Assembly (NCBI GenBank): GCA_030591525.1
Contig: JAUVAV010000018.1
Location: forward strand, 1-57,787
Reading direction: 5' to 3'
DNA length: 57,787 nucleotides
Source: a candidate division FCPU426 bacterium
GTDB taxonomy: Bacteria; Oederibacteriota; JAAXVQ01; JAUVAV01
A program made the translations under genes and the position numbers. Below, one piece after another: positions 1 to 57,787 of the stretch (positions are counted from its first letter, which is position 1; each line of letters begins with the position of its first letter). Under the pieces are notes generated by a model. The model was not told the DNA's origin and searched no databases. It saw nothing but the letters and a program-made list of their open reading frames with translations.

Positions 1-184
1 CATCTTTCCTGGTACGCTGATAAGTCTCTTTAGCCTGCTTGATCTTTTGAAGATAACGATGGAGTAAATACAAGTAAGTACCCAAGACCAGGATGTCGTC
101 CAGCAGGCCGGGATAGAGGTCAAGCGGCAGAACCAGGTAGAGTACAACTATAATTAACCATAAATAATTTTGAAATTTTGACAT
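1..184 (-). CDS. DUF1232-type small membrane protein (partial)
   Basis: The reading frame starts at 184 on the minus strand and runs off the window edge, so only the first 61 codons are visible. The start is preceded by a GAGGA ribosome-binding site. The visible part has a short polar N-terminus, then a hydrophobic stretch containing PLDLYPGLLDDILVLG. This matches the PLDxxPxxxDD signature of the DUF1232 (YkvA-like) family, small membrane proteins without a settled function. It is transcribed divergently from the giant gene at 497. The C-terminus cannot be judged. Confidence 0.6.
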   Translation of the reverse strand, partial: MSKFQNYLWLIIVVLYLVLPLDLYPGLLDDILVLGTYLYLLHRYLQKIKQAKETYQRTRKD

Positions 185-496
185 GCTTAAGTTTCCTCGC
201 GTTGCTGAGCTAAAGGCCGGAGAGATTTAATAATGTTATTATAAAAACGGGAAAAAATCAATAATTAAGCCCCTCCGGTTAATAGGCCTCTTGTCAAAAG
301 CTGTTTTAAAGAAAATCCACTAAAACAGCAACTTCTCACCCGCCGTGGCGTTTCAAAACAAAACACAGAGCATATAACAGGCTTATATCAAATATTATCG
401 GAGGCGTGGAGGTATCTTTGTTGGTGTTTATGTGATATATTATAAATATATCATTTTTTTTGGGGGATAAGAGTTTAATGAAAAAGGTCCTAGCGA
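185..496. other. Non-coding divergent intergenic region
   Basis: These 312 bases separate two divergently transcribed genes and hold no convincing coding frame. The sequence is AT-rich and should contain promoters in both directions. The only distinct structure is the dyad and promoter-like element near 418-461, listed separately. A 10-codon reading frame (478-507) overlaps the start of the giant gene. Confidence 0.6.
418..461 (+). promoter_or_regulatory. Candidate promoter with AT dyad ahead of giant gene
   Basis: TTGTTG at 418-423 is followed after 17 bases by TATAAA at 441-446, a plausible sigma70-type pair with a weak -35. The -10 lies inside a perfect dyad, TGATATAT (433-440) and ATATATCA (446-453), followed by eight T residues. 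The dyad could be an operator that overlaps the -10 or only an AT-rich structure. A GGGGGA motif follows at 462-467. Confidence 0.35.
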
Positions 497-3400
497 ATGA
501 AATCTAAAGCTGTAGTTTTCTTAATAATATATAGTTTTGTGCTCCCCTCTTTAACTTGGGCATTTGATACATGCAATTATCAAAGTTCTCAACTATCATT
601 TTCTCCAGTTTATTATTTAGGAAGCAGAATCGCCATACCGAAAAAAGCCGGTCTTTTTAAGGCTGGATTCCAGGGTGGGAAAAAAACTATTATTTATATT
701 GAAGACCTGCATTGCAATTACGAAGTGCAAAGAAACATCGCAAGCATGATTGGTTATTTGGCAAAACGACATGGGTTGAAACTCGTAGGAGTGGAAGGCG
801 CCTTTGGTGCGCTTGATCCTGCGGTGATCCGCGAATTTCCCGTTAGAAAAACCCGCGAAGCAGTGAGCGATTATTTTGTCAAACAGGGAAAACTGAGCGG
901 CGCAGAACACATTGCGATTACCGGGAATAGGCGTATTCAAGTAACGGGGATAGAGCCGCCGGAATTATATCAGGCCAGTCTCAAAGCTGTAAAAAGCTTT
1001 TTAAACGCGGAAAGCCAGGGATATGTATATGACCTGCGAGATGTCTTAAATGAGTTAAAGCACGGAATTTACAATCCTCGGCTATTGGAATTTGACAAAA
1101 AACGCCGGCTGTATTGCGAAGGAAAAACAGCGCTCATAAAATACGCGGGTTATTTAAAGTCTAAGGCAGACGCATGGCAGGAAGATATAAACAAATATCC
1201 CGGACTGACGCGTTTTCTTGATTTGCGGCAGGAGTATTTCACCCGGGACAGCCGGCCGGAAAAAATTTATCAGGAACTTGATGGTTTGGAGATAGCGATC
1301 CGGAGGCATTATTATACCAGCAAGGAACAGCAGCTATTGGATAGTTTATACCGCCGCCTGGAGATCATAGAAAAACTATTAAATATATCGGCCACGCCGG
1401 AAGAACTGGAGCGGATTCGGTCAACGCCGGAAAATTATACTGTACGGAAATATGTTGGATTCATCCGGGGCCGGCAACCTAAGCACGCAGCATCGCTCGG
1501 AGCAGAGATATACGCGCTGGATGAATATATAAGCCAGGCAAAAGCCTTCTATGCCATGGCAGATGAGCGCAGCCGGCATTTTGTGCGCCAGATGATACAG
1601 AAAATAGAAAATTCGCAACAAAGCCTGGGAGTAATGATCTGCGGCGGATTTCACACCGATAAAATACTGGAGGAGATGCAGCGTCAGCGCGTTTCATATG
1701 TGGCAATAAAACCAGGGTTGACCCGCCAGGATATTATAAATCCTTATTTTCGGCTCTTGCAAAACAGAGCAGCGCCTTTAGAAGAATTATTAAAACAGAA
1801 CCAGACCGTTTTAGCGCTGCGCGCGGCTCTGGAAAATCCGGTCCAGCGCATGGAAATGGAACTCGTTTTAAAATCCCTGGCCCATACCCTAAAGCTTAAT
1901 CAGAAGCAGCAGACAGAAATGGCCGGTTATTTTAAAGCCCATAACCGGGTAAAGGTGGGATTACTTAGCCCGGCAGAGGCAAAAGCTAAAGGCTTGCCGG
2001 AGCTTACGCCGGTAAAAGTTCTGCCGACATCATTGCGAAGGGACGGTGAGCAGGCGGTGGTTCTTATTGCGCCGCAGGGCATGCTTACGGAAAAAACAAA
2101 CCAACAGATTACACCGGTGGATTCCAAGCAAATTGATAAGCATAGCATAAATGTCTATTTTTCTTTGCGGAAAGCCCTGGACGCCGCCCATATCATCCGG
2201 CAAAACCAAAAACCAATAATTGCTTCTATTATTAGGGTATTTACAGCGTTGCAAACAGGATTATTACATGCTGGCCGGGGAGTATATTTGCGGGGCAAAT
2301 TTAATCAAAGACTGATTAACGCTGCCTTGCCCATGGGATATCTGGTTCTGATAGGGCTGGTATTGACAGAGATGAAAGCCGGCCGTGATACTGGAAAAAC
2401 AGAGCAGGAAGAGTTACGCGAAATCCAAGATGATTTAATGGAAATCCGGGAGATATTTAGCGCGGAGAACTATTCTCAGATTGAACCGGAAAAAGTTGAG
2501 GGGTTAATTGCAAGGATAAAAACCGCTATTGAAAACAGGGATAATCCGGATATGCTTTCCTGTTATTACACGGCTAAAGTTATGCTAAAGGTAGCGAAAT
2601 TCCACGCTGACATGTTTGGAAAAACCGGAGGTAAAAATTCCGTACAAATATTAGCCATGAGTGCCGATATGCAAAAAGTCCTATTGCAACGGAGGGGACC
2701 GTATAAGCGTCTATTTGCCGATAAGTACACTGTCTCAGCTAATGCCAAACCGAAGCCGGGACAATCAATTATAGAAGAAGCCGCCCAGGCGCTGGGAGAA
2801 GAAGTTGGCATTGAGGCGGAGGCTAACCGTTTCCGGCAGATTGGCAAAAGCAATAGTTATCATAATAAATTAAGCAGTTATGATTTTTATGCTTTTAATC
2901 AGGATGAAGAAAACAAGCTGGTCAAGGCGTATGACGAGTTAAAAAAGAAGCACTCTTCAGTTAAAGGAAGATTAATTGATTATAGTCATGAAAAACGCTG
3001 CTTATGTGTTTATTCAATAAACCCGGAGATAAAACAGGATGCGGTAAAAGAGCTGGCCGGCCAAATACAGAAAGATACCGATGTTCCATACATTTATCCG
3101 GTGGCCGATGATGATTACAATACCTTGTTAGTTTATCAGCTTACTAAAGAGGAAGAAGATAAAATTAGGCAGAACGCGCAAGCCCGGGACATCGAAAATG
3201 AGGATTATTTAAAAATTCTGGATTCTGATAAGATGGAATTTGTCTCCTGGGCCGAACTGCACAGAGATTTTTCTGAAAATCCTAAAAAATACGCGCTGGA
3301 TTTAACCGGGCCCTATTTTGGGAACACTGAAGTATGGTCTGAGATTCTGCCCGACACCATACATGCCGGTGATCCCTTGGCCGAAAAGGTCTCTGTCTCG

Positions 3401-6400
3401 GGCGGCAAAGGCGCTAATACGAATATTTTGCTCGGATTAAGAGGACAAATTCCCGGATTAAATGTCCCTGACACCTCGATATTAACTACCTTTGCTTATG
3501 AAAGATATGTTTTGGGCGTTCCAGCAATACGGAAAGATGTAAAATTATTGGATGAGGCCAAAGAAGAGAAAGACATAATAATCATATCAGAAAGAATTAG
3601 AGATCAGATTCTGGAAATTGAATTACCTAAAAACGTAAAACACAATATTAATAGTATTTTCGAAAATCTGGGACGCGATATCATAGTTCGAAGTTCGTCA
3701 AATGTTGAAGACTTAGAGGATTTAAACGCTGCAGGCGAGGCAGAATCATTTCCGCATATCATAGAGGGAGAAGAAGCGCCGAAGAAAGTGCTTGAAGTGT
3801 GGGCCAGTCTTTTCTCTGATGGATTTGTAGCCTACCGGACCAGCAACAATATTAAACACCAAGACGCGAGTATGGCGGTACTGCTGCAGGAATATATTTC
3901 ACCCCAGGCCGCGGGAGTGGTTTTTTCCCAGCACCCGGGAACTAAACGGCCGGTTTACTTAATTACCGGCAATCCAGGGGGCGGCGAAATCGTGGTGGAC
4001 GGAAAAGGACAAACGGACAGCTGGCTGGTGGGTTTAAACGGGACTGAGATTTTAGAAAGGTGGATTAAGACAAAGAAGTTTAAGCGAGTGGAATCAAAGG
4101 AAGGGGGGACGCGGGTAGAAAAAATCGAGATGAAGGAGCCGGCTTTAGGGGATAAGGAGATATTAAAGCTCAGCCAGGTAGTTAAATCAATACATAATCA
4201 TTATCGTGAAAAGGATTTGGTGCAGGACATAGACATTGAGTATGTTTTTGATAATCAGGGCGAGGTGTACATTGTGCAGGCGCGTTCGCAAAGTTCCAGT
4301 GACGTGGAAGCGCAAGAGGGTTCAGTAACCCATAAATTTAAGACAGTAGATGAATCAAAAGTGCCGGATGGTACGCCTCGGATTATTTTTCCTTCCGGTT
4401 CGCAGACCGCCTATACCGGCGCAGTTACAGGGGAATTGCAAATCATACTTAAAAAGGGGCCGAAAAAGGGGCCGAAAAAGGGGCCGAAAAAGGGGCCGAA
4501 AGGAGGGCCGACAAGCGCAAGGCCGGACGCGATAGTGGTTGCTTACCACACAAATAATGAGTGGAATAGCATTTTTGCCAAATTAAAAGGAGTAATTACA
4601 ACTGATGGCAGTGTAACTTCACATGCCGGAGCGCATGCGCAGGAAAAAATGATTCCCTGCATGGTGGGCGCAACAGGCGCAATGGAACAACTGAAAAAAT
4701 TTGACGGCAAGATGGTGACGTTTGATTCGGGAAAAAGAACGGTTTATTTAGGAGAGTGGCCTATTATAAAACAGGAGAGACGTCTCGATATGTGGGTTAC
4801 TGATCCAGAGAAATGGAAAAAAACAGAGGCACAGCTGAGAGATCATGAGCTTTTCCGGAAATGGGAAGAGAGTATGGAAAAGCGTCCCAAAGTATATTTG
4901 AAGGACTTTGAAGGGCAGTGGCGCCGCCATTCCAATTATTACCCTTACTTTGAACTGGATTATTATTATAAAGCCTGGGATTGTTTAACCGGGATTTTAA
5001 ATAATAAATTCAGTAAGCGCCGGTCTTGGAAGTTAAAAACCCAGGAGCGTGAATTTAAAATTAAAACCCGGCGCTGCTTCTTTCATCGGGTAGAGGTTAA
5101 TGATCCAAAGAGTATTTATGGTTTTATTAACGGCGTGGAGAAGATAGATCTTGAGGATAGGCAGGAACTTTTCGATATGCGTTGGCAAGGATTCAGGAAA
5201 ATGGCGTGTTTTATGGAAGAGATTGAGAATATTGATAACGACAATGTCGAAGCACTGATAGATAACCTGATTGAAGTATTCGCGTGGATGCATATGGGAT
5301 TCTGGCTGGATGCTATAGTAGAAAACACGGTGGTTAATGATCAGTTGAAATATATTGATAAAGAGTTCCATAATGTTTTAAGGAATGTGGCGGTGGAGGA
5401 TTTGCCGCGCGAGGAGAGGATACATCCTTACCGTGCGGATATCCCGGGAGGAAAGGTTCTGAATCTGACGAGCAATAAAGACAAGGAGATATACGCTCTT
5501 TTAGAACGTATCCGCAGCGACGCCCGGCTCGTGGAAATATTCTCTAATGGCGGTAGTGAAGAGATTAAGAGAGAATTGAAAAACAATTTTAAGAAAATTT
5601 ATACTACGATAGAAGATAGGTCTATGAAATATAAAAGCACAAGCGAAGATATAAGGATTCTTTCAGATACAGATGAGTATATAAAAGACATACAGGGGAG
5701 GCTGAAGGGGGGCGATGAAGCGGGCATATACTTATTGGCCAACTTTTGCAGGCGTTATCAAGCAGAAGACACAAAAAGATCATTACAGTTAGAAGAAATT
5801 AAGGAAAACGATAATGATTTGTATATGTTAATAACCGGCTATGCCCGCCGAATGGCCGCTGAAAAGAGCCAGGAAAACAAGTGGGAAGAAATTTCCTGGC
5901 AGGAGCGAGTCCAGGCATTGCTAAAAGTAACAGAGGAGGACCGGAAGGCCAAATTGCCTCTGGCTGTAGAAAAACTAAAAAAAGAGTTGGAAGCTACGCA
6001 GGAAATGCGGGAAACTGCAAAAAGCATGTTGGGCTCATTTCCGAGATTAAAGCAGACACTCGCGCTATCAAAAATGCAGATCGCTCTTCGAGAGGACGGG
6101 CACCATTTGGTGGTGCCGTTTCAGCGCAAAATTGCCCGCATGATGCTGGAAATAGCGGAGAACCATATTGCAATACTTGGAGAACCGGAAAACATATTTC
6201 AAATCAGCACAGATGAATTAATCGCCTTGGTTAAAGAGGAAAACCCTGATTATATCAGCAAAACGTTTGACCGCTGGGCAATATTGGATAAAGCTGAGGA
6301 AAAAATGAATTCCCAATGGAAGAAAAATCCCCGGGAAGCATTTGAGGAATTTAAAGGGGAGGTTAACCAAGCAATTGAAATATTGCGGGAGCAGGCGGAG

Positions 6401-8491
6401 CAGACAAAAACGTTGCGAGTGAAAGAATCATATCAAGCTGAGCAGAGCCGCCTGGAACATCGTATCAGACGACTCTACAGCGTGCTGCCTGACAAAAAAA
6501 ACGAGCGCGCACAAAAAGACAAACCAGGACCGGGAGAGGGCGGAGCCGGTGGGTTATTAAGCATGGTTGTGAAAAGCAGCGGGCTGATGACGTGGCTAAT
6601 AATGTGGAGCAAATCGGTATGGGGGCGATTATCGAACCGGATAGCCAATCGTCTGCTGCGGGAGATAACCTTAAAGCAACCAGTAAACGAGCTGGTAACA
6701 TTAAGAGCTCTTTTAGGCCAAGCGCGGGTAAATGCTCCGTTGTTTAAGCAGCACGTGCTGGGTGAAAATATTTACAAATATCAGGCAACCATCTTTGGAT
6801 CGAAATTCAACATGCTGGATAATGTCCGTATCCGGGTAGGAGCACTTTTTCGGACAGGGTTTGAAGAAAGACAGCCGGGCGCCATTGAAGTTACGGAAGA
6901 GCTGCAAGCTAAAGACGCGGTCTTTGTCATTACCATACCCGTCTGGTTTAGTAGTATTCTAAGGCCGGCGCCCGAAAAAGGGCTGCTGGCCAAACTCGAT
7001 TATTATCTGGTAAGCGGAATTGTCAGCCGGCAGGTGGGGCGTAAATTGCGGAGTTGCGCTCAAAGCTTGAGAAAGGCGACGGACGAGGAAGAGATATATG
7101 CGCAGGATTATTTTGGCAAAGAAATCCATCGTCTGCCGGTTAAAAAGCTGCCGGGATTTGGCGCGCCGCTTTTAGGCGCGGAATACTATCAACCGCGCGG
7201 CGGACGACAACTTGGCATAGCCGGAGCGGAGCTAGGAAAGCTGTTAGAGACATATCGTCAAGCGATCGATACCCAGGGAGGTAGTTTATGGGAAATAATC
7301 AAGCCCCAATTAGACAGCAGGCTTAAAGATGGACAGGTGCCCTCCAATGCGGAGCTGGTGCAAGCTTTGCTGCAAATAGATAAAGCCGGTATCAGGGATC
7401 CGCTGCTTTTACAGACCGTAACCCAGCTCGCGCAGGCAGTTCAGGCAGCCGGAGATTTGGGCCGGGACGAGCGTTTGCGGATTGAAGTTAACCATGTCGC
7501 GGACCTGATTATTCGAAGCCGCAAAGGCATGCCTATAGCAAGAGTAAACAGGCCAATTAGAGTGCCTATGAATGAAGCGGGATTAGATCAGGCTCACTTG
7601 CTGATTGATAAATTGACCCGTAAAGCAATGAAGCAAATGATCGTGGGTTTACAGGGGAAGGCGCAGGCGGGGACAATAATGCAGGAAAACCTGAGATTTC
7701 TGGCCGAGATTTTATCAAAAGCGGCGCTAAGTCCTGGGGAAAGCGCGCGTTTGCAAGCCATGCTTCAATGCGTGGCTATGCCGGAAGGACAAGTGGCAGT
7801 TGTGCCTATTGGCGAAGATGTTTCAAAGTATGCCGGCGGCATGGTAAACGGCAGGGTAAGCGTAGTGGAGAATATTATAGTTGACGGACAGAAAGTTGAA
7901 ATGGCAAAGCCTGTGATCGCGAGCGTACTGGCCAAGAACCGTGAGCTTCTGGAAGAGGTGGGAACATCAAGTGCGCAGGGAGAAGTTCGGGTGGTTTCTT
8001 ATCAGGGGAAATTGCCCGAGATGATGGAGGCACAAGGCAATTTTGCCGCGAACATAGGGTGCTATTTGGAAAAGGCCGGCTGTTTGCAGGAAAGAATGGC
8101 GCCAACCCAAGCTTTAGCGCAAGCGTATTACCATTGGCACGCGAAGAGGAGTAAAAGAAATCATCGCAGAATGGCTCGTGTAGTAATTCGCATATTAAAG
8201 CATGAAGCGCGCGCAGGGGGGAGGGATTCCAACCGTCAAGCAGCGTTTAATGAAGCCATGGAGAAAGTTAATATTCTATTCAGGGAATCCCCGATATTTA
8301 AAAAGAGCGTAATACTCGGCCGAATAGAAGAGGACATAATCCACGCACCAAGAAGCCTGGGTACTGGCGGACAATTAGGCTTTATTTGGCTCTGGCAGAA
8401 GCGATCTGGCGATTTTATCCTGGATAATAATCTGGAAGATCAATTAAGGCGCCTGCGTTTGCGCAATTTCCGAATGGAAGGCGCGGCATAA
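497..8491 (+). CDS. Giant secreted multidomain protein: ChaN/Tiki-like, Nudix-like and PEP-synthase-like modules
   Basis: A 2,664-residue protein. Residues 1-22 look like a Sec signal peptide. Residues about 60-420 resemble the ChaN/Tiki (EreA-like) fold, with EDLHCN (H72), GVEGAFG (98-104) and GGFHT (H386). Residues about 715-940 look like a Nudix domain, but the Nudix box (AAQALGEEVGI) lacks the usual Arg-Glu pair. Residues about 965-1265 match the ATP-grasp PEP/pyruvate-binding domain (SGGKGANT, IIVRSSSNVEDLED, QAR). A KKGP-rich linker (about 1319-1338) leads to a phosphohistidine swivel domain with the phosphorylatable His in TSHAG (H1376). No PEP-type TIM barrel follows. Residues about 1430-2000 are helical and charged, a hydrophobic patch lies near 2018-2060, and the last 600 residues are unrecognised. 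Giant genes of this kind are known in Omnitrophota. A phosphotransferase core behind a signal peptide is unexpected, so the function is open. The ribosome-binding site is weak (AAGGT). Confidence 0.85.
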   Translation: MKSKAVVFLIIYSFVLPSLTWAFDTCNYQSSQLSFSPVYYLGSRIAIPKKAGLFKAGFQGGKKTIIYIEDLHCNYEVQRNIASMIGYLAKRHGLKLVGVEGAFGALDPAVIREFPVRKTREAVSDYFVKQGKLSGAEHIAITGNRRIQVTGIEPPELYQASLKAVKSFLNAESQGYVYDLRDVLNELKHGIYNPRLLEFDKKRRLYCEGKTALIKYAGYLKSKADAWQEDINKYPGLTRFLDLRQEYFTRDSRPEKIYQELDGLEIAIRRHYYTSKEQQLLDSLYRRLEIIEKLLNISATPEELERIRSTPENYTVRKYVGFIRGRQPKHAASLGAEIYALDEYISQAKAFYAMADERSRHFVRQMIQKIENSQQSLGVMICGGFHTDKILEEMQRQRVSYVAIKPGLTRQDIINPYFRLLQNRAAPLEELLKQNQTVLALRAALENPVQRMEMELVLKSLAHTLKLNQKQQTEMAGYFKAHNRVKVGLLSPAEAKAKGLPELTPVKVLPTSLRRDGEQAVVLIAPQGMLTEKTNQQITPVDSKQIDKHSINVYFSLRKALDAAHIIRQNQKPIIASIIRVFTALQTGLLHAGRGVYLRGKFNQRLINAALPMGYLVLIGLVLTEMKAGRDTGKTEQEELREIQDDLMEIREIFSAENYSQIEPEKVEGLIARIKTAIENRDNPDMLSCYYTAKVMLKVAKFHADMFGKTGGKNSVQILAMSADMQKVLLQRRGPYKRLFADKYTVSANAKPKPGQSIIEEAAQALGEEVGIEAEANRFRQIGKSNSYHNKLSSYDFYAFNQDEENKLVKAYDELKKKHSSVKGRLIDYSHEKRCLCVYSINPEIKQDAVKELAGQIQKDTDVPYIYPVADDDYNTLLVYQLTKEEEDKIRQNAQARDIENEDYLKILDSDKMEFVSWAELHRDFSENPKKYALDLTGPYFGNTEVWSEILPDTIHAGDPLAEKVSVSGGKGANTNILLGLRGQIPGLNVPDTSILTTFAYERYVLGVPAIRKDVKLLDEAKEEKDIIIISERIRDQILEIELPKNVKHNINSIFENLGRDIIVRSSSNVEDLEDLNAAGEAESFPHIIEGEEAPKKVLEVWASLFSDGFVAYRTSNNIKHQDASMAVLLQEYISPQAAGVVFSQHPGTKRPVYLITGNPGGGEIVVDGKGQTDSWLVGLNGTEILERWIKTKKFKRVESKEGGTRVEKIEMKEPALGDKEILKLSQVVKSIHNHYREKDLVQDIDIEYVFDNQGEVYIVQARSQSSSDVEAQEGSVTHKFKTVDESKVPDGTPRIIFPSGSQTAYTGAVTGELQIILKKGPKKGPKKGPKKGPKGGPTSARPDAIVVAYHTNNEWNSIFAKLKGVITTDGSVTSHAGAHAQEKMIPCMVGATGAMEQLKKFDGKMVTFDSGKRTVYLGEWPIIKQERRLDMWVTDPEKWKKTEAQLRDHELFRKWEESMEKRPKVYLKDFEGQWRRHSNYYPYFELDYYYKAWDCLTGILNNKFSKRRSWKLKTQEREFKIKTRRCFFHRVEVNDPKSIYGFINGVEKIDLEDRQELFDMRWQGFRKMACFMEEIENIDNDNVEALIDNLIEVFAWMHMGFWLDAIVENTVVNDQLKYIDKEFHNVLRNVAVEDLPREERIHPYRADIPGGKVLNLTSNKDKEIYALLERIRSDARLVEIFSNGGSEEIKRELKNNFKKIYTTIEDRSMKYKSTSEDIRILSDTDEYIKDIQGRLKGGDEAGIYLLANFCRRYQAEDTKRSLQLEEIKENDNDLYMLITGYARRMAAEKSQENKWEEISWQERVQALLKVTEEDRKAKLPLAVEKLKKELEATQEMRETAKSMLGSFPRLKQTLALSKMQIALREDGHHLVVPFQRKIARMMLEIAENHIAILGEPENIFQISTDELIALVKEENPDYISKTFDRWAILDKAEEKMNSQWKKNPREAFEEFKGEVNQAIEILREQAEQTKTLRVKESYQAEQSRLEHRIRRLYSVLPDKKNERAQKDKPGPGEGGAGGLLSMVVKSSGLMTWLIMWSKSVWGRLSNRIANRLLREITLKQPVNELVTLRALLGQARVNAPLFKQHVLGENIYKYQATIFGSKFNMLDNVRIRVGALFRTGFEERQPGAIEVTEELQAKDAVFVITIPVWFSSILRPAPEKGLLAKLDYYLVSGIVSRQVGRKLRSCAQSLRKATDEEEIYAQDYFGKEIHRLPVKKLPGFGAPLLGAEYYQPRGGRQLGIAGAELGKLLETYRQAIDTQGGSLWEIIKPQLDSRLKDGQVPSNAELVQALLQIDKAGIRDPLLLQTVTQLAQAVQAAGDLGRDERLRIEVNHVADLIIRSRKGMPIARVNRPIRVPMNEAGLDQAHLLIDKLTRKAMKQMIVGLQGKAQAGTIMQENLRFLAEILSKAALSPGESARLQAMLQCVAMPEGQVAVVPIGEDVSKYAGGMVNGRVSVVENIIVDGQKVEMAKPVIASVLAKNRELLEEVGTSSAQGEVRVVSYQGKLPEMMEAQGNFAANIGCYLEKAGCLQERMAPTQALAQAYYHWHAKRSKRNHRRMARVVIRILKHEARAGGRDSNRQAAFNEAMEKVNILFRESPIFKKSVILGRIEEDIIHAPRSLGTGGQLGFIWLWQKRSGDFILDNNLEDQLRRLRLRNFRMEGAA
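4451..4510 (+). repeat. 12-bp coding tandem repeat (KKGP linker)
   Basis: Four exact copies of AAAAAGGGGCCG occupy 4451-4498 and a fifth, diverged copy 4499-4510. The unit is a whole number of codons, so copy-number changes keep the frame. It encodes a lysine/glycine/proline linker between the ATP-grasp and phosphohistidine domains of the giant protein. Confidence 0.9.
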
Positions 8492-8510
8492 AAAGCCTCT
8501 CGCCATTGAC

Positions 8511-8550
8511 GGCTTATTCAGAATATAGCTGAAGGCCGGGACGTTTTTTT
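8511..8550 (+). terminator. Possible intrinsic terminator after the giant gene
   Basis: An imperfect stem of GGCTT..TTCAG against CTGAAGGCC (8511-8537, about nine pairs with a two-base bulge) is followed six bases later by seven T residues (8544-8550). The distance between stem and T-run is longer than ideal, so the call is weak. It lies in the 166-base gap before the Bat genes. Confidence 0.35.
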
Positions 8551-8657
8551 CTCTCTTTTTAGTTGTCCTATTATCCCAGGCTTTGAGATAATCAATTTAA
8601 ATCCGTAACATTCCATACAGTCGATAAATTTTACCTGCCGGAAAGAAAAGGGGCCGC

Positions 8658-10451
8658 ATGTTTCGCTTTGCCAACCCGGAAGTGCTTTATTTACTGGGGC
8701 TTTGGCCTATATTAATAATAGGATGGTGGTGGGCGGACCGCCGGGCCCGCCAACGCCTGCATGACTTTGCCGAGCTGCGTTTAGCCGCGCAACTGACGTC
8801 TGGAAACAGCCGGGGCAAGCGTTTTATCAGCCACCTGGCATTGCTGTTGGCGCTTACCGGTTTGATCTTTAGTTTGGCCCGGCCCCAGGCAGCGCTGACC
8901 CGTTCTGAAGTTAAAAGGCATGGGTTGGATATTTTATTTCTGGTGGATAACTCGCGTTCCATGGAGGCGCGGGATATCAAGCCCAGCCGCCTGGGACGAA
9001 CCCAACAGGCCTTGTTTTACCTAGTGGATCGTCTATCGGAAAATCGGATGGGCTTGGTGCAGTTTGCCGGAGTTTCCTTTGTGCAGTGTCCCTTGACCCA
9101 GGACATTGCGGCCTTGAAATTGCTGATTGATACTATGGATACCAGGAGCCTGCCAATCGGAGGCTCGGATTTGGGCAGCGCTGTATATCAGGCGCTGGAA
9201 GCTTTTCAGCGGACCGGCGCGCAACACCGGGTTATGGTGATTATCAGCGACGGCGAGAATTTCGGCAAAATACCTTTCCGGCGATTAAAGCAGGCCGTCA
9301 GCCGGGGAGTTAGAGTCTATTGCTTAGGCGCAGGAACCCCGGCAGGGGAAGTAGTTCCCGGACAACCATTAACCAGCACTGTTCCCCGGACCCGGCTGAA
9401 TCAGGAATTATTAAAACGGCTGGCTAAAATGGGCAAAGGAACCTATGCCCGTCTTTCGCCGGGGCAACGGGAGGTTGACGGGCTGATTAAAGAACTAAAG
9501 CGTCTGGAGCGTATGGAGTTGTTCTCGGAACGCTGTCAAATCTGGAAAGAATATTATATCTGGCCCCTGGCCGCGGTACTGGGCTTGCTGTGGTTTGAGC
9601 TGTTATGGGGAAGACGCCGGGGATTTAATTGGGCAGGGGTCAGCCGTTTTTTCAAGAGAACCGGTAAGGCCGCGATAATAATAATGTTGTGCTGGGGCAT
9701 GGCTGTCCCCGGGGCCCGGGCATCTGCCGGACGCCTGGTTAAAAAAGGCATGGCAGCGTTTAAGCAAAATGATTTGATACGGGCGGAACAAAGTTTTGAT
9801 CAGGCCAGGAAAAACAAACCTGGGGATCCCCTGGCAGAATATGATAGGGGCTGCGTTTTACTGGCGCAGTATAAATATTGTAAAGCCTACCAGGCCTTTG
9901 TCAGGGCAAGCCGCAAAGCCCAGGGAACTTTATGGAAGGATTGCCGGTATAATCTCGGCTATGCGGCATTTAACCTTGGGATTAAACAAGCAACCAAAGA
10001 ACGCTGGCGGGAGGCAGCGGAAGCTTTTAAGCAGGTACTACTTTTAGATTCCGGAGACCAGGATGCGCGGTATAACCTGGAATTAATCCTGCGGGAGATA
10101 AAAGGGCGGACTACGAGCACGGCCCGGCGGGAAGAGGAAACCCAAGGGAGCAAGCAGGGAAGAGATCCCGGCAGTGGAGCGGATAAACCGGGCTGGGACC
10201 GGGTTCGTACCCCGGGCCGGGAAAATAAGCAGGCTAATCCCGGAGAGGAGCAGGTTAGAACTACCCAGCGCCGGAATAAGGGAAACCGGGCCAAAACCTC
10301 GGAAGATAAACATGGAAAGCGGCGGCCCGGCATGTCCCGCGAAGATGCCATGCGTACGCTGCGTTCACTGGAGGCCGAGGAAAGCATGATTCAAAAGAAA
10401 GCGGCACATAGCAATACTGAAGAAAGCGGTTATCAAGGCCCGGACTGGTAA
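8658..10451 (+). CDS. BatB-BatC fusion: membrane VWA protein with C-terminal TPRs
   Basis: A 597-residue inner-membrane protein. Hydrophobic segments lie at about 7-25 and 57-75, followed by a von Willebrand A domain (about 90-290) with an intact MIDAS motif DNSRS (D97, S99, S101). A further membrane segment near 300-315 and a hydrophobic stretch near 337-352 precede TPR-like repeats (about 360-475) and a low-complexity basic tail. N-terminal membrane helices plus VWA are typical of BatA/BatB, and the TPR tail is typical of BatC, so the two are fused here. Bat proteins are linked to aerotolerance and envelope stress. The neighbour four bases downstream combines BatD and BatE. No MoxR ATPase or DUF58 gene, the usual upstream partners, precedes it. 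Confidence 0.88.
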   Translation: MFRFANPEVLYLLGLWPILIIGWWWADRRARQRLHDFAELRLAAQLTSGNSRGKRFISHLALLLALTGLIFSLARPQAALTRSEVKRHGLDILFLVDNSRSMEARDIKPSRLGRTQQALFYLVDRLSENRMGLVQFAGVSFVQCPLTQDIAALKLLIDTMDTRSLPIGGSDLGSAVYQALEAFQRTGAQHRVMVIISDGENFGKIPFRRLKQAVSRGVRVYCLGAGTPAGEVVPGQPLTSTVPRTRLNQELLKRLAKMGKGTYARLSPGQREVDGLIKELKRLERMELFSERCQIWKEYYIWPLAAVLGLLWFELLWGRRRGFNWAGVSRFFKRTGKAAIIIMLCWGMAVPGARASAGRLVKKGMAAFKQNDLIRAEQSFDQARKNKPGDPLAEYDRGCVLLAQYKYCKAYQAFVRASRKAQGTLWKDCRYNLGYAAFNLGIKQATKERWREAAEAFKQVLLLDSGDQDARYNLELILREIKGRTTSTARREEETQGSKQGRDPGSGADKPGWDRVRTPGRENKQANPGEEQVRTTQRRNKGNRAKTSEDKHGKRRPGMSREDAMRTLRSLEAEESMIQKKAAHSNTEESGYQGPDW

Positions 10452-10455
10452 AGTT

Positions 10456-13290
10456 ATGCGAATTTTATTAATCAGCGTAGTAATGGTTGGGACCGCGGCT
10501 TTAAGCGCCGGCCTGGTCCGGGCGGAAACAGAATATCAGGACGAAGAATTAATCACAGAACCGGTTTGGGAGACCCCCGGAGGGAAAACAGAGCCGGTAT
10601 TGCCGACAGTTATGCCCGTTCCGGCAGATCCCGATAAACGGCCAGGCAAAAAAAGATATTGTCTTTCCTCAGGAGCCGGGAGTGCCGCCGCCGGCCGCCC
10701 GTCCTCCGGGCATAAGCAGGCGGGAGAGCCGGATTTTGGGGATGAAGAGCTAATGACCGAACCGTTATGGGAAAGCGGGAAGGCCGGCGAAGACCAGGCT
10801 GAATCTCTGCGTTCTTTTACGGCCCGGCTTGATCGACGCAAGGCGCATTTGGATGAAAGTTTTACCCTAACGCTGGAAATAATAGCTCCGGAACTCAAGA
10901 AAATATCCTCCTGGGGACAGCCGCTTTTACCGGAATTTGATACCATTAATACTTATCAATCCGATACTATGACTAATTTGGATGGCCGGATATGGAAAGT
11001 GCGTACTAAACAGACGGTTTTTCTGGCCCGCCAACCCGGAACATACAATATTCCACCGGTGAAAGTCCGCTACCGTGGGCAGTGGTACCGGACGCAGGAA
11101 CTGAAAATTACTATTGAAGCATCGCGTTCCGGATACGTTTATCAACGACGCGGATTGGGACGGAAGTATAATCGCAAAGCCGTTAAATCCTCTGCTCCGG
11201 AGACTGAGCAGGTAGGCGGTCAAGAACCTGATTTTACAGCCAACATCTCCCGCCAGGAGGTCTATGTCAATCAACAATTAATTTTAACCGTCAGGTGGCA
11301 TTACCGCGCCGGTGATAAGACGAAGATTAATTATCAAACGCCGAGCATGACCGGTTTTCTGATAGAACCTCTGCCCCAGCGTAAGACCGAGGAAAGGACG
11401 TCAGGTGTCAGTCAACGCTATGTGGGACGCGTTTATCAGACCGCGCTTTTTCCGGTGAGGGCCGGGACCCTGGCGATCGATCCAGCCAGGTTAACTTTAA
11501 CGGAGCAGGGTAAAACCAGAGCGTATACAACTGAACCCCTGACAGTGGCAGTAAAACCGTTGCCCGTGGATCCTGCGCCTCTAAGGAGTGGAACCGGAAA
11601 TGGATTAGTAGGGAACTATGAGCTGCAAGCTGTATGGGAAGCCGGCCGGACCGAAGTGGAAATCCCCGTTCGTTTAAAAGTGAAGCTAAGCGGCCGGGGC
11701 AATGTACGTACGGCGCCGGCTCCTTTCCTGAGCGAAGATACCCATTACCGCCTGTATCTGGAAGAAAAAAGCGAGCAGATCAGCCGGGCGGGCGGCCGGT
11801 TGGAAGGCCAACGAACCTACTGTTATCAAGTAATATTTCATTCTCCGGGAAGGGGACGTTTAAACCAGGCGGTCATGCGATACTTCGATCCAGAACAGCA
11901 GCAATGGCGCTCCGCCATAGCCCGGATTCCGGAAATTGAGGTCTTGCCGCTCTCGCAGGTTCAAGTATCCGGCGGGGAAAGCTGCCGGCCGCCGGCCTTA
12001 AATTTAAAACCCAACCGCAGCCTTCCTGTCCGGCTCCGGCCCAGCCGGCCTCTCATGGTGGAGAGCAGGCTCTTCTGGCTGATACAGGCTATGGGCCTGG
12101 GAGTAATTCTACTGGTATGGGGAGGCCAACACTTATATAGCCGGTCACAGCCTGATCCCAAGGTTTTGCGCATTCGACGCGCCTATCCTAAAGCCAGGCG
12201 CTCATTACGGCAACTCCGGAAACATATCCGGCAGGGCCAGGTAGACAAGTTTTATACGGGCTTAACCAGGATTACTTCGGAATATCTGGCAGCCAGATTC
12301 GGACTCACGACCGCATATATAGGCGCAGAGCGGCTGCTGGAATTTTTTGAGCAATATAATATTCCGGCCCGCTTACGCTTGCGTTTTAAGGCCGCCTTGA
12401 CCGCTTGCGAGTACGTACGCTATGCCGCGGTAACCTTGCCGGCCAAGGATATGCGCCTGCTTCATCGTGATTTAAAGCGGGCCATACGGGAATTCGAAAA
12501 GATATGGCGAACGCATAAAAATAATCACGGACTCCGAAAAAAAGTTAATTTGGCCGTAATAATAACGCTTTTGACAATGGGGTCGGCATATGCCGGAGAG
12601 GCGGAAAAGCACTTTTTACGCGGAAATACCCTGGACCGGGAAGGCCGGTATCAGGAGGCAGAGGCCGCATACCGGAAAGTCCTGGCATGCAAAATCAAGC
12701 ATCCGGCGCTGTATTATAACCTGGGCAACGCCTATTTTCGGCAGGGGAAATTAGGCCCGGCGATCCTGGCTTATGAACGTGGATTACACCGGGCGCCCCG
12801 GAATCGGGATATAAAGTACAATCTTAAGCAGGCCGCGCGCTTGATCAAAGAAAGCGGCTTTAGCGGATCATGGTCCGGGTTTAAACAGTCTCTGATTTTT
12901 ATCTATCGCAGTTTTACGGTCAATGAATTGGCCGGGACAGCTTCGCTTAGTTATTTTCTTGCGCTAATAATCATTAGCCTGATAATATTATGGCCCGGAC
13001 GATTTCGCAAATGGCGCTTTTTATTATTGATTTTTATAATTATATTCCTGACAGCCGGCCTCTGGGCCGGAGCTCGGTATGGAGAGAGATACTGGTGGAA
13101 AAGGGCGGTGATCATGATCCCGGAAGTCAAGCTGTACGTCCGGCCTTATCGGGAGGCGGAAGCAATTTCCATATTAAGCGAAGGGATCCGCGTAGTAGTG
13201 CGGCGGGAGGAAGAAGCCTGGGTGGAAGTAAGGTTCGGCCGGCAGGGACACGGTTGGGTTCAGCGGAGCACCCTGGAGTTTATTCAATAA
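10456..13290 (+). CDS. BatD-BatE fusion: oxygen-tolerance-type protein with TPR and SH3-like tail
   Basis: A 944-residue protein starting four bases after the BatB-BatC stop. It has a signal peptide (about 1-23), then a linker with two copies of a DEEL(I/M)TEP(V/L)WE motif. The BatD-like beta-rich region (about 110-510) ends in a membrane helix near 545. A cytoplasmic helical region follows, then a second hydrophobic segment near 690 ending AYA. The rest resembles BatE: TPR repeats (about 705-790), two membrane helices (about 815-865) and a C-terminal SH3-like domain ending VQRSTLEFIQ. With the upstream gene it would supply BatB, C, D and E as two polypeptides. Domain names are from family resemblance; the fusion is seen directly. 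Confidence 0.85.
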   Translation: MRILLISVVMVGTAALSAGLVRAETEYQDEELITEPVWETPGGKTEPVLPTVMPVPADPDKRPGKKRYCLSSGAGSAAAGRPSSGHKQAGEPDFGDEELMTEPLWESGKAGEDQAESLRSFTARLDRRKAHLDESFTLTLEIIAPELKKISSWGQPLLPEFDTINTYQSDTMTNLDGRIWKVRTKQTVFLARQPGTYNIPPVKVRYRGQWYRTQELKITIEASRSGYVYQRRGLGRKYNRKAVKSSAPETEQVGGQEPDFTANISRQEVYVNQQLILTVRWHYRAGDKTKINYQTPSMTGFLIEPLPQRKTEERTSGVSQRYVGRVYQTALFPVRAGTLAIDPARLTLTEQGKTRAYTTEPLTVAVKPLPVDPAPLRSGTGNGLVGNYELQAVWEAGRTEVEIPVRLKVKLSGRGNVRTAPAPFLSEDTHYRLYLEEKSEQISRAGGRLEGQRTYCYQVIFHSPGRGRLNQAVMRYFDPEQQQWRSAIARIPEIEVLPLSQVQVSGGESCRPPALNLKPNRSLPVRLRPSRPLMVESRLFWLIQAMGLGVILLVWGGQHLYSRSQPDPKVLRIRRAYPKARRSLRQLRKHIRQGQVDKFYTGLTRITSEYLAARFGLTTAYIGAERLLEFFEQYNIPARLRLRFKAALTACEYVRYAAVTLPAKDMRLLHRDLKRAIREFEKIWRTHKNNHGLRKKVNLAVIITLLTMGSAYAGEAEKHFLRGNTLDREGRYQEAEAAYRKVLACKIKHPALYYNLGNAYFRQGKLGPAILAYERGLHRAPRNRDIKYNLKQAARLIKESGFSGSWSGFKQSLIFIYRSFTVNELAGTASLSYFLALIIISLIILWPGRFRKWRFLLLIFIIIFLTAGLWAGARYGERYWWKRAVIMIPEVKLYVRPYREAEAISILSEGIRVVVRREEEAWVEVRFGRQGHGWVQRSTLEFIQ

Positions 13291-13307
13291 CCAAAGGAGA
13301 GACAGAT

Positions 13308-13832
13308 ATGATCCGTGAGACAGAGAAAAAAGCATTAATGCCAGTGGCTGAGGCCATGGTGCTGGCGGCCGTTACCGCGCCTAAGGGCCGGGGTGAGGAT
13401 AATCTGGAAATAGCCATCCTGGAAAAAGAAGATATCCAGGCAGTTGGTGATGAGATGGAGCGCCTGGGCCAGAAAAAAAACGTTCCCTCATTTCTGCGCG
13501 ATGCCAGGAATATCAAGCATCACGCTGAACTGGCAGTATTAATCGGTACCTGTGTAAAACCGTTAAACCTGAAATATTGTGGGTTCTGCGGATTTGAAAA
13601 TTGTGCGGCCAACCAGGCGGCGGGAGCGGTCTGTGCCTTCAATACCGGAGACCTGGGAATCGCCATAGGGTCGGCGGTGGCAGTGGCGGCCAGCCGGCAT
13701 GCCGATAATCGCATTATGTATACTATGGGCATGGCGGCCTTGTCTTTGAAATTGCTGGGCGAAGGAGTCAAGATAGCCTATGGCATTCCCCTCTCGGCCG
13801 CTGGCAAAAATCCATTTTTTGACAGGAAGTGA
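13308..13832 (+). CDS. DUF2148 ferredoxin-domain protein
   Basis: A 174-residue soluble protein. The start at 13308 is chosen because AAAGGAGA lies nine bases upstream; the longer frame overlaps the Bat gene. Cysteines at YCGFCGFENC and a later AVC in the middle of the protein match the cysteine-rich core of DUF2148 proteins, predicted to bind an iron-sulfur cluster. The function of the family is unknown. It lies 17 bases after the BatD-BatE stop and could be cotranscribed. The glycine/alanine-rich C-terminus is well formed. Confidence 0.82.
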   Translation: MIRETEKKALMPVAEAMVLAAVTAPKGRGEDNLEIAILEKEDIQAVGDEMERLGQKKNVPSFLRDARNIKHHAELAVLIGTCVKPLNLKYCGFCGFENCAANQAAGAVCAFNTGDLGIAIGSAVAVAASRHADNRIMYTMGMAALSLKLLGEGVKIAYGIPLSAAGKNPFFDRK

Positions 13833-13842
13833 GTAATGAATC

Positions 13843-13952
13843 TCCCCGCAACAAGCTGGGGTATCTAACCTGATTTATTATTTGTAAAATCCCCCTAGCC
13901 CCCTTTTCCAAAGGGGGAACTCAATAAGGGAACCCCGTAACAAACTACGGGG
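13843..13952. repeat. Cluster of three hairpins between convergent genes
   Basis: The 137-base gap between convergent genes contains three stem-loops: CCCC/GGGG at 13843-13861, CCCCCTTT/AAAGGGGG at 13899-13917, and CCCCGTA/TACGGGG at 13933-13952. None has a strong T-run, but together they could stop transcription from both sides. The middle one resembles the C/G-rich segments near 57485. Confidence 0.5.
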
Positions 13953-13969
13953 AATTACAAGTTAAGCAA

Positions 13970-14959
13970 TTACAGTTCTTTTTCCGGAACGGCATCCTCT
14001 TCGGGGATTTGGCCGCTTAGGGGTTGGTTATTCAAGTAGGAATCCTCGGAAATATCCTGTTGTTGGTCGCGGGAATAACCAGGACATAAGCTGATATCAT
14101 TAAGCAGCATTTTGCTGTGCGCGACATCCACGGGATCGGTTTTCAAGCGATAAGGCAGGGAGAAGACCATGTTTAAAAGCTCCCGGCCTTTTTCGATATC
14201 ATTATCATCCTTTTTATTCAACCCCCGGGTAATCAGGCTGATGCCGTATTCTTTTGCAATCTCAATCCGGGTGGGATCCAGTTGAAAGGCTTTTTTACAG
14301 TAGTCCACCGACTTGTCGAGGTCGCCACTGATGCCGAAAATCAAGGTCAGCAGGAAAAAAGCGGGGCAGAGCCGGTAATAGGAGCCCAAGGCCAGATGAC
14401 TGGAAGCAAACAGATTTTCGCCGTTGGGAGTGGTATACTCGCAAGGGTATTGCAGGGATTTAAGCCAGTCTTGTTCGATTCCTTTAGCCATGAACAAACT
14501 ATAGATAATACCATTGGTCGTGGAGAGACGGGCATGCGCCAATCCGCGCATGAAATAACATTCTCCGCGGTGCGGGGCATGCTTTATACCCGCTTCCGCG
14601 ATTTTAGCCATCTGGTCGTAGGTGCGTTTTTTCAGGGCTTTTTCTTCGCTGATTTTAACGTTCAATTGCTCGGCTATTTCGTAATAATTAAGACACATCA
14701 GGGCATGGACCAATGAATCTTCGGGCTTGAATTTCAGCGCCAATTCGCAAGCTTTGAGTGATTTCACAAATTCGTATTTACCGAGATAATAATCAGCCAG
14801 GTTGAAATATTTATCATACTGGGTCTGGTTTTCCTGGACAGTCAGAGCGGAAGAGAGATTATCCCGGAGGCTTGATTCACTGAATGCGGCAGGGGAAGCC
14901 CAAAACAGTAAGGCGATTAGGGCGCTGCCGGAGAAAATTAATGATACAAATTTTTGCAT
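13970..14959 (-). CDS. Secreted TPR-repeat protein
   Basis: A 329-residue protein with a signal peptide (about 1-27, ending AAFS). The rest is helical, with TPR-like pairs such as the segment near residues 60-85 (YLGKYEFVKSLKACELALKF) and another at about 205-235 (GDLDKSVDYCKKAFQLDPTR). The last 40 residues are acidic and probably disordered. It is likely periplasmic. It starts 15 bases after the upstream minus-strand lipoprotein gene ends, suggesting one transcription unit. A TPR scaffold is a reasonable reading, but the partner is unknown. Confidence 0.75.
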   Translation of the reverse strand: MQKFVSLIFSGSALIALLFWASPAAFSESSLRDNLSSALTVQENQTQYDKYFNLADYYLGKYEFVKSLKACELALKFKPEDSLVHALMCLNYYEIAEQLNVKISEEKALKKRTYDQMAKIAEAGIKHAPHRGECYFMRGLAHARLSTTNGIIYSLFMAKGIEQDWLKSLQYPCEYTTPNGENLFASSHLALGSYYRLCPAFFLLTLIFGISGDLDKSVDYCKKAFQLDPTRIEIAKEYGISLITRGLNKKDDNDIEKGRELLNMVFSLPYRLKTDPVDVAHSKMLLNDISLCPGYSRDQQQDISEDSYLNNQPLSGQIPEEDAVPEKEL

Positions 14960-14974
14960 AATTTATTACCTTGC

Positions 14975-15730
14975 CTATTTCTTTTTCTTAAAGGAGTTCA
15001 GCCAGTTCTTAAACGCCGCTTTTTTCTCGTCTTGGGTGGATTTCTTATAGGCCTCGCCGGGGATGGTCACTTTGGTTTTGATAATTTTCTTGACTTGGGC
15101 GGCGTATTTTTTAGTGACCTTGACATTTTGGAAAATATTTCCGCGTTCCTCGGCCTTAAACTTATCCTCGGGCAAGTAATGTGAATTTATCTGGCCATGG
15201 AAGACAATCGCCGCCATCATACCGACTTTACCCGTAGCGCGGCTTCGCCCGGCGACTTGCTTGGGATACACATTGGTAAAAACCGAGACATCGGCAGCCA
15301 CCTGAGGTGTTTTTTTTCGCGAGCGAAAACGGCTCGAGGAGGATTTTTGCGCGTTATCGACTACTTTTTGATCCACCAAACGAATTATGGAATCTTGCTC
15401 AAATTCTTTCCGGAGCTGCTGGAAAAGTTTGGCCTGGTCAATGGATTTTTGAAGTTTATCCGCAATAACGGGTTTGAAGAGAGCCACCACGATGGGGTCG
15501 GTAGGTTTTCTTTTCTCCGCTTTTCTGATATTTTCAATCCGGGCAGCGGCAGCTTCTTGTTTTTGCTGCTCTTTTTTTATGGTTTCAGCATCGCCGTAGA
15601 CAGTGGTTTTACCGCCGGCCGTAGTAGTGGATTTCCATTGCCCGCCGGCACAGCCCAGGAAGGCGGTCATGGCTAAAAGACTGACAAAGTTCATAAAATA
15701 CCGGGATTTTTTGGAAGTCGTTTTATGCAT
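14975..15730 (-). CDS. Predicted lipoprotein, unknown function
   Basis: A 251-residue protein. After a basic start, a hydrophobic stretch ends in AFLGCAGG, a plausible lipobox with the modified Cys near residue 27. The mature part is lysine-rich, with a coiled-coil-prone segment (about 55-75) and a globular region to residue 200. It ends in a very basic tail (NSFKKKK). The start is supported by GGGGGA about six bases upstream. It is followed closely by the TPR protein on the same strand. I do not recognise a family. Confidence 0.65.
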   Translation of the reverse strand: MHKTTSKKSRYFMNFVSLLAMTAFLGCAGGQWKSTTTAGGKTTVYGDAETIKKEQQKQEAAAARIENIRKAEKRKPTDPIVVALFKPVIADKLQKSIDQAKLFQQLRKEFEQDSIIRLVDQKVVDNAQKSSSSRFRSRKKTPQVAADVSVFTNVYPKQVAGRSRATGKVGMMAAIVFHGQINSHYLPEDKFKAEERGNIFQNVKVTKKYAAQVKKIIKTKVTIPGEAYKKSTQDEKKAAFKNWLNSFKKKK

Positions 15731-15862
15731 GTATTTCCCCCTGTAGAAAAATTATTTAAAGTACACTTAAGTATAAAAGCAGCCCAACTCAAGCGGCGAC
15801 ATTTTACCCTAGGGGGACAAAAGGTGCAAATGCTTTTTGTGTAAGGGTTGGTTTTTTCACGC

Positions 15863-15891
15863 TTGTTTAGAAGCAAATCTTGCGTCATAAT
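15863..15891 (+). promoter_or_regulatory. Candidate sigma70 promoter for the RND gene
   Basis: TTGTTT (15863-15868), a 17-base spacer and CATAAT (15886-15891) form a plausible promoter. Transcription would begin near 15898, at the foot of the stem-loop described next and about 64 bases before the RND start codon. Confidence 0.5.
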
Positions 15892-15895
15892 AAGC

Positions 15896-15922
15896 CCTTC
15901 CCGGGGAGGCAAGCCGGGAAGG
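15896..15922 (+). promoter_or_regulatory. 5'-end stem-loop in RND leader
   Basis: CCTTCCCGG (15896-15904) pairs perfectly with CCGGGAAGG (15914-15922) around a nine-base loop. If the promoter just upstream is used, the hairpin sits at the very start of the transcript, where it might protect the mRNA. No known riboswitch class is recognised. Confidence 0.5.
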
Positions 15923-15961
15923 ACCGGCAAATTCCGGACGTGAAAAAGAGGAAGTTGATTT

Positions 15962-18900
15962 ATGGAAAAAATAGTTAAATTTTTTATCCACCGCCCGCTG
16001 ATGGTCTATTTAATCTCCATCCTGGTGGTAGCCATAGGTTTTATGGCCATGACCGGTCTGCGGCGTCAGGTATATCCGGACGTGAGCCTGGACCAGATGC
16101 ACGTCCAGACTATTTATCCCGCTGCCTCGGCCCGGGATGTAGAGGTTAATGTTACCATACCGCTGGAGGAAAAAATCATGGAAGTGGACGGACTGGAGGA
16201 AGTCCGTTCCGTCTCCATGGAAAATAATTCCTATATCAGAATTTGGATCGATCCGGACGATAAAGATAAAGACAAAGTCAAGGATGATATACGCCGTGCG
16301 GTCGATCAGGTCGCAGACCTGCCGCGGGAAATTCAGGAACGGCCGCGTGTTTTCGAGATCCATACGTCCTGGATACCGGTTATTGTTCTGGGGTTATCCG
16401 GGAGGGACCTTTCCGAGCGAGAGCTTAGGGCCGCGGCCCTGCGCATGGAGCGGGAGATAGAGGCGATACCCGGTCTTGCCCGCGTGGATAAACTTGGCTA
16501 CCGGGACCGGGAAATCCGGGTGCAGGTCTGCCCGGATAAATTAGAGGCCTATTACCTCTCGCTCCCGGACATCGCGGCCGCGATAAAAGCCCGCAATATC
16601 CGGTTGACCGGGGGTTCGCTGGAAGCTTTCGCGGATGAGACCACAGTGCTGACCCTGGCGGAATTCAACCGGCCGCGGGAAGTGGGCGAGGTTATTGTCC
16701 GGTCAAACTTCGAGGGGCAGCGCATAACAGTGGCGCACCTGGGCGCGCTGGAAGATGATTTCAAGCAGGATCATTTCCAATACCGCACCAACGGAATACC
16801 CGGCATCGGGCTCCGTATTCACAAGAAGGTCTCGGCCGATACGATCCGGGTTATGCAGCGCATTAAAAAATATCTCGCGAAGAACCGGCAAACATTTCCG
16901 CCGGCTTTGAAAATCCAGATGGTTCGGGACAACACAAAACTGACAACCCGCCGCCTGGACATCCTGGGAAAGAACGCCCTTATTGGTTTTGTACTGGTAC
17001 TGGCCGTACTGGTTATGTTCTTGAATTTACGGACAGCCTGTTGGACCGCCCTGGGAATCCCGATCTCCCTGGCATTCGGGATTATGGCGCACGCCTGGAC
17101 CGGCGGAAGCATTAATTCCGTAGCGCTTACGGCTTTTATCCTGGTGATGGGCATGTTGGTGGATGATGCCATTGTGGTGGCGGAGAATATTCATCGCCAT
17201 CAGGAGGAGGGCTTGCCGCCGGTTCAGGCGGCCCTCAAAGGCGTAGGCCAGGTGGCAGCCCCCATTACCGCAACTATTAGCACTACGATTGTGGCCTTTC
17301 TGCCCTTGCTTTCCATGGGGGGAATGCTGGGCCTTTTTGTGACCATGATACCCATAATCGTGAGCGGGACCCTGCTGGGATCGCTGATAGAGTCATTTTT
17401 TATTTTGCCGAGCCATTTGGCCGCCGGCGGGCGGAAGATACCGAAATGGGAGAAACGCGGTGCTATAATTGACCCGTGGTTCAAGCCGGTCAAGCGGATT
17501 TATCGCAGTTGGCTGGAAAAAGTCCTGAAAAGGCGTTATGGGGTAATTATCCTGGGAATCGGCCTGCTAATCGCCACCGCCTACCTGGCTGCAAATCATA
17601 TGAAATTCGTGCTCTTTCCCCAGGAAGGAGCGGAAAATTTCTTTATCCATATTGAAACCTCCCGCGGCAGTTCCTATCCTGCCACCATGAAAAAAGTGGA
17701 CGAGATAGAGAAGTTGGTGAAAGCGCTTCCCCCGGAAGAGCTGGATTATTATGAGACCTGGGTCGGTCTGGATGCAAGCCACGGCGGAGATGAAATGCAC
17801 GGAGATAACCTGGGCCTGATAAGCGTGGGATTAACCTCATATCGCGCGCGGGAGAGGGAGGCCATGGAAATCATAGCAACGCTCAGGAAGCAAGCCGCAA
17901 GGATCCCAGGAATTAAAAGCGTGAATTTCGAGCTGGATACCGGCGGCCCGCCGGTGGGCCGGCCGGTGGAATTAAATATTATAGGCGAGGATTTCGAACT
18001 TCAGAAACAAGCAGTGGATGAAATACTCGGTTATTTAAGCAGTGTTCCCGGAGTGCTGGATCCTGGTTCGGATCTAAAATACACCAAGGATGAAGAGATC
18101 ATTCATATGGATTACGCCAAATTGGCAAGCCTGAACCTGACAGTGGCTGATGTGGCCAGTACGGTACGCCTGGCTTTTGAGGGTGAGGTGGTTACCAGGG
18201 TACGCTTCAAGCAGGAGGAGGTGGATATCCGCGTACAGTTGGATACTTCCGGCCGGAAGAGGAAACACCTGCTGGATGATTTATTGGTGAAGAACCGCAT
18301 GGGAAAATTAATTCCCTTGAGGAAATTTATCCGCCTGGAACGTAAACCGGCCTTGCAGGGTATCCGGCATTTTCAGGGGCAACGAGTGGTTTCCATTACA
18401 GCGGATGTGAATAACCAGATAATCACATCCCGGGAAGCACATAAAAAAGTCATGCAGTATTATGCTGAACTAGGCCCGCGTTTTCCCGGCATCCGGCTGG
18501 AAGCCGGAGGAGAGGCCGAGGAATCGGCTAAAACCATGTCCAGTATGTTAAAAGCCGGTATTCTGGCAGTACTGGCGATTTATTTTATCCTGGTACTGCT
18601 GCTCAATTCCCTGTCCCAGCCATTGATTATTTTATGCACGATATTTTTTGGAGTAATAGGGGTTTTTCTGGCATTTTGGTTCCAGGGTATGGCCATGGGA
18701 TTTCTGGCCATGGTCGGCATGCTGGGAATGAGCGGGGTAGTGGTAAATGATGCCCTGATTATCCTTAGTTTTATCAATCATTTAGGCCGGGAGAGAGGGG
18801 AGACCGAAGGTTGTTCCCATCTCACTATTCTGGACGCATCCCAGACCAGGCTGAGGCCGGTAGTGCTGACAACCCTGACCACCTCGGCGGCCTTGCTGCC

Positions 18901-19135
18901 TACGGCCTACGGTTTTGGCGGAGCGGATCATTTTGTAATACCCATGGTTATGGCCATGCTCTGGGGAATAGTATTTGCGACCACCCTGACCCTGTTTTGG
19001 GTTCCAACTCTGTATGCTATTGGCCAGGATATTAAAAACCGGCTTCAGCTTAAATCACGACCCATGGAAAGCTTAGCCGCACGCCCTGTGGCCAAGCTCG
19101 CTACGGCGATGCGCCGGACCGGCCGGAAAAAATGA
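15962..19135 (+). CDS. RND-family efflux transporter (AcrB/MexB-like permease)
   Basis: A 1,057-residue inner-membrane proton-driven exporter, the usual length for the AcrB/hydrophobe-amphiphile group. The first helix is followed by the periplasmic porter opening QVYPDVSLDQM, and two six-helix halves with two large periplasmic loops can be followed. The family motif GMLVDDAIVVAEN is present at about residue 395, containing the paired Asp expected of proton relay. Start chosen at ATG with GAGGAAG upstream. A TolC-like gene lies 467 bases downstream. No membrane-fusion (HlyD-like) adaptor gene exists in this window, which is unusual for a tripartite pump. The substrate cannot be deduced. Confidence 0.93.
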   Translation: MEKIVKFFIHRPLMVYLISILVVAIGFMAMTGLRRQVYPDVSLDQMHVQTIYPAASARDVEVNVTIPLEEKIMEVDGLEEVRSVSMENNSYIRIWIDPDDKDKDKVKDDIRRAVDQVADLPREIQERPRVFEIHTSWIPVIVLGLSGRDLSERELRAAALRMEREIEAIPGLARVDKLGYRDREIRVQVCPDKLEAYYLSLPDIAAAIKARNIRLTGGSLEAFADETTVLTLAEFNRPREVGEVIVRSNFEGQRITVAHLGALEDDFKQDHFQYRTNGIPGIGLRIHKKVSADTIRVMQRIKKYLAKNRQTFPPALKIQMVRDNTKLTTRRLDILGKNALIGFVLVLAVLVMFLNLRTACWTALGIPISLAFGIMAHAWTGGSINSVALTAFILVMGMLVDDAIVVAENIHRHQEEGLPPVQAALKGVGQVAAPITATISTTIVAFLPLLSMGGMLGLFVTMIPIIVSGTLLGSLIESFFILPSHLAAGGRKIPKWEKRGAIIDPWFKPVKRIYRSWLEKVLKRRYGVIILGIGLLIATAYLAANHMKFVLFPQEGAENFFIHIETSRGSSYPATMKKVDEIEKLVKALPPEELDYYETWVGLDASHGGDEMHGDNLGLISVGLTSYRAREREAMEIIATLRKQAARIPGIKSVNFELDTGGPPVGRPVELNIIGEDFELQKQAVDEILGYLSSVPGVLDPGSDLKYTKDEEIIHMDYAKLASLNLTVADVASTVRLAFEGEVVTRVRFKQEEVDIRVQLDTSGRKRKHLLDDLLVKNRMGKLIPLRKFIRLERKPALQGIRHFQGQRVVSITADVNNQIITSREAHKKVMQYYAELGPRFPGIRLEAGGEAEESAKTMSSMLKAGILAVLAIYFILVLLLNSLSQPLIILCTIFFGVIGVFLAFWFQGMAMGFLAMVGMLGMSGVVVNDALIILSFINHLGRERGETEGCSHLTILDASQTRLRPVVLTTLTTSAALLPTAYGFGGADHFVIPMVMAMLWGIVFATTLTLFWVPTLYAIGQDIKNRLQLKSRPMESLAARPVAKLATAMRRTGRKK

Positions 19136-19148
19136 AAACCAAGAGGAA

Positions 19149-19289
19149 AATATATTCAGGAAGTGTGGCCTAAAACAATTTCCAGCCAATTTCCGTGAGT
19201 TCGTCATCCCGAGTGAAACGAGGGATCTCCAAGAAAATGCTGGATTTAAAAGGGCTTCTGGAGATTTCTCGGCTACGCCTCGAAATGAC
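19149..19289. repeat. Interspersed repeat with imperfect palindrome
   Basis: GTCATCCCGAGTGAAACGAG at 19203 onwards is mirrored by CTCGGCTACGCCTCGAAATG ending at 19289, giving an 87-base imperfect palindrome. The left arm and about 55 bases before it (19149-19231) match 24495-24578 near the histidine kinase, and the arms resemble 22219-22300. The rest of the 467-base gap (to 19602) holds no gene, only two related TGACACA(A/G)TCTCT motifs near 19320 and 19520. Confidence 0.7.
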
Positions 19290-19602
19290 AAATTGAGTGA
19301 AATTGCTTTAAAAGCTATTATGACACAATCTCTCAAGGGAGGAAAAGATAGAGATACAACGATTTGAATATTTCTATAAACAGGTTTGCTGATTTACCTT
19401 TATTTTTCCGTTAAATATAGTTAGGATATTACCAAGTTAAGTGGAGCGGGTGATTTTTCAAGATGTTTTACACCCTCTTCTTAATCACCTCCCATCAAGG
19501 GTGCGTCATAATTCGAATTGTGACACAGTCTCTTAATATAGAGGGGAAGATTTTGCTTTCCGCAACAAGAACGAATTACCAATTTACAGAGGCGGCGAAA
19601 AT

Positions 19603-21333
19603 ATGAAGCCATTAAGTCTAGCGAGTGCGATTACAGTCTTTGCCTTCCTGGTAAGCCCTTTCTTGGCAGGGGGAGAAGCCACGGAAAAAATCGATCTCCC
19701 GCGCGCCATTCAGATAGCCCTGGAAAACAATCAGGAAATAGCCGAGGCGCGGGGCAGCGTAACCGTGGGGCAGGGCATGCTGATGGAGGCCCGGACCGGA
19801 TACTGGCCCAAATTTAAAATGGATGTCGGGTACAGTTACGGGCAAGCGCCGAAAATGGCAATATCCGATGATCTAATCCAGGTGTTTGCCAGGAGTGCGG
19901 GTCTGACCTCGGCTAGTGAGATGATAAATGATGTTGAAGGACTGGCGATTTTAGCCGTCATGTTGGGCCCGGACGGCCTGCTGGGAACCGGGGATGATAT
20001 GACGGCGGACCAGGCCCGGCAAAAACTGGAAAGTACGGATCCTGCCGTCAATCCCCTGCGCCATCGGGGAGAGAGCGGGACGCCGCTTACCATTAGTGAT
20101 GATGGATTGAGCGGGCATATTGCAGAACATCACGCCAATCCTATAACCTGGAAGGGGGATGAATACTATTTTGATTTTAATGGTATAAAAACGTATCCCC
20201 TGGCCGCCTATTCCTGGGATAAGATTTATTCCACCAGTTATGATATAGCCGAGGATTTTGCTACGCTCAATTCCTTGGGAGAACAGTATTTTTCCACCCG
20301 GATCTCCCTTTTGCAGCCAATATATACTTTTGGAAAAATATCCGGATACCAGCAGGCTGCCAAGATGCAGCTTAAAATATCAGAGCAAGAGGTGAACAAA
20401 AAGATTAACGAGGTAATTTACGCGGTTTCCGAAAGATATTATCAGATATTGCTGGCCCGGGAAGGTATCCGTATTGCTGAAAAGACGGTGGGCCAATTGA
20501 AAGCCACCCGGGATATCACTAAAAGCCTCTTGCAAAGGGGCTCCACCCGGGTGACTACTATTGATTTGCTGAAAAATAATATCTATTTACACCTGGCCAA
20601 GGAAAAACTCATCGAAGCCCGCAACGGCGCCCAATTGGCAATTTGTGCTTTGAATTTCAGGATGGGACGTTCTCCGGAGGCGGAGATACACTTGGCCGAA
20701 GATGCGCTGCAGTATACGGTCCGGGATTTGCAATGGGAACACTTGAGCAAAGAAATATACCATGGCCGTCCGGAATGGCAGCAGATACAACTGGGAGTGA
20801 AAGCCTTGGAGGCTATGATCCGGATAGCCCGCAGTGATTACTTTCCTATGCTGGGTCTTTCCGGAGAAATGCAGTATCTGGCCGATAAGCCGGATTATTA
20901 TCTGCAAGGGAATCCCCAGCCAACCTACCGGATTACCATCGGCCTGGCGTATGAACATTTTGATTTTTTCCAAACTACCGGAGCCAAGGTAAAGCAGGCC
21001 GAAGGAGAATTGGAAAAGCTAAAGGCCAAGCAGCAATGGGTCCGGCAGGGATTGATAATGGAACTTAAAAAAGCTTATTTAACCGCCCAGGAAAAACTGG
21101 CAAAAATCCAGGAATCCGCCCGGGCCGCGGATGATGCGGTTGAGCATTACCGTCTCTGTTTTGAAGGCTACCGTATCGGCATCAAAGAAGTTGCCGATGT
21201 GTTGGAGGCACAAATTATGGAAGCGGAGATACAGTATAATCATAAAGAAAGTATATTTGGATATCTGCTGGCACTCGCGGAATTAAAAAAAACGGTGGGT
21301 GAAAAACCACCGGCCCGGCAGCGCCGCCAATGA
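19603..21333 (+). CDS. TolC-like outer membrane efflux protein
   Basis: A 576-residue protein with a signal peptide (about 1-26). The N-terminal repeat begins LPRAIQIALENNQEIAEARG and the C-terminal half holds the long helices typical of the outer membrane factor family, with a second repeat (GYRIGIKEVADVLEAQ). Between strands of the first half, residues about 85-225 form an extra segment with LGPDGLLGTGDDMT, which looks like a calcium-binding loop; ordinary TolC homologues lack it. It probably pairs with the RND permease upstream. It overlaps the next gene by four bases (ATGA), indicating translational coupling. Confidence 0.88.
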   Translation: MKPLSLASAITVFAFLVSPFLAGGEATEKIDLPRAIQIALENNQEIAEARGSVTVGQGMLMEARTGYWPKFKMDVGYSYGQAPKMAISDDLIQVFARSAGLTSASEMINDVEGLAILAVMLGPDGLLGTGDDMTADQARQKLESTDPAVNPLRHRGESGTPLTISDDGLSGHIAEHHANPITWKGDEYYFDFNGIKTYPLAAYSWDKIYSTSYDIAEDFATLNSLGEQYFSTRISLLQPIYTFGKISGYQQAAKMQLKISEQEVNKKINEVIYAVSERYYQILLAREGIRIAEKTVGQLKATRDITKSLLQRGSTRVTTIDLLKNNIYLHLAKEKLIEARNGAQLAICALNFRMGRSPEAEIHLAEDALQYTVRDLQWEHLSKEIYHGRPEWQQIQLGVKALEAMIRIARSDYFPMLGLSGEMQYLADKPDYYLQGNPQPTYRITIGLAYEHFDFFQTTGAKVKQAEGELEKLKAKQQWVRQGLIMELKKAYLTAQEKLAKIQESARAADDAVEHYRLCFEGYRIGIKEVADVLEAQIMEAEIQYNHKESIFGYLLALAELKKTVGEKPPARQRRQ

Positions 21334-22178
21334 GAAGGATATTCCGGCCTATAATTATTATAGGTTTTTTCTGCCTGAGCCTGCCCGGCTCCCTGCCGGC
21401 CGTGGAAGATATTCATTTCGTGATGTTCGGACCGGATATTAAAGAAGACAAAAACGAGGTCCTCGGCGGCCTCGCGCCTTTTGTTGATTGGCTTAATGCC
21501 AGAATACCCTTCAAGCTGGTCCCGCATTTTTTTCAAAATCCCGAAAAGCTGGATGCCTTTTTAAATACGCACCAGACAGGTTTTGCCATGCTGGATATGA
21601 GCTTTTTCTTAGAGAAAAGAAAAAAATATGGTTTTGTGCCATTCATGAAACCGATTGTGAATAACCGTGATACTTATCAAATTATACTGGTTACAAGAAA
21701 AAACCATACTTTGCGAACTCCCCGGGAGCTAAAAGGCAGAAGAGTTTCAACCACCAGCCGGTATGCCGGAACCCACCGGTTTTATTCCCGGGCCGTCTTC
21801 AAAAACCAGATAGATATTCAGAAAGAATTCCATCTGGTTTATGTGAGGAACGCATATTCCGCCATGATGGATGTGATGCACAAGACCTCCTCGGCCGCCC
21901 TGGTCTGGGGCAAGGATTTTACCAGCATGTGCAGATTGAATCCCGCGGCGCGCCGGGATTTAAAAGTAGTATATAGCTCAGAGGAATTTCCATTTCATCC
22001 TTTTGTCTATTTGAGGAATCAAACCACGACGAACCAGGTGAAGAGCTTATCTGACCAGATGATTAAACAGACCGAAAGCGCGGAAGGGCGCCAATTGCTT
22101 ATGATATTCAGGTATGAAGGATGGAGCCCGGTTAAGCCGCACGAGTATGATAAGTTAATAGCTGAAACCGGGAGGTAA
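21330..22178 (+). CDS. PhnD-like periplasmic binding protein
   Basis: A 282-residue protein with a signal peptide (about 1-24). The body follows the phosphonate/phosphite-type substrate-binding fold: an N-terminal FVMFGPDIKED, a lobe with LVTRKNHTLRTPRELKGRRV and a later VYVRNAYSAMMDVM. No PhnC/PhnE transporter genes are adjacent. The four-base overlap with the TolC-like gene suggests it works with the export block or with the histidine kinase downstream as a sensor, not as a classical importer subunit. The ligand is not predictable. Confidence 0.72.
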   Translation: MRRIFRPIIIIGFFCLSLPGSLPAVEDIHFVMFGPDIKEDKNEVLGGLAPFVDWLNARIPFKLVPHFFQNPEKLDAFLNTHQTGFAMLDMSFFLEKRKKYGFVPFMKPIVNNRDTYQIILVTRKNHTLRTPRELKGRRVSTTSRYAGTHRFYSRAVFKNQIDIQKEFHLVYVRNAYSAMMDVMHKTSSAALVWGKDFTSMCRLNPAARRDLKVVYSSEEFPFHPFVYLRNQTTTNQVKSLSDQMIKQTESAEGRQLLMIFRYEGWSPVKPHEYDKLIAETGR

Positions 22179-22218
22179 TCGCTGGTTGCGGGGCGGTTTA
22201 GATAATCCCCCTGTTTTT

Positions 22219-22300
22219 GTCATTCCGAGGAAGCGAAGCGACCGAGGAATCTCCTTGAAAACCAGGGATTTTAGAGATTCCTCGCTTCGCTCGGAATGAC
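22219..22300. repeat. GTCATTCCGAG palindromic repeat
   Basis: An 82-base imperfect inverted repeat: GTCATTCCGAGGAAGCGAAG at the left and CTTCGCTCGGAATGAC at the right, with an inner GGAATCTC/GAGATTCC pair. It fills most of the gap between the PhnD-like and MlaE-like genes and belongs to the same family as 19203-19289. Confidence 0.75.
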
Positions 22301-22348
22301 ATTTTGGGAAGAAAAAGCTTGTTGGAGACAGTCCCCTAAGGAGTAGAA

Positions 22349-23131
22349 ATGTTCCCAAACCGGATTAAGCAACTCGACAAAAAATTGATGGGATTTATAT
22401 CCCATACCGGCGAGGCTCTCATTTTATTGGCGGAAAGCCTGTTTCACATTTTTAAACTTTCTTTTAAAAAGTATCGCCTACTCTTGAAGATCAGGGACAT
22501 CGGCGTGGACTCCATCCCTATCGTCTGTTTAATTTCACTATTTGTCGGCATGGTACTGGCTTTGCAAATACATGATGAGTTGGGGAAGTTGGGAGCCCGG
22601 TCCCTGGTGGCAAAGATTGTCTGTGTTTCGATGTTGAGGGAATTAGGGCCCATATTTGCTTCCTTGATGATGGTAGGCCGGATCGGCGCGCGTTTTACGG
22701 CGGAGATCGGCTCTATGCAGGTAACCGAGCAAATCCGGGCTTTGCGGGCTTTAAATATTAATCCCATCCCCTTTCTGGTGGTGCCGCGCGGATTGGCCCT
22801 GGCGATCTGCCTGCCGGCTTTGGTATTGATAGCAGATTTTACCGGGATTTTAGGCGGTTATGGAATCGCGGTATTTCATAAAAATATTTCCTCCAGCGCA
22901 TATCTGGCGGCAACTTTAGACGCTTTCGAGCTAAAGGACTTGTTCACCGGTCTTTTTAAAGCCGGATTTTTTGCCATTATTATCGCGGTAGTCGGATGTT
23001 ACAAAGGCTTAACCACGGTAGGCGGGACAGAAGGAGTGGGAAGGTATACGACCAATTCGGTAGTAACGGCTTCAACCCTGATTTTAATTTCCGACTTTTT
23101 TTTATCCAAACTGTTTATCCTGGTTTTGTAA
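22349..23131 (+). CDS. mlaE: MlaE-type ABC transporter permease
   Basis: A 260-residue integral membrane protein of the MlaE/YrbE family. The conserved SLFVGMVLALQIHDELGKLGA segment and the ELGPIFASLMMVGRIGARFTAEIGSM core are present, followed by four to five more hydrophobic segments. In characterised bacteria this subunit carries phospholipids through the inner membrane with the MlaF ATPase and an MCE protein. AAGGAG lies seven bases upstream of the ATG. The ATPase and MCE genes follow directly. Confidence 0.93.
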   Translation: MFPNRIKQLDKKLMGFISHTGEALILLAESLFHIFKLSFKKYRLLLKIRDIGVDSIPIVCLISLFVGMVLALQIHDELGKLGARSLVAKIVCVSMLRELGPIFASLMMVGRIGARFTAEIGSMQVTEQIRALRALNINPIPFLVVPRGLALAICLPALVLIADFTGILGGYGIAVFHKNISSSAYLAATLDAFELKDLFTGLFKAGFFAIIIAVVGCYKGLTTVGGTEGVGRYTTNSVVTASTLILISDFFLSKLFILVL

Positions 23132-23199
23132 GCGGAAGGACAGTAATATACTAGCCATACGTTAGAGCATCGCCGGCCCCTAATATCCGGGAGGTTTTT

Positions 23200-23928
23200 T
23201 TGATCAAGATAGAGGAATTATACAAGTCCTATGATGGAGCCATGGTTTTAAGCGACATAAACCTGCATATTCCCACGGGTGAAAGTTTTGTGATTTTAGG
23301 CGAGAGCGGGGTGGGGAAAAGCGTCCTGCTGCGGCAAATTATAGGGCTGGAGAAACCGGATTCCGGGAGAATATATATTAACCAAGAGGAGATTACTAAT
23401 CTGCGGGAAAAGGAGCTCAGGCGGATAAGGGATGAAATCGGTTTGCTTTTTCAGGAAAACGCCTTATTCGATTTTATGACGGTGGGTGAAAATATCGTGC
23501 TGCCTTTGTACGAACATAACCGTCTCGCTGAAGCGGATTTCCATGCCAGAGCTTTACAAAAGATGGCCGAGGTTCATTTGGAGGCTGGAAAGATCGATAA
23601 ATATCCCAACGAATTAAGCGGAGGGATGAAGAAACGGGCCGCCTTGGCGCGGACCCTCTCGTTGGAACCGCAAATAATTTTATATGATGAACCAACCGCC
23701 GGTCTTGATCCGGGAAAAAGCAATTCCATCTGTAAATTAATCAAGTCATTGCAAAAGAATCAAGGCACGACCTCTGTCGTCGTTACGCACGATCTGGAAG
23801 TGGCGCTAAAAATCGCGGATTTAGTCGCCTTTTTGTATAAGGGCCGGGTGATTTTCCAAGGGACCGTAGATGAATTCCGGCAATCGAATACGGAAATTAT
23901 ACATAAATTTATTAAGGGAGAGAACTGA
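23200..23928 (+). CDS. mlaF: MlaF-type ABC ATPase
   Basis: A 242-residue ATPase. Walker A GESGVGKS, the signature ELSGGMKKRAALAR and Walker B IILYDEP are intact, followed by the H-loop VVVTHD. The start is TTG at 23200, chosen because CGGGAGG ends six bases upstream and the protein then begins IKIEELYKSYDG, the normal family start. Its order after mlaE and before the MCE gene identifies it as the lipid-transport ATPase. Confidence 0.93.
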   Translation: MIKIEELYKSYDGAMVLSDINLHIPTGESFVILGESGVGKSVLLRQIIGLEKPDSGRIYINQEEITNLREKELRRIRDEIGLLFQENALFDFMTVGENIVLPLYEHNRLAEADFHARALQKMAEVHLEAGKIDKYPNELSGGMKKRAALARTLSLEPQIILYDEPTAGLDPGKSNSICKLIKSLQKNQGTTSVVVTHDLEVALKIADLVAFLYKGRVIFQGTVDEFRQSNTEIIHKFIKGEN

Positions 23929-23981
23929 AGGGTTATTGCTCCCGGATGGGCAGGGCCTCCGGCCGGCGGAAAGGAGAATAA

Positions 23982-24404
23982 ATGTTCGAGTTGCAATCAC
24001 GGTATTTAATCAGCTTAAGAGTGGGAGCGTTTTTTCTGGTGATAATGGCCTTATTGGCAATAAGTCTTTTTATGGTGCAGAGCAAAACGAGTCTGTTTGA
24101 ACCCAAATATACCATACAGATACTTTTTTATAATGCCAAAGGGATTAATATTGGAGCGCCGGTTAAGTTAGCCGGGGCGCCGGTGGGATTTGTTAAAAGC
24201 ATTAAATTCGCCCCCCAAATAGATGATTATCATTTAATTGTAACGGTTGATATTAAAAAGAGCGTTCAGCCGCGGATTCGTTCGGATTCAACGGCCTATC
24301 TGGAAAGTTCCGGCGTTATCGGCGATAAATACATAGAAATTTCCATGGGAAGCATAGAAAAGCCCATAATCAAGGACGGCGGGAGTATTTGGGGGAAACC
24401 TTAA
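23982..24404 (+). CDS. mlaD: MlaD-like MCE-domain protein, short
   Basis: A 140-residue protein with one N-terminal transmembrane helix (about 12-34) and a single MCE domain containing YNAKGINIGAPVKLAGAPVG and GDKYIEI. MlaD assembles as a periplasmic ring on the MlaE/F complex. It has no C-terminal extension, so it matches the minimal MlaD size. Genes for MlaC, MlaB and MlaA are absent from the window. A near-ideal GGAAAGGAG motif precedes the start. Confidence 0.9.
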   Translation: MFELQSRYLISLRVGAFFLVIMALLAISLFMVQSKTSLFEPKYTIQILFYNAKGINIGAPVKLAGAPVGFVKSIKFAPQIDDYHLIVTVDIKKSVQPRIRSDSTAYLESSGVIGDKYIEISMGSIEKPIIKDGGSIWGKP

Positions 24405-24494
24405 TACGTCACCGCGAATTCCCCGCCTTGGCTTCGTGTTACCCCGCCCCTCAGGGCGGAGTAATTTAATATAATGTTTTTAAAAGCCGATAAT

Positions 24495-24578
24495 AAAATA
24501 TAATGGAAGTGTTGCCAAGAAGTATTTTCAGCTAGATTGCGTGAGGTGGTCCTCCCGAGTGAAACGAGGGATCTCCAA
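24495..24578. repeat. Left-arm copy of the interspersed repeat
   Basis: About 84 bases resemble 19149-19231, including CCCGAGTGAAACGAGGGATC. Only the left arm is present. An open frame continues from the histidine kinase into this repeat, which makes an upstream start artefactual. Confidence 0.7.
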
Positions 24579-24632
24579 GCAATAGATATCGGTCGGGAGA
24601 ACATTTTTGGAACGAAGGGAGTCAATATTATT

Positions 24633-26090
24633 GTGATAAATCAAAACTCAGCCCAGCCAAAGTCTGAAGAACGCCGGACTTCAGGATACCAGCGCCAGAC
24701 AGAGTCGCCGCCGAGCAAGACCGGTTTAACCCGCAAATTTACGGCGGGGATTACTTTGCTGGTGCTGCTGATGTCCCTGGTATTCTGCGCCTTTTTTTAT
24801 CAGGAAATCAGGCATTCCATGGGCACGGTTATAGGGCTAGTCCTCGTTTTTCTATTTATCGGCAGTCTGCTGGCCCTGTATTTGTCCCGGATTATAGTAG
24901 TGCCTATCCAGCGCCTGGTCCGGGCCATTAAAAGCGTGGCTCGGGAACATGAGAGTTGGGATGAAAGCGGGCTTCCCCCGGCCCGCCGCTTTCGCCGGCC
25001 CGACGATCTGGAGTTAAGGGTGCAGACCAACGACGAAATTGAACAATTGGCGGATGAGTTCCAAGTTATGATAAAACAATTGGAGAATTCCTACCAGAGC
25101 CTGGAGACTATTATTAAGGATAAAAGCGGAATAGCGCAGGAAAAATCAAAATTAGCCGAATATCTTAAGGAACTCAACCGGCAGAAAGAAGATATTATTA
25201 AAGAAAGAACCCGGGAAGTGGTGGAAAAGAACCTTAAGCTTTATGAGAGTTCCGAAGAGCTGCAATTCCAAAAGGAAGGTTTAATCGGCATGAACGAGCA
25301 GTTGGAGAAGACGTCCCGGATGAAATCCGAGTTTCTGGCCAGCATGTCCCACGAATTAAGAACGCCCATGAACAGCATTATAGGCTTTGCGGAAGTACTC
25401 AAGGATAAAATGTTCGGCGAGTTGAATGAACGACAGGAAAAATATATTTCCAACATTTTAACCTCGGGACGGCATTTGCTCCAGTTGATTAATAATATAC
25501 TGGATATTACCAAGGTGGAAGCAGGAAAAATGAAGCTGATGGTCGAGCCTTATTCCATCAATCGGGTTATTGACGAAGTGCAGAGCGTGATTAAGACCCT
25601 GGCGTATAAAAAAAACATAGAATTAAAATCGCAACTTTGTCAAAATGTGATTATGCGAGGCGATGTGGCCAAGGTTAAACAAATCCTGTATAATTTACTT
25701 TCCAATGCCATTAAATTCACGGATGAAAAAGGAGTGGTAGCCATTACGCTGGAAGAAATACCGGCGGGCCAAGCTTTTGACGGCGGGCCGGGAGCCGAAG
25801 CTTTTACAGTCTCCGGGCCTTCCCTCTGCTTGCAAGTGAGAGATACCGGTATAGGGATAAAGCCTGAGGAGCAGACGCGGATATTTGAAGAATTCGAACA
25901 GACTGAGAAGACCCGGCGGCGGAGAGACGAAGGAACCGGATTGGGATTGGCGCTTACCCGAAAGCTGGTACATTTGCATGGCGGACAAATTTGGATCCAG
26001 AGCGCGGAAGATAAGGGAACCACGGTTTCTGTAGTATTGCCCGAGAAAGTCAGCGAGAACGAGGAGGATCAGGAGGAGAATTCGGCATGA
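24633..26090 (+). CDS. Membrane hybrid-free sensor histidine kinase
   Basis: A 485-residue kinase read from GTG at 24633, preceded by AAGGGAG; a longer frame from 24537 would begin inside a repeat and is rejected. Two membrane helices (about 35-56 and 65-84) enclose a very short periplasmic loop, so the signal is probably membrane-borne or comes from a partner. A HAMP-like linker (about 84-150), a coiled coil (155-230) and HisKA with the phospho-acceptor in MSHELRTP (H240) follow. The catalytic domain has the N box LLSNAIKF, G1 DTGIGI and G2 GTGLGLAL. It overlaps the response regulator by four bases and sits downstream of the Mla and PhnD-like genes. Confidence 0.9.
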   Translation: MINQNSAQPKSEERRTSGYQRQTESPPSKTGLTRKFTAGITLLVLLMSLVFCAFFYQEIRHSMGTVIGLVLVFLFIGSLLALYLSRIIVVPIQRLVRAIKSVAREHESWDESGLPPARRFRRPDDLELRVQTNDEIEQLADEFQVMIKQLENSYQSLETIIKDKSGIAQEKSKLAEYLKELNRQKEDIIKERTREVVEKNLKLYESSEELQFQKEGLIGMNEQLEKTSRMKSEFLASMSHELRTPMNSIIGFAEVLKDKMFGELNERQEKYISNILTSGRHLLQLINNILDITKVEAGKMKLMVEPYSINRVIDEVQSVIKTLAYKKNIELKSQLCQNVIMRGDVAKVKQILYNLLSNAIKFTDEKGVVAITLEEIPAGQAFDGGPGAEAFTVSGPSLCLQVRDTGIGIKPEEQTRIFEEFEQTEKTRRRRDEGTGLGLALTRKLVHLHGGQIWIQSAEDKGTTVSVVLPEKVSENEEDQEENSA

Positions 26091-26515
26091 AGCGGGAGGA
26101 CGAAGCGAAAGCAAGACAGCCGTGTATTTTAGTGGTGGAAGATAACCCCATGAACATGGAATTGGTACGGGATCTATTGCAAGCTTATGGCTATCAAGTA
26201 GACGAAGCCATCGATTCTGAGGCGTGCTGGCAACGCTTAAAAATCGAGATCCCGGATATGATACTTCTGGACCTGCAACTGCCGAAAATCGGCGGTCATG
26301 TTTTAGCGCGGGCAATCCGGCGAAATAAAAGATTGCGAGGGATTCCCATTGTGGCCATGACCGCCTATGTTATGCCCAACGATCAGGCAAAGGCCAAGCA
26401 CGCAGGCTGCATCGGGGTAATTACCAAGCCCATAGATACCCGGGCGTTTCCCCGGCAAGTGGAAGGTTATCTTAAACAGAGCCGGCATAAAGGATTTCCG
26501 GAGCAGTCGGTTTAG
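26087..26515 (+). CDS. Single-domain response regulator (CheY-like)
   Basis: A 142-residue receiver domain with acidic E18/D19, phospho-acceptor D62 in LLDLQLP, the conserved T in VAMTAY and K in ITKPID. No DNA-binding output domain is present, so it acts through protein contacts. The four-base overlap with the kinase gene marks it as the cognate partner. The extended charged N-terminus (about 12 residues) is not part of the fold. Confidence 0.92.
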   Translation: MKREDEAKARQPCILVVEDNPMNMELVRDLLQAYGYQVDEAIDSEACWQRLKIEIPDMILLDLQLPKIGGHVLARAIRRNKRLRGIPIVAMTAYVMPNDQAKAKHAGCIGVITKPIDTRAFPRQVEGYLKQSRHKGFPEQSV

Positions 26516-26588
26516 GCTAATAATCCCCACAGCAGGGAACAGTCTCCCATAAGTTTTTCCTTTAAAACTAAATAAAACTATTTAAATA

Positions 26589-26624
26589 AAAACCCCGCTG
26601 GATTTCAAAAAAACAGCGGGGTTT
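26589..26624 (-). terminator. Intrinsic terminator for the DUF2914 gene
   Basis: AAACCCCGCTG and CAGCGGGGTTT form an 11-base stem around a short loop. Read on the minus strand the stem is followed by TTTTATTT, a good T-tract. It lies between convergent genes and may also slow the plus-strand transcript. Confidence 0.8.
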
Positions 26625-26639
26625 AAGCGCAAACCAAAA

Positions 26640-27146
26640 TTATTGAACAGTAAATTCTTTCGTTTTCAGAACAGCATCCCCTTGCAGGATTTCAACCGAC
26701 CAGGAGCCGGTCCATTCTTGCATGATGGCTTTGGAACTGTAGGTGCGCCAGGGGGAAGCATTCACTTTGAGTGAAACTTCTGCCATGATCTGATCTCCTT
26801 TTTTCCAACGATGGGTAAGGGAATCGCCTTCTTTGCCGCCTTTGATTTTGGTGTAACAGTAAACACGTTCTACATCAGAAGCAAACGTGTCCGCCACTTC
26901 CTGGGGTTCGCGGTTCTCAATGCTTTTAGCAATGGCAATTTCAATGATTTCGAGAGATGCATCAGTAGCAACCAGTGCTTCTGCTGGTTTGGCTTCTGCT
27001 GGTTTGGCTTCTGCGGCTTTGACATCTGCGGCTTTGACATCTGTGGCTTTGACATCTGCGGCTTTAGTCTCAGATGCCAGGCTGTTGGCTGCGACCATGC
27101 AACCTACAAATAATGTAACCATGAGAATACTGAAAAGCTTTTTCAT
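26640..27146 (-). CDS. DUF2914 secreted protein with KAADV/KPAEA repeats
   Basis: A 168-residue protein with a signal peptide (about 1-24, ending SLA). Residues 27-57 are a low-complexity run of five-residue units KAADV, KATDV and KPAEA. The remainder matches DUF2914: VERVYCYTKI, THRWKKGDQIMAEVSLKV, WRTYSSKAI and GSWSVEIL are the family landmarks. The family is small, periplasmic or surface-exposed and without known function. AAGGGGGA precedes the start and a perfect palindrome lies just upstream in the leader. Confidence 0.85.
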   Translation of the reverse strand: MKKLFSILMVTLFVGCMVAANSLASETKAADVKATDVKAADVKAAEAKPAEAKPAEALVATDASLEIIEIAIAKSIENREPQEVADTFASDVERVYCYTKIKGGKEGDSLTHRWKKGDQIMAEVSLKVNASPWRTYSSKAIMQEWTGSWSVEILQGDAVLKTKEFTVQ

Positions 27147-27168
27147 AGAAATCCCCCTTTTGATTATT

Positions 27169-27186
27169 GCCTGCGTAAACGCAGGC
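27169..27186 (-). promoter_or_regulatory. Perfect palindrome in the DUF2914 leader
   Basis: GCCTGCGTAAACGCAGGC is an eight-base perfect stem with a two-base centre, 23 bases before the start codon. It could be an operator or an mRNA hairpin just ahead of the ribosome-binding site. Confidence 0.4.
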
Positions 27187-27292
27187 GGTGTTACGCAAAT
27201 ATGTATTGTTATATCAATAAAAAGTTAGCCTGGGAAGTAAAAAGGAGGAAAACAGCAAATATTTTATACAGATGTCATATAGTCAATAACTC

Positions 27293-27868
27293 CTAGGGAT
27301 TTAAAGCGGACAAACACCGCTTTTCGGTCAATACCCGGTGCAGGGGCTGGTCGAGCGGTGTCGTAGGAAGCGAATCGATCAACTGTACCTCAAAAGCCAG
27401 GCCCAAACGGAACCCGGGACATTCAGGCAGAAAACGGTCATAAAAACCCTTTCCATATCCCAGGCGATGACAATTCAAATCAAATCCCACGCCAGGAATA
27501 ATCAGCAAAGCAATTTTTTCGGGCACAATCACAGAACCGTTAACCGGTTGCAAGATACCCCGGGGGCCGGGGCGCAAATCGTCGGGATTGTTAAAACTGC
27601 GGAAAACCAGAGAGCGGGTCTTTAAGTTTATAACCGGCGCGGCGAGCGTCTTGCCCGCCGAGATGGCGGCATGCACCAGCCCGGTAGTGGAAACTTCATC
27701 GGGTAGAGAAAGATAGATTCCGATGCATTGCGAAAAAGACCATTCCGGGAGGACTAAAACCTGCTGAACAATACGACGGGAGAAGCTGCGGCGGGCTTCA
27801 GGTTGCAAGGCGCGGCGGGCACGGAGTAATTTTTCGCGGATTGCCGTTTTAGACACAAACTGGGACAT
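27293..27868 (-). CDS. ygfA: 5-formyltetrahydrofolate cyclo-ligase
   Basis: A 191-residue enzyme that converts 5-formyl-THF to 5,10-methenyl-THF using ATP. The N-terminus KTAIREKLLRARRAL and the C-terminal active-site motif GYGKGFYDRFL identify the family. The start at 27868 is preferred over an upstream ATG because it begins one base after the stop of the flavodoxin-fold gene (TAATATG), which suggests coupling. Folate salvage function is well established for the family. Confidence 0.9.
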   Translation of the reverse strand: MSQFVSKTAIREKLLRARRALQPEARRSFSRRIVQQVLVLPEWSFSQCIGIYLSLPDEVSTTGLVHAAISAGKTLAAPVINLKTRSLVFRSFNNPDDLRPGPRGILQPVNGSVIVPEKIALLIIPGVGFDLNCHRLGYGKGFYDRFLPECPGFRLGLAFEVQLIDSLPTTPLDQPLHRVLTEKRCLSALNP

Positions 27869-27869
27869 A

Positions 27870-28448
27870 TTAAAGGCGGCGTTGCAGTTGCCGGCCCAAA
27901 GTACGGGCATGAAGCAAGGCCCGGTTTAGCCGTTGAGCGGCTTGTTTCCCGTCCAGGCCCGGGACCAGCAAACTTTGAGTATATTGAAATCCGATGGTAT
28001 GGAAAAAGGCTTTGGTTTCCCGGGCAATAACCTCAAATTCACCCCGGCGTTGGGAGGCGCAAGTGGAGATGAAATATCCGGGACGTTTCAGACGAAGCCG
28101 GGCGCGGAGCTGAGATTCAAGATACCAGAGAGGCAGGCAGCGGTCGATTACAGCCTTGGTTTGCGCGGGAAATCCGTAAAAATAGACCGGCGCCGCCAGA
28201 ACCAGAGCCTGAGCACGTTCAAACAGCTGAAAAAGCTTTGGCATCCGGTCATGTTGTACGCAGGGTTGATTTTGTTTACAAGTTCGGCATCCCAGGCAGG
28301 GCAGGATTTTTAGTTCGGGAAGCGAGCAGCGTACCACCTCCCATTCACCGGCGGCTTGGACAAAAGCCGAGAGCAAACGGGAGTTGGCGCCGTCCCGGCA
28401 CGGGCTTCCCAGAAGAGCGAGCAATAGCGGCCGGGCAGCGGCAGGCAT
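27870..28448 (-). CDS. Flavodoxin-fold NAD(P)H-dependent FMN reductase / iron-sulfur flavoprotein-like
   Basis: A 192-residue protein with an FMN-binding flavodoxin fold. LLGSPCRDGANSRLL is the phosphate-binding loop and VLAAPVYFYGFPAQTKAVIDR the second flavin loop. Between them CLGCRTCKQNQPC has the C-x2-C-x2-C-x5-C spacing known from iron-sulfur flavoproteins, so it may carry a 4Fe-4S cluster; simpler FMN reductases also carry part of this motif. Gene order (just downstream of fixCX and coupled to the folate gene) suggests an electron-transfer role. Confidence 0.8.
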   Translation of the reverse strand: MPAAARPLLLALLGSPCRDGANSRLLSAFVQAAGEWEVVRCSLPELKILPCLGCRTCKQNQPCVQHDRMPKLFQLFERAQALVLAAPVYFYGFPAQTKAVIDRCLPLWYLESQLRARLRLKRPGYFISTCASQRRGEFEVIARETKAFFHTIGFQYTQSLLVPGLDGKQAAQRLNRALLHARTLGRQLQRRL

Positions 28449-28457
28449 AAAATAAAA

Positions 28458-28736
28458 TCAGCCGAACTTGTATTTTACGCCGAAACCACCCCGGGGATAT
28501 TTCCAATCGATATTTCCATGGGGGCAAATGATACGGCAGGTTCCGCATTCCAAACAGCCTTCAAAAGAAACCAGCACCTCGTTTTTTTCCTTTTCGTGTT
28601 CCCAGCAATCAGCCGGGCAGCCATTGATACAGGGTTTTTCCCGGCATTGGGCGCAGATGGCCTGGTCCTTGACGCTGATATGAGATTGATTGTCCGCATT
28701 AAAGGTTACCAGGAAAAGTTTATCTTCGAGTTTCAT
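28458..28736 (-). CDS. fixX: FixX-like ferredoxin
   Basis: A 92-residue ferredoxin-like protein. CAQCREKPCINGCPADC and CLECGTCRIICP supply two sets of cysteines; the last is a clean 4Fe-4S motif C-x2-C-x2-C-x3-CP. FixX pairs with FixC to move electrons from flavoproteins to the quinone pool. The start overlaps the FixC stop by four bases. Confidence 0.9.
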   Translation of the reverse strand: MKLEDKLFLVTFNADNQSHISVKDQAICAQCREKPCINGCPADCWEHEKEKNEVLVSFEGCLECGTCRIICPHGNIDWKYPRGGFGVKYKFG

Positions 28737-30031
28737 TTCAACTTAAGCCCTCCTTTTACAGCGTCCATGACGGCGCCCCATAGGCCCCTACGCCGGCTTA
28801 CCATTTTTAGAATGCGATTTTGCTTTTCCCGCTTGCCGGCGCCGTCTACGGTAAGAAATTCAGTTCCCGCATCATTCATAAGTTCGGGATAGATATTGAA
28901 AAACTGGGGACTGCTTTCCAGCCAATGCGGCAGCCGCCGGTATTTTTTAAGATCTTTCATTACGAAACTGGCCTCCAGGGCCTGCTGATACCCTGCCAGG
29001 CCGGCGGCGGAAAAATCACCTTTCTCTTTGGCGCGTACAATGGTTTGGCCGGCCAGGATTCCGGATTTTACAGCCAGATTGGAGCCTTCCCGGTGCAGGT
29101 TATCCACCAGCATGGCGGCATCCCCGACTGCCACCCATCCCTCGCCGGATACCCGGGGCACGGCGTGGTAGCCGCCTTCCGGGATTAAATGCGCCAGGTA
29201 CTCCTCGGTTTTACCGCCGGCGATCAAGGGGCGGATACTGGGATGCTCCTTTAAGGCTTCCAGGATATCACTGGTTTTGAGCTTAAGCCGGGCCAGGTCC
29301 GAGACCAGGATGCCCAGCCCCAGAGAAATACTTTCCTGGTTGGAATACAGAAAACCCAGCCCTACTGCGCCTTGGGTAAATGATCCGAAAAGTTCAATGG
29401 ACACGCCCTGGCCCGGTTCCACATTGAACCGGTCGGCAATTTTTTCAGCGGGCAGGGAAATAATCTCTTTGACCGAAGAGGCCACTTGGTTAGGTTTGAT
29501 TTCGGGATGCACGCCCAAGTCCCGGAGCAGCAGGGAATTCACGCCGTCTGCGATTACGACTACCTCGGCGTTTAAATCCCCGTCGTCCAGACTGGTATGC
29601 ACGCCTACTACTTTACCGTTTTCCTGCAGCAAGGATTCAACCGTGGCCTCGGTAAGCAGCATAACACCGGCTTGCTCGGCCTGCTCGGAGAGCCAGCGGT
29701 CGAATTTGGACCGGAAAACAGACCAACAGTTGGGAGTCTCAGGGGCAAAGGATTGGCTGCGGACGCCGCCTCCCATATGGCCGTTCGGACCAAGGAGCCA
29801 ATAGCGCTGCTCTACAATGGCTCGCTCGACCGGAGCCTGCTTCCAAAATTCCGGCAACAGTTGATCCAGGGGGTGACGGTAGAAAATCCCGCCCATGACA
29901 TTTTTAGAGCCGGCGAAAGCTCCCCGCTCCAGCACGGCTACTTCCAATCCGGCTTGAGCCATGGCAATGGCGGCAGTCAGGCCGGCCGGGCCGGCTCCGA
30001 CCACGATGGCATCGAATTTCTCATCTGCCAT
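28733..30031 (-). CDS. fixC: FixC-like electron-transfer flavoprotein:quinone oxidoreductase
   Basis: A 432-residue FAD protein. The N-terminal Rossmann motif DAIVVGAGPAGLTAAIAMAQ and the FAD-binding GDAAMLVDNLHREGSN are clear, as is the family segment NVMGGIFYRHPLDQL. In characterised organisms FixC/FixX accept electrons from the FixAB electron-transfer flavoprotein. Neither fixA nor fixB is in this window, so the electron donor is unknown. Overlaps fixX by four bases. Confidence 0.9.
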   Translation of the reverse strand: MADEKFDAIVVGAGPAGLTAAIAMAQAGLEVAVLERGAFAGSKNVMGGIFYRHPLDQLLPEFWKQAPVERAIVEQRYWLLGPNGHMGGGVRSQSFAPETPNCWSVFRSKFDRWLSEQAEQAGVMLLTEATVESLLQENGKVVGVHTSLDDGDLNAEVVVIADGVNSLLLRDLGVHPEIKPNQVASSVKEIISLPAEKIADRFNVEPGQGVSIELFGSFTQGAVGLGFLYSNQESISLGLGILVSDLARLKLKTSDILEALKEHPSIRPLIAGGKTEEYLAHLIPEGGYHAVPRVSGEGWVAVGDAAMLVDNLHREGSNLAVKSGILAGQTIVRAKEKGDFSAAGLAGYQQALEASFVMKDLKKYRRLPHWLESSPQFFNIYPELMNDAGTEFLTVDGAGKREKQNRILKMVSRRRGLWGAVMDAVKGGLKLK

Positions 30032-30137
30032 TATAACCTCCAGAAAAATGCAGTGATTAAGATAAACGGGCTACATAATATTAAAATTATCCAGAGGAGT
30101 CAACCGGAAAAAACAGAAGCGGAGAGCTTTCGGAGAC

Positions 30138-30455
30138 TTAAGGTTTGGGGGACATGAAGCTGGTCACCAGGAGAGGGGTAGTCCCATGGTTATGAATGGA
30201 ATGAACCGCTTCGGGGGGGACGAAAGTCACGGAATGCGGTTGGGCCAGCACCGATTCCACGCCCACCGAGATGAGAGCCTCTCCTTCAATCACAGATAAA
30301 AACTCGCCGGAAAAAGGATGGGTATGGTCGGACATAGATTGTCCGGGTTTAAAGCTGTAGAGGAATAGCACTGCATTATCCGAAGCCAGAACTACCGAAC
30401 GCCCAAAACGGTCGGGTTGGAGATTAATGTGATCTTTCAGTTCCTCGAGTCTCAA
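30138..30455 (-). CDS. Small cupin-domain protein
   Basis: A 105-residue single-cupin protein. Motif 1 is visible as HTHPFSGEFLSVIEGEA (two His and a Glu) and motif 2 as PPEAVHSIHN. The fold binds a divalent metal and is used for many roles, including small-molecule sensing and isomerisation. Nothing nearby fixes the substrate. It is in the same direction as fixC and ends 107 bases before it. Confidence 0.82.
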   Translation of the reverse strand: MRLEELKDHINLQPDRFGRSVVLASDNAVLFLYSFKPGQSMSDHTHPFSGEFLSVIEGEALISVGVESVLAQPHSVTFVPPEAVHSIHNHGTTPLLVTSFMSPKP

Positions 30456-30480
30456 GGGAAATCCTCCTTACCAGGATTGG

Positions 30481-31254
30481 CTATGACCGGTGCCGGTGTC
30501 CGAGCAGTAAAGCTAAAGGGATGAAGATTAAATTCGTCGCCGCAATTATTCCTCCTGCCGGAATCAAGGTGCTTGCCAGGGGATAGCCCGACAATACTAT
30601 TACACTGAAGAATAAAACCAGGAAGACCAGATTGACGATCAATAACTGTACAGGCTGCAACGACGGATTGGAAAGCAGGAACATGTTAAACAGCCAAAAA
30701 ATAGTAAAAACCAGGAGTGCCAGCCAGAAACCTTGTAAGAACAGCGAGGACTTCCAACCGATATTTTTCTGGGCGAGCAGGCCCAGCAATTCAGCCTGGG
30801 AGGCCGCGAGCACAAACAAACGCAGACCGCTGTCCGATATCCTCCAGCCGAGCAGGTGCAGAGGCTGATCGAAGGTGTAGTGATTCGCTGGCTGGGCAGA
30901 GAGCGGGAGGGAAGGCGCCAGCACTTCCACGGCCCCGGAGTCATCGGTAAAAAAGGCCGGGGCTAAAAGCGGCCGGTCTGCATCAGAAAACAAAGGAGAG
31001 TTTTTTTTCTCGGGATCAGCAGAAATGATCGGTCCGGCCAGATAAATATGTTTTCTGAAATCCAGGACGGGTAAAGTTTTAAACACTGAGCAGGATTGCG
31101 GTCCGCGGCTTACGATTTTATAGGCGTTGACATACTGGCTGGGTTTGGAAATACTGGTCATCACCCTAAGCGTTAAAGCGATTAAAGCCAAGGCCACTAC
31201 TATTAAGATGATTCTAACCGTGGGAGGATATAATTTTATTTCTACAGAGGGCAT
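30481..31254 (-). CDS. Membrane protein, unknown function
   Basis: A 257-residue protein read from the inner ATG at 31254, because AAAGGA lies at the right distance before it and inside the slightly longer frame. One N-terminal helix (about 10-32) is followed by a soluble region (about 35-155) containing HIYLAGPIISA, FTDDSGAVEVLAP and LLGWRISDSGLRLFVLA. Three hydrophobic segments close the protein (about 165-190, 200-222 and 226-250), ending in basic residues. The soluble part faintly recalls a GIDE/OB-type domain, but I cannot assign it. Confidence 0.65.
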   Translation of the reverse strand: MPSVEIKLYPPTVRIILIVVALALIALTLRVMTSISKPSQYVNAYKIVSRGPQSCSVFKTLPVLDFRKHIYLAGPIISADPEKKNSPLFSDADRPLLAPAFFTDDSGAVEVLAPSLPLSAQPANHYTFDQPLHLLGWRISDSGLRLFVLAASQAELLGLLAQKNIGWKSSLFLQGFWLALLVFTIFWLFNMFLLSNPSLQPVQLLIVNLVFLVLFFSVIVLSGYPLASTLIPAGGIIAATNLIFIPLALLLGHRHRS

Positions 31255-31385
31255 ATGCACCGTTCCTTTCGTCAAGTGGTTTCTTGGCTAATTATAATGG
31301 GGAAACCTGCTTACCGCAAGTGTTTTCAAAGGTGAAATTTTTACTTGTCGGAGTATGGCACAGGGGTTATAATCTCATCCGCTTT

Positions 31386-31462
<77 letters not shown>

Positions 31463-31549
31463 GATTTTTTCGCAAAGCGAAAAAATCAGAGCATTTGAGA
31501 GTAGAGAATAGAGAATAGAAAAAGCTCAAATGCGGTCTACTTTCTACTA
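31463..31549. repeat. tRNA-associated dyad repeat, copy 1
   Basis: Directly after the CCA end: hairpin ATTTTTTCGC/GCGAAAAAAT, then GCATTTGAG and CTCAAATGC as a second inverted pair, enclosing a purine-rich run of TAGAGAA units. GGTCTACTTTCTAC closes the element. Near-identical copies follow three more tRNA units. Confidence 0.8.
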
Positions 31550-31567
31550 TCAAATTTCGATGGTTTT

Positions 31568-31645
31568 ATGTCCATAGCTCAATTGGATAGAGCGTCTGAC
31601 TATGAATCGGAAGGCTAGGGGCTTCGACTCCTCTTGGGCGCACCA
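31568..31645 (+). pseudogene. Diverged tRNA-Arg copy (anticodon ATG), probably decayed
   Basis: About 92% identical to the tRNA-Arg(ACG) upstream and clearly a tandem duplicate. Changes: the acceptor 5' strand ATGTCCA leaves one mismatch and two G-T pairs, the anticodon loop is CTATGAA (anticodon ATG, nominally His), and a C insertion gives an eight-base T loop. The CCA end is retained. The T-loop insertion argues for a pseudogene. Confidence 0.75.
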
Positions 31646-31735
31646 GATTTTTTCGCAACGCGAAAAAATCAGAGCATTTGAAAGTAGAGAGTAGAGAATA
31701 GAAAAAGCTCAAATGCGGTCTATTTTCTATTTTCG
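31646..31735. repeat. tRNA-associated dyad repeat, copy 2
   Basis: Same architecture as copy 1 after the decayed tRNA: ATTTTTTCGC/GCGAAAAAAT hairpin, GCATTTGA and CTCAAATGC pair, TAGAGAATAG-type purine run. The tRNA plus repeat was therefore duplicated as one unit. Confidence 0.8.
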
Positions 31736-31771
31736 TAATATATTAGCCTTGCGTTATGATATCATTGGTGA

Positions 31772-31858
31772 ATGTAGGGGCCGCCCCCTGTGGCGGCCCT
31801 CTGGGTTCATGATCACGCATATTCGATATTGGGCGGGCACAGGGGCCCGCCCCTACAT
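31772..31858. repeat. GC-rich palindromic repeat
   Basis: ATGTAGGGGCCGCCCC at the left and GGGGCCCGCCCCTACAT at the right form an imperfect palindrome of about 87 bases between the tRNA repeats and tadA. A similar but different palindrome lies at 34456-34510. Confidence 0.65.
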
Positions 31859-31922
31859 AAGCAGAGCACAATTAAAGATGTCAAACCCCAGGGGGAGTGG
31901 GGGAGATATTCCCCAATGAAAT

Positions 31923-32399
31923 ATGCCGCTTACTTTAGATGAAAAGTTTATGTCCCTGGCGCTTCGCCAGGCGAGGAAAGCATATCAGGCCGGCGAGGTT
32001 CCGGTAGGCGCAGTAGTGGTTTACCAAGGCAAGGTTATCGGCCGCGGCTATAACCAAGTGGAAGCCCGGCAGGATGCTTCCCAACATGCCGAGATGATCG
32101 CCCTGAGACAGGCAGCACGTCATTTAAAAAGCTGGCGTTTGCCAGAGTGCCGCCTGTATGTTACTTTAGAGCCATGCGCTATGTGCGCCGGTGCAATGGT
32201 TTGGTTCCGTATAGAAGAAATTGTATATGGCGCGGCAGATCCCAAGGCCGGGGCCTGCGGCTCAGTGCTTAAAGTCGCGGGTAATAAACAATTAAACCAT
32301 TGTCCCGGAATAAAAGCCGGGATAATGGAGAAGCCCTGTCAAGAATTGCTCAAAGAATTTTTTAAGCAAGTCAGAACCCGAACGGGCAAAAAAATGTAA
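31923..32399 (+). CDS. tadA: tRNA-specific adenosine deaminase TadA
   Basis: A 158-residue zinc deaminase that converts A34 to inosine in tRNA-Arg(ACG), letting it read CGU, CGC and CGA. The zinc and catalytic motif is complete: HAE (H55, E57) and PCAMC (C85, C88). Length is normal. The stop codon ends one base before tRNA-Ser(GGA), so the enzyme gene lies within the tRNA island, and its substrate tRNA is the first gene of that island. Confidence 0.95.
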   Translation: MPLTLDEKFMSLALRQARKAYQAGEVPVGAVVVYQGKVIGRGYNQVEARQDASQHAEMIALRQAARHLKSWRLPECRLYVTLEPCAMCAGAMVWFRIEEIVYGAADPKAGACGSVLKVAGNKQLNHCPGIKAGIMEKPCQELLKEFFKQVRTRTGKKM

Positions 32400-32400
32400 C

Positions 32401-32490
32401 GGAGAGATGTCCGAGCCCGGTTTAAGGAGCACGACTGGAAATCGTGTAGGCGTAACCGTCTCGAGGGTTCAAATCCCTCTCTCTCCGCCA
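32401..32490 (+). tRNA. tRNA-Ser (GGA)
   Basis: A 90-base class II tRNA with encoded CCA: acceptor GGAGAGA/TCTCTCC, anticodon stem CACGA/TCGTG with loop CTGGAAA, long variable arm and T loop TTCAAAT. It begins immediately after the tadA stop codon. Confidence 0.95.
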
Positions 32491-32585
32491 GATTTTTTCG
32501 CATTGCGAAAAAATCAGAGCATTTGAGAGTAGAAAGTAGAAAATAGAAAAAGCTCAAATGCGGTCTACTTTCTATTCTCTATTTT
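32491..32585. repeat. tRNA-associated dyad repeat, copy 3
   Basis: Follows tRNA-Ser(GGA) with the same hairpin (ATTTTTTCGC/GCGAAAAAAT), GAGCATTTGAGAGTAGA, GAAAAAGCTCAAATGCGG and pyrimidine-rich tail. Confidence 0.8.
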
Positions 32586-32595
32586 CGGTAGTTTT

Positions 32596-32672
32596 GCGCC
32601 CATAGCTCAATTGGATAGAGCGTCTGACTTCGGATCAGAAGGTTAGGGGTTCGATTCCTCTTGGGCGCGCCA
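32596..32672 (+). tRNA. tRNA-Arg (TCG)
   Basis: A 77-base cloverleaf with encoded CCA. The body is almost identical to tRNA-Arg(ACG); the anticodon loop is CTTCGGA and the discriminator base is G. The pair looks like a duplication followed by a change at position 34. Confidence 0.95.
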
Positions 32673-32776
32673 GCAAATTTCGCTATTATGAAATTTGCTG
32701 AGAAGTTGAAAAACGAGAATAGAAAAAATTTATTTAGGGCTGTTTTTTCAGTTTTCGATTTTCAGTTTTCACACAT
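32673..32776. repeat. Variant spacer hairpin after tRNA-Arg (TCG)
   Basis: GCAAATTTCGC and GAAATTTGC form a hairpin in the position occupied by the ATTTTTTCGC hairpin elsewhere. The remaining spacer (GAAAAAACGAGAATAG-like, then T-rich) is only loosely related to the other copies. Confidence 0.5.
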
Positions 32777-32853
32777 GGGGCAGTAGCTCAGTTTGGGAGA
32801 GCGCCGCGTTCGCATCGCGGAGGCCGACGGTTCGATCCCGTTCTGCTCCACCA
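32777..32853 (+). tRNA. tRNA-Ala (CGC)
   Basis: A 77-base cloverleaf with encoded CCA: acceptor GGGGCAG/CTGCTCC, anticodon stem CCGCG/CGCGG, loop TTCGCAT, T loop TTCGATC. All stems are intact. Confidence 0.95.
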
Positions 32854-32947
32854 AGAATTTCGCGGAGCGAAATTCAGAGCATTTGAGAGTAGAAAGTAGA
32901 GAATAGAAAAAGCTCAAATGCGGTCTACTTTCAACTCTCGACTCTCT
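32854..32947. repeat. tRNA-associated dyad repeat, copy 4
   Basis: After tRNA-Ala: hairpin GAATTTCGC/GCGAAATTC replaces the T-rich one, then the GAGCATTTGAGAGTAGA and GAAAAAGCTCAAATGCGG core is conserved. Confidence 0.8.
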
Positions 32948-33032
32948 GGATTTGGGCTTCGATTAAATTACCCCGTACTGAAGTGCGGGAATTTGATCCG
33001 AGTTGTGGATCATTTATGTAAATACCGCCTTT

Positions 33033-33079
33033 CCGCTTTCGCGAAAAGGTCCCCGGCTTTCAAGCCGGGGATGAAGCGG
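33033..33079. repeat. Nested hairpin before tRNA-Ser (CGA)
   Basis: TCCCCGGCTT and AAGCCGGGGA form a perfect ten-base stem with a two-base loop, enclosed by CCGCTT/AAGCGG. There is no T-run; the 155-base spacer around it holds no gene. Confidence 0.55.
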
Positions 33080-33108
33080 CTAACGTATTAAGATAACCAG
33101 CCAGAAAC

Positions 33109-33200
33109 GGAGAGGTGGCCGAGTCCGGTTTAAGGCGGCAGACTCGAAATCTGTTGTACTCGTAAGGGTACCCGGGGTTCGAATCCCTGCCTCTCCGCCA
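33109..33200 (+). tRNA. tRNA-Ser (CGA)
   Basis: A 92-base class II tRNA with encoded CCA: acceptor GGAGAGG/CCTCTCC, anticodon loop CTCGAAA, long variable arm, T loop TTCGAAT. It lies only 27 bases before the next start codon, and the dyad repeat after it is eroded. Confidence 0.95.
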
Positions 33201-33227
33201 GATTTTTCCGTGAGAAAAGCGGAGCAA

Positions 33228-34418
33228 ATGAATATTCTTTTTCTCTCACCCATAGTTCCTTACCCCCTGGTAGACGGCGATCGCCAGCGCGCCTACCATC
33301 TGCTCCGGCATTTGGCCCGTGGGCACCGAGTACACCTGCTTTGTTTTCTCCGAAGTCCGGAGGAAAGAAAAAATCTGCAGCTATTAAAAAAAGTATGCGC
33401 CGTGGTGGAGGGCGTGGAGATAACCCGTGGGGAGATTATATGCAACTGCTTAAAAGCCTGGCCGGGCCGGCAGCCGCTGAATGTCGCGGCCTTTCAATCA
33501 AAGAAGATGCGGGGCAGAGTGCGGCAGGCAATAAAGCAATACAGCATAGATGTGAGTCACGCCTACCGGCTGCGCATGGCGCCTTATGCCCTGGAAGCCC
33601 ATCCGGGGAGGCGAGTACTGGATTATACGGATTCGCTGGCGCGCTATTTTCAAACGCGGGCGAAAGTAAAAAATCCCTGGTGGAAGCAGCGCTATTTAAA
33701 GCGCGAAATACAACGCTTAGAGGAATATGAAGCATGGGTTTCCAAACAGTTCGATACCTGCCTGATTTCCTCAGAGCGGGACCGCGAGGCCCTGTATCAG
33801 CTCGGAGCGGCCGGGAATATCGAGGTGATAACCAACGGCGTGGATACGAAAGCCTTAACCCCTCGCGCTAAACTGGTGCCAACGCCGGAGTTGCTTTTTG
33901 TTGGAAATATGCGGTATGTTCCCAACCAAGAGGGGCTTAGGAAATTTTGCGAGGAGATTTGGCCGCGGATCCGGGCCGAAATGCCGCAAGCCCATCTGAC
34001 CATAGTCGGCCAAAAACCTGCGGCCCGGGACCGGGCATGGCAATATGCGGGAGTAAAATTTGCCGGAGTAGTACCGCGGCTGGAGCCTTTTTTTCACCAG
34101 GCCCGGGCTGCGATTTGTCCTCTGGACATAGCCACTGGCCGCCAGTTCAAGGTTTTGGAATATTTTGCGGCCGGCATACCGGCTGTGGTTACACCGATAG
34201 TAGCGGAGAATCTCCAGGTTGAGGGTGAAAAACATCTTCTGGTTGGCAGTACACCCACGGAATTTGCCCAACAGGTAATCAGACTATGCCGGGATGACGG
34301 TCTGGCGGAACGGCTTCGCCAAGCGGCCCGAAATTTGGCCCGGAAAGAGTATGACTGGTCCGTGCCGGCCGGTCGGATGGATAAACTTTATCAAAGGTTA
34401 ATTTCTTCTGTTCTATAA
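33228..34418 (+). CDS. Glycosyltransferase, PEP-CTERM/EpsH1-associated type
   Basis: A 396-residue GT-B-fold glycosyltransferase. The N-terminus NILFLSPIVPYPLVDGDRQR, the central YTDSLARYFQTRA and the C-terminal PLDIATGRQFKVLEYFAAG resemble the sugar transferases found with exosortase/EpsH1 loci. The ATG at 33228 (GGAG just upstream) is preferred to a GTG at 33210 that would lie in the tRNA-repeat remnant. It probably adds a sugar to a lipid-linked surface glycan built with the neighbouring transferase genes. No exosortase is present in the window. Confidence 0.88.
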   Translation: MNILFLSPIVPYPLVDGDRQRAYHLLRHLARGHRVHLLCFLRSPEERKNLQLLKKVCAVVEGVEITRGEIICNCLKAWPGRQPLNVAAFQSKKMRGRVRQAIKQYSIDVSHAYRLRMAPYALEAHPGRRVLDYTDSLARYFQTRAKVKNPWWKQRYLKREIQRLEEYEAWVSKQFDTCLISSERDREALYQLGAAGNIEVITNGVDTKALTPRAKLVPTPELLFVGNMRYVPNQEGLRKFCEEIWPRIRAEMPQAHLTIVGQKPAARDRAWQYAGVKFAGVVPRLEPFFHQARAAICPLDIATGRQFKVLEYFAAGIPAVVTPIVAENLQVEGEKHLLVGSTPTEFAQQVIRLCRDDGLAERLRQAARNLARKEYDWSVPAGRMDKLYQRLISSVL

Positions 34419-34455
34419 ATAGTTACCGGTGTAAAATTTGCAATGATAAGGTTTT

Positions 34456-34510
34456 ACGTAGGGGCGGACTTTCTTGTCCTGAGCTTGCCGCAGGGCATGT
34501 CCGCCCACCC
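34456..34510. repeat. Palindromic repeat ACGTAGGGGCGGAC
   Basis: GGGGCGGAC at the left and GTCCGCCC at the right, with TTGTCCTGAGCTTGCC between, form an imperfect palindrome in the gap before the membrane transferase. It is a typical intergenic repeat without coding potential. Confidence 0.55.
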
Positions 34511-34533
34511 GCAAAAATAATAAGGAAGGACAT

Positions 34534-35544
34534 ATGATTTCGAGCCTGTATATTTTCCTGATAGCGTTTGCGATAGGTCTGGGACTGACCCCGGCAGCCG
34601 GATGGCTGGCCCGGCGGCTGAAGATACTGGATCATCCGGATGAATGTTTAAAACGGCATGAGAAGCCCGTGCCATATCTCGGAGGACTGGCGGTTTACCT
34701 GGGGTTCATGATATCCCTGGTGGGAGTAAAGTTATGGCAGGACGGGACCGTGATCGGCATAGTAGGAGTGATTACCGGGACAACGCTGATAGTTATTCTG
34801 GGACTGATAGATGATAAACACAGTCTGTCACCCCTGATAAAATTTATCGGGCAGACCACGGCGGTGCTGATTTTAATTATTTGCAATATGCGTCTTCAAT
34901 TCATTCATCAGCCCATGTTATCCATAGTGCTGACCGTTTTCTGGGTAGTAGGCGTAACCAATGCCATGAACCTGATAGATGTCATGGACGGATTGTCGTC
35001 CGGAGTAAGCATAATTGCCGCGGCTGTCTTTTTTATGATCGCGGCCCAGAACGGCCGGTTAAATGATATGTACATCGTGGCAGCGCTGGGCGGAGCAGCA
35101 CTGGGTTTTATTCCGCATAATTTTCCCCGTGCCCGTATTTATCTCGGAGATACCGGGGCCCTGATGATGGGGTTTGTACTCGCAGCGGTGGCAGTAGGCG
35201 AGAGTTACTCGAGGATTAATCCCCTGGCAGTGCTGGCGCCGCTCTTAATTTTAGCCGTGCCAATTTTTGACACTTTGTTCATCATGTTTATCCGGCATCG
35301 CCGCGGAGACTCAATGTTCCGGGGCAGCCCGGATCATCTGGCTCTGCGCATGGTTAAAATGGGCCTTAGCCGGAAGCAAACCGTGTTCATCCTATGGGGC
35401 GCGAGCTTGAGTTTGGGATTAATTGCCTACGCTTCGATACAAATGACCATGCAGTGGTCGCTGCTAATATATCTCGGGATCGGGCTGCTGGCATTATTCA
35501 TAGCCGAGCGCCTGGGCGGTTTTTCCAGGCAGGAGCCGAAATGA
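34534..35544 (+). CDS. WecA/MraY-type undecaprenyl-phosphate sugar-1-phosphate transferase
   Basis: A 336-residue polytopic membrane enzyme with about ten helices. Family motifs are present: PYLGGLAVY, the catalytic Asp pair in GLIDDKHSL, NAMNLIDVMDGL and the cytoplasmic loop FIRHRRGDSMFRGSPDHL with its His cluster. The histidine loop and LIDVMDGL are closer to WecA/TagO (GlcNAc-1-phosphate to polyprenyl phosphate) than to MraY. It would start a lipid-linked glycan. It overlaps the next gene by four bases. Confidence 0.9.
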   Translation: MISSLYIFLIAFAIGLGLTPAAGWLARRLKILDHPDECLKRHEKPVPYLGGLAVYLGFMISLVGVKLWQDGTVIGIVGVITGTTLIVILGLIDDKHSLSPLIKFIGQTTAVLILIICNMRLQFIHQPMLSIVLTVFWVVGVTNAMNLIDVMDGLSSGVSIIAAAVFFMIAAQNGRLNDMYIVAALGGAALGFIPHNFPRARIYLGDTGALMMGFVLAAVAVGESYSRINPLAVLAPLLILAVPIFDTLFIMFIRHRRGDSMFRGSPDHLALRMVKMGLSRKQTVFILWGASLSLGLIAYASIQMTMQWSLLIYLGIGLLALFIAERLGGFSRQEPK

Positions 35545-36833
35545 GCGCCCAAGGCCGGGACGAAGGATTGGTGATTCTGGGCGCAGGCCTGACCGGACTT
35601 TCCGCTGCCTATTATGCCGGGCCCGGCGCCAGAATATTTGAAGCCGAGGCCCAGGCCGGGGGGGTTTGCGTTACGGATAGGGAGGGACCCTACAGCTTTG
35701 ACCGGGCCGGCCACCTGCTGCATTTGCGTACGAGGGAAGTGCAGCGTTTAATCCAAAAACTTTTACCGGGGCGGTTTCAAATCCTGGCGCGGGATGCGCG
35801 CGTTCATCTCATGGATACCGCGGTGCGCTACCCTATTCAGGCCAATACCTTTGGGCTATTGCCGGAGATTAAAGGGGATTGCATCCGCCGCTATTTAGAA
35901 GCCGCGGTTTTAATGAAAAAGCGTCCGCGTAATTTCCAGGAATGGACCCAAGCGACTTTTGGCAAGAGCCTTTCCCGGCTTTTCTTTGAACCGTATAACC
36001 ATAAACTCTGGACCATTCCGCCCTCTGATCTGACCCTGGAGTGGATGAAAAGTTATGTGCCCCAGCCTGATTGCAGCCGCGTGATCAGAGGCGCGTTTGC
36101 GGATATTCCGGAAGGCGGAGGATATAACGCGGAGTTTTGTTATCCTCAGACCGGCGGAATTGGAATCCTGGGGCAGGCCCTCGCTGCGAATATTTCCCGG
36201 CTAAGCCTGAATGCCCGGGCGGTAAGCGTGGCTCCCCGCCGCCGGACCGTGGATATAATCGGACCGGGAAGAATCACCTGGCAGCGGCTGATCTCTACCC
36301 TGCCCTTACCCGCGTTAGTGGCTATGCTGGAAGAGCCGCCCCGCAAGATATTGGAAGCTGCGCAGCAGTTGTGTTCCAACTCGGTTATAATTGTGAACCT
36401 GGGCGTGCGATGTTCCCGGCGGCATCCTGCCCACTGGCTCTATTTTCCAGAAGCGGAATATTCCTTCTACCGGGTGGGTTTTCCCTCTAACTATGGACGG
36501 ATGGCACCCCGGGGGATCAGTGTGTTGAGCGCCGAGGTGGCCGTCAAGGCCGGCACCGGCTGGGAAGGACGGAAGAAGTTAGCCTGCCGGGTGCGCCGGG
36601 ATTTAATCAAAGCCGGGCTGCTGGGAAAAAAAGATGTAATTGAAAAAGAATATTTGCAATATCTGCCATATGCATATGTGATTTATGATAAAAACCATTT
36701 CTCGGCCCGTAAAATTATTTTGGACTACCTAGAATCGCAAGGAATAAAAAGTGTAGGACGCTGGGGTGGTTGGGAATACTCCGCCATGGAGGATGCCATT
36801 CTGGCAGGTAAGCAAGCGGTTCTGAAAAAATAG
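35541..36833 (+). CDS. FAD-dependent amine-oxidase/UDP-galactopyranose-mutase-like oxidoreductase
   Basis: A 430-residue flavoprotein. The N-terminal VILGAGLTGLSAAYYAG is the dinucleotide-binding motif and the C-terminal SVGRWGGWEYSAMEDAI the second FAD contact. Middle segments (FFEPYNHKLWTIPP) resemble NAD(P)-binding proteins found in polysaccharide loci and related to UDP-galactopyranose mutase. The ATG at 35541 overlaps the previous stop by four bases and is chosen over an upstream extension. It likely acts on a glycan or nucleotide sugar in this locus. Confidence 0.82.
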   Translation: MSAQGRDEGLVILGAGLTGLSAAYYAGPGARIFEAEAQAGGVCVTDREGPYSFDRAGHLLHLRTREVQRLIQKLLPGRFQILARDARVHLMDTAVRYPIQANTFGLLPEIKGDCIRRYLEAAVLMKKRPRNFQEWTQATFGKSLSRLFFEPYNHKLWTIPPSDLTLEWMKSYVPQPDCSRVIRGAFADIPEGGGYNAEFCYPQTGGIGILGQALAANISRLSLNARAVSVAPRRRTVDIIGPGRITWQRLISTLPLPALVAMLEEPPRKILEAAQQLCSNSVIIVNLGVRCSRRHPAHWLYFPEAEYSFYRVGFPSNYGRMAPRGISVLSAEVAVKAGTGWEGRKKLACRVRRDLIKAGLLGKKDVIEKEYLQYLPYAYVIYDKNHFSARKIILDYLESQGIKSVGRWGGWEYSAMEDAILAGKQAVLKK

Positions 36834-36848
36834 GAAAGGGAAATAAAT

Positions 36849-37529
36849 ATGAAAACACGAAATTATTTAATTTCAATATTTCTGGGCATGTTTATTTTTT
36901 TTGCGGCTATGGCCGGTGCCCGGGCCGGGAGCGGAAATCAATGTAAAGATACGCTGGGGTTGAATTGGAGCTTCCTAATAGGTGATGGATTCTATGAAAC
37001 CACCTATGCGGTTGTCGGCATGACCACCTATGGAGTTATGGCTGAGATGGTCCGGGGAATTGAAATTCCAACTGTGCCCGGATTAGAGGTCGGCCTGGCT
37101 CCCGGCTTCATGATGATGATGGGCCAGAATTCTTTTGCAGTGTTGGCTGACTGGCCCACGGCCTATACCCAGGACTGGAAAGTGAAGAGAGTAATTATGG
37201 GACCCACTTTAATGGCGAAATATATGTACTCATTTAACGCGGGTCCGCTGGAAATCGGGATCGAGAACAGCTTCGGAGCCGGATACTTATTTCAGCGTGT
37301 GGTTTGGGAGTGGGTGAATAGGGAAAATTCTAATATGGGAAACAACGGGTCATTAGATCAAAGATCTCTGGAACCATTGGTGAATTTAGGTCTGGAAGTT
37401 AAATGGCCGCTGGGAGAAATTTCCAAGCTGGGAGCGTCTTTTCACGGAATGCTGACGCCGTTGAAGGCCGGAGATTTCACCAATCCCCTCATCCTGAAAT
37501 GCGGTATTAATTATCATGTGAATTTTTAG
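36849..37529 (+). CDS. Putative outer-membrane beta-barrel protein
   Basis: A 226-residue protein with a signal peptide (about 1-26, ending ARA). The rest alternates hydrophobic and polar residues in short strands rich in Gly, Tyr and Met, and ends in Phe (YHVNF), as do many outer-membrane barrels. It starts 15 bases after the FAD gene. No specific family is recognised; methionine-rich MMMMG is odd but not diagnostic. Confidence 0.7.
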   Translation: MKTRNYLISIFLGMFIFFAAMAGARAGSGNQCKDTLGLNWSFLIGDGFYETTYAVVGMTTYGVMAEMVRGIEIPTVPGLEVGLAPGFMMMMGQNSFAVLADWPTAYTQDWKVKRVIMGPTLMAKYMYSFNAGPLEIGIENSFGAGYLFQRVVWEWVNRENSNMGNNGSLDQRSLEPLVNLGLEVKWPLGEISKLGASFHGMLTPLKAGDFTNPLILKCGINYHVNF

Positions 37530-37605
37530 AAAAGCACCATCGGCGGCGTCCTGATTGACCGGCTATTCACTGGGGTTGAATCAGCGGAAGATAATGATAT
37601 AAAAA

Positions 37606-37661
37606 AATGTGACGCCTGCTGTAATACATTATGGATAACAATACCCGGCAGGCGTCACATT
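37606..37661. other. Long stem-loop after the outer-membrane gene
   Basis: AATGTGACGCCTGC and GCAGGCGTCACATT pair over 14 bases with a loop of about 27. No T-run follows on either strand, so a classical terminator is doubtful. Confidence 0.55.
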
Positions 37662-37667
37662 AATTGA

Positions 37668-37744
37668 ATTTGTCTCTCGCCCCGTTCTGGCCGCCTTGCA
37701 GTGGCCAGCCTCTTTAGGGAGGTTGTGCCCTGGCGATGACAAAT
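37668..37744. ncRNA. Possible structured RNA or palindromic element (three-way junction)
   Basis: ATTTGTC..TCGCC pairs with GGCGA.GACAAAT to form an outer stem enclosing two hairpins, TGGCC/GGCCA and CCTC/GAGG. The arrangement is a three-way junction on either strand, 78 bases before a glycosyltransferase start. I could not match it to a known riboswitch class; a mobile palindromic repeat is equally possible. Confidence 0.35.
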
Positions 37745-37821
37745 CAATAAGCTACATTTTTAGTATAGCACCGGAGACCGGGAAAAGCAAACGCTATCGT
37801 ATGAAAGGGGCCGTATAAAGC

Positions 37822-38967
37822 GTGGAACCGATTCGTCTGATGATGGTGATTACCCGCCTGGAACTGGGCGGAGCCCAGCAGATGGTGCTTAATCTTCTGC
37901 GCCAGCTTCCGCGCCGTAAGTATCAGCTCTATTTAGTAGCCGGCCGGGGAGGGCTGCTGGACGAGGAAGCCCGGAGCCTGGAGCAAGTGGAAGTGCATTT
38001 ATGGCCAGGATTCAAGCACCCGATTCGGCCATTACAGGATATAGTGAACCTGCTCCGATTGGCGGCATTAATGCGGAGTAAAAAGATAAATATAGTACAT
38101 ACGCATAGCTCCAAGGCCGGTGTGCTGGGACGAATAGCCGCCTGGCTGGCCAATGTGCCAATCGTGCTGCATACAATTCATGGCTGGCCTTTTCATGAGT
38201 ATCAATTCCGGCTCTGGCGATGGTGCTTAATTTTAGTAGAACGGATCGCGGCCCGTTTAGCAACGCGCTTGATAGCGGTTTCGGAAGCCACGCGTTGTCA
38301 GGGGTTGAAAAACCGGATTGGCAGGGAGAAACAGTATACGGTTATTCTTCCGGGATCGGACCTTCGGGCTTTTGCTCCGGCCGGGGAAGAGGTGAGGCGG
38401 TCAGTACGTGAATCGTTTGGTTTTGCCTCAGAGGCGCTTCTAGTGGGAATGGTGGCGTGTTTGAAGCCTCAAAAAGCCCCGGAAGATTTTGTGCGGGCAG
38501 CGGTCTATGTGGCAGAGCGGGAGCCGCGGACTCGTTTTCTGCTAGTGGGCGACGGTCAACAGAGAAAGTACGTGGAACAGGAGATACTCTGCAGGGGATT
38601 GCAGGACAAGTTTATTTTAGCCGGGTGGCGTAGGGATGTTCCCCGCCTTATGGCTGCCCTGGATATACTGGTGCTTTCTTCTCTATGGGAAGGCCTGCCC
38701 TGTGTTTTTGCCCAAGCTCAAGCCTGCGGCCTGCCAGTAGTGGCTACGGATGTAGCAGGAGCGCGTGAAGCCATAGAACCCGGAAAAACCGGTATTCTGG
38801 TTCCACCCAAAAATCCTCAGGCCATGGGCCGGGAGATTGTTAATATATTGAAGTCCGAATCAATCCGCCGGAACATGGGAAGAGCGGCTTTAAACAGCAC
38901 GCGCAAGTTCGGACTGGATATTATGTTGGACCGGCATGATGAATTATATCGGGAGTGCCTGCAATGA
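37822..38967 (+). CDS. Family 4 glycosyltransferase
   Basis: A 381-residue GT-B enzyme. RLELGGAQQMVLNLL near the N-terminus, THSSKAGVLGRIAA and the C-terminal donor-site region SSLWEGLPCVFAQAQACGLPVVATD are typical of GT4 glycosyltransferases. The start is GTG at 37822 with AAAGGGG upstream. Although the surface-glycan genes lie before it, the next gene (peptidase) overlaps it by four bases, so it leads the housekeeping transcription unit. Confidence 0.88.
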   Translation: MEPIRLMMVITRLELGGAQQMVLNLLRQLPRRKYQLYLVAGRGGLLDEEARSLEQVEVHLWPGFKHPIRPLQDIVNLLRLAALMRSKKINIVHTHSSKAGVLGRIAAWLANVPIVLHTIHGWPFHEYQFRLWRWCLILVERIAARLATRLIAVSEATRCQGLKNRIGREKQYTVILPGSDLRAFAPAGEEVRRSVRESFGFASEALLVGMVACLKPQKAPEDFVRAAVYVAEREPRTRFLLVGDGQQRKYVEQEILCRGLQDKFILAGWRRDVPRLMAALDILVLSSLWEGLPCVFAQAQACGLPVVATDVAGAREAIEPGKTGILVPPKNPQAMGREIVNILKSESIRRNMGRAALNSTRKFGLDIMLDRHDELYRECLQ

Positions 38968-40079
38968 GCAGGCTGGAGCGTTTGCGCCGGGAAGTTCAAT
39001 TACGCGGCTGGGATGCGCTGTGGATTGCCAATCCCATCAACCGGCAGTATTTAACGGGTTTTACCGGCAGTGCGGGGTGGTTACTAATCCCGGGCAAGCC
39101 CGTTCCGGGAAGCCGGCGCAGCACCCGGCTGATTACGGATGGCCGCTATGCCGAGCAGGCCAAGCAGGAAAGCCGGGGAGTCCGGATAATTGTTTCACAT
39201 AAGAGCCCTTTGCAGTGTCTGGCTGAAAACCTGAAAAATTGGGGCATTATAAACATGGGCTTTGAGGATGCGCAGGTTACGGTTCAGGAATGGCAACGGC
39301 TCCTGAAATTAAAAAAAGGAGTAAAAGGCTGCTGGGCTTCGGGTTTGGTGGAAAAGGCCCGGGCGATCAAGGATCAAGAGGAAATTACCGCGCTTCGCCG
39401 GGCAGTAAGAATAGCTGAGCAGGCTTATGCCAAAGTAATTCAGGAAATAAAAATCGGTATGTGTGAACGGGAAATTGCTTTTCGCCTGGAGAAGGCCATG
39501 CTGGAAGCCGGGGGAGAAGCAACAGCTTTTCCTATTATCGTGGCTTCCGGACCACGTTCGTCATTGCCGCATGCCCAGCCTACCAGCCGCCGATTAAAGG
39601 CCGGGGATCTCGTGATTATAGATTTTGGGTGTAAATATAAAGGGTATAATTCGGACTTGACAAGGACAGTAGTGGTTGCTAAAATGACTTCTCGTCAGAG
39701 AGAAATGTACAAAATAGTAAAAAAAGCACAAAAAAGTGCTGAAAAAATGCTGGTTTCAGGCGAAAAGGCTGCTGAATCAGATAAAAAAGCGCGAAAAATT
39801 TTCTACAAAGCCGGACTAGAGAAATATTTTATTCATAGCTTAGGACACGGCATAGGTCTGGAAGTCCACGAATCTCCAAGATTGTCTTTATTATCTTCGG
39901 CCCGCTTGGCTGCGGGGATGACAGTTACTTGTGAACCTGGTGTTTATCTACCTGGCTGGGGAGGGATACGAATAGAAGATGATATTTTAGTGGGCAGGGA
40001 GTCCGCCCAAGGGCTTTCAATATCTCCGGAGGAACTGCCAATCGTAGGCAGAGGACGCCCTAGGAGTTTGAGCAATTGA
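38964..40079 (+). CDS. M24 aminopeptidase (Xaa-Pro type)
   Basis: A 371-residue creatinase/aminopeptidase-fold enzyme removing N-terminal residues, usually next to proline. The five metal ligands can be placed: D in VIIDFGCKYK, D in SDLTRTVV, H in SLGHGIGLEVHES, and Glu in TCEPGVYLPGWGG and in RIEDDI. ATG 38964 overlaps the previous stop (ATGA) with GGGAG eight bases upstream. The last codons and the TGA stop lie inside the left inverted end of the mobile-like element at 40062. Confidence 0.92.
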   Translation: MSRLERLRREVQLRGWDALWIANPINRQYLTGFTGSAGWLLIPGKPVPGSRRSTRLITDGRYAEQAKQESRGVRIIVSHKSPLQCLAENLKNWGIINMGFEDAQVTVQEWQRLLKLKKGVKGCWASGLVEKARAIKDQEEITALRRAVRIAEQAYAKVIQEIKIGMCEREIAFRLEKAMLEAGGEATAFPIIVASGPRSSLPHAQPTSRRLKAGDLVIIDFGCKYKGYNSDLTRTVVVAKMTSRQREMYKIVKKAQKSAEKMLVSGEKAAESDKKARKIFYKAGLEKYFIHSLGHGIGLEVHESPRLSLLSSARLAAGMTVTCEPGVYLPGWGGIRIEDDILVGRESAQGLSISPEELPIVGRGRPRSLSN

Positions 40080-40180
40080 GAATTGAACAATAGAGCAATA
40101 GAAAAACTCAATTGCGGTCTATTTTCTATTGTTCAATTGCTCAGGAATTAAAAAAACCGACTAAATGCTCAAGCTCGCCT
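40062..40180. mobile_element. MITE-like element 1 with inverted ends
   Basis: AGGAGTTTGAGCAATTGAG at the left matches, inverted, CGACTAAATGCTCAAGCTC at the right. Inside, GAGCAATTGA/TCAATTGCTC and a TAGAAAAACTCAATTGCGG core form nested dyads. The ends match those at 51386-51538, and the core resembles the tRNA-associated repeats. It carries no gene. The pepP-like stop codon lies within its left end. Confidence 0.65.
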
Positions 40181-40210
40181 GCAGCAGATATAACAGGAGG
40201 ATTTTTATTA

Positions 40211-40774
40211 ATGGGAATAGTAATTTCTAATGATGCCAAGCCCGGGACTTACCTGGAAATGGACGGCAATCTTTATTGTGTGCTGGAATATAATCACGTC
40301 AAGCCGGGCAAAGGCGGGGCTTTTATCCGCCTGAAACTTCGCAACCTGCGTCAGGGCACGGTAGTGGACAGGACCATCAATTCCGGGGAGAAACTGCAAT
40401 CTCCGGAAGTGGAAGAAAAGAAAATGCAGTACCTTTACCAGCAGGGAGCAGAATACGTTTTTATGGACCAGGATACGTATGAACAGACCACCTTGACTCG
40501 TGAAACCCTGGGAGATAGGCTTAATTGGTTAAAGGAAGAGACCATAGTAGATATGATGATGTACCAGGGGGAGCCGCTTACGATCCAGGTTCCTTTTAAA
40601 GTTGAGCTGAAAATTGTTGATACCGAACCAGGGGTGCGGGGTAATACGGTGACCAATGTTACCAAGGAAGCGGTTCTCGAAACCGGAGCGAAAGTTCAGG
40701 TTCCCCACTTCGTGGAAGCGGGAACCGTGGTTAGAATCGACACCCGGACCGGACAATATCTTGAGCGGGTGTAA
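40211..40774 (+). CDS. efp: Elongation factor P
   Basis: A 187-residue translation factor that rescues ribosomes stalled at polyproline. The start at 40211 has AGGAGG ten bases upstream and gives the normal length. The modifiable lysine is K34 in HVKPGKGGAF, the lysylation or hydroxylation site of the family. S1-like C-terminal motifs (NVTKEAVLETGAKVQVPHFVEAG) are complete. Proximity to pepP-like and acc genes is common in bacteria. Confidence 0.96.
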   Translation: MGIVISNDAKPGTYLEMDGNLYCVLEYNHVKPGKGGAFIRLKLRNLRQGTVVDRTINSGEKLQSPEVEEKKMQYLYQQGAEYVFMDQDTYEQTTLTRETLGDRLNWLKEETIVDMMMYQGEPLTIQVPFKVELKIVDTEPGVRGNTVTNVTKEAVLETGAKVQVPHFVEAGTVVRIDTRTGQYLERV

Positions 40775-40853
40775 GCAACCAGACAACCACAGAAAGGCGG
40801 TGGCAAGAGTGCAGAGTGAACGCAGTTCCAGGAAGGAAAGAGAATCCGGACCT

Positions 40854-41333
40854 TTGAGCATAAAATCCCTAAAAAAAATTATTACCATAATGAACCGGGC
40901 GAAAATCACGGAACTTGACCTGGAACAGGATGGAGTAAAAATACATTTGCGCAAGGGGCCTACGCGGGAGGAACTGGCAGGATCCATTATGCAACCCCTG
41001 CCCCAAGCGGCGCCTATGCCGGTGGCGGTTCCCATGGCCGGACCGGGGCCTGCCCAGGCGGCGGCACCACCACCTTCGTTGCCCGCAAATCTTCATACCA
41101 TTACTTCGCCCATGGTAGGAACTTTTTACCGGGCACCCTCCCCGGAAGCCAATCCCTATGCGGAAACCGGGAGCCGGGTTGAGGAGAACACCATAGTATG
41201 CATAGTCGAAGCCATGAAGCTTATGAATGAGATTAAGGCCGAGGTGAAAGGCGTTATCAAGGAGATTCTGGTTGAAAACGCGCAGGCGGTCGAATTCGGC
41301 CAACCGCTTTTCCTGGTGGAGCGCAAAGGATGA
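40854..41333 (+). CDS. accB: Biotin carboxyl carrier protein of acetyl-CoA carboxylase
   Basis: A 159-residue carrier. The biotin attachment site is K122 in EAMKLMNEI, in a lipoyl-like domain (about 82-158). Residues 46-80 are a Pro/Ala linker. The start is uncertain: TTG at 40854 gives the family's normal opening [10 protein letters not shown], while GTG at 40809 would add 15 residues. It is followed by accC after three bases. It carries the carboxylated biotin for fatty-acid synthesis. Confidence 0.93.
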
Positions 41334-41336
41334 GTG

Positions 41337-42683
41337 ATGTTTAGAAAAATATTGATCGCCAATCGCGGAGAGATCGCCCTGCGCATCATCCGCGCATGCC
41401 GTGAACTGGGTATTAAAACCGTGGCCGTGCATACCGAGGCGGACAACAACTCGCTGCATGTCCGGTATGCTGACGAAGATATATGTATTGGCCGGGGGCC
41501 TGCTAATACCAGCTATTTAAATATTCCGGTCGTGCTTTCAGCCGCGGAAATTTCGGATGCTGATGCGATTCATCCGGGATACGGTTTTTTAGCCGAGAAC
41601 GCCCACTTTGCGGAAATCTGCGAAGCCTGCAAGCTGGCCTTTATCGGACCCACGCCCGGTGCCATGCGGCGGCTGGGAGATAAAATAGAGGCCCGCCGGC
41701 TTATGAAAGAGGTGGGTTTGCCCATGCTGCCGGGATCGGACGGACCGGTGGATAATGAAGATGACGCCCTGCGCATGGCCCGACAGATCGGGTACCCGGT
41801 GATAATTAAAGCCTCAGCCGGCGGCGGCGGCCGGGGCATGCGCGTGGCGCATACGGATGTTTCCCTCTCAAACGCCTGGTTGACGGCCAAGAGCGAGGCG
41901 GGCGCGGCTTTTGGAAATGCCCAGGTATACCTTGAAAAATACCTGGAAGAACCGCGTCACGTAGAATTCCAGATAATCGCCGACCGGTACGGCAAGTGCG
42001 TTTGTTTAGGGGAGCGTGATTGCACGGTGCAGCGCAAACACCAAAAACTGATTGAGGAATCGCCTTCGCCTATCATGACGCCTGAAATCCGGGAACGGAT
42101 AAGCGCGCTGGTGGTGAAAGGAGCGCAGGCGGCAGGATACCATACTACCGGTACGGTGGAATTTCTGGTTGACAAACAGCTTAATTTTTACTTCATGGAG
42201 ATGAATACGCGTATCCAGGTGGAGCATCCGGTCACCGAGATGGTGACGGGCATAGATCTTATCAAGGAGCAAATCAAGGTGGCGGCCGGCGAACCCCTGA
42301 AGATTAGCGGGACGCACCCGCCCCAAGGGCATGCGATTGAATGCCGTATCAATGCCGAGGATCCGGCCAACGGTTTCATGCCTTCGCCGGGAACGGTTAC
42401 GAGTTTTCACATGCCGGGAGGTCCCGGTGTGCGCGTTGACACGCATGCTTATGCCGGATACAAGATCCCTCCTTATTATGACAGCCTGCTGGCCAAGCTG
42501 ATTACCCATGGTGCGGACCGTGACGAAGCGATTAAGCGCATGCTGCGCGCTCTGGATGAATTCGTAGTGGAAGGGGTAAAGACCACGATACCCTTTCATT
42601 TACAGGCATTGAGTAAGAATGCCTTTCATTCCGGGAAATTTTCCACGAATTTTGTAGAACTTTTTATGGACAACCGGCTCTGA
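41337..42683 (+). CDS. accC: Acetyl-CoA carboxylase biotin carboxylase subunit
   Basis: A 448-residue ATP-grasp enzyme that carboxylates the biotin on Acc[20 protein letters not shown], the glycine-rich [27 protein letters not shown] and ECRINAEDP are all canonical. ATG at 41337 (AAAGGA at 41325-41330) is better placed than GTG at 41334. Together with accB it forms the carboxylase half of the enzyme; accA/accD are not in the window. Confidence 0.97.
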
Positions 42684-42831
42684 GTTTGATATTTATTCAA
42701 TAGAACTTTTACCTGCCAGGCAGGCCGAACGGCGGGAAACCAATTACCCTGGGAGTTGATCACGCCCGGCCAAGCGGGGCCGGCAGGAGAAAAGCGGATC
42801 AAAAGCCGGGGCGGCAAGGAGGAAGGGAGTT

Positions 42832-43212
42832 ATGCAGGATAAGAACCAGAATGAGTTGGGAACTATCCGGATTTCTGATGAAGCGATAGCAGTAATCGCA
42901 GGACTGGCTGCTTTGGAGATAGCAGGCGTGGCCTCCCTGGCGCAGGGAACCGTCGATGGGATTGCTGAAATGCTGGGGGTCAAGGCTTCCCAGGGCCGCG
43001 GCGTCAAGGTCGAGGTTCGCAATGAGGAAGTGACTATCGAGATAAACCTGTTAATTGAATTTGGCGTTGAGATACCGAGTGTATGCCAAAAGGTCCAGGA
43101 CAATGTCCGGGAGTCGGTGGAAGATATGACCGGCCTGAACGTCGCTATGGTTAACATTTCCGTGCAAGGCGTTAAAATGAAAAACGGTAAAAAACCTGCA
43201 CCCTTGCGATAA
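42832..43212 (+). CDS. Asp23/Gls24 family protein
   Basis: A 126-residue protein of the Asp23 envelope-stress family, with ISDEAIAVIAGLAALEIAGV, KVEVRNEEVTIEINLLIEFGV and the C-terminal VNISVQGVK. In Firmicutes the Asp23 protein is anchored to the membrane by AmaP, and the following gene is AmaP-like. Its start has a good GGAGGAAGGGAG upstream. The function is thought to be cell-envelope homeostasis. Confidence 0.9.
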   Translation: MQDKNQNELGTIRISDEAIAVIAGLAALEIAGVASLAQGTVDGIAEMLGVKASQGRGVKVEVRNEEVTIEINLLIEFGVEIPSVCQKVQDNVRESVEDMTGLNVAMVNISVQGVKMKNGKKPAPLR

Positions 43213-43242
43213 AAAGGAAAAATCCAGCGGGAGGAAATCAGT

Positions 43243-43860
43243 ATGCGAACTTTGAATATAGCAACGATGGCAATCGGAATCGCGTTTCTAATGTTATTGG
43301 GGATACTGGCTTTGGCCGGGGCGGTGTATCCGGCAATTTTCCTGGTTTTGGGCGATGCGATTGCCGGGCCGTTGGCGTATGCCATCGAAAGCGTTATGGG
43401 ACGTTCCCTGGCTTTGCTGGCCGGGCTGTCCCTGTTAGCCGGCGGAGTTTATTTTGTGCTGGGAAATATTAAGGCTTCGCGCCGGGAACGTACCGTGGTC
43501 TTGCAGAATCCCATAGGCGAAGTAAAAGTATCCCTGCCGGCGATAGAAGATTTCGCCCGCGTTTTAAAAGGCAAGATAGAAGGATTGCGGGATATCAAGG
43601 GAAAAGTAATATTCCGCCGGCGAGGGTTGAAAGTAAGCGCGCGAATTTCCGTGCTCTCGGATTACAGTATTGCAGAGGTAAGCCAAAAAGTCCAGGAGGG
43701 CATACGCAATTATATCCAGAACATTTTAGGGATTGAACAGGAGATAAACCCGACCGTGATAGTTACCAAGGTCGTGAACCGGGAAAAATCGGGCATCGGC
43801 GGAGCCATAAAAACCACACGAGGAGATTCCGAGAGCAGCGGCGAAGAAACGCTTAAGTAG
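43243..43860 (+). CDS. AmaP-like membrane anchor protein
   Basis: A 205-residue protein with two membrane helices (about 8-32 and 55-75) around a short loop. The cytoplasmic part (80-190) is an Asp23-like fold (LPAIEDFARVLKG, VSARISVLSDYSIAEVSQKVQ). The membrane helices plus C-terminal domain match AmaP. It sits 30 bases behind the Asp23 gene and probably tethers it. Confidence 0.85.
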   Translation: MRTLNIATMAIGIAFLMLLGILALAGAVYPAIFLVLGDAIAGPLAYAIESVMGRSLALLAGLSLLAGGVYFVLGNIKASRRERTVVLQNPIGEVKVSLPAIEDFARVLKGKIEGLRDIKGKVIFRRRGLKVSARISVLSDYSIAEVSQKVQEGIRNYIQNILGIEQEINPTVIVTKVVNREKSGIGGAIKTTRGDSESSGEETLK

Positions 43861-43888
43861 CGCTGGTTTCCGGCAGGGAATGAATACG

Positions 43889-43926
43889 CCTCGTGGGTCT
43901 GCAATGAAGGCTCACGGGGTTTTTTT
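43889..43926 (+). terminator. Intrinsic terminator
   Basis: CCTCGTGGGTC pairs with GGCTCACGGGG over 11 bases (with G-T pairs), nine-base loop, followed immediately by seven T residues. It closes the Asp23/AmaP unit. Confidence 0.85.
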
Positions 43927-43946
43927 ATAGAAAGGCGTAAAAAAGC

Positions 43947-44408
43947 ATGCATAAGAGCCTGAATCGCATCCTGGATGCGAATTTAAATCGAGCGCGCGAA
44001 GGCCTGCGCGTAGCCGAAGAACTGGCCCGCCTGGGATTGGAGGATGCCGGTCTCCAGAGACGCCTTAAAACACTTCGTCATGGGATTACGGCGGCCGAAA
44101 AAAAGCTTACTACCGGCCGGCCGCTGATTTTAAGCCGGGCGGCGGAGCAGGATCCGGGAAACCGGAGCCAGTTTAAATTTGAAAAAAAGCGAGGCACGGC
44201 AGCGGATCTGCTACAGGCCAATCTCAGGCGTTGCCAGGAAGCTTTGCGCGTACTGGAAGAAATCTCCGCCATGAGAAAGGCCGGGACCGGTATGCGGTTC
44301 AAACGACTGCGGTTTCAAGCGTATGATCTGGAACGGGATTTTATAGAGAGGCTTATTTCCCTGAAAAGGGATAAAGAGATATTATCAGGAAGGAAGAAAA
44401 GGATATGA
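43947..44408 (+). CDS. ThiD2-family thiamine protein
   Basis: A 153-residue helical protein beginning LNRILDANLNRAREGLRVAEELARL, the signature of the ThiD2 domain otherwise found fused to ThiE. ThiD2 proteins have been linked to phosphorylation of HMP-phosphate in thiamine synthesis. The four-base overlap with thiC places it in the pyrimidine branch. No thiE domain is attached, and no TPP riboswitch is recognisable upstream. Confidence 0.82.
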   Translation: MHKSLNRILDANLNRAREGLRVAEELARLGLEDAGLQRRLKTLRHGITAAEKKLTTGRPLILSRAAEQDPGNRSQFKFEKKRGTAADLLQANLRRCQEALRVLEEISAMRKAGTGMRFKRLRFQAYDLERDFIERLISLKRDKEILSGRKKRI

Positions 44409-45700
44409 CGCAACTGGAACATGCTCGAGCGGGTAAGCTAACTCCGGAAATGGCAGCCGTGGCCCAAGCGGAGAAGCGGTCTCCTGAATTTATTCAGGAG
44501 GGCATAGCCGCGGGGCGGATCGTCATACCGGTTAATCCGGCGCATAAAAATTCCTGCCCCTTGGGTATTGGTGCCGGGCTGCGTACCAAAGTTAATGCGA
44601 ATCTGGGGACTTCCACGGACCGCGCTGAGGCTGAGGAGGAAATGGCCAAAGCCCGGACCGCAGTGGAGGCCGGCGCGGACGCGATTATGGATCTTTCCAC
44701 GGCCGGTGATCTGGTACAGCTTCGTCAAAAACTTCTGCAAGCTTTTCCGCAGCCCTTGGGGACGGTGCCGATTTATGAAGCCGCGGTTAAAGCGGTTCGG
44801 CGTGCCAGCGCCACTACCGCCATGACGCCGGAAGAAATGCTGGCCGCGGTACAGGAACAGGCCGAACAAGGGGTGGATTTTATGACCATCCACGCGGGCG
44901 TTACCCGGGAAAGCATTGCCCGTCTGCGTTCCCAAGGCCGGGCGATGGATATTGTCAGCCGGGGCGGAGCGTTAATAGCCGGTTGGATGATATTTCACAA
45001 AGAAGAAAATCCGTATTATGCGCAGTACGACGCGGTTTTAGAAATTTGCCGCGAACATGACATCACGATTTCATTAGGCGACGGCCTGCGGCCGGGCTGC
45101 CTGGAAGATGCGACGGACCGCGCCCAGGTACAGGAATTAATCCTCCTGGGAGAATTGGCCGCGCGCGCGCGTCAGGCCGGTGTCCAGGTAATGATTGAGG
45201 GGCCGGGGCATGTGCCCCTGGACCAGATTCAGGCAAACATGCTTTTGGAGAAAAGGCTCTGCCAGGGGGCGCCGTTTTACGTATTAGGCCCCTTGGTTAC
45301 GGATGTGGCCGCCGGCTACGATCACATTAGTTGTGCCATCGGCGGCGCGGTTGCGGCTGCGGCTGGGGCTGATTTTTTATGTTATGTAACCCCTTCAGAG
45401 CATTTACGTCTGCCCACAGTGGAAGATGTGCGCGAAGGCGTGATTGCAACCCGGATTGCGGCCCATGCCGGAGATATTGCCAAGGGTCTGCCGGGCGCGC
45501 TGGAGTGGGACCGGAAAATGGCCCGCGCCCGCAAGGCTCTGGACTGGGAAAAACAGCTCGAGCTGGCAATCTCGCCCAGCCGGGCCAGGGAAATGAGAGC
45601 GAGCGCTCAGCCCCAGAGACCCGAGGTTTGTACCATGTGCGGCGAATTCTGCGCGGTTAAGGGCATAGAGGAATATTTAAAGGATAAAAAAGATAATTGA
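44405..45700 (+). CDS. thiC: Phosphomethylpyrimidine synthase ThiC (short form)
   Basis: A 431-residue radical-SAM enzyme converting AIR to HMP-phosphate. Core motifs (NANLGTS, AGADAIMDLSTAGD, SLGDGLRPG, IEGPGHVPLDQI) are present. The C-terminal cluster motif is CTMCGEFC, C-x2-C-x3-C, one residue shorter than the CxxCxxxxC of the long form; this occurs in short ThiC proteins. Lacks the N-terminal extension of proteobacterial ThiC. Coupled to the ThiD2-like gene. Confidence 0.95.
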   Translation: MTQLEHARAGKLTPEMAAVAQAEKRSPEFIQEGIAAGRIVIPVNPAHKNSCPLGIGAGLRTKVNANLGTSTDRAEAEEEMAKARTAVEAGADAIMDLSTAGDLVQLRQKLLQAFPQPLGTVPIYEAAVKAVRRASATTAMTPEEMLAAVQEQAEQGVDFMTIHAGVTRESIARLRSQGRAMDIVSRGGALIAGWMIFHKEENPYYAQYDAVLEICREHDITISLGDGLRPGCLEDATDRAQVQELILLGELAARARQAGVQVMIEGPGHVPLDQIQANMLLEKRLCQGAPFYVLGPLVTDVAAGYDHISCAIGGAVAAAAGADFLCYVTPSEHLRLPTVEDVREGVIATRIAAHAGDIAKGLPGALEWDRKMARARKALDWEKQLELAISPSRAREMRASAQPQRPEVCTMCGEFCAVKGIEEYLKDKKDN

Positions 45701-45804
45701 TTTCCGGCTTGAGAAATGGCTATTTTGCGTTTAGTTAAACTTTTTTTGAGAACCGATTTCCTATCAATTCATTTCAAGTTTTAAATAAAAGCAAGGAAAA
45801 CAGA

Positions 45805-47445
45805 ATGCGATACTTCCTCGTTATCCTTAAGACTATATTCCTTTCCGTTGGTTTCAATTTAATATTATTGGGAAATTCTAATGTTTTCGGAAACCATCCA
45901 TACCCAGCGCTCCGGGATAAACAAAAGGAAGTAGTGCGCATAAATGAAGGGGAGGGTTATATAGAAGGGACATTTAATAATTATTGGCTGCATACCGAAA
46001 CCAGGTTTAGGGCTGAGTTAAAAAATCTGAGCTTCTACCAGCGGCGCTTCTATCATCCGCCGGAGATGCCGGAAACCATTCGCAAAGAGCAAGAAAAAAC
46101 CCGAAAAATAATGATGGCGAAGATGAAAAAGAGAGGGCTGCTTAGTGATCAAGTCTTGGCGCAAATGGAAGCTCATACGAAAAAGTTTGAGCAGGCAAAA
46201 CCGGGGATGTTTTATCAGTTGCAAGGCGAGGCCTTGACACGTGTTACCCTGCGCCAGACTTCAGATGAACTCGCGGTTATAACCTTCTATAATCCATATA
46301 CGATAAACGCTACAACGAGCGGCACCCTAAGCGGTAAACAGCCTGAGCTGGAAAAAGAGTCTGAAAAACTTTCCAAGGCTATAGCGGCCCTAACTAGCAC
46401 GCAATACCAAATAATCGATAGAATTAAGCATAAAAGCGAATATAATGTCACTTTATTTTTAGGATTTGAGGATCCTGAAGATAAAAACACGATTGAAGTC
46501 AACATGCGGCGAAGAGTGGCCGGAGATGTTTGTGTGGGAGGACAAAATACCCCCCCCAGGGAAGTTGGACAACCAAGCAAAAAGCCATCAGAGCGCGAGG
46601 GGTATTTTGAGCCTGCAAAAAAAACCCGCATTCCCATGAAGCAAATAATTCAATTAGCAATGTGCCATGGAATTCTTGATAATGTAAACCAAACCATTAA
46701 ATTCCAGACGGATTATGAATTTAAGGTTAGCCTGGGAAGGCCTGATAAAAGTGCCGGTTATAGAGTGAAAGGCGAAGGGGTTATATATCTAAAGCAACGC
46801 TTCAAGGATTTCACGGCGTCTGCCAAGCAGAAAACGAAAAGTGAAAAAAGTAAAGCAAGTGAGGCAATGGATGAACCCGAGGAGAAGGAAAAGTCTTTAA
46901 GGGATCCAGAAAAAACTGAGGATGGCTGGCTTGCAGACAATGAACCTGAGCAAAAAGATGATGATTCCATAGCCGGCGGGTTACTTGATGGGGTTTGGGA
47001 TATTACTAAGGACTCGTGGGATTATTGGGTGGATGCCGCAAAAGATGTGATTGGAAAAATTGGATATCCAGCCACTGCCTGGCATTTTGAAGGAAGAGAG
47101 GGCAGGAATGTTGATTTGCCATCATACGAAGAAATTGACGGTAAATTGGGGTGGAGACCAATTAGATATGAACAAGCTAAATATCATCAAAATGGATATG
47201 GGAAACCCGAATTAAAATATATAAATATTGATGGAAGAGAAGTTGTTTATGATGGCGATACACACGAAATAATAAAAGACCCGAGATACCAGGGGACTTA
47301 TAATTATTGCAATGTTGCTAAAGAGCCCGAACGCATATATGAAATAGTGCTGGAATGGTCTGACTTAGCATCGACATATACTAATCATGTGGTGTTTGAT
47401 TTAGTTCCGTATTATATTGGTGGAAATGTTCGAGGAGAACATTAG
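45805..47445 (+). CDS. Secreted protein with C-terminal polymorphic-toxin-like domain
   Basis: A 546-residue protein. Signal peptide about 1-29. Residues 30-330 are unrecognised and presumably form the carrier part; 340-395 are a charged K/E/D-rich linker. The last 105 residues contain LGWRPIRYEQAKYHQNGYGK, a GREVVYDG-type strand, DPRYQGTYNY and NHVVFDLVPYYIGGN (H528, D532). A GTYNY...H...DxxPYxxxGN pattern closes many RHS and other polymorphic toxins, so a toxic enzymatic activity is likely but unnamed here. The following small lipoprotein may be its immunity factor. Its base composition turns AT-richer towards the 3' end. Confidence 0.6.
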   Translation: MRYFLVILKTIFLSVGFNLILLGNSNVFGNHPYPALRDKQKEVVRINEGEGYIEGTFNNYWLHTETRFRAELKNLSFYQRRFYHPPEMPETIRKEQEKTRKIMMAKMKKRGLLSDQVLAQMEAHTKKFEQAKPGMFYQLQGEALTRVTLRQTSDELAVITFYNPYTINATTSGTLSGKQPELEKESEKLSKAIAALTSTQYQIIDRIKHKSEYNVTLFLGFEDPEDKNTIEVNMRRRVAGDVCVGGQNTPPREVGQPSKKPSEREGYFEPAKKTRIPMKQIIQLAMCHGILDNVNQTIKFQTDYEFKVSLGRPDKSAGYRVKGEGVIYLKQRFKDFTASAKQKTKSEKSKASEAMDEPEEKEKSLRDPEKTEDGWLADNEPEQKDDDSIAGGLLDGVWDITKDSWDYWVDAAKDVIGKIGYPATAWHFEGREGRNVDLPSYEEIDGKLGWRPIRYEQAKYHQNGYGKPELKYINIDGREVVYDGDTHEIIKDPRYQGTYNYCNVAKEPERIYEIVLEWSDLASTYTNHVVFDLVPYYIGGNVRGEH

Positions 47446-47459
47446 TAAAGGAGACTACT

Positions 47460-48011
47460 ATGAGTAAAGCTTGGTTAATAATATTAATGATGCCTTTGAT
47501 TTTAACTGCGTGTTCTTTTAAAGTAAGTACTGAGCAAAATCTTGTCAACGATGATATACAACATTTTGCCGAGAAACGAAAATTTGATGATGATAAAATC
47601 TTGAGATATAAAGTAAACGAAGCAGTTATTTGTCCGATTTTCAGAAATCGTAAAGATGACCAGTATTCTTTAAATATATCAGCATATAGTAAAGATCCTG
47701 ACGTGATTTCGGTCACGATTGTTTCATGCGATTTAGAGGTTCAAAATAAAGAGCTAGAGAATGTATTTAGTGCTCAGATTAATGAGAAGATAAAATTTAA
47801 GCCTGAACAGGACAAAGCTTACTGGGGCAAGGGTGTGTTTTTTGCAACTAAAAAAATGTTTGAAAATAAACATATCAAACTTAACAAGAATATGAATATT
47901 ACACTGAGAGTTGCAGTTGAAGTAGAAAGTAAAAAAGGGAAGAAAACTAAAAAACTAAATTATGATTTTAGATATGATGAAGATAAGTATTTAGTTGATT
48001 TGGCGCAATAG
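47460..48011 (+). CDS. Small lipoprotein, candidate immunity protein
   Basis: A 183-residue lipoprotein. Signal sequence with the lipobox LTAC (Cys 19). The mature part is beta-rich and lysine-rich with no recognised domain. It starts 14 bases after the toxin-like gene, on the same strand, and is clearly AT-rich compared with the flanks. The position matches an immunity gene for a periplasm-acting toxin; this is inference from gene order only. Alternative: an unrelated island lipoprotein. Confidence 0.6.
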   Translation: MSKAWLIILMMPLILTACSFKVSTEQNLVNDDIQHFAEKRKFDDDKILRYKVNEAVICPIFRNRKDDQYSLNISAYSKDPDVISVTIVSCDLEVQNKELENVFSAQINEKIKFKPEQDKAYWGKGVFFATKKMFENKHIKLNKNMNITLRVAVEVESKKGKKTKKLNYDFRYDEDKYLVDLAQ

Positions 48012-48129
48012 TTCAGTTTGGAATCAACTACTTAATGATAAGTTGTGCAGAATTAGTATTCGCCTGACACCCGGCCGTGGCTGGGGTGACCGGTATTCTT
48101 AATCGGTTAGGGCATGTCGTCAAACGGGG

Positions 48130-48288
48130 ATGATCCAGAGTATCCCGGAGCACAGAGCATTTTGTTTTGAAAATGTGATCGCCAAGTTTGATAATATCAA
48201 TATTTCCGATGGCCAGTCACTGTTTTGTCGCAGTCGGAAGGTTGGGATTCAGGAGCAGACAGCTGTCGCTGAATTGATGGCTTTTTGA
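48130..48288 (+). pseudogene. Short remnant frame between lipoprotein and FRG gene
   Basis: A 52-residue frame (starting MIQSIPEHRAF and ending AELMAF) with no ribosome-binding site of note. The 292-base gap around it has no other coding signal. It may be the tail of a decayed gene; I do not recognise it. Confidence 0.25.
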
Positions 48289-48303
48289 AAGGGAGGATGT
48301 GTT

Positions 48304-49077
48304 ATGCAGGAAATAATTATAAAAAAGATAGATGAAATTGATCAAATATTTGAGCTCAAAAAATATGAAGGCTGGGTATTCCGGGGGTTGCCGGAAGCGA
48401 AATATGATTTGATCCCGTCATTATATAGACCAAAAGGAGATTATGTTTACCGGCTAAATAAAAATGATCTTTCGAAATATCTGAAAAAAAGCTATGAATT
48501 GATTGTTGCGCATGATGCACATAAATTAAAATATTTAAAACATCCAGATGATTCGCCGAAAAACCGGAAAGAATTCATGAGCTTTCTTCAACATAATGGC
48601 CATCCCAGTCCGGTTTTAGATTGGACTTATTCACCGGGTGTGGCAGTGTATTTTGCAGCAATTGATGGCTGGAAAACACTTCCTTTTCAAGATCATGACA
48701 TCAATAGTTATATGGTAGTATATGCGGCTAACAAAACAGAAATTGATAAAAATAGCACGGGAAAGACAAATGTCGAATTTATTAAAGCAGGATCACTTTT
48801 TAATAGGAATTTAATATTACAGTAAGGATTACATACTTTTTCAGAAGAACATGAAGACCATGGACCTGAAATTGATAAGCTGGGGAAAGCATTTTTACAT
48901 AGATTTAAGATTCACAAAAGATTAGCGCCGCAAATACTGCTCAAATTAAAACGATATGGACTTTGTTCATATAATATTGTTGGTTATGACGAGAGTATTA
49001 AATATATGATGTCAGAGGAGCCTGAGAAAATTGGAAACATGAAGGCAAAAAAACAGAGAGATCTAGCACTACTTTAA
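48304..49077 (+). pseudogene. FRG-domain gene interrupted by an in-frame stop
   Basis: A 257-codon frame with a single TAA at 48823-48825 (codon 174). The N-terminal part has the FRG motif WVFRGLPEAKYDLIPSLYR and the core FMSFLQHNGHPSPVLDWTYSPG. Translation in the same frame continues after the stop with TFSEEHEDHGPEIDKLG and HKRLAPQILLKLKRYGLCSYN, matching the usual C-terminus. The gene was therefore whole recently. As written it makes a 173-residue truncated protein. FRG-domain proteins occur in phage and defence-type regions; their function is unknown. GGGAGG precedes the start. Confidence 0.75.
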
Positions 49078-49118
49078 GGGGCCGGATAAAATCCGGCTAA
49101 TTATTGTAATGCTCTTCG

Positions 49119-49304
49119 TTGGTTAAGGTCAAATTAAGGCAGCGCGGGCGACTGAATTTGGCCAATTTGCCTGACAGGCGGACTGAAGTTTTGGCAAAAC
49201 TGCGCAGGAGTCTGGGCGTTGAAAGCTTGCTACGTGCCAATGTGGTGGATGTATTGCGGGACACTCAAGCCATAGCCTTTCAGAGGAGGGAGAATGAAGA
49301 ATAA
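49119..49304 (+). CDS. Short basic frame, uncertain
   Basis: A 61-codon frame from TTG at 49119, arginine-rich, with a helical stretch (VLAKLRRSLGVESLLRANV). It overlaps the next start by 11 bases. No family is recognised; it is probably a remnant of a larger gene. Confidence 0.25.
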   Translation: MVKVKLRQRGRLNLANLPDRRTEVLAKLRRSLGVESLLRANVVDVLRDTQAIAFQRRENEE

Positions 49305-49977
49305 AAGCTCGCCAGGAGTAATTTTAATCCTTCTGTGCCTATGGTTGATTCCTTGCGTTGTTCAGGGGGACTGGGTGCAGGATAACGGCAGCCTGAATAT
49401 AAACGGCAATCAGAGTGCCAACTATCCGGGCATGGCTTTTTCCGGTAGCACGCCTTATGTAACCTGGTATGAAGATAATGGCTTTAGAAATCAAGTAATT
49501 GTCGAGCATTATACGGAGGGGACTCCAACGGTTACTCCGAGTATAACCAGGACCTGCACCGTGACCCCGACCAATACCAACACGCCGCCGGACACGCCTA
49601 CTTCTACCCCGACCTATACCATAACGCCTACCCGAACCGTGACCCCGACCATCAGCCCTACCTCAACCGTAACGCCCACGCTCACGCCGTATGCCCCGGG
49701 AAAAGACGAGGTGATCACCTATCCCTCGCCGGCCAGAGGGCAGGATCTCTGGTTCTACTATTATGCGGAGGGTCCGTCCAAAGTGCGTATAGAAATCTAC
49801 AACGTGCTGGGAGAGAAGTGCAAGGTGCTGGAGGACCAGGCAACCGGTGCGGAATACTGCCGCACGCATTGGGACATCAGGGCTGTGGCGTCCGGAGTAT
49901 ACCTCTACCGCCTGAGCATGGAGACCAGCCAGGGCGTGCGGGAATATGAAGTGCGCAAACTGGTGATTGTGAAGTAA
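49294..49977 (+). CDS. Secreted protein with Thr/Pro linker and C-terminal FlgD-like Ig domain
   Basis: A 227-residue protein with a signal peptide (about 1-25). Residues 26-72 contain one beta-propeller-like blade (SGSTPYVTWYEDNG). A long Thr/Pro linker (about 75-135, TPTVTPS-like) follows, then a FlgD-like Ig domain (about 143-227) with ITYPSPARG, VRIEIYNVLGE and VASGVYLYRL. Such modules are common on cell-surface proteins of Omnitrophota and relatives and resemble secretion-associated C-terminal domains. Only one blade is present where related proteins carry many, which suggests an internal deletion. GAGGAGGGAG precedes the ATG. Confidence 0.78.
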   Translation: MKNKSSPGVILILLCLWLIPCVVQGDWVQDNGSLNINGNQSANYPGMAFSGSTPYVTWYEDNGFRNQVIVEHYTEGTPTVTPSITRTCTVTPTNTNTPPDTPTSTPTYTITPTRTVTPTISPTSTVTPTLTPYAPGKDEVITYPSPARGQDLWFYYYAEGPSKVRIEIYNVLGEKCKVLEDQATGAEYCRTHWDIRAVASGVYLYRLSMETSQGVREYEVRKLVIVK

Positions 49978-50132
49978 AAAGGCTGTTGGCGCGGGGTCCG
50001 AGCGGGTATATTTATCAGCGAAAACTATTCAGGCTACCCCGGGGCGGAAGACTACTGGCGCAGCACTCTCAGGGCGTAAATGTCTTTGGACAGCCAAAAA
50101 CACGAATAAAATACGAAAAAGAGAATACTGTA

Positions 50133-50161
50133 TTGACAAAATGTTGATAACTGGATAAAAT
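50133..50161 (+). promoter_or_regulatory. Sigma70-type promoter for the yicC operon
   Basis: TTGACA (50133-50138), exactly 17 bases, then TAAAAT (50156-50161). This is the closest consensus match in the window together with the one at 57595. Transcription would start near 50168 and drive the small membrane gene and yicC. Confidence 0.75.
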
Positions 50162-50224
50162 ACAAGATTCGATATATAATTAACTTCCCGCAGCGCGGGA
50201 TGGGATTTAATTAAGCTCTCTTCT

Positions 50225-50500
50225 TTGATAGGATTTAATAATCCATTGCGAATATCTTCGGAATTCCGGAATACAAACCAACCCGCCAATACGGGCGAGG
50301 ATTTTAAACTGTTGCTGGGCGGAGTTCTGTTTTTAGCGGCCGTAGCGGTTATGGCGGTACTGGTACTGATGCCGATACCTGGTTATATTATAAAAACCAT
50401 GCTGATCTATACCCTGGGCTTTATGGGACTGGGATTAATACTGGCCGTGGCAATCAATCATATCATGGGTCAACGGGCAAGACATTTGGGAGGCGGATAA
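50225..50500 (+). CDS. Small two-helix membrane protein
   Basis: Up to 91 residues with two hydrophobic segments (about 29-50 and 58-80) and a basic C-terminus (QRARHLGGG). The start is uncertain: TTG at 50225 has no strong ribosome-binding site and a shorter version is possible. It follows a near-consensus promoter and its TAA shares a base with the yicC start (TAATG), supporting a real gene. Confidence 0.6.
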   Translation: MIGFNNPLRISSEFRNTNQPANTGEDFKLLLGGVLFLAAVAVMAVLVLMPIPGYIIKTMLIYTLGFMGLGLILAVAINHIMGQRARHLGGG

Positions 50501-51378
50501 TGCTGGTAAGCATGACCGGCTACGGCCGGGGAGAAGCCCGGGAAGGACAGTGGGCTTTGGCGCTGGAAGTCAAAACCGTCAACCACCGTAATTTTGAATT
50601 AATGGCCAAGCTTCCGGCCGGTCTTTGGGAATTGGAGCCGCGCCTCCGGGAAGGTTTGCGCGAAGTTATTAGACGTGGACGCGCAGAAGTATACCTGCAT
50701 TGGCTTACGCCCCTATCCGGGATTCGCGAACCAGTAGTGGACATGGATTTGGCAAAGGGTTACCTACAGGCTCTGCGCGCGGCCGGCCGTAAATTAGGAT
50801 TAAAAGGAGAGCCGGACTTTTCATTGGCCGCCGGTCTGCCGGAAGTAGTGCGGATAGAGGAACGTCCGCTTCGTATGGCTTTAATCAGCCCCCTGGTTAT
50901 GCGGGCGCTTAACCAGGCGCTGCAAGGCCTGGCAAATATGCGCCGCAGCGAAGGACGCCGCCTGGCAGTGGATATGCAACAGCGCTTAAGTAATATCCGG
51001 CGCTTGACGCAAGCGGTTCGGAGGCTTTTTTTCTCCCGGAAAAAGAAGCAAACGGCGGTTCTTCGAAAACGCCTGGAGGGATTGTTTAAGGCCGGAGCGC
51101 CGGAAGCTAAGCAAATTGCGCGGGACGCTTGCGCGCAGTATCTGCGTGCGGATATTACAGAAGAACTGGTGCGCTTGGCGGCGCATTGGTCTCAATTTGG
51201 CAAATTAATGCGCACTCGTGAACCGGTCGGCCGGAGAATGGATTTTTTAATCCAGGAAATGAATCGTGAAATTAATACCATAGGAGCCAAAGCCGGAGAT
51301 GCCGGCATTGCCCACCATGTGGTGAATATCAAGGAAGAATTGGAAAGAATCCGGGAACAGGTTCAGAATATTGAATAA
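50500..51378 (+). CDS. yicC: YicC-family endoribonuclease
   Basis: A 292-residue protein of the YicC/DUF1732 family. MLVSMTGYGRGEAREGQW at the start and RRMDFLIQEMNREINTIGAKA near the end are diagnostic. YicC proteins are metal-dependent endoribonucleases implicated in RNA turnover. GGGAGGCGG precedes the start, which overlaps the previous stop by one base. The remA-like, gmk, rpoZ, coaBC order that follows is a classical bacterial cluster. Confidence 0.93.
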   Translation: MLVSMTGYGRGEAREGQWALALEVKTVNHRNFELMAKLPAGLWELEPRLREGLREVIRRGRAEVYLHWLTPLSGIREPVVDMDLAKGYLQALRAAGRKLGLKGEPDFSLAAGLPEVVRIEERPLRMALISPLVMRALNQALQGLANMRRSEGRRLAVDMQQRLSNIRRLTQAVRRLFFSRKKKQTAVLRKRLEGLFKAGAPEAKQIARDACAQYLRADITEELVRLAAHWSQFGKLMRTREPVGRRMDFLIQEMNREINTIGAKAGDAGIAHHVVNIKEELERIREQVQNIE

Positions 51379-51385
51379 AATTACT

Positions 51386-51538
51386 AGGAGGCTGAGCAAT
51401 TAGTTTGTTTTCGGTATTGTTCGTCACCCCGGTGAAAACCGGGGGCCAGAAAAAGCTTTAAAATTCAGATTCCTGGATACCGGCTTCCGCCGGTATGACG
51501 ACGAAATAACAAATAATCGACTAAATGCTCAGGCTCCT
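51386..51538. mobile_element. MITE-like element 2 with inverted ends
   Basis: AGGAGGCTGAGCAATTAGT (51386-51404) and the inverse of ACTAAATGCTCAGGCTCCT (51520-51538) agree at 17 of 19 positions. Between them lies a second palindrome, CGTCACCCCGG against CCGGTATGACG, with ACCGGGGG and TACCGGCTTCCGCCGG. It carries no gene. It shares ends with 40062-40180 and may be a non-autonomous transposable element. Confidence 0.65.
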
Positions 51539-51600
51539 GGGAAGACAGAACAGTATTTTTCGTAACGTAAGCAATCGGTTACTATGGGAAATCAATAATT

Positions 51601-51894
51601 ATGATCAATAACATTATTTCCATTGGATACGGCAATACCGTGGCGGCGCACAGAGTAGTAGCGATCATTGCGCCTGATTCCTCGCCCATTAAGCGCTTGC
51701 GGGAACAAGCCGTAACCGCCGGGAAATTAGTGGATGCCACCCAGGGCCGGCGCACGCGGGCGATCATTATCACGGATTCCGACCATGTTGTTCTTTCGGC
51801 GTTGCAGCCCGAGACGATAGCGTTGCGTTTTGAGGGTGAAAATATGGCTTTAGAGCATAAAACATATATCCGGGGCCGGCGGCGGAGTGTCTGA
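51601..51894 (+). CDS. RemA-like (DUF370) regulator
   Basis: A 97-residue DUF370 protein with [20 protein letters not shown], the core [20 protein letters not shown] and a [17 protein letters not shown] end. In Bacillus, RemA is a DNA-binding regulator of matrix genes; in other phyla the protein is conserved next to gmk but its role is untested. It lies six bases before the gmk start. Confidence 0.9.
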
Positions 51895-51900
51895 AATCTG

Positions 51901-52479
51901 ATGCCGAAGCGGGGCTGGTTGATAGTGCTCTCCTCGCCTTCGGGCGGCGGAAAAACCACTATCTGTGATCGTTTGTTGCGGCGGAACTGTCGGCTGAAGC
52001 GAAGCATCTCTATGACTACGCGGCCGCCGCGCGGTCAAGAACGCCAGGCACGGGAATATTATTTTATCGATAAATTGGAATTTCAAAAATCAATCCGGAC
52101 TCGTCAGTTTCTGGAATGGACGCAAGTCCATGGCCACTACTACGGGACACTAAAGGCGGAGGTGGAAAAACAGCAACGGTCCGGACGGGATGTGGTTCTG
52201 GTAATTGATGTGCAAGGAGGAGTAGCCGTCAAGCAACGTAACCCGGAGGCCATATTGATTTTCATCAAGCCGCCTTCATTTAAGATTCTGGAAGCCCGGT
52301 TACGCGGCCGGGGTACGGATGATCGAAAAACTATAAGCGGACGGCTGCGTCACGCCCGCTGGGAAATGGCGCAGGCTTTAAAATATGATTATGTAGTAGT
52401 CAACCGGCGGTTATCGGAGGCGGTGCGTCAGATCGAGGCGGTTTTGACCGCGGAACGGCTTAAAGTTCAGAAGAGATAA
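51901..52479 (+). CDS. gmk: Guanylate kinase
   Basis: A 192-residue kinase phosphorylating GMP. The P-loop SSPSGGGKTT, SMTTRPPRGQE, and GHYYGTLKAEVE mark the family. Length is normal. Adjacent to remA-like and rpoZ, as in many bacteria. No ribosome-binding site is obvious in the six-base gap, suggesting coupling. Confidence 0.95.
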   Translation: MPKRGWLIVLSSPSGGGKTTICDRLLRRNCRLKRSISMTTRPPRGQERQAREYYFIDKLEFQKSIRTRQFLEWTQVHGHYYGTLKAEVEKQQRSGRDVVLVIDVQGGVAVKQRNPEAILIFIKPPSFKILEARLRGRGTDDRKTISGRLRHARWEMAQALKYDYVVVNRRLSEAVRQIEAVLTAERLKVQKR

Positions 52480-52500
52480 AAAAAGGAGGAAAAGGTAAAA

Positions 52501-52710
52501 ATGCATCATTTGGATTTTGAGAAAATTATTGATAAACTCGGAAGTAAGTACGAAGCAGTAGTCCGTATGTCGGTTAAGGCCAGAAAATTCACCGAAGGCG
52601 ATGCGCCGCTGGACGCGACAGCCAAGGATAAAGTCAGCAGTATGGCATTGAATGAATACATGAAGGAAACCCAACTAGAGGGCGAAAATCCGGCGGAAGT
52701 AAAGGAATAA
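52501..52710 (+). CDS. rpoZ: RNA polymerase omega subunit
   Basis: A 69-residue protein after a good AAGGAGG. The EKIIDKLGSKYEAVVRMSVKARK pattern, then DKVSSMALNEYM, fit the omega subunit, which helps assemble beta-prime. It is shorter than the E. coli form but normal for many phyla. Identification rests on pattern and on the gmk-rpoZ-coaBC order. Confidence 0.85.
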   Translation: MHHLDFEKIIDKLGSKYEAVVRMSVKARKFTEGDAPLDATAKDKVSSMALNEYMKETQLEGENPAEVKE

Positions 52711-52714
52711 AGTA

Positions 52715-53923
52715 ATGCTGCAAGACCGGCGGGTGCTGTTGGGAGTTTCCGGCAGCATTGCTGCCTATAAAGCCGCGGAGATCACGCGCGCCCTGGTTCG
52801 GGAAAATTGCCAAGTAACCGTTGTCATGACCAGGAATGCCTGCCGATTTATTACCCCCTTGACTTTTCAGGTCTTGACCGGAAGGCCGGTGGCCACGGAG
52901 TTATTTTCCGGGGACGAAGTTCCGGTTCCCCACATTTCACTTGCCAAGTGGCCGGAAATTATTTTATTGATGCCGGCCACCGCGGATCTTCTGGCGCGGA
53001 CAGCATCCGGCCGGGCCGACGATCTGCTGGCCGCTCTCATATTGGCGGCCGACGCGCCCATCCTTTGGGCGCCGGCCATGAATACCCGCATGTGGAATAA
53101 TCCCTTAACCCAGGAAAATATTAAGCGACTGGTTGCCTTGGGACATACCTTTATACAACCAGGCGCAGGAGAGCTGGCTTGCGGTGAGAGGGGGGACGGT
53201 CGTTTGGCCGAACCCGGGAAGATTCTCGCGGCGGTTCGGAAGGCGCTATTTTCCAGGAAGAGTCTATCCGGACGCAGGATATTAATCACCGCCGGGCCGA
53301 CCCGGGAACCATGGGATGCCATACGGTTTTTATCCAACCGTTCTACCGGTAGAATGGGGTATGCCCTGGCCCAAGAGGCTCAAGACCGGGGAGCCGAAGT
53401 CTGCTTGGTTTCCGGCCCGGTATGCCTGCCTGCGCCGTCCGGTGTGCGGATAATCAAGGTCAACACTGCCCGGGAAATGCAGGCTGCCGTTATGCCGGAG
53501 TTTTTGGAAACCGATATAGTAATCGCGGCCGCGGCAGTGGCCGATTTCAGGCCGTCCGCGGCTTGCCCAGACAAGCTTAAAAAGAACTCCGCTCCGCCCG
53601 CCATTTCCCTGGAGCAAAATCCTGATATTCTTATGGAGATGGGACGTTGCAAGCAAAAACAGATATTGGTAGGATTCGCGGCGGAAACCCATAATCTGGA
53701 ACAAGCCGGGATTGCCAAGCGAAAAGCCAAGCAGCTTGATTTAATCATCGTTAACCATGCTTCCGGGCCGGAGGACGCCTTTGGCGCAGAGGCCGCCAGA
53801 GTGCTTCTCATAGATGCTTCGGACACGGTTCGGGAATTGCCCCGGCAGGATAAACATCAAACCGCGGCGATAATTCTTGATCAGGTGGAAGAATTGCTGC
53901 CGGCTAAACAAGCGAAACCGTAA
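52715..53923 (+). CDS. coaBC: Bifunctional phosphopantothenoylcysteine synthetase/decarboxylase
   Basis: A 402-residue fusion for coenzyme A synthesis. CoaC part (1-180): LLGVSGSIAAYKAAEITRAL, PHISLAKW (catalytic His), PAMNTRMW and CGERGDGRLAEP. CoaB part (185-400): ILITAGPTREPWDAIRFLSNRSTGRMG and LKKNSAPP. It starts four bases after rpoZ. Its TAA is followed directly by the ATG of the subtilase. Confidence 0.96.
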   Translation: MLQDRRVLLGVSGSIAAYKAAEITRALVRENCQVTVVMTRNACRFITPLTFQVLTGRPVATELFSGDEVPVPHISLAKWPEIILLMPATADLLARTASGRADDLLAALILAADAPILWAPAMNTRMWNNPLTQENIKRLVALGHTFIQPGAGELACGERGDGRLAEPGKILAAVRKALFSRKSLSGRRILITAGPTREPWDAIRFLSNRSTGRMGYALAQEAQDRGAEVCLVSGPVCLPAPSGVRIIKVNTAREMQAAVMPEFLETDIVIAAAAVADFRPSAACPDKLKKNSAPPAISLEQNPDILMEMGRCKQKQILVGFAAETHNLEQAGIAKRKAKQLDLIIVNHASGPEDAFGAEAARVLLIDASDTVRELPRQDKHQTAAIILDQVEELLPAKQAKP

Positions 53924-55579
53924 ATGAAATCCTATAAAAATTTAGCCAGGTTAACTTCGTGGCTCCTGGTCATGGCGCTCCTGGGCCTGTTTGCCAACCC
54001 GGTGCAGGGAAGGAACGGACTTCCTGGGGCCGGAGAAGCTAAACCGGGAGAAGTGCTGGTTAAATTTCGATCCGGAATTTCTCAAGCAACACTGGAACAG
54101 GAAGCCGAGCGCATGGGATTAAAAGACGCCCAGCCTGAGGTTCTGCGCAGCGCGCTACTGGCGCAAGAGGGATTGGATTTTTCCGGACGGATTGAGCCGC
54201 TCGGAATTCAGCGCCTGACTTTCAATACCGGACGGACGCCGGACAAAGTGTTGAGAGCTTTACGCGCCTCGCAATTAGTGGAGTATGCGGAGCCGAATTA
54301 TCAGCGGGCCGCCTATACGCCCCTGATAAACGGGCCGGATGACGCATATTACCAGAGCGGAGATCAATGGTGGGTGGAGGCGATAGCAGCTGACAAAACG
54401 GTAGCGGAAAGCCTGCTCCCGAGTGGCGCTGAGGTAGTGATTGCCGTTCTGGATACCGGGATTAGGCTTAATCATGAGGACCTGGCCGGCCGGTTGGTTC
54501 CGGGAAGGGATTATATTAATTCCGGGGGCCAGGGAAATGACGACTCCGATCAAGGGCATGGAACCCTGGTGGCCGGTATTGCCGCAGCTCAGACCAACAA
54601 TGGCATCGGCGTCGCCGGAACGGCGGTGGCGGATATTAATGCGGTTAAACTTATGCCCGTCAAGGTGTTGGATGCCGAAGGCCAGGGCTATGATTTTACT
54701 ATAGCCGCCGGCATAACCTGGGCCGTGGACCACGGGGCCCGGGTTATTAATCTGAGCTTGGGAGGCGCGGACGCCGGCATAGTTCTCAAAGATGCCGTGC
54801 TTTATGCCTACCAGGGGGGATGTGTGGTTGTGGCGGCGGCCGGCAATGAGGCGCTTGAAGGAAACCCGGTTTGCTATCCAGCGGCTTATGATCACGTTAT
54901 TTCCGTGGCAGCCTGCAATTATAGCGGCAGCCGGGCGGGTTATTCGGTGTACAATCAATATGTTGACGTGGCGGCGCCCGGCGGTGATGAAGGCCCGGCC
55001 AGCGAAAAAATTCTCAGCACCTTTAACAGCAGTGCTTCCTCCTATGCTTATGCGATCGGAACCTCGATGGCCTGCCCCATAGTGTCCGGAGTAGCGGCCA
55101 TGCTGTTGGCGCAGGATTCCAACCGCACCCCGGATGAGGTGGAAAACCTGATAGTTACCACTGCAGAAAAAACCGGGTCTTTATTAAATGATACCGACGG
55201 ATGGAACCAGTATTTGGGATGGGGAAGAGCAAATTTATATCAAGCCCTAACCCGTAATACGACTTTTACTCCCCAAAAATCCGGCCGGCCTGCGTACAAT
55301 TATCCCAACCCGTATAATCCAAATACCGGAGAGTTGACTTATATTGTCATTCCGTTGGAACCAGGACAAACGGTTTCAAGGGTCCGGCTTTGTATTTATG
55401 ACGCCATGGGGCGATTGGTGAGGAAGATAGAGATGCCCGGCAGCGAGGCTTGGCCCGGGAAAATCATCGCCTGGGACGGTAAGAATGGAAACGGCACCGG
55501 AGTAGCAAACGGAGTTTACCCCTTTACGCTGGAACTGGATGAGAAACGCTATAGGAATAAAATAGCCGTATTAAGATAA
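53924..55579 (+). CDS. Secreted subtilisin-like protease with FlgD-like Ig tail
   Basis: A 551-residue exported protease. Signal peptide about 1-29, prodomain to about 130 (GEVLVKFRSGISQATLEQEA), then the S8 catalytic domain with D177 (LDTG), H212 (GHGT) and S381 (GTSMA), and N308 in AAAGNE for the oxyanion hole. Residues about 455-551 form a FlgD-like Ig domain (YNYPNPYNP, VRLCIYDAMGRLVRK). The tail type is shared with the protein at 49294. It starts directly after the coaBC stop, an unusual partner for a surface protease. A PorV-like gene follows. Confidence 0.93.
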   Translation: MKSYKNLARLTSWLLVMALLGLFANPVQGRNGLPGAGEAKPGEVLVKFRSGISQATLEQEAERMGLKDAQPEVLRSALLAQEGLDFSGRIEPLGIQRLTFNTGRTPDKVLRALRASQLVEYAEPNYQRAAYTPLINGPDDAYYQSGDQWWVEAIAADKTVAESLLPSGAEVVIAVLDTGIRLNHEDLAGRLVPGRDYINSGGQGNDDSDQGHGTLVAGIAAAQTNNGIGVAGTAVADINAVKLMPVKVLDAEGQGYDFTIAAGITWAVDHGARVINLSLGGADAGIVLKDAVLYAYQGGCVVVAAAGNEALEGNPVCYPAAYDHVISVAACNYSGSRAGYSVYNQYVDVAAPGGDEGPASEKILSTFNSSASSYAYAIGTSMACPIVSGVAAMLLAQDSNRTPDEVENLIVTTAEKTGSLLNDTDGWNQYLGWGRANLYQALTRNTTFTPQKSGRPAYNYPNPYNPNTGELTYIVIPLEPGQTVSRVRLCIYDAMGRLVRKIEMPGSEAWPGKIIAWDGKNGNGTGVANGVYPFTLELDEKRYRNKIAVLR

Positions 55580-55620
55580 AAAGTTATATTAGTCGTTCGT
55601 TTAGGACATCACCGGCATTT

Positions 55621-55650
55621 TGTCGGGGCGACGCATACGTCGTCCCGACA
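55621..55650. repeat. Perfect-length intergenic hairpin
   Basis: TGTCGGGGCGACG and CGTCGTCCCGACA form a 13-base stem (one G-T pair) with a four-base loop, between the subtilase and PorV-like genes. No T-run follows; it is probably a palindromic repeat that may protect or punctuate the mRNA. Confidence 0.6.
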
Positions 55651-55677
55651 ACCCGTGGGCAGCATAAAGGATCTTAT

Positions 55678-56655
55678 ATGTTATTACGAGTAGGAATAAT
55701 ATTAACTATTTTGCTTTTGCCGTCCGTCCGGCTGATGGCCGGAGAATCAGCCGGAGGGGCCGCGCCTTACCTGCGCGCCGGCATAGGGGCCAGGGCTCTG
55801 GCTATGGGAAATGCCGGGACCGCCGCGTGTACAGATTCCACGGCTGCTTATTGGAACCCCGCGGCGCTGGTTGACCTTCCCGGAGATGGAATCGCCTCCC
55901 AGACCGCTTTGCTCGGCTGGGAACGCTCCTGGAATTTTCTTAATTACTGTCATCCCCATGGGTCTTTCGATCAAGGGAGGTACGCATTCGCTCTCTCGTG
56001 GATGAATTTTTCCGCCGGAGGGGAAATTGAGGCCAGAACCAGTAATCGTCCGGAACCGGAACGGACTTTTGGAGACGCCCAAAATATGTTCCTGCTTTCA
56101 GCGGCAGCCGCTCTGGGCCAGGGATTCGCTGTGGGGGCAAATACCAAGCTGATTCTGCACCACCTGGAGGAAGAATCAGCGAATGGATTTGGACTGGATT
56201 TGAGCGCATGGCAAACGGTTTCTCCGAAGATAAAATGGGGTTTTGTGATTCAGGATCTGTATACGAATCTCGGCTGGGCCGAAGGACATAATGACCGTGT
56301 CCCGACGTTTACCCGAATGGGGCTGGAATTATACGGGTTAGTAGAACGTTTAGTTCTGGCGATGGAGGGAACACTGGAGTTTTCGCATAGCAGCCGCGTA
56401 ATCACAGAATACGGATACCACTTGGGCGCTGAATATTATCCCCTGCCGCAACTGGCTCTCCGTGCCGGACTGGATCGGGGACGGATTACTGTTGGCGCCG
56501 GTTTCGGTTTTTTTATAAATCAGGGGATAAAAATCCGGATAGATTATGCGCTGGCCGGGGCAAAAGCCACAGACGCCGGCCTAACGCACTTATTTTCGCT
56601 GGGGATGGACATTCTTCCTAAAAGATCCGAAGCGGCCGGAATAGAGAAGCAGTAA
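55678..56655 (+). CDS. PorV/PorQ-like outer-membrane beta-barrel protein
   Basis: A 325-residue protein with a signal peptide (about 1-22). The N-terminal YLRAGIGARALAMGNAGTAA and DSTAAYWNPAALVDL are the hallmarks of the PorV/PorQ (UPF0164, FadL-related) family, followed by barrel-like strands. In type 9 secretion PorV carries C-terminal-domain cargo to the surface. Its position behind a protease with a FlgD-like tail is suggestive, but no other T9SS gene is in the window. GGATC-only ribosome-binding site. Confidence 0.82.
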   Translation: MLLRVGIILTILLLPSVRLMAGESAGGAAPYLRAGIGARALAMGNAGTAACTDSTAAYWNPAALVDLPGDGIASQTALLGWERSWNFLNYCHPHGSFDQGRYAFALSWMNFSAGGEIEARTSNRPEPERTFGDAQNMFLLSAAAALGQGFAVGANTKLILHHLEEESANGFGLDLSAWQTVSPKIKWGFVIQDLYTNLGWAEGHNDRVPTFTRMGLELYGLVERLVLAMEGTLEFSHSSRVITEYGYHLGAEYYPLPQLALRAGLDRGRITVGAGFGFFINQGIKIRIDYALAGAKATDAGLTHLFSLGMDILPKRSEAAGIEKQ

Positions 56656-57434
56656 TGCGATCTCAGCCGGGTGATCAAGCTTTGCAGGTGGTGCGCGCCT
56701 TAAAGCGCTATGTTAAAAATTTAATCGAGCAGGACGGAAGTCCGGTTATTTTTAATACGTTAGCCGCTTCATCCCCGCGTTTTAAATCGGAGTATTTTCA
56801 TAAATCTCTAAAACGATATGTCCCGGGCCAGCCTGCTTACGACGAGGGGTGTAAACTACCCGGGCATTCCGGCCTGGAGGCCTTGGCCAAGAACATTCAG
56901 GTCTGTTCGCAATGCGGCCTGGCCGGTACGCGCAAAAAGGTGGTATTTGGCGAGGGAGATCCGGAAGCTTCTCTGGTTTTCGTGGGAGAAGCGCCGGGTG
57001 CGGACGAGGACCGGGAAGGGAAGCCTTTTGTAGGAGCTGCCGGCAAGCTGCTTACCCGGATAATAGAATCCATAGGCCTGAAACGCGAGCAGGTCTATAT
57101 CTGTAATATACTAAAATGCCGGCCGCCGGGAAACCGCAATCCCAAACCTGAAGAAATCGCCGCCTGTCAACCGTATTTAATCCAGCAATTGAAAATGCTT
57201 CATCCCCGCTTGATCTGCGCTCTGGGATCCTTTGCGGCGCAGACTTTATTGGATTCAAATGAACCCATTGGGCGTTTAAGAGGCAAAATTTATACTTATC
57301 AAGATATACCGCTGGTACCAACGTTTCATCCGGCAGCCTTGTTGTATCATCCTCAAAATAAGCGTCTGGTCTGGGAAGATATGAAGCGGATAGCCGGCAT
57401 ACTGGGATTAAAGCCGGTCTCACCTAAAACATAG
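56655..57434 (+). CDS. Type 4 uracil-DNA glycosylase
   Basis: A 259-residue DNA repair enzyme excising uracil. After an atypical 80-residue N-terminus it has the iron-sulfur ligands CSQC, then CRPPGNRNPKPEEIAAC with 15 residues between the last two cysteines, as in the thermophile enzymes. Motif GEAPGADEDREGKPFVG is the active site and HPAALLYHP the second. The start shares a base with the previous stop (TAATG). Confidence 0.93.
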   Translation: MRSQPGDQALQVVRALKRYVKNLIEQDGSPVIFNTLAASSPRFKSEYFHKSLKRYVPGQPAYDEGCKLPGHSGLEALAKNIQVCSQCGLAGTRKKVVFGEGDPEASLVFVGEAPGADEDREGKPFVGAAGKLLTRIIESIGLKREQVYICNILKCRPPGNRNPKPEEIAACQPYLIQQLKMLHPRLICALGSFAAQTLLDSNEPIGRLRGKIYTYQDIPLVPTFHPAALLYHPQNKRLVWEDMKRIAGILGLKPVSPKT

Positions 57435-57594
57435 ATATCTGCCTACGCTACTTTTACCCTGGAATTTAAATTAAATTTACAATTTCCCCCTTTGGAAATG
57501 GGGGATTTGCTGAAAACGCAGCTATACTTAAAAAAACCCCCATCCCCCCGTTTTTCTCTTTTTAACTATTTCAATTTAGATTCTAGGGTTTTAA

Positions 57595-57623
57595 TTGAAT
57601 ATAGAAGCCTAAACCGGTATAAT
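57595..57623 (+). promoter_or_regulatory. Near-consensus promoter for the repeat gene
   Basis: TTGAAT (57595-57600), 17 bases, TATAAT (57618-57623). Transcription would start near 57630 and give a 14-base leader before ATG 57644. The 160 bases upstream (57435-57594) hold C/G-rich tracts and no gene. Confidence 0.65.
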
Positions 57624-57643
57624 TTATCATGGGTAGGTGATTT

Positions 57644-57787
57644 ATGTTGAAACTGAAATTCATCCGGACGATCTTTAACGCGGAGAGACTGCGATCCATC
57701 CGGACGATCTTTAACGCGGAGAGACTGCGATCCATCCGGACGATCTTTAACGCGGAGAGACTGCGATCCATCCGGACGATCTTTAAC
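57644..57787 (+). CDS. Gene of 12-residue tandem repeats (partial)
   Basis: The frame begins MLKLKF and continues with a 12-residue unit IRTIFNAERLRS repeated to the window edge; three full copies and part of a fourth are visible. A near-consensus promoter and GGTAGGTGA precede the ATG, which makes the plus strand the likely coding strand; an overlapping minus-strand frame exists but has no such signals. The unit is amphipathic-looking. The protein has no known relative that I recognise and its total length is unknown. Confidence 0.45.
   Translation, partial: MLKLKFIRTIFNAERLRSIRTIFNAERLRSIRTIFNAERLRSIRTIFN
57661..57787. repeat. 36-bp tandem repeat array running off the window
   Basis: Unit CATCCGGACG...GCGATC (36 bases) repeats exactly at 57661, 57697, 57733 and 57769, the last being cut after 19 bases. 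There are no spacers, so it is not a CRISPR. The unit is 12 codons, in phase with the plus-strand frame. Confidence 0.95.

Follow-up and report, generated by a model that had tools for sequence, protein, structure and literature searches.

Organization of the giant open reading frame

The window, that is the whole stretch of DNA analysed here, covers 57,787 nucleotides of a candidate division FCPU426 genome (contig JAUVAV010000018.1, assembly GCA_030591525.1). At positions 497-8491 of its forward strand lies a single unbroken open reading frame (ORF), which encodes a giant protein of 2664 residues and, on the same strand, all features described for it. From the N-terminus, the protein consists of a predicted signal peptide (residues 1-22, positions 497-562), an N-terminal module with an Ere/ChaN/TIKI-like fold (hereafter N-module; residues 23-445, positions 563-1831), a hydrophobic and possibly membrane-spanning segment (residues 607-625, positions 2315-2371), a conserved region that is weakly Nudix-like at residues 716-800 (residues 680-950, positions 2534-3346), an ATP-grasp domain of the PPDK_N family (residues 968-1274, positions 3398-4318), a phosphohistidine swivel domain of the PEP-utilizers family (residues 1343-1410, positions 4523-4726), a helical domain, called X, at the position of the PEP barrel (residues 1425-1998, positions 4769-6490), and a C-terminal domain (residues 2041-2664, positions 6617-8488) that is common to other giants with differing middles. 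Four further giants of the source genome (L010, L011, L014 and L018) have another common C-terminal region, at 20-27% identity, and likewise differ in their middles.

A short tandem repeat of KKGP, located in the linker that leads to the swivel domain (about residues 1319-1338, positions 4451-4510), is not present in the aligned homologues. The GC content is about 0.43 at window positions 1-6000 versus about 0.50 over most of the remaining window; judging from this contrast, the part comprising the N-module, the dikinase and X may be of a different origin. Directly downstream of the giant ORF, at positions 8658-13290, lie BatA/VWA and BatD/TPR genes, which have no established link to it.

The ATP-grasp and phosphohistidine core appears intact

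A preliminary description of the locus had placed a signal-like N-terminus before an ATP-grasp domain and a swivel domain with an active histidine, H1376, and this is borne out. Specifically, Pfam matches PPDK_N at an E-value of 8.5e-55 and PEP-utilizers at 1.4e-12, both over the curated cut-offs, and H1376 (codon at positions 4622-4624) lies within a TSHAG motif. Among PDB sequences, the protein matches rifampin phosphotransferase (RPH) and PEP synthase. The ATP-grasp K, R, D-x-E, Q and R and the swivel histidine of PEP synthase and pyruvate phosphate dikinase (PPDK) are all present, and K971, R1065, D1246, E1248, Q1261, R1263 and H1376 are kept in every Omnitrophota homologue that covers them (n=3), so that the loss of nucleotide-binding residues in relatives, which the preliminary description had named as the mark of an inactive core, is not seen. 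In line with this, most of these positions are near-invariant in ten relatives, one of which comes from a 23,032-residue frame. The core looks intact and is predicted to act as a nucleotide/phosphohistidine phosphotransferase.

The Nudix-like module proposed upstream of this core stands less firmly. The Pfam NUDIX match (E 0.048) is below the cut-off, and only the EExG part of the Nudix box GX5EX7REUXEEXGU is visible; the region is nevertheless conserved, being kept in the Omnitrophota homologues L197 and L198 despite the weak match.

The stretch that begins with the Nudix-like region and ends with X (residues ~680-1998) recurs at 39-41% identity in three of 384 Omnitrophota genomes, namely G412 (ORF of 2601 residues), G236 and G403 (split across two contigs), and this Omnitrophota version bears a separate signal peptide. 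A search with X across 45 genomes of the phylum of the source organism returns the window only. Two Firestonebacteria frames (L189 and L188; G007:C89 and C61) hold dikinase domains in reversed order, with the swivel domain before the ATP-grasp domain, that look glucan-water-dikinase-like by eye, and L189 carries the N-module. Additionally, a PPDK_N-like core lies within the 23,032-residue open frame (L203, G105:C6:560000-579000), with a weak X match at the same place (seen on L162).

A helical domain occupies the position of the PEP barrel

PEP synthase (EC 2.7.9.2, PDB 2ols) and PPDK share with the window protein the order of ATP-grasp and histidine domains as well as the catalytic residues, but they contain a PEP/pyruvate TIM barrel, whereas the window protein has none and is predicted to be exported. 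The absence of the barrel, already noted in the preliminary description, is upheld: Pfam gives no PEP-utilizers_C match in the giant protein, and an AlphaFold2 model of residues 957-2010 (ten sequences, mean pLDDT 73.7, pTM 0.47) is nearly all helix after the swivel domain and shows no beta/alpha barrel. Together, these two results speak strongly against a hidden PEP barrel in residues 1430-2000, the region in which one had been considered.

Searched with the same model, Foldseek places RPH first (E 1.1e-18, 993 columns), over the isolated RPH ATP domain and over PEP synthase 2ols. To judge by its length, this alignment probably pairs X with the rifampin-binding helical domain of RPH. At the profile level, X matches the distant giant L163 well (prob 97), a search of X against PDB sequences gives nothing useful, and the hhalign comparison of X with single RPH-like proteins is not significant. 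The comparison with RPH suggested at the outset gives a top structural match and no significant profile match, and as far as the model goes, X resembles the RPH helical domain in structure but not in sequence.

RPH from Listeria (PDB 5hv3, 5hv1 and 5fbs) likewise combines an ATP-grasp domain, a phosphohistidine swivel domain and a large helical domain. Unlike RPH, in which the order is ATP-grasp, helical, histidine and which is not part of an exported giant, the window protein has the order ATP-grasp, histidine, helical within a putatively exported protein of 2664 residues. X probably represents an acceptor domain of the RPH type that has shifted behind the swivel domain, and the repurposed module envisaged earlier would take this form, with a conserved helical domain in place of the barrel and located after rather than before the swivel domain. 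Because the barrel is missing and the order differs from that of RPH, we class the protein neither as PEP synthase nor as RPH. Its order of domains would represent a new arrangement for phosphohistidine dikinases.

A predicted signal peptide and the N-module head a set of giant proteins

The N-terminus of the giant protein is signal-like (MKSKAVVFLIIYSFVLPSLTWAFD), with the predicted signal peptide ending in LPSLTWA before the first F of the N-module. A signal-like segment is found at the same place in 81 of 82 distinct relatives, the end of the region is mostly conserved as PYLTWAF(E/D)-type, and K/R residues are commoner before than after the segment in 77 of 81 relatives, in keeping with a positive-inside charge. 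Given the strength of these features and their conservation, the signal peptide is predicted to be cleavable and the protein to be exported.

In the N-module, residues D70, H72, Q78, E100 and H386 are invariant in the alignments (D70, H72, E100 and H386 in 38 sequences). Its structure model (pLDDT 86.5) best matches the erythromycin esterase EreC in Foldseek (E 9e-4, prob 0.99), followed by the Ere-like 3b55 (prob 0.63) and more weakly by ChaN; the fold is Ere/ChaN/TIKI-like by the EreC probability, with a low TM-score of about 0.24. The module had been described as ChaN/Tiki-like, which holds at the level of the superfamily and less well for ChaN itself. It has in common with EreC (6xcs) and ChaN (2g5g) the fold and an invariant D-x-H, E and H, which are putative active-site residues. 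Unlike these proteins, it contains a large helical part, has no sequence match in Pfam or PDB by profile searches, and heads giant proteins.

In the source genome, the N-module (residues 1-445) heads 15 other large ORFs of ~1,100 to 6,600 residues at 29-49% identity, whose bodies are otherwise mostly dissimilar. The undescribed multienzyme of the preliminary description, while indeed without a described counterpart in the searchable literature, is therefore not a lone oddity but one among 16 such ORFs. The bodies of the giants in this genome match methyltransferase, nucleotidyltransferase, GH130, iPGM, alpha/beta hydrolase and TIM, and in 20 relatives the bodies give further matches to domains of cytosolic type, almost every one found a single time. 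One giant of the source genome (L015, C78) combines a signal, the N-module and hydrophobic segments with a GAPDH of archaeal type by motif, a degenerate PGK and two TIM copies. These TIM copies lie in tandem at about residues 2800-3375 and are circularly permuted, with the first strand (GNWK) after the last; the source genome also holds a normal standalone TIM, which is not permuted.

Among public genomes, the N-module is also found in FCPU426, Firestonebacteria, Goldiibacteriota and one further MAG, always heading a longer frame in the loci seen, and it is present in the MAG Proruminimicrobium quisquiliarum. In Omnitrophota, it is often a separate gene of ~530-590 residues and also occurs in frames of up to 10,472 residues. 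This shared export head, joined to the giant in some phyla and encoded beside it in another, offers a handle for recognising the class.

Signal-bearing glycolytic giants in Omnitrophota

At five Omnitrophota loci, an N-module gene is the immediate 5' neighbour of signal-bearing giant ORFs with glycolytic enzymes, which together comprise FBA, PFK, TIM, GAPDH, PGK, iPGM, enolase and PPDK. In G211 (L224, C39:1-20000, positions 3-14379), the N-module gene (552 residues) is followed by a signal-bearing FBA+PFK+GAPDH frame (1866 residues), a full PEP synthase with barrel (1387 residues) and a PGK+TIM frame (809 residues, cut by the contig end). In G198, it precedes PGK, GAPDH, TIM and enolase in a single frame of 2031 residues, and in G376 an aldolase ORF, a PEP-synthase-like ORF and a TIM+PGK ORF. 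In G062 (L201, C54, positions 2-9786), the next frame is signal-bearing, spans at least 2737 residues and contains PPDK, PGK, iPGM and enolase, and in G047 a signal-bearing ORF of 620 residues is followed by PGK within 2257 residues. Multi-enzyme glycolytic sets are present in L201, L221, L222 and L224, and the window has a PEP-synthase-type core without the barrel. The TIM copies of G198 and G376 have the same permutation as those of L015.

By eye, catalytic motifs are retained in the exported copies of enolase, PFK, PEP synthase, TIM and GAPDH, and the NAD loop of the GAPDH of G198 and G211 is without GFGRIGR. Most PGK motifs persist in G198, G047, G242 and G171, and those of L015 in the source genome, G376 and G062 are degenerate, which implies that activity need not be expected of every cargo enzyme. 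A normal standalone PGK is also present in all ten tested genomes with a giant-ORF PGK copy.

The link between the N-module and glycolysis depends on the direction in which it is followed. An N-module gene adjoins five of the seven exported glycolytic loci for which 5' sequence is available. On the other hand, when six Omnitrophota N-module genes are chosen regardless of glycolysis, the next gene has an N-terminal signal or hydrophobic segment in all six, and a recognised glycolytic gene is next door in none.

Proposed function and alternative explanations

We consider it fairly probable that the window protein is an exported ATP-grasp/phosphohistidine phosphotransferase with a helical acceptor domain, and one of a class of exported giant multienzymes. 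The ATP-grasp domain would charge H1376 from ATP with release of AMP and Pi, as in PEP synthase and RPH, and the swivel domain would then carry the phosphate from H1376 to an acceptor bound in X, which would be a small molecule or group rather than pyruvate in a PEP barrel. These activities are predicted from sequence. Across the class, the export signal and the N-module would go with giants carrying cytosolic-type, often glycolytic, enzymes, the module being fused to them in FCPU426, Firestonebacteria and Goldiibacteriota and mostly encoded as a separate gene in Omnitrophota. Enzymes dependent on ATP or NAD look intact in several members, and these uncultured bacteria would therefore need either an extracytoplasmic site that contains ATP or a route by which the giants enter other cells. 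A periplasm is not expected to hold ATP; the site of action may be an internal membrane-bound compartment of the producer, or a partner or prey cell. More tentatively, and with doubt somewhat outweighing confidence, we suggest that in Omnitrophota, FCPU426 and neighbouring candidate phyla a second set of glycolytic/gluconeogenic and related reactions takes place in such a compartment, or in another cell, catalysed by giant multienzymes exported with the Ere/ChaN-like N-module, and that the dikinase of the window is a derived member of this set.

Giant bacterial ORFs are known, while their jobs are not. In Omnitrophota, giant ORFs of more than 20 kb with few recognised domains have been reported together with a suggested symbiotic or predatory lifestyle (Seymour et al. 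2023, PMC10066038), and the passages of that paper compared here do not mention the shared N-module and exported glycolytic enzymes of the present giants. The nearest known idea is the targeting of glycolysis to organelles in eukaryotes, where fused or relocated glycolytic enzymes leave the cytosol by means of a targeting signal. Trypanosome glycosomes are one case of relocated glycolysis. Another is provided by the organelle-targeted TPI-GAPDH fusions of stramenopiles (PMC3527533, PMC6198282), from which the present giants differ in their bacterial export signals, longer fusions and permuted TIM. A literature search for signal peptides on glycolytic enzymes in these phyla or for periplasmic glycolysis returns no account, a weak result since subscription papers and preprints lay mostly outside it. 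The class of exported giants, in which related bacteria carry extra copies of glycolytic enzymes that are normally intracellular only, is apparently undescribed; within it, the window protein represents a variant form of phosphohistidine dikinase.

As a sub-case of the exported phosphotransferase, the giant could be a secreted effector delivered into the cytoplasm of a host or prey cell, whose ATP and metabolites it would use, a role we regard as somewhat unlikely. It would fit the cargo of sister giants, which suits a cytoplasm (SecA-like, HTH, protein kinase and cytidylate kinase domains), and the predation or parasitism proposed for Omnitrophota in the passages compared (PMC10066038); however, no delivery system is linked to the giants, and near-complete glycolysis sets would be unusual as effectors. 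A search for an ATP/ADP translocase gives no match and is uninformative, because the controls equally give none.

The preliminary description had also raised a membrane anchor with a cytoplasmic body, which we do not favour. In such an arrangement the N-module would lie outside, the segment at residues 607-625 would return the chain, and the dikinase body would serve in the cytoplasm, supplied with ATP as usual there, as a membrane-tethered sensor or metabolic enzyme. A second hydrophobic segment is indeed located between the N-module and the dikinase, and in 54 of 71 relatives of sufficient length such a segment occurs within 400 residues past the N-module, the first at a median of 170 residues. 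Yet where there is a single later segment, the flank charges favour N-in/C-out in 17 cases versus 1, opposite to a simple return of the body to the cytoplasm, for which they give no support. Moreover, in L197 and L198 the signal-like start is followed by the enzyme without any later membrane segment, as in most Omnitrophota glycolytic giants. Double crossing therefore appears unlikely, and it is the segment at residues 607-625 by which the body of the window protein beyond this point may still be cytoplasmic.

We likewise find it improbable that the protein is a structural giant in which domains were captured as foldable, non-catalytic blocks of an adhesin or coat. Adhesin or coat roles have been proposed for Omnitrophota giant ORFs in the passages compared (PMC10066038), the cargo is highly variable, some PGK copies have degenerate motifs and the Nudix match is weak; but every tested ATP-grasp and histidine residue of the window core is kept at about 40% identity across phyla, and exported glycolytic enzymes retain catalytic motifs as described above. 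Lastly, an ordinary PEP synthase with an unrecognised barrel is hardly credible, since PEP synthase is the best NCBIfam match but covers residues 963-1428 only, PEP-utilizers_C is unmatched, the model is helical, and the barrel is recognised without difficulty in those exported Omnitrophota dikinases that possess it. The source genome also holds a normal standalone PPDK of 956 residues without a signal.
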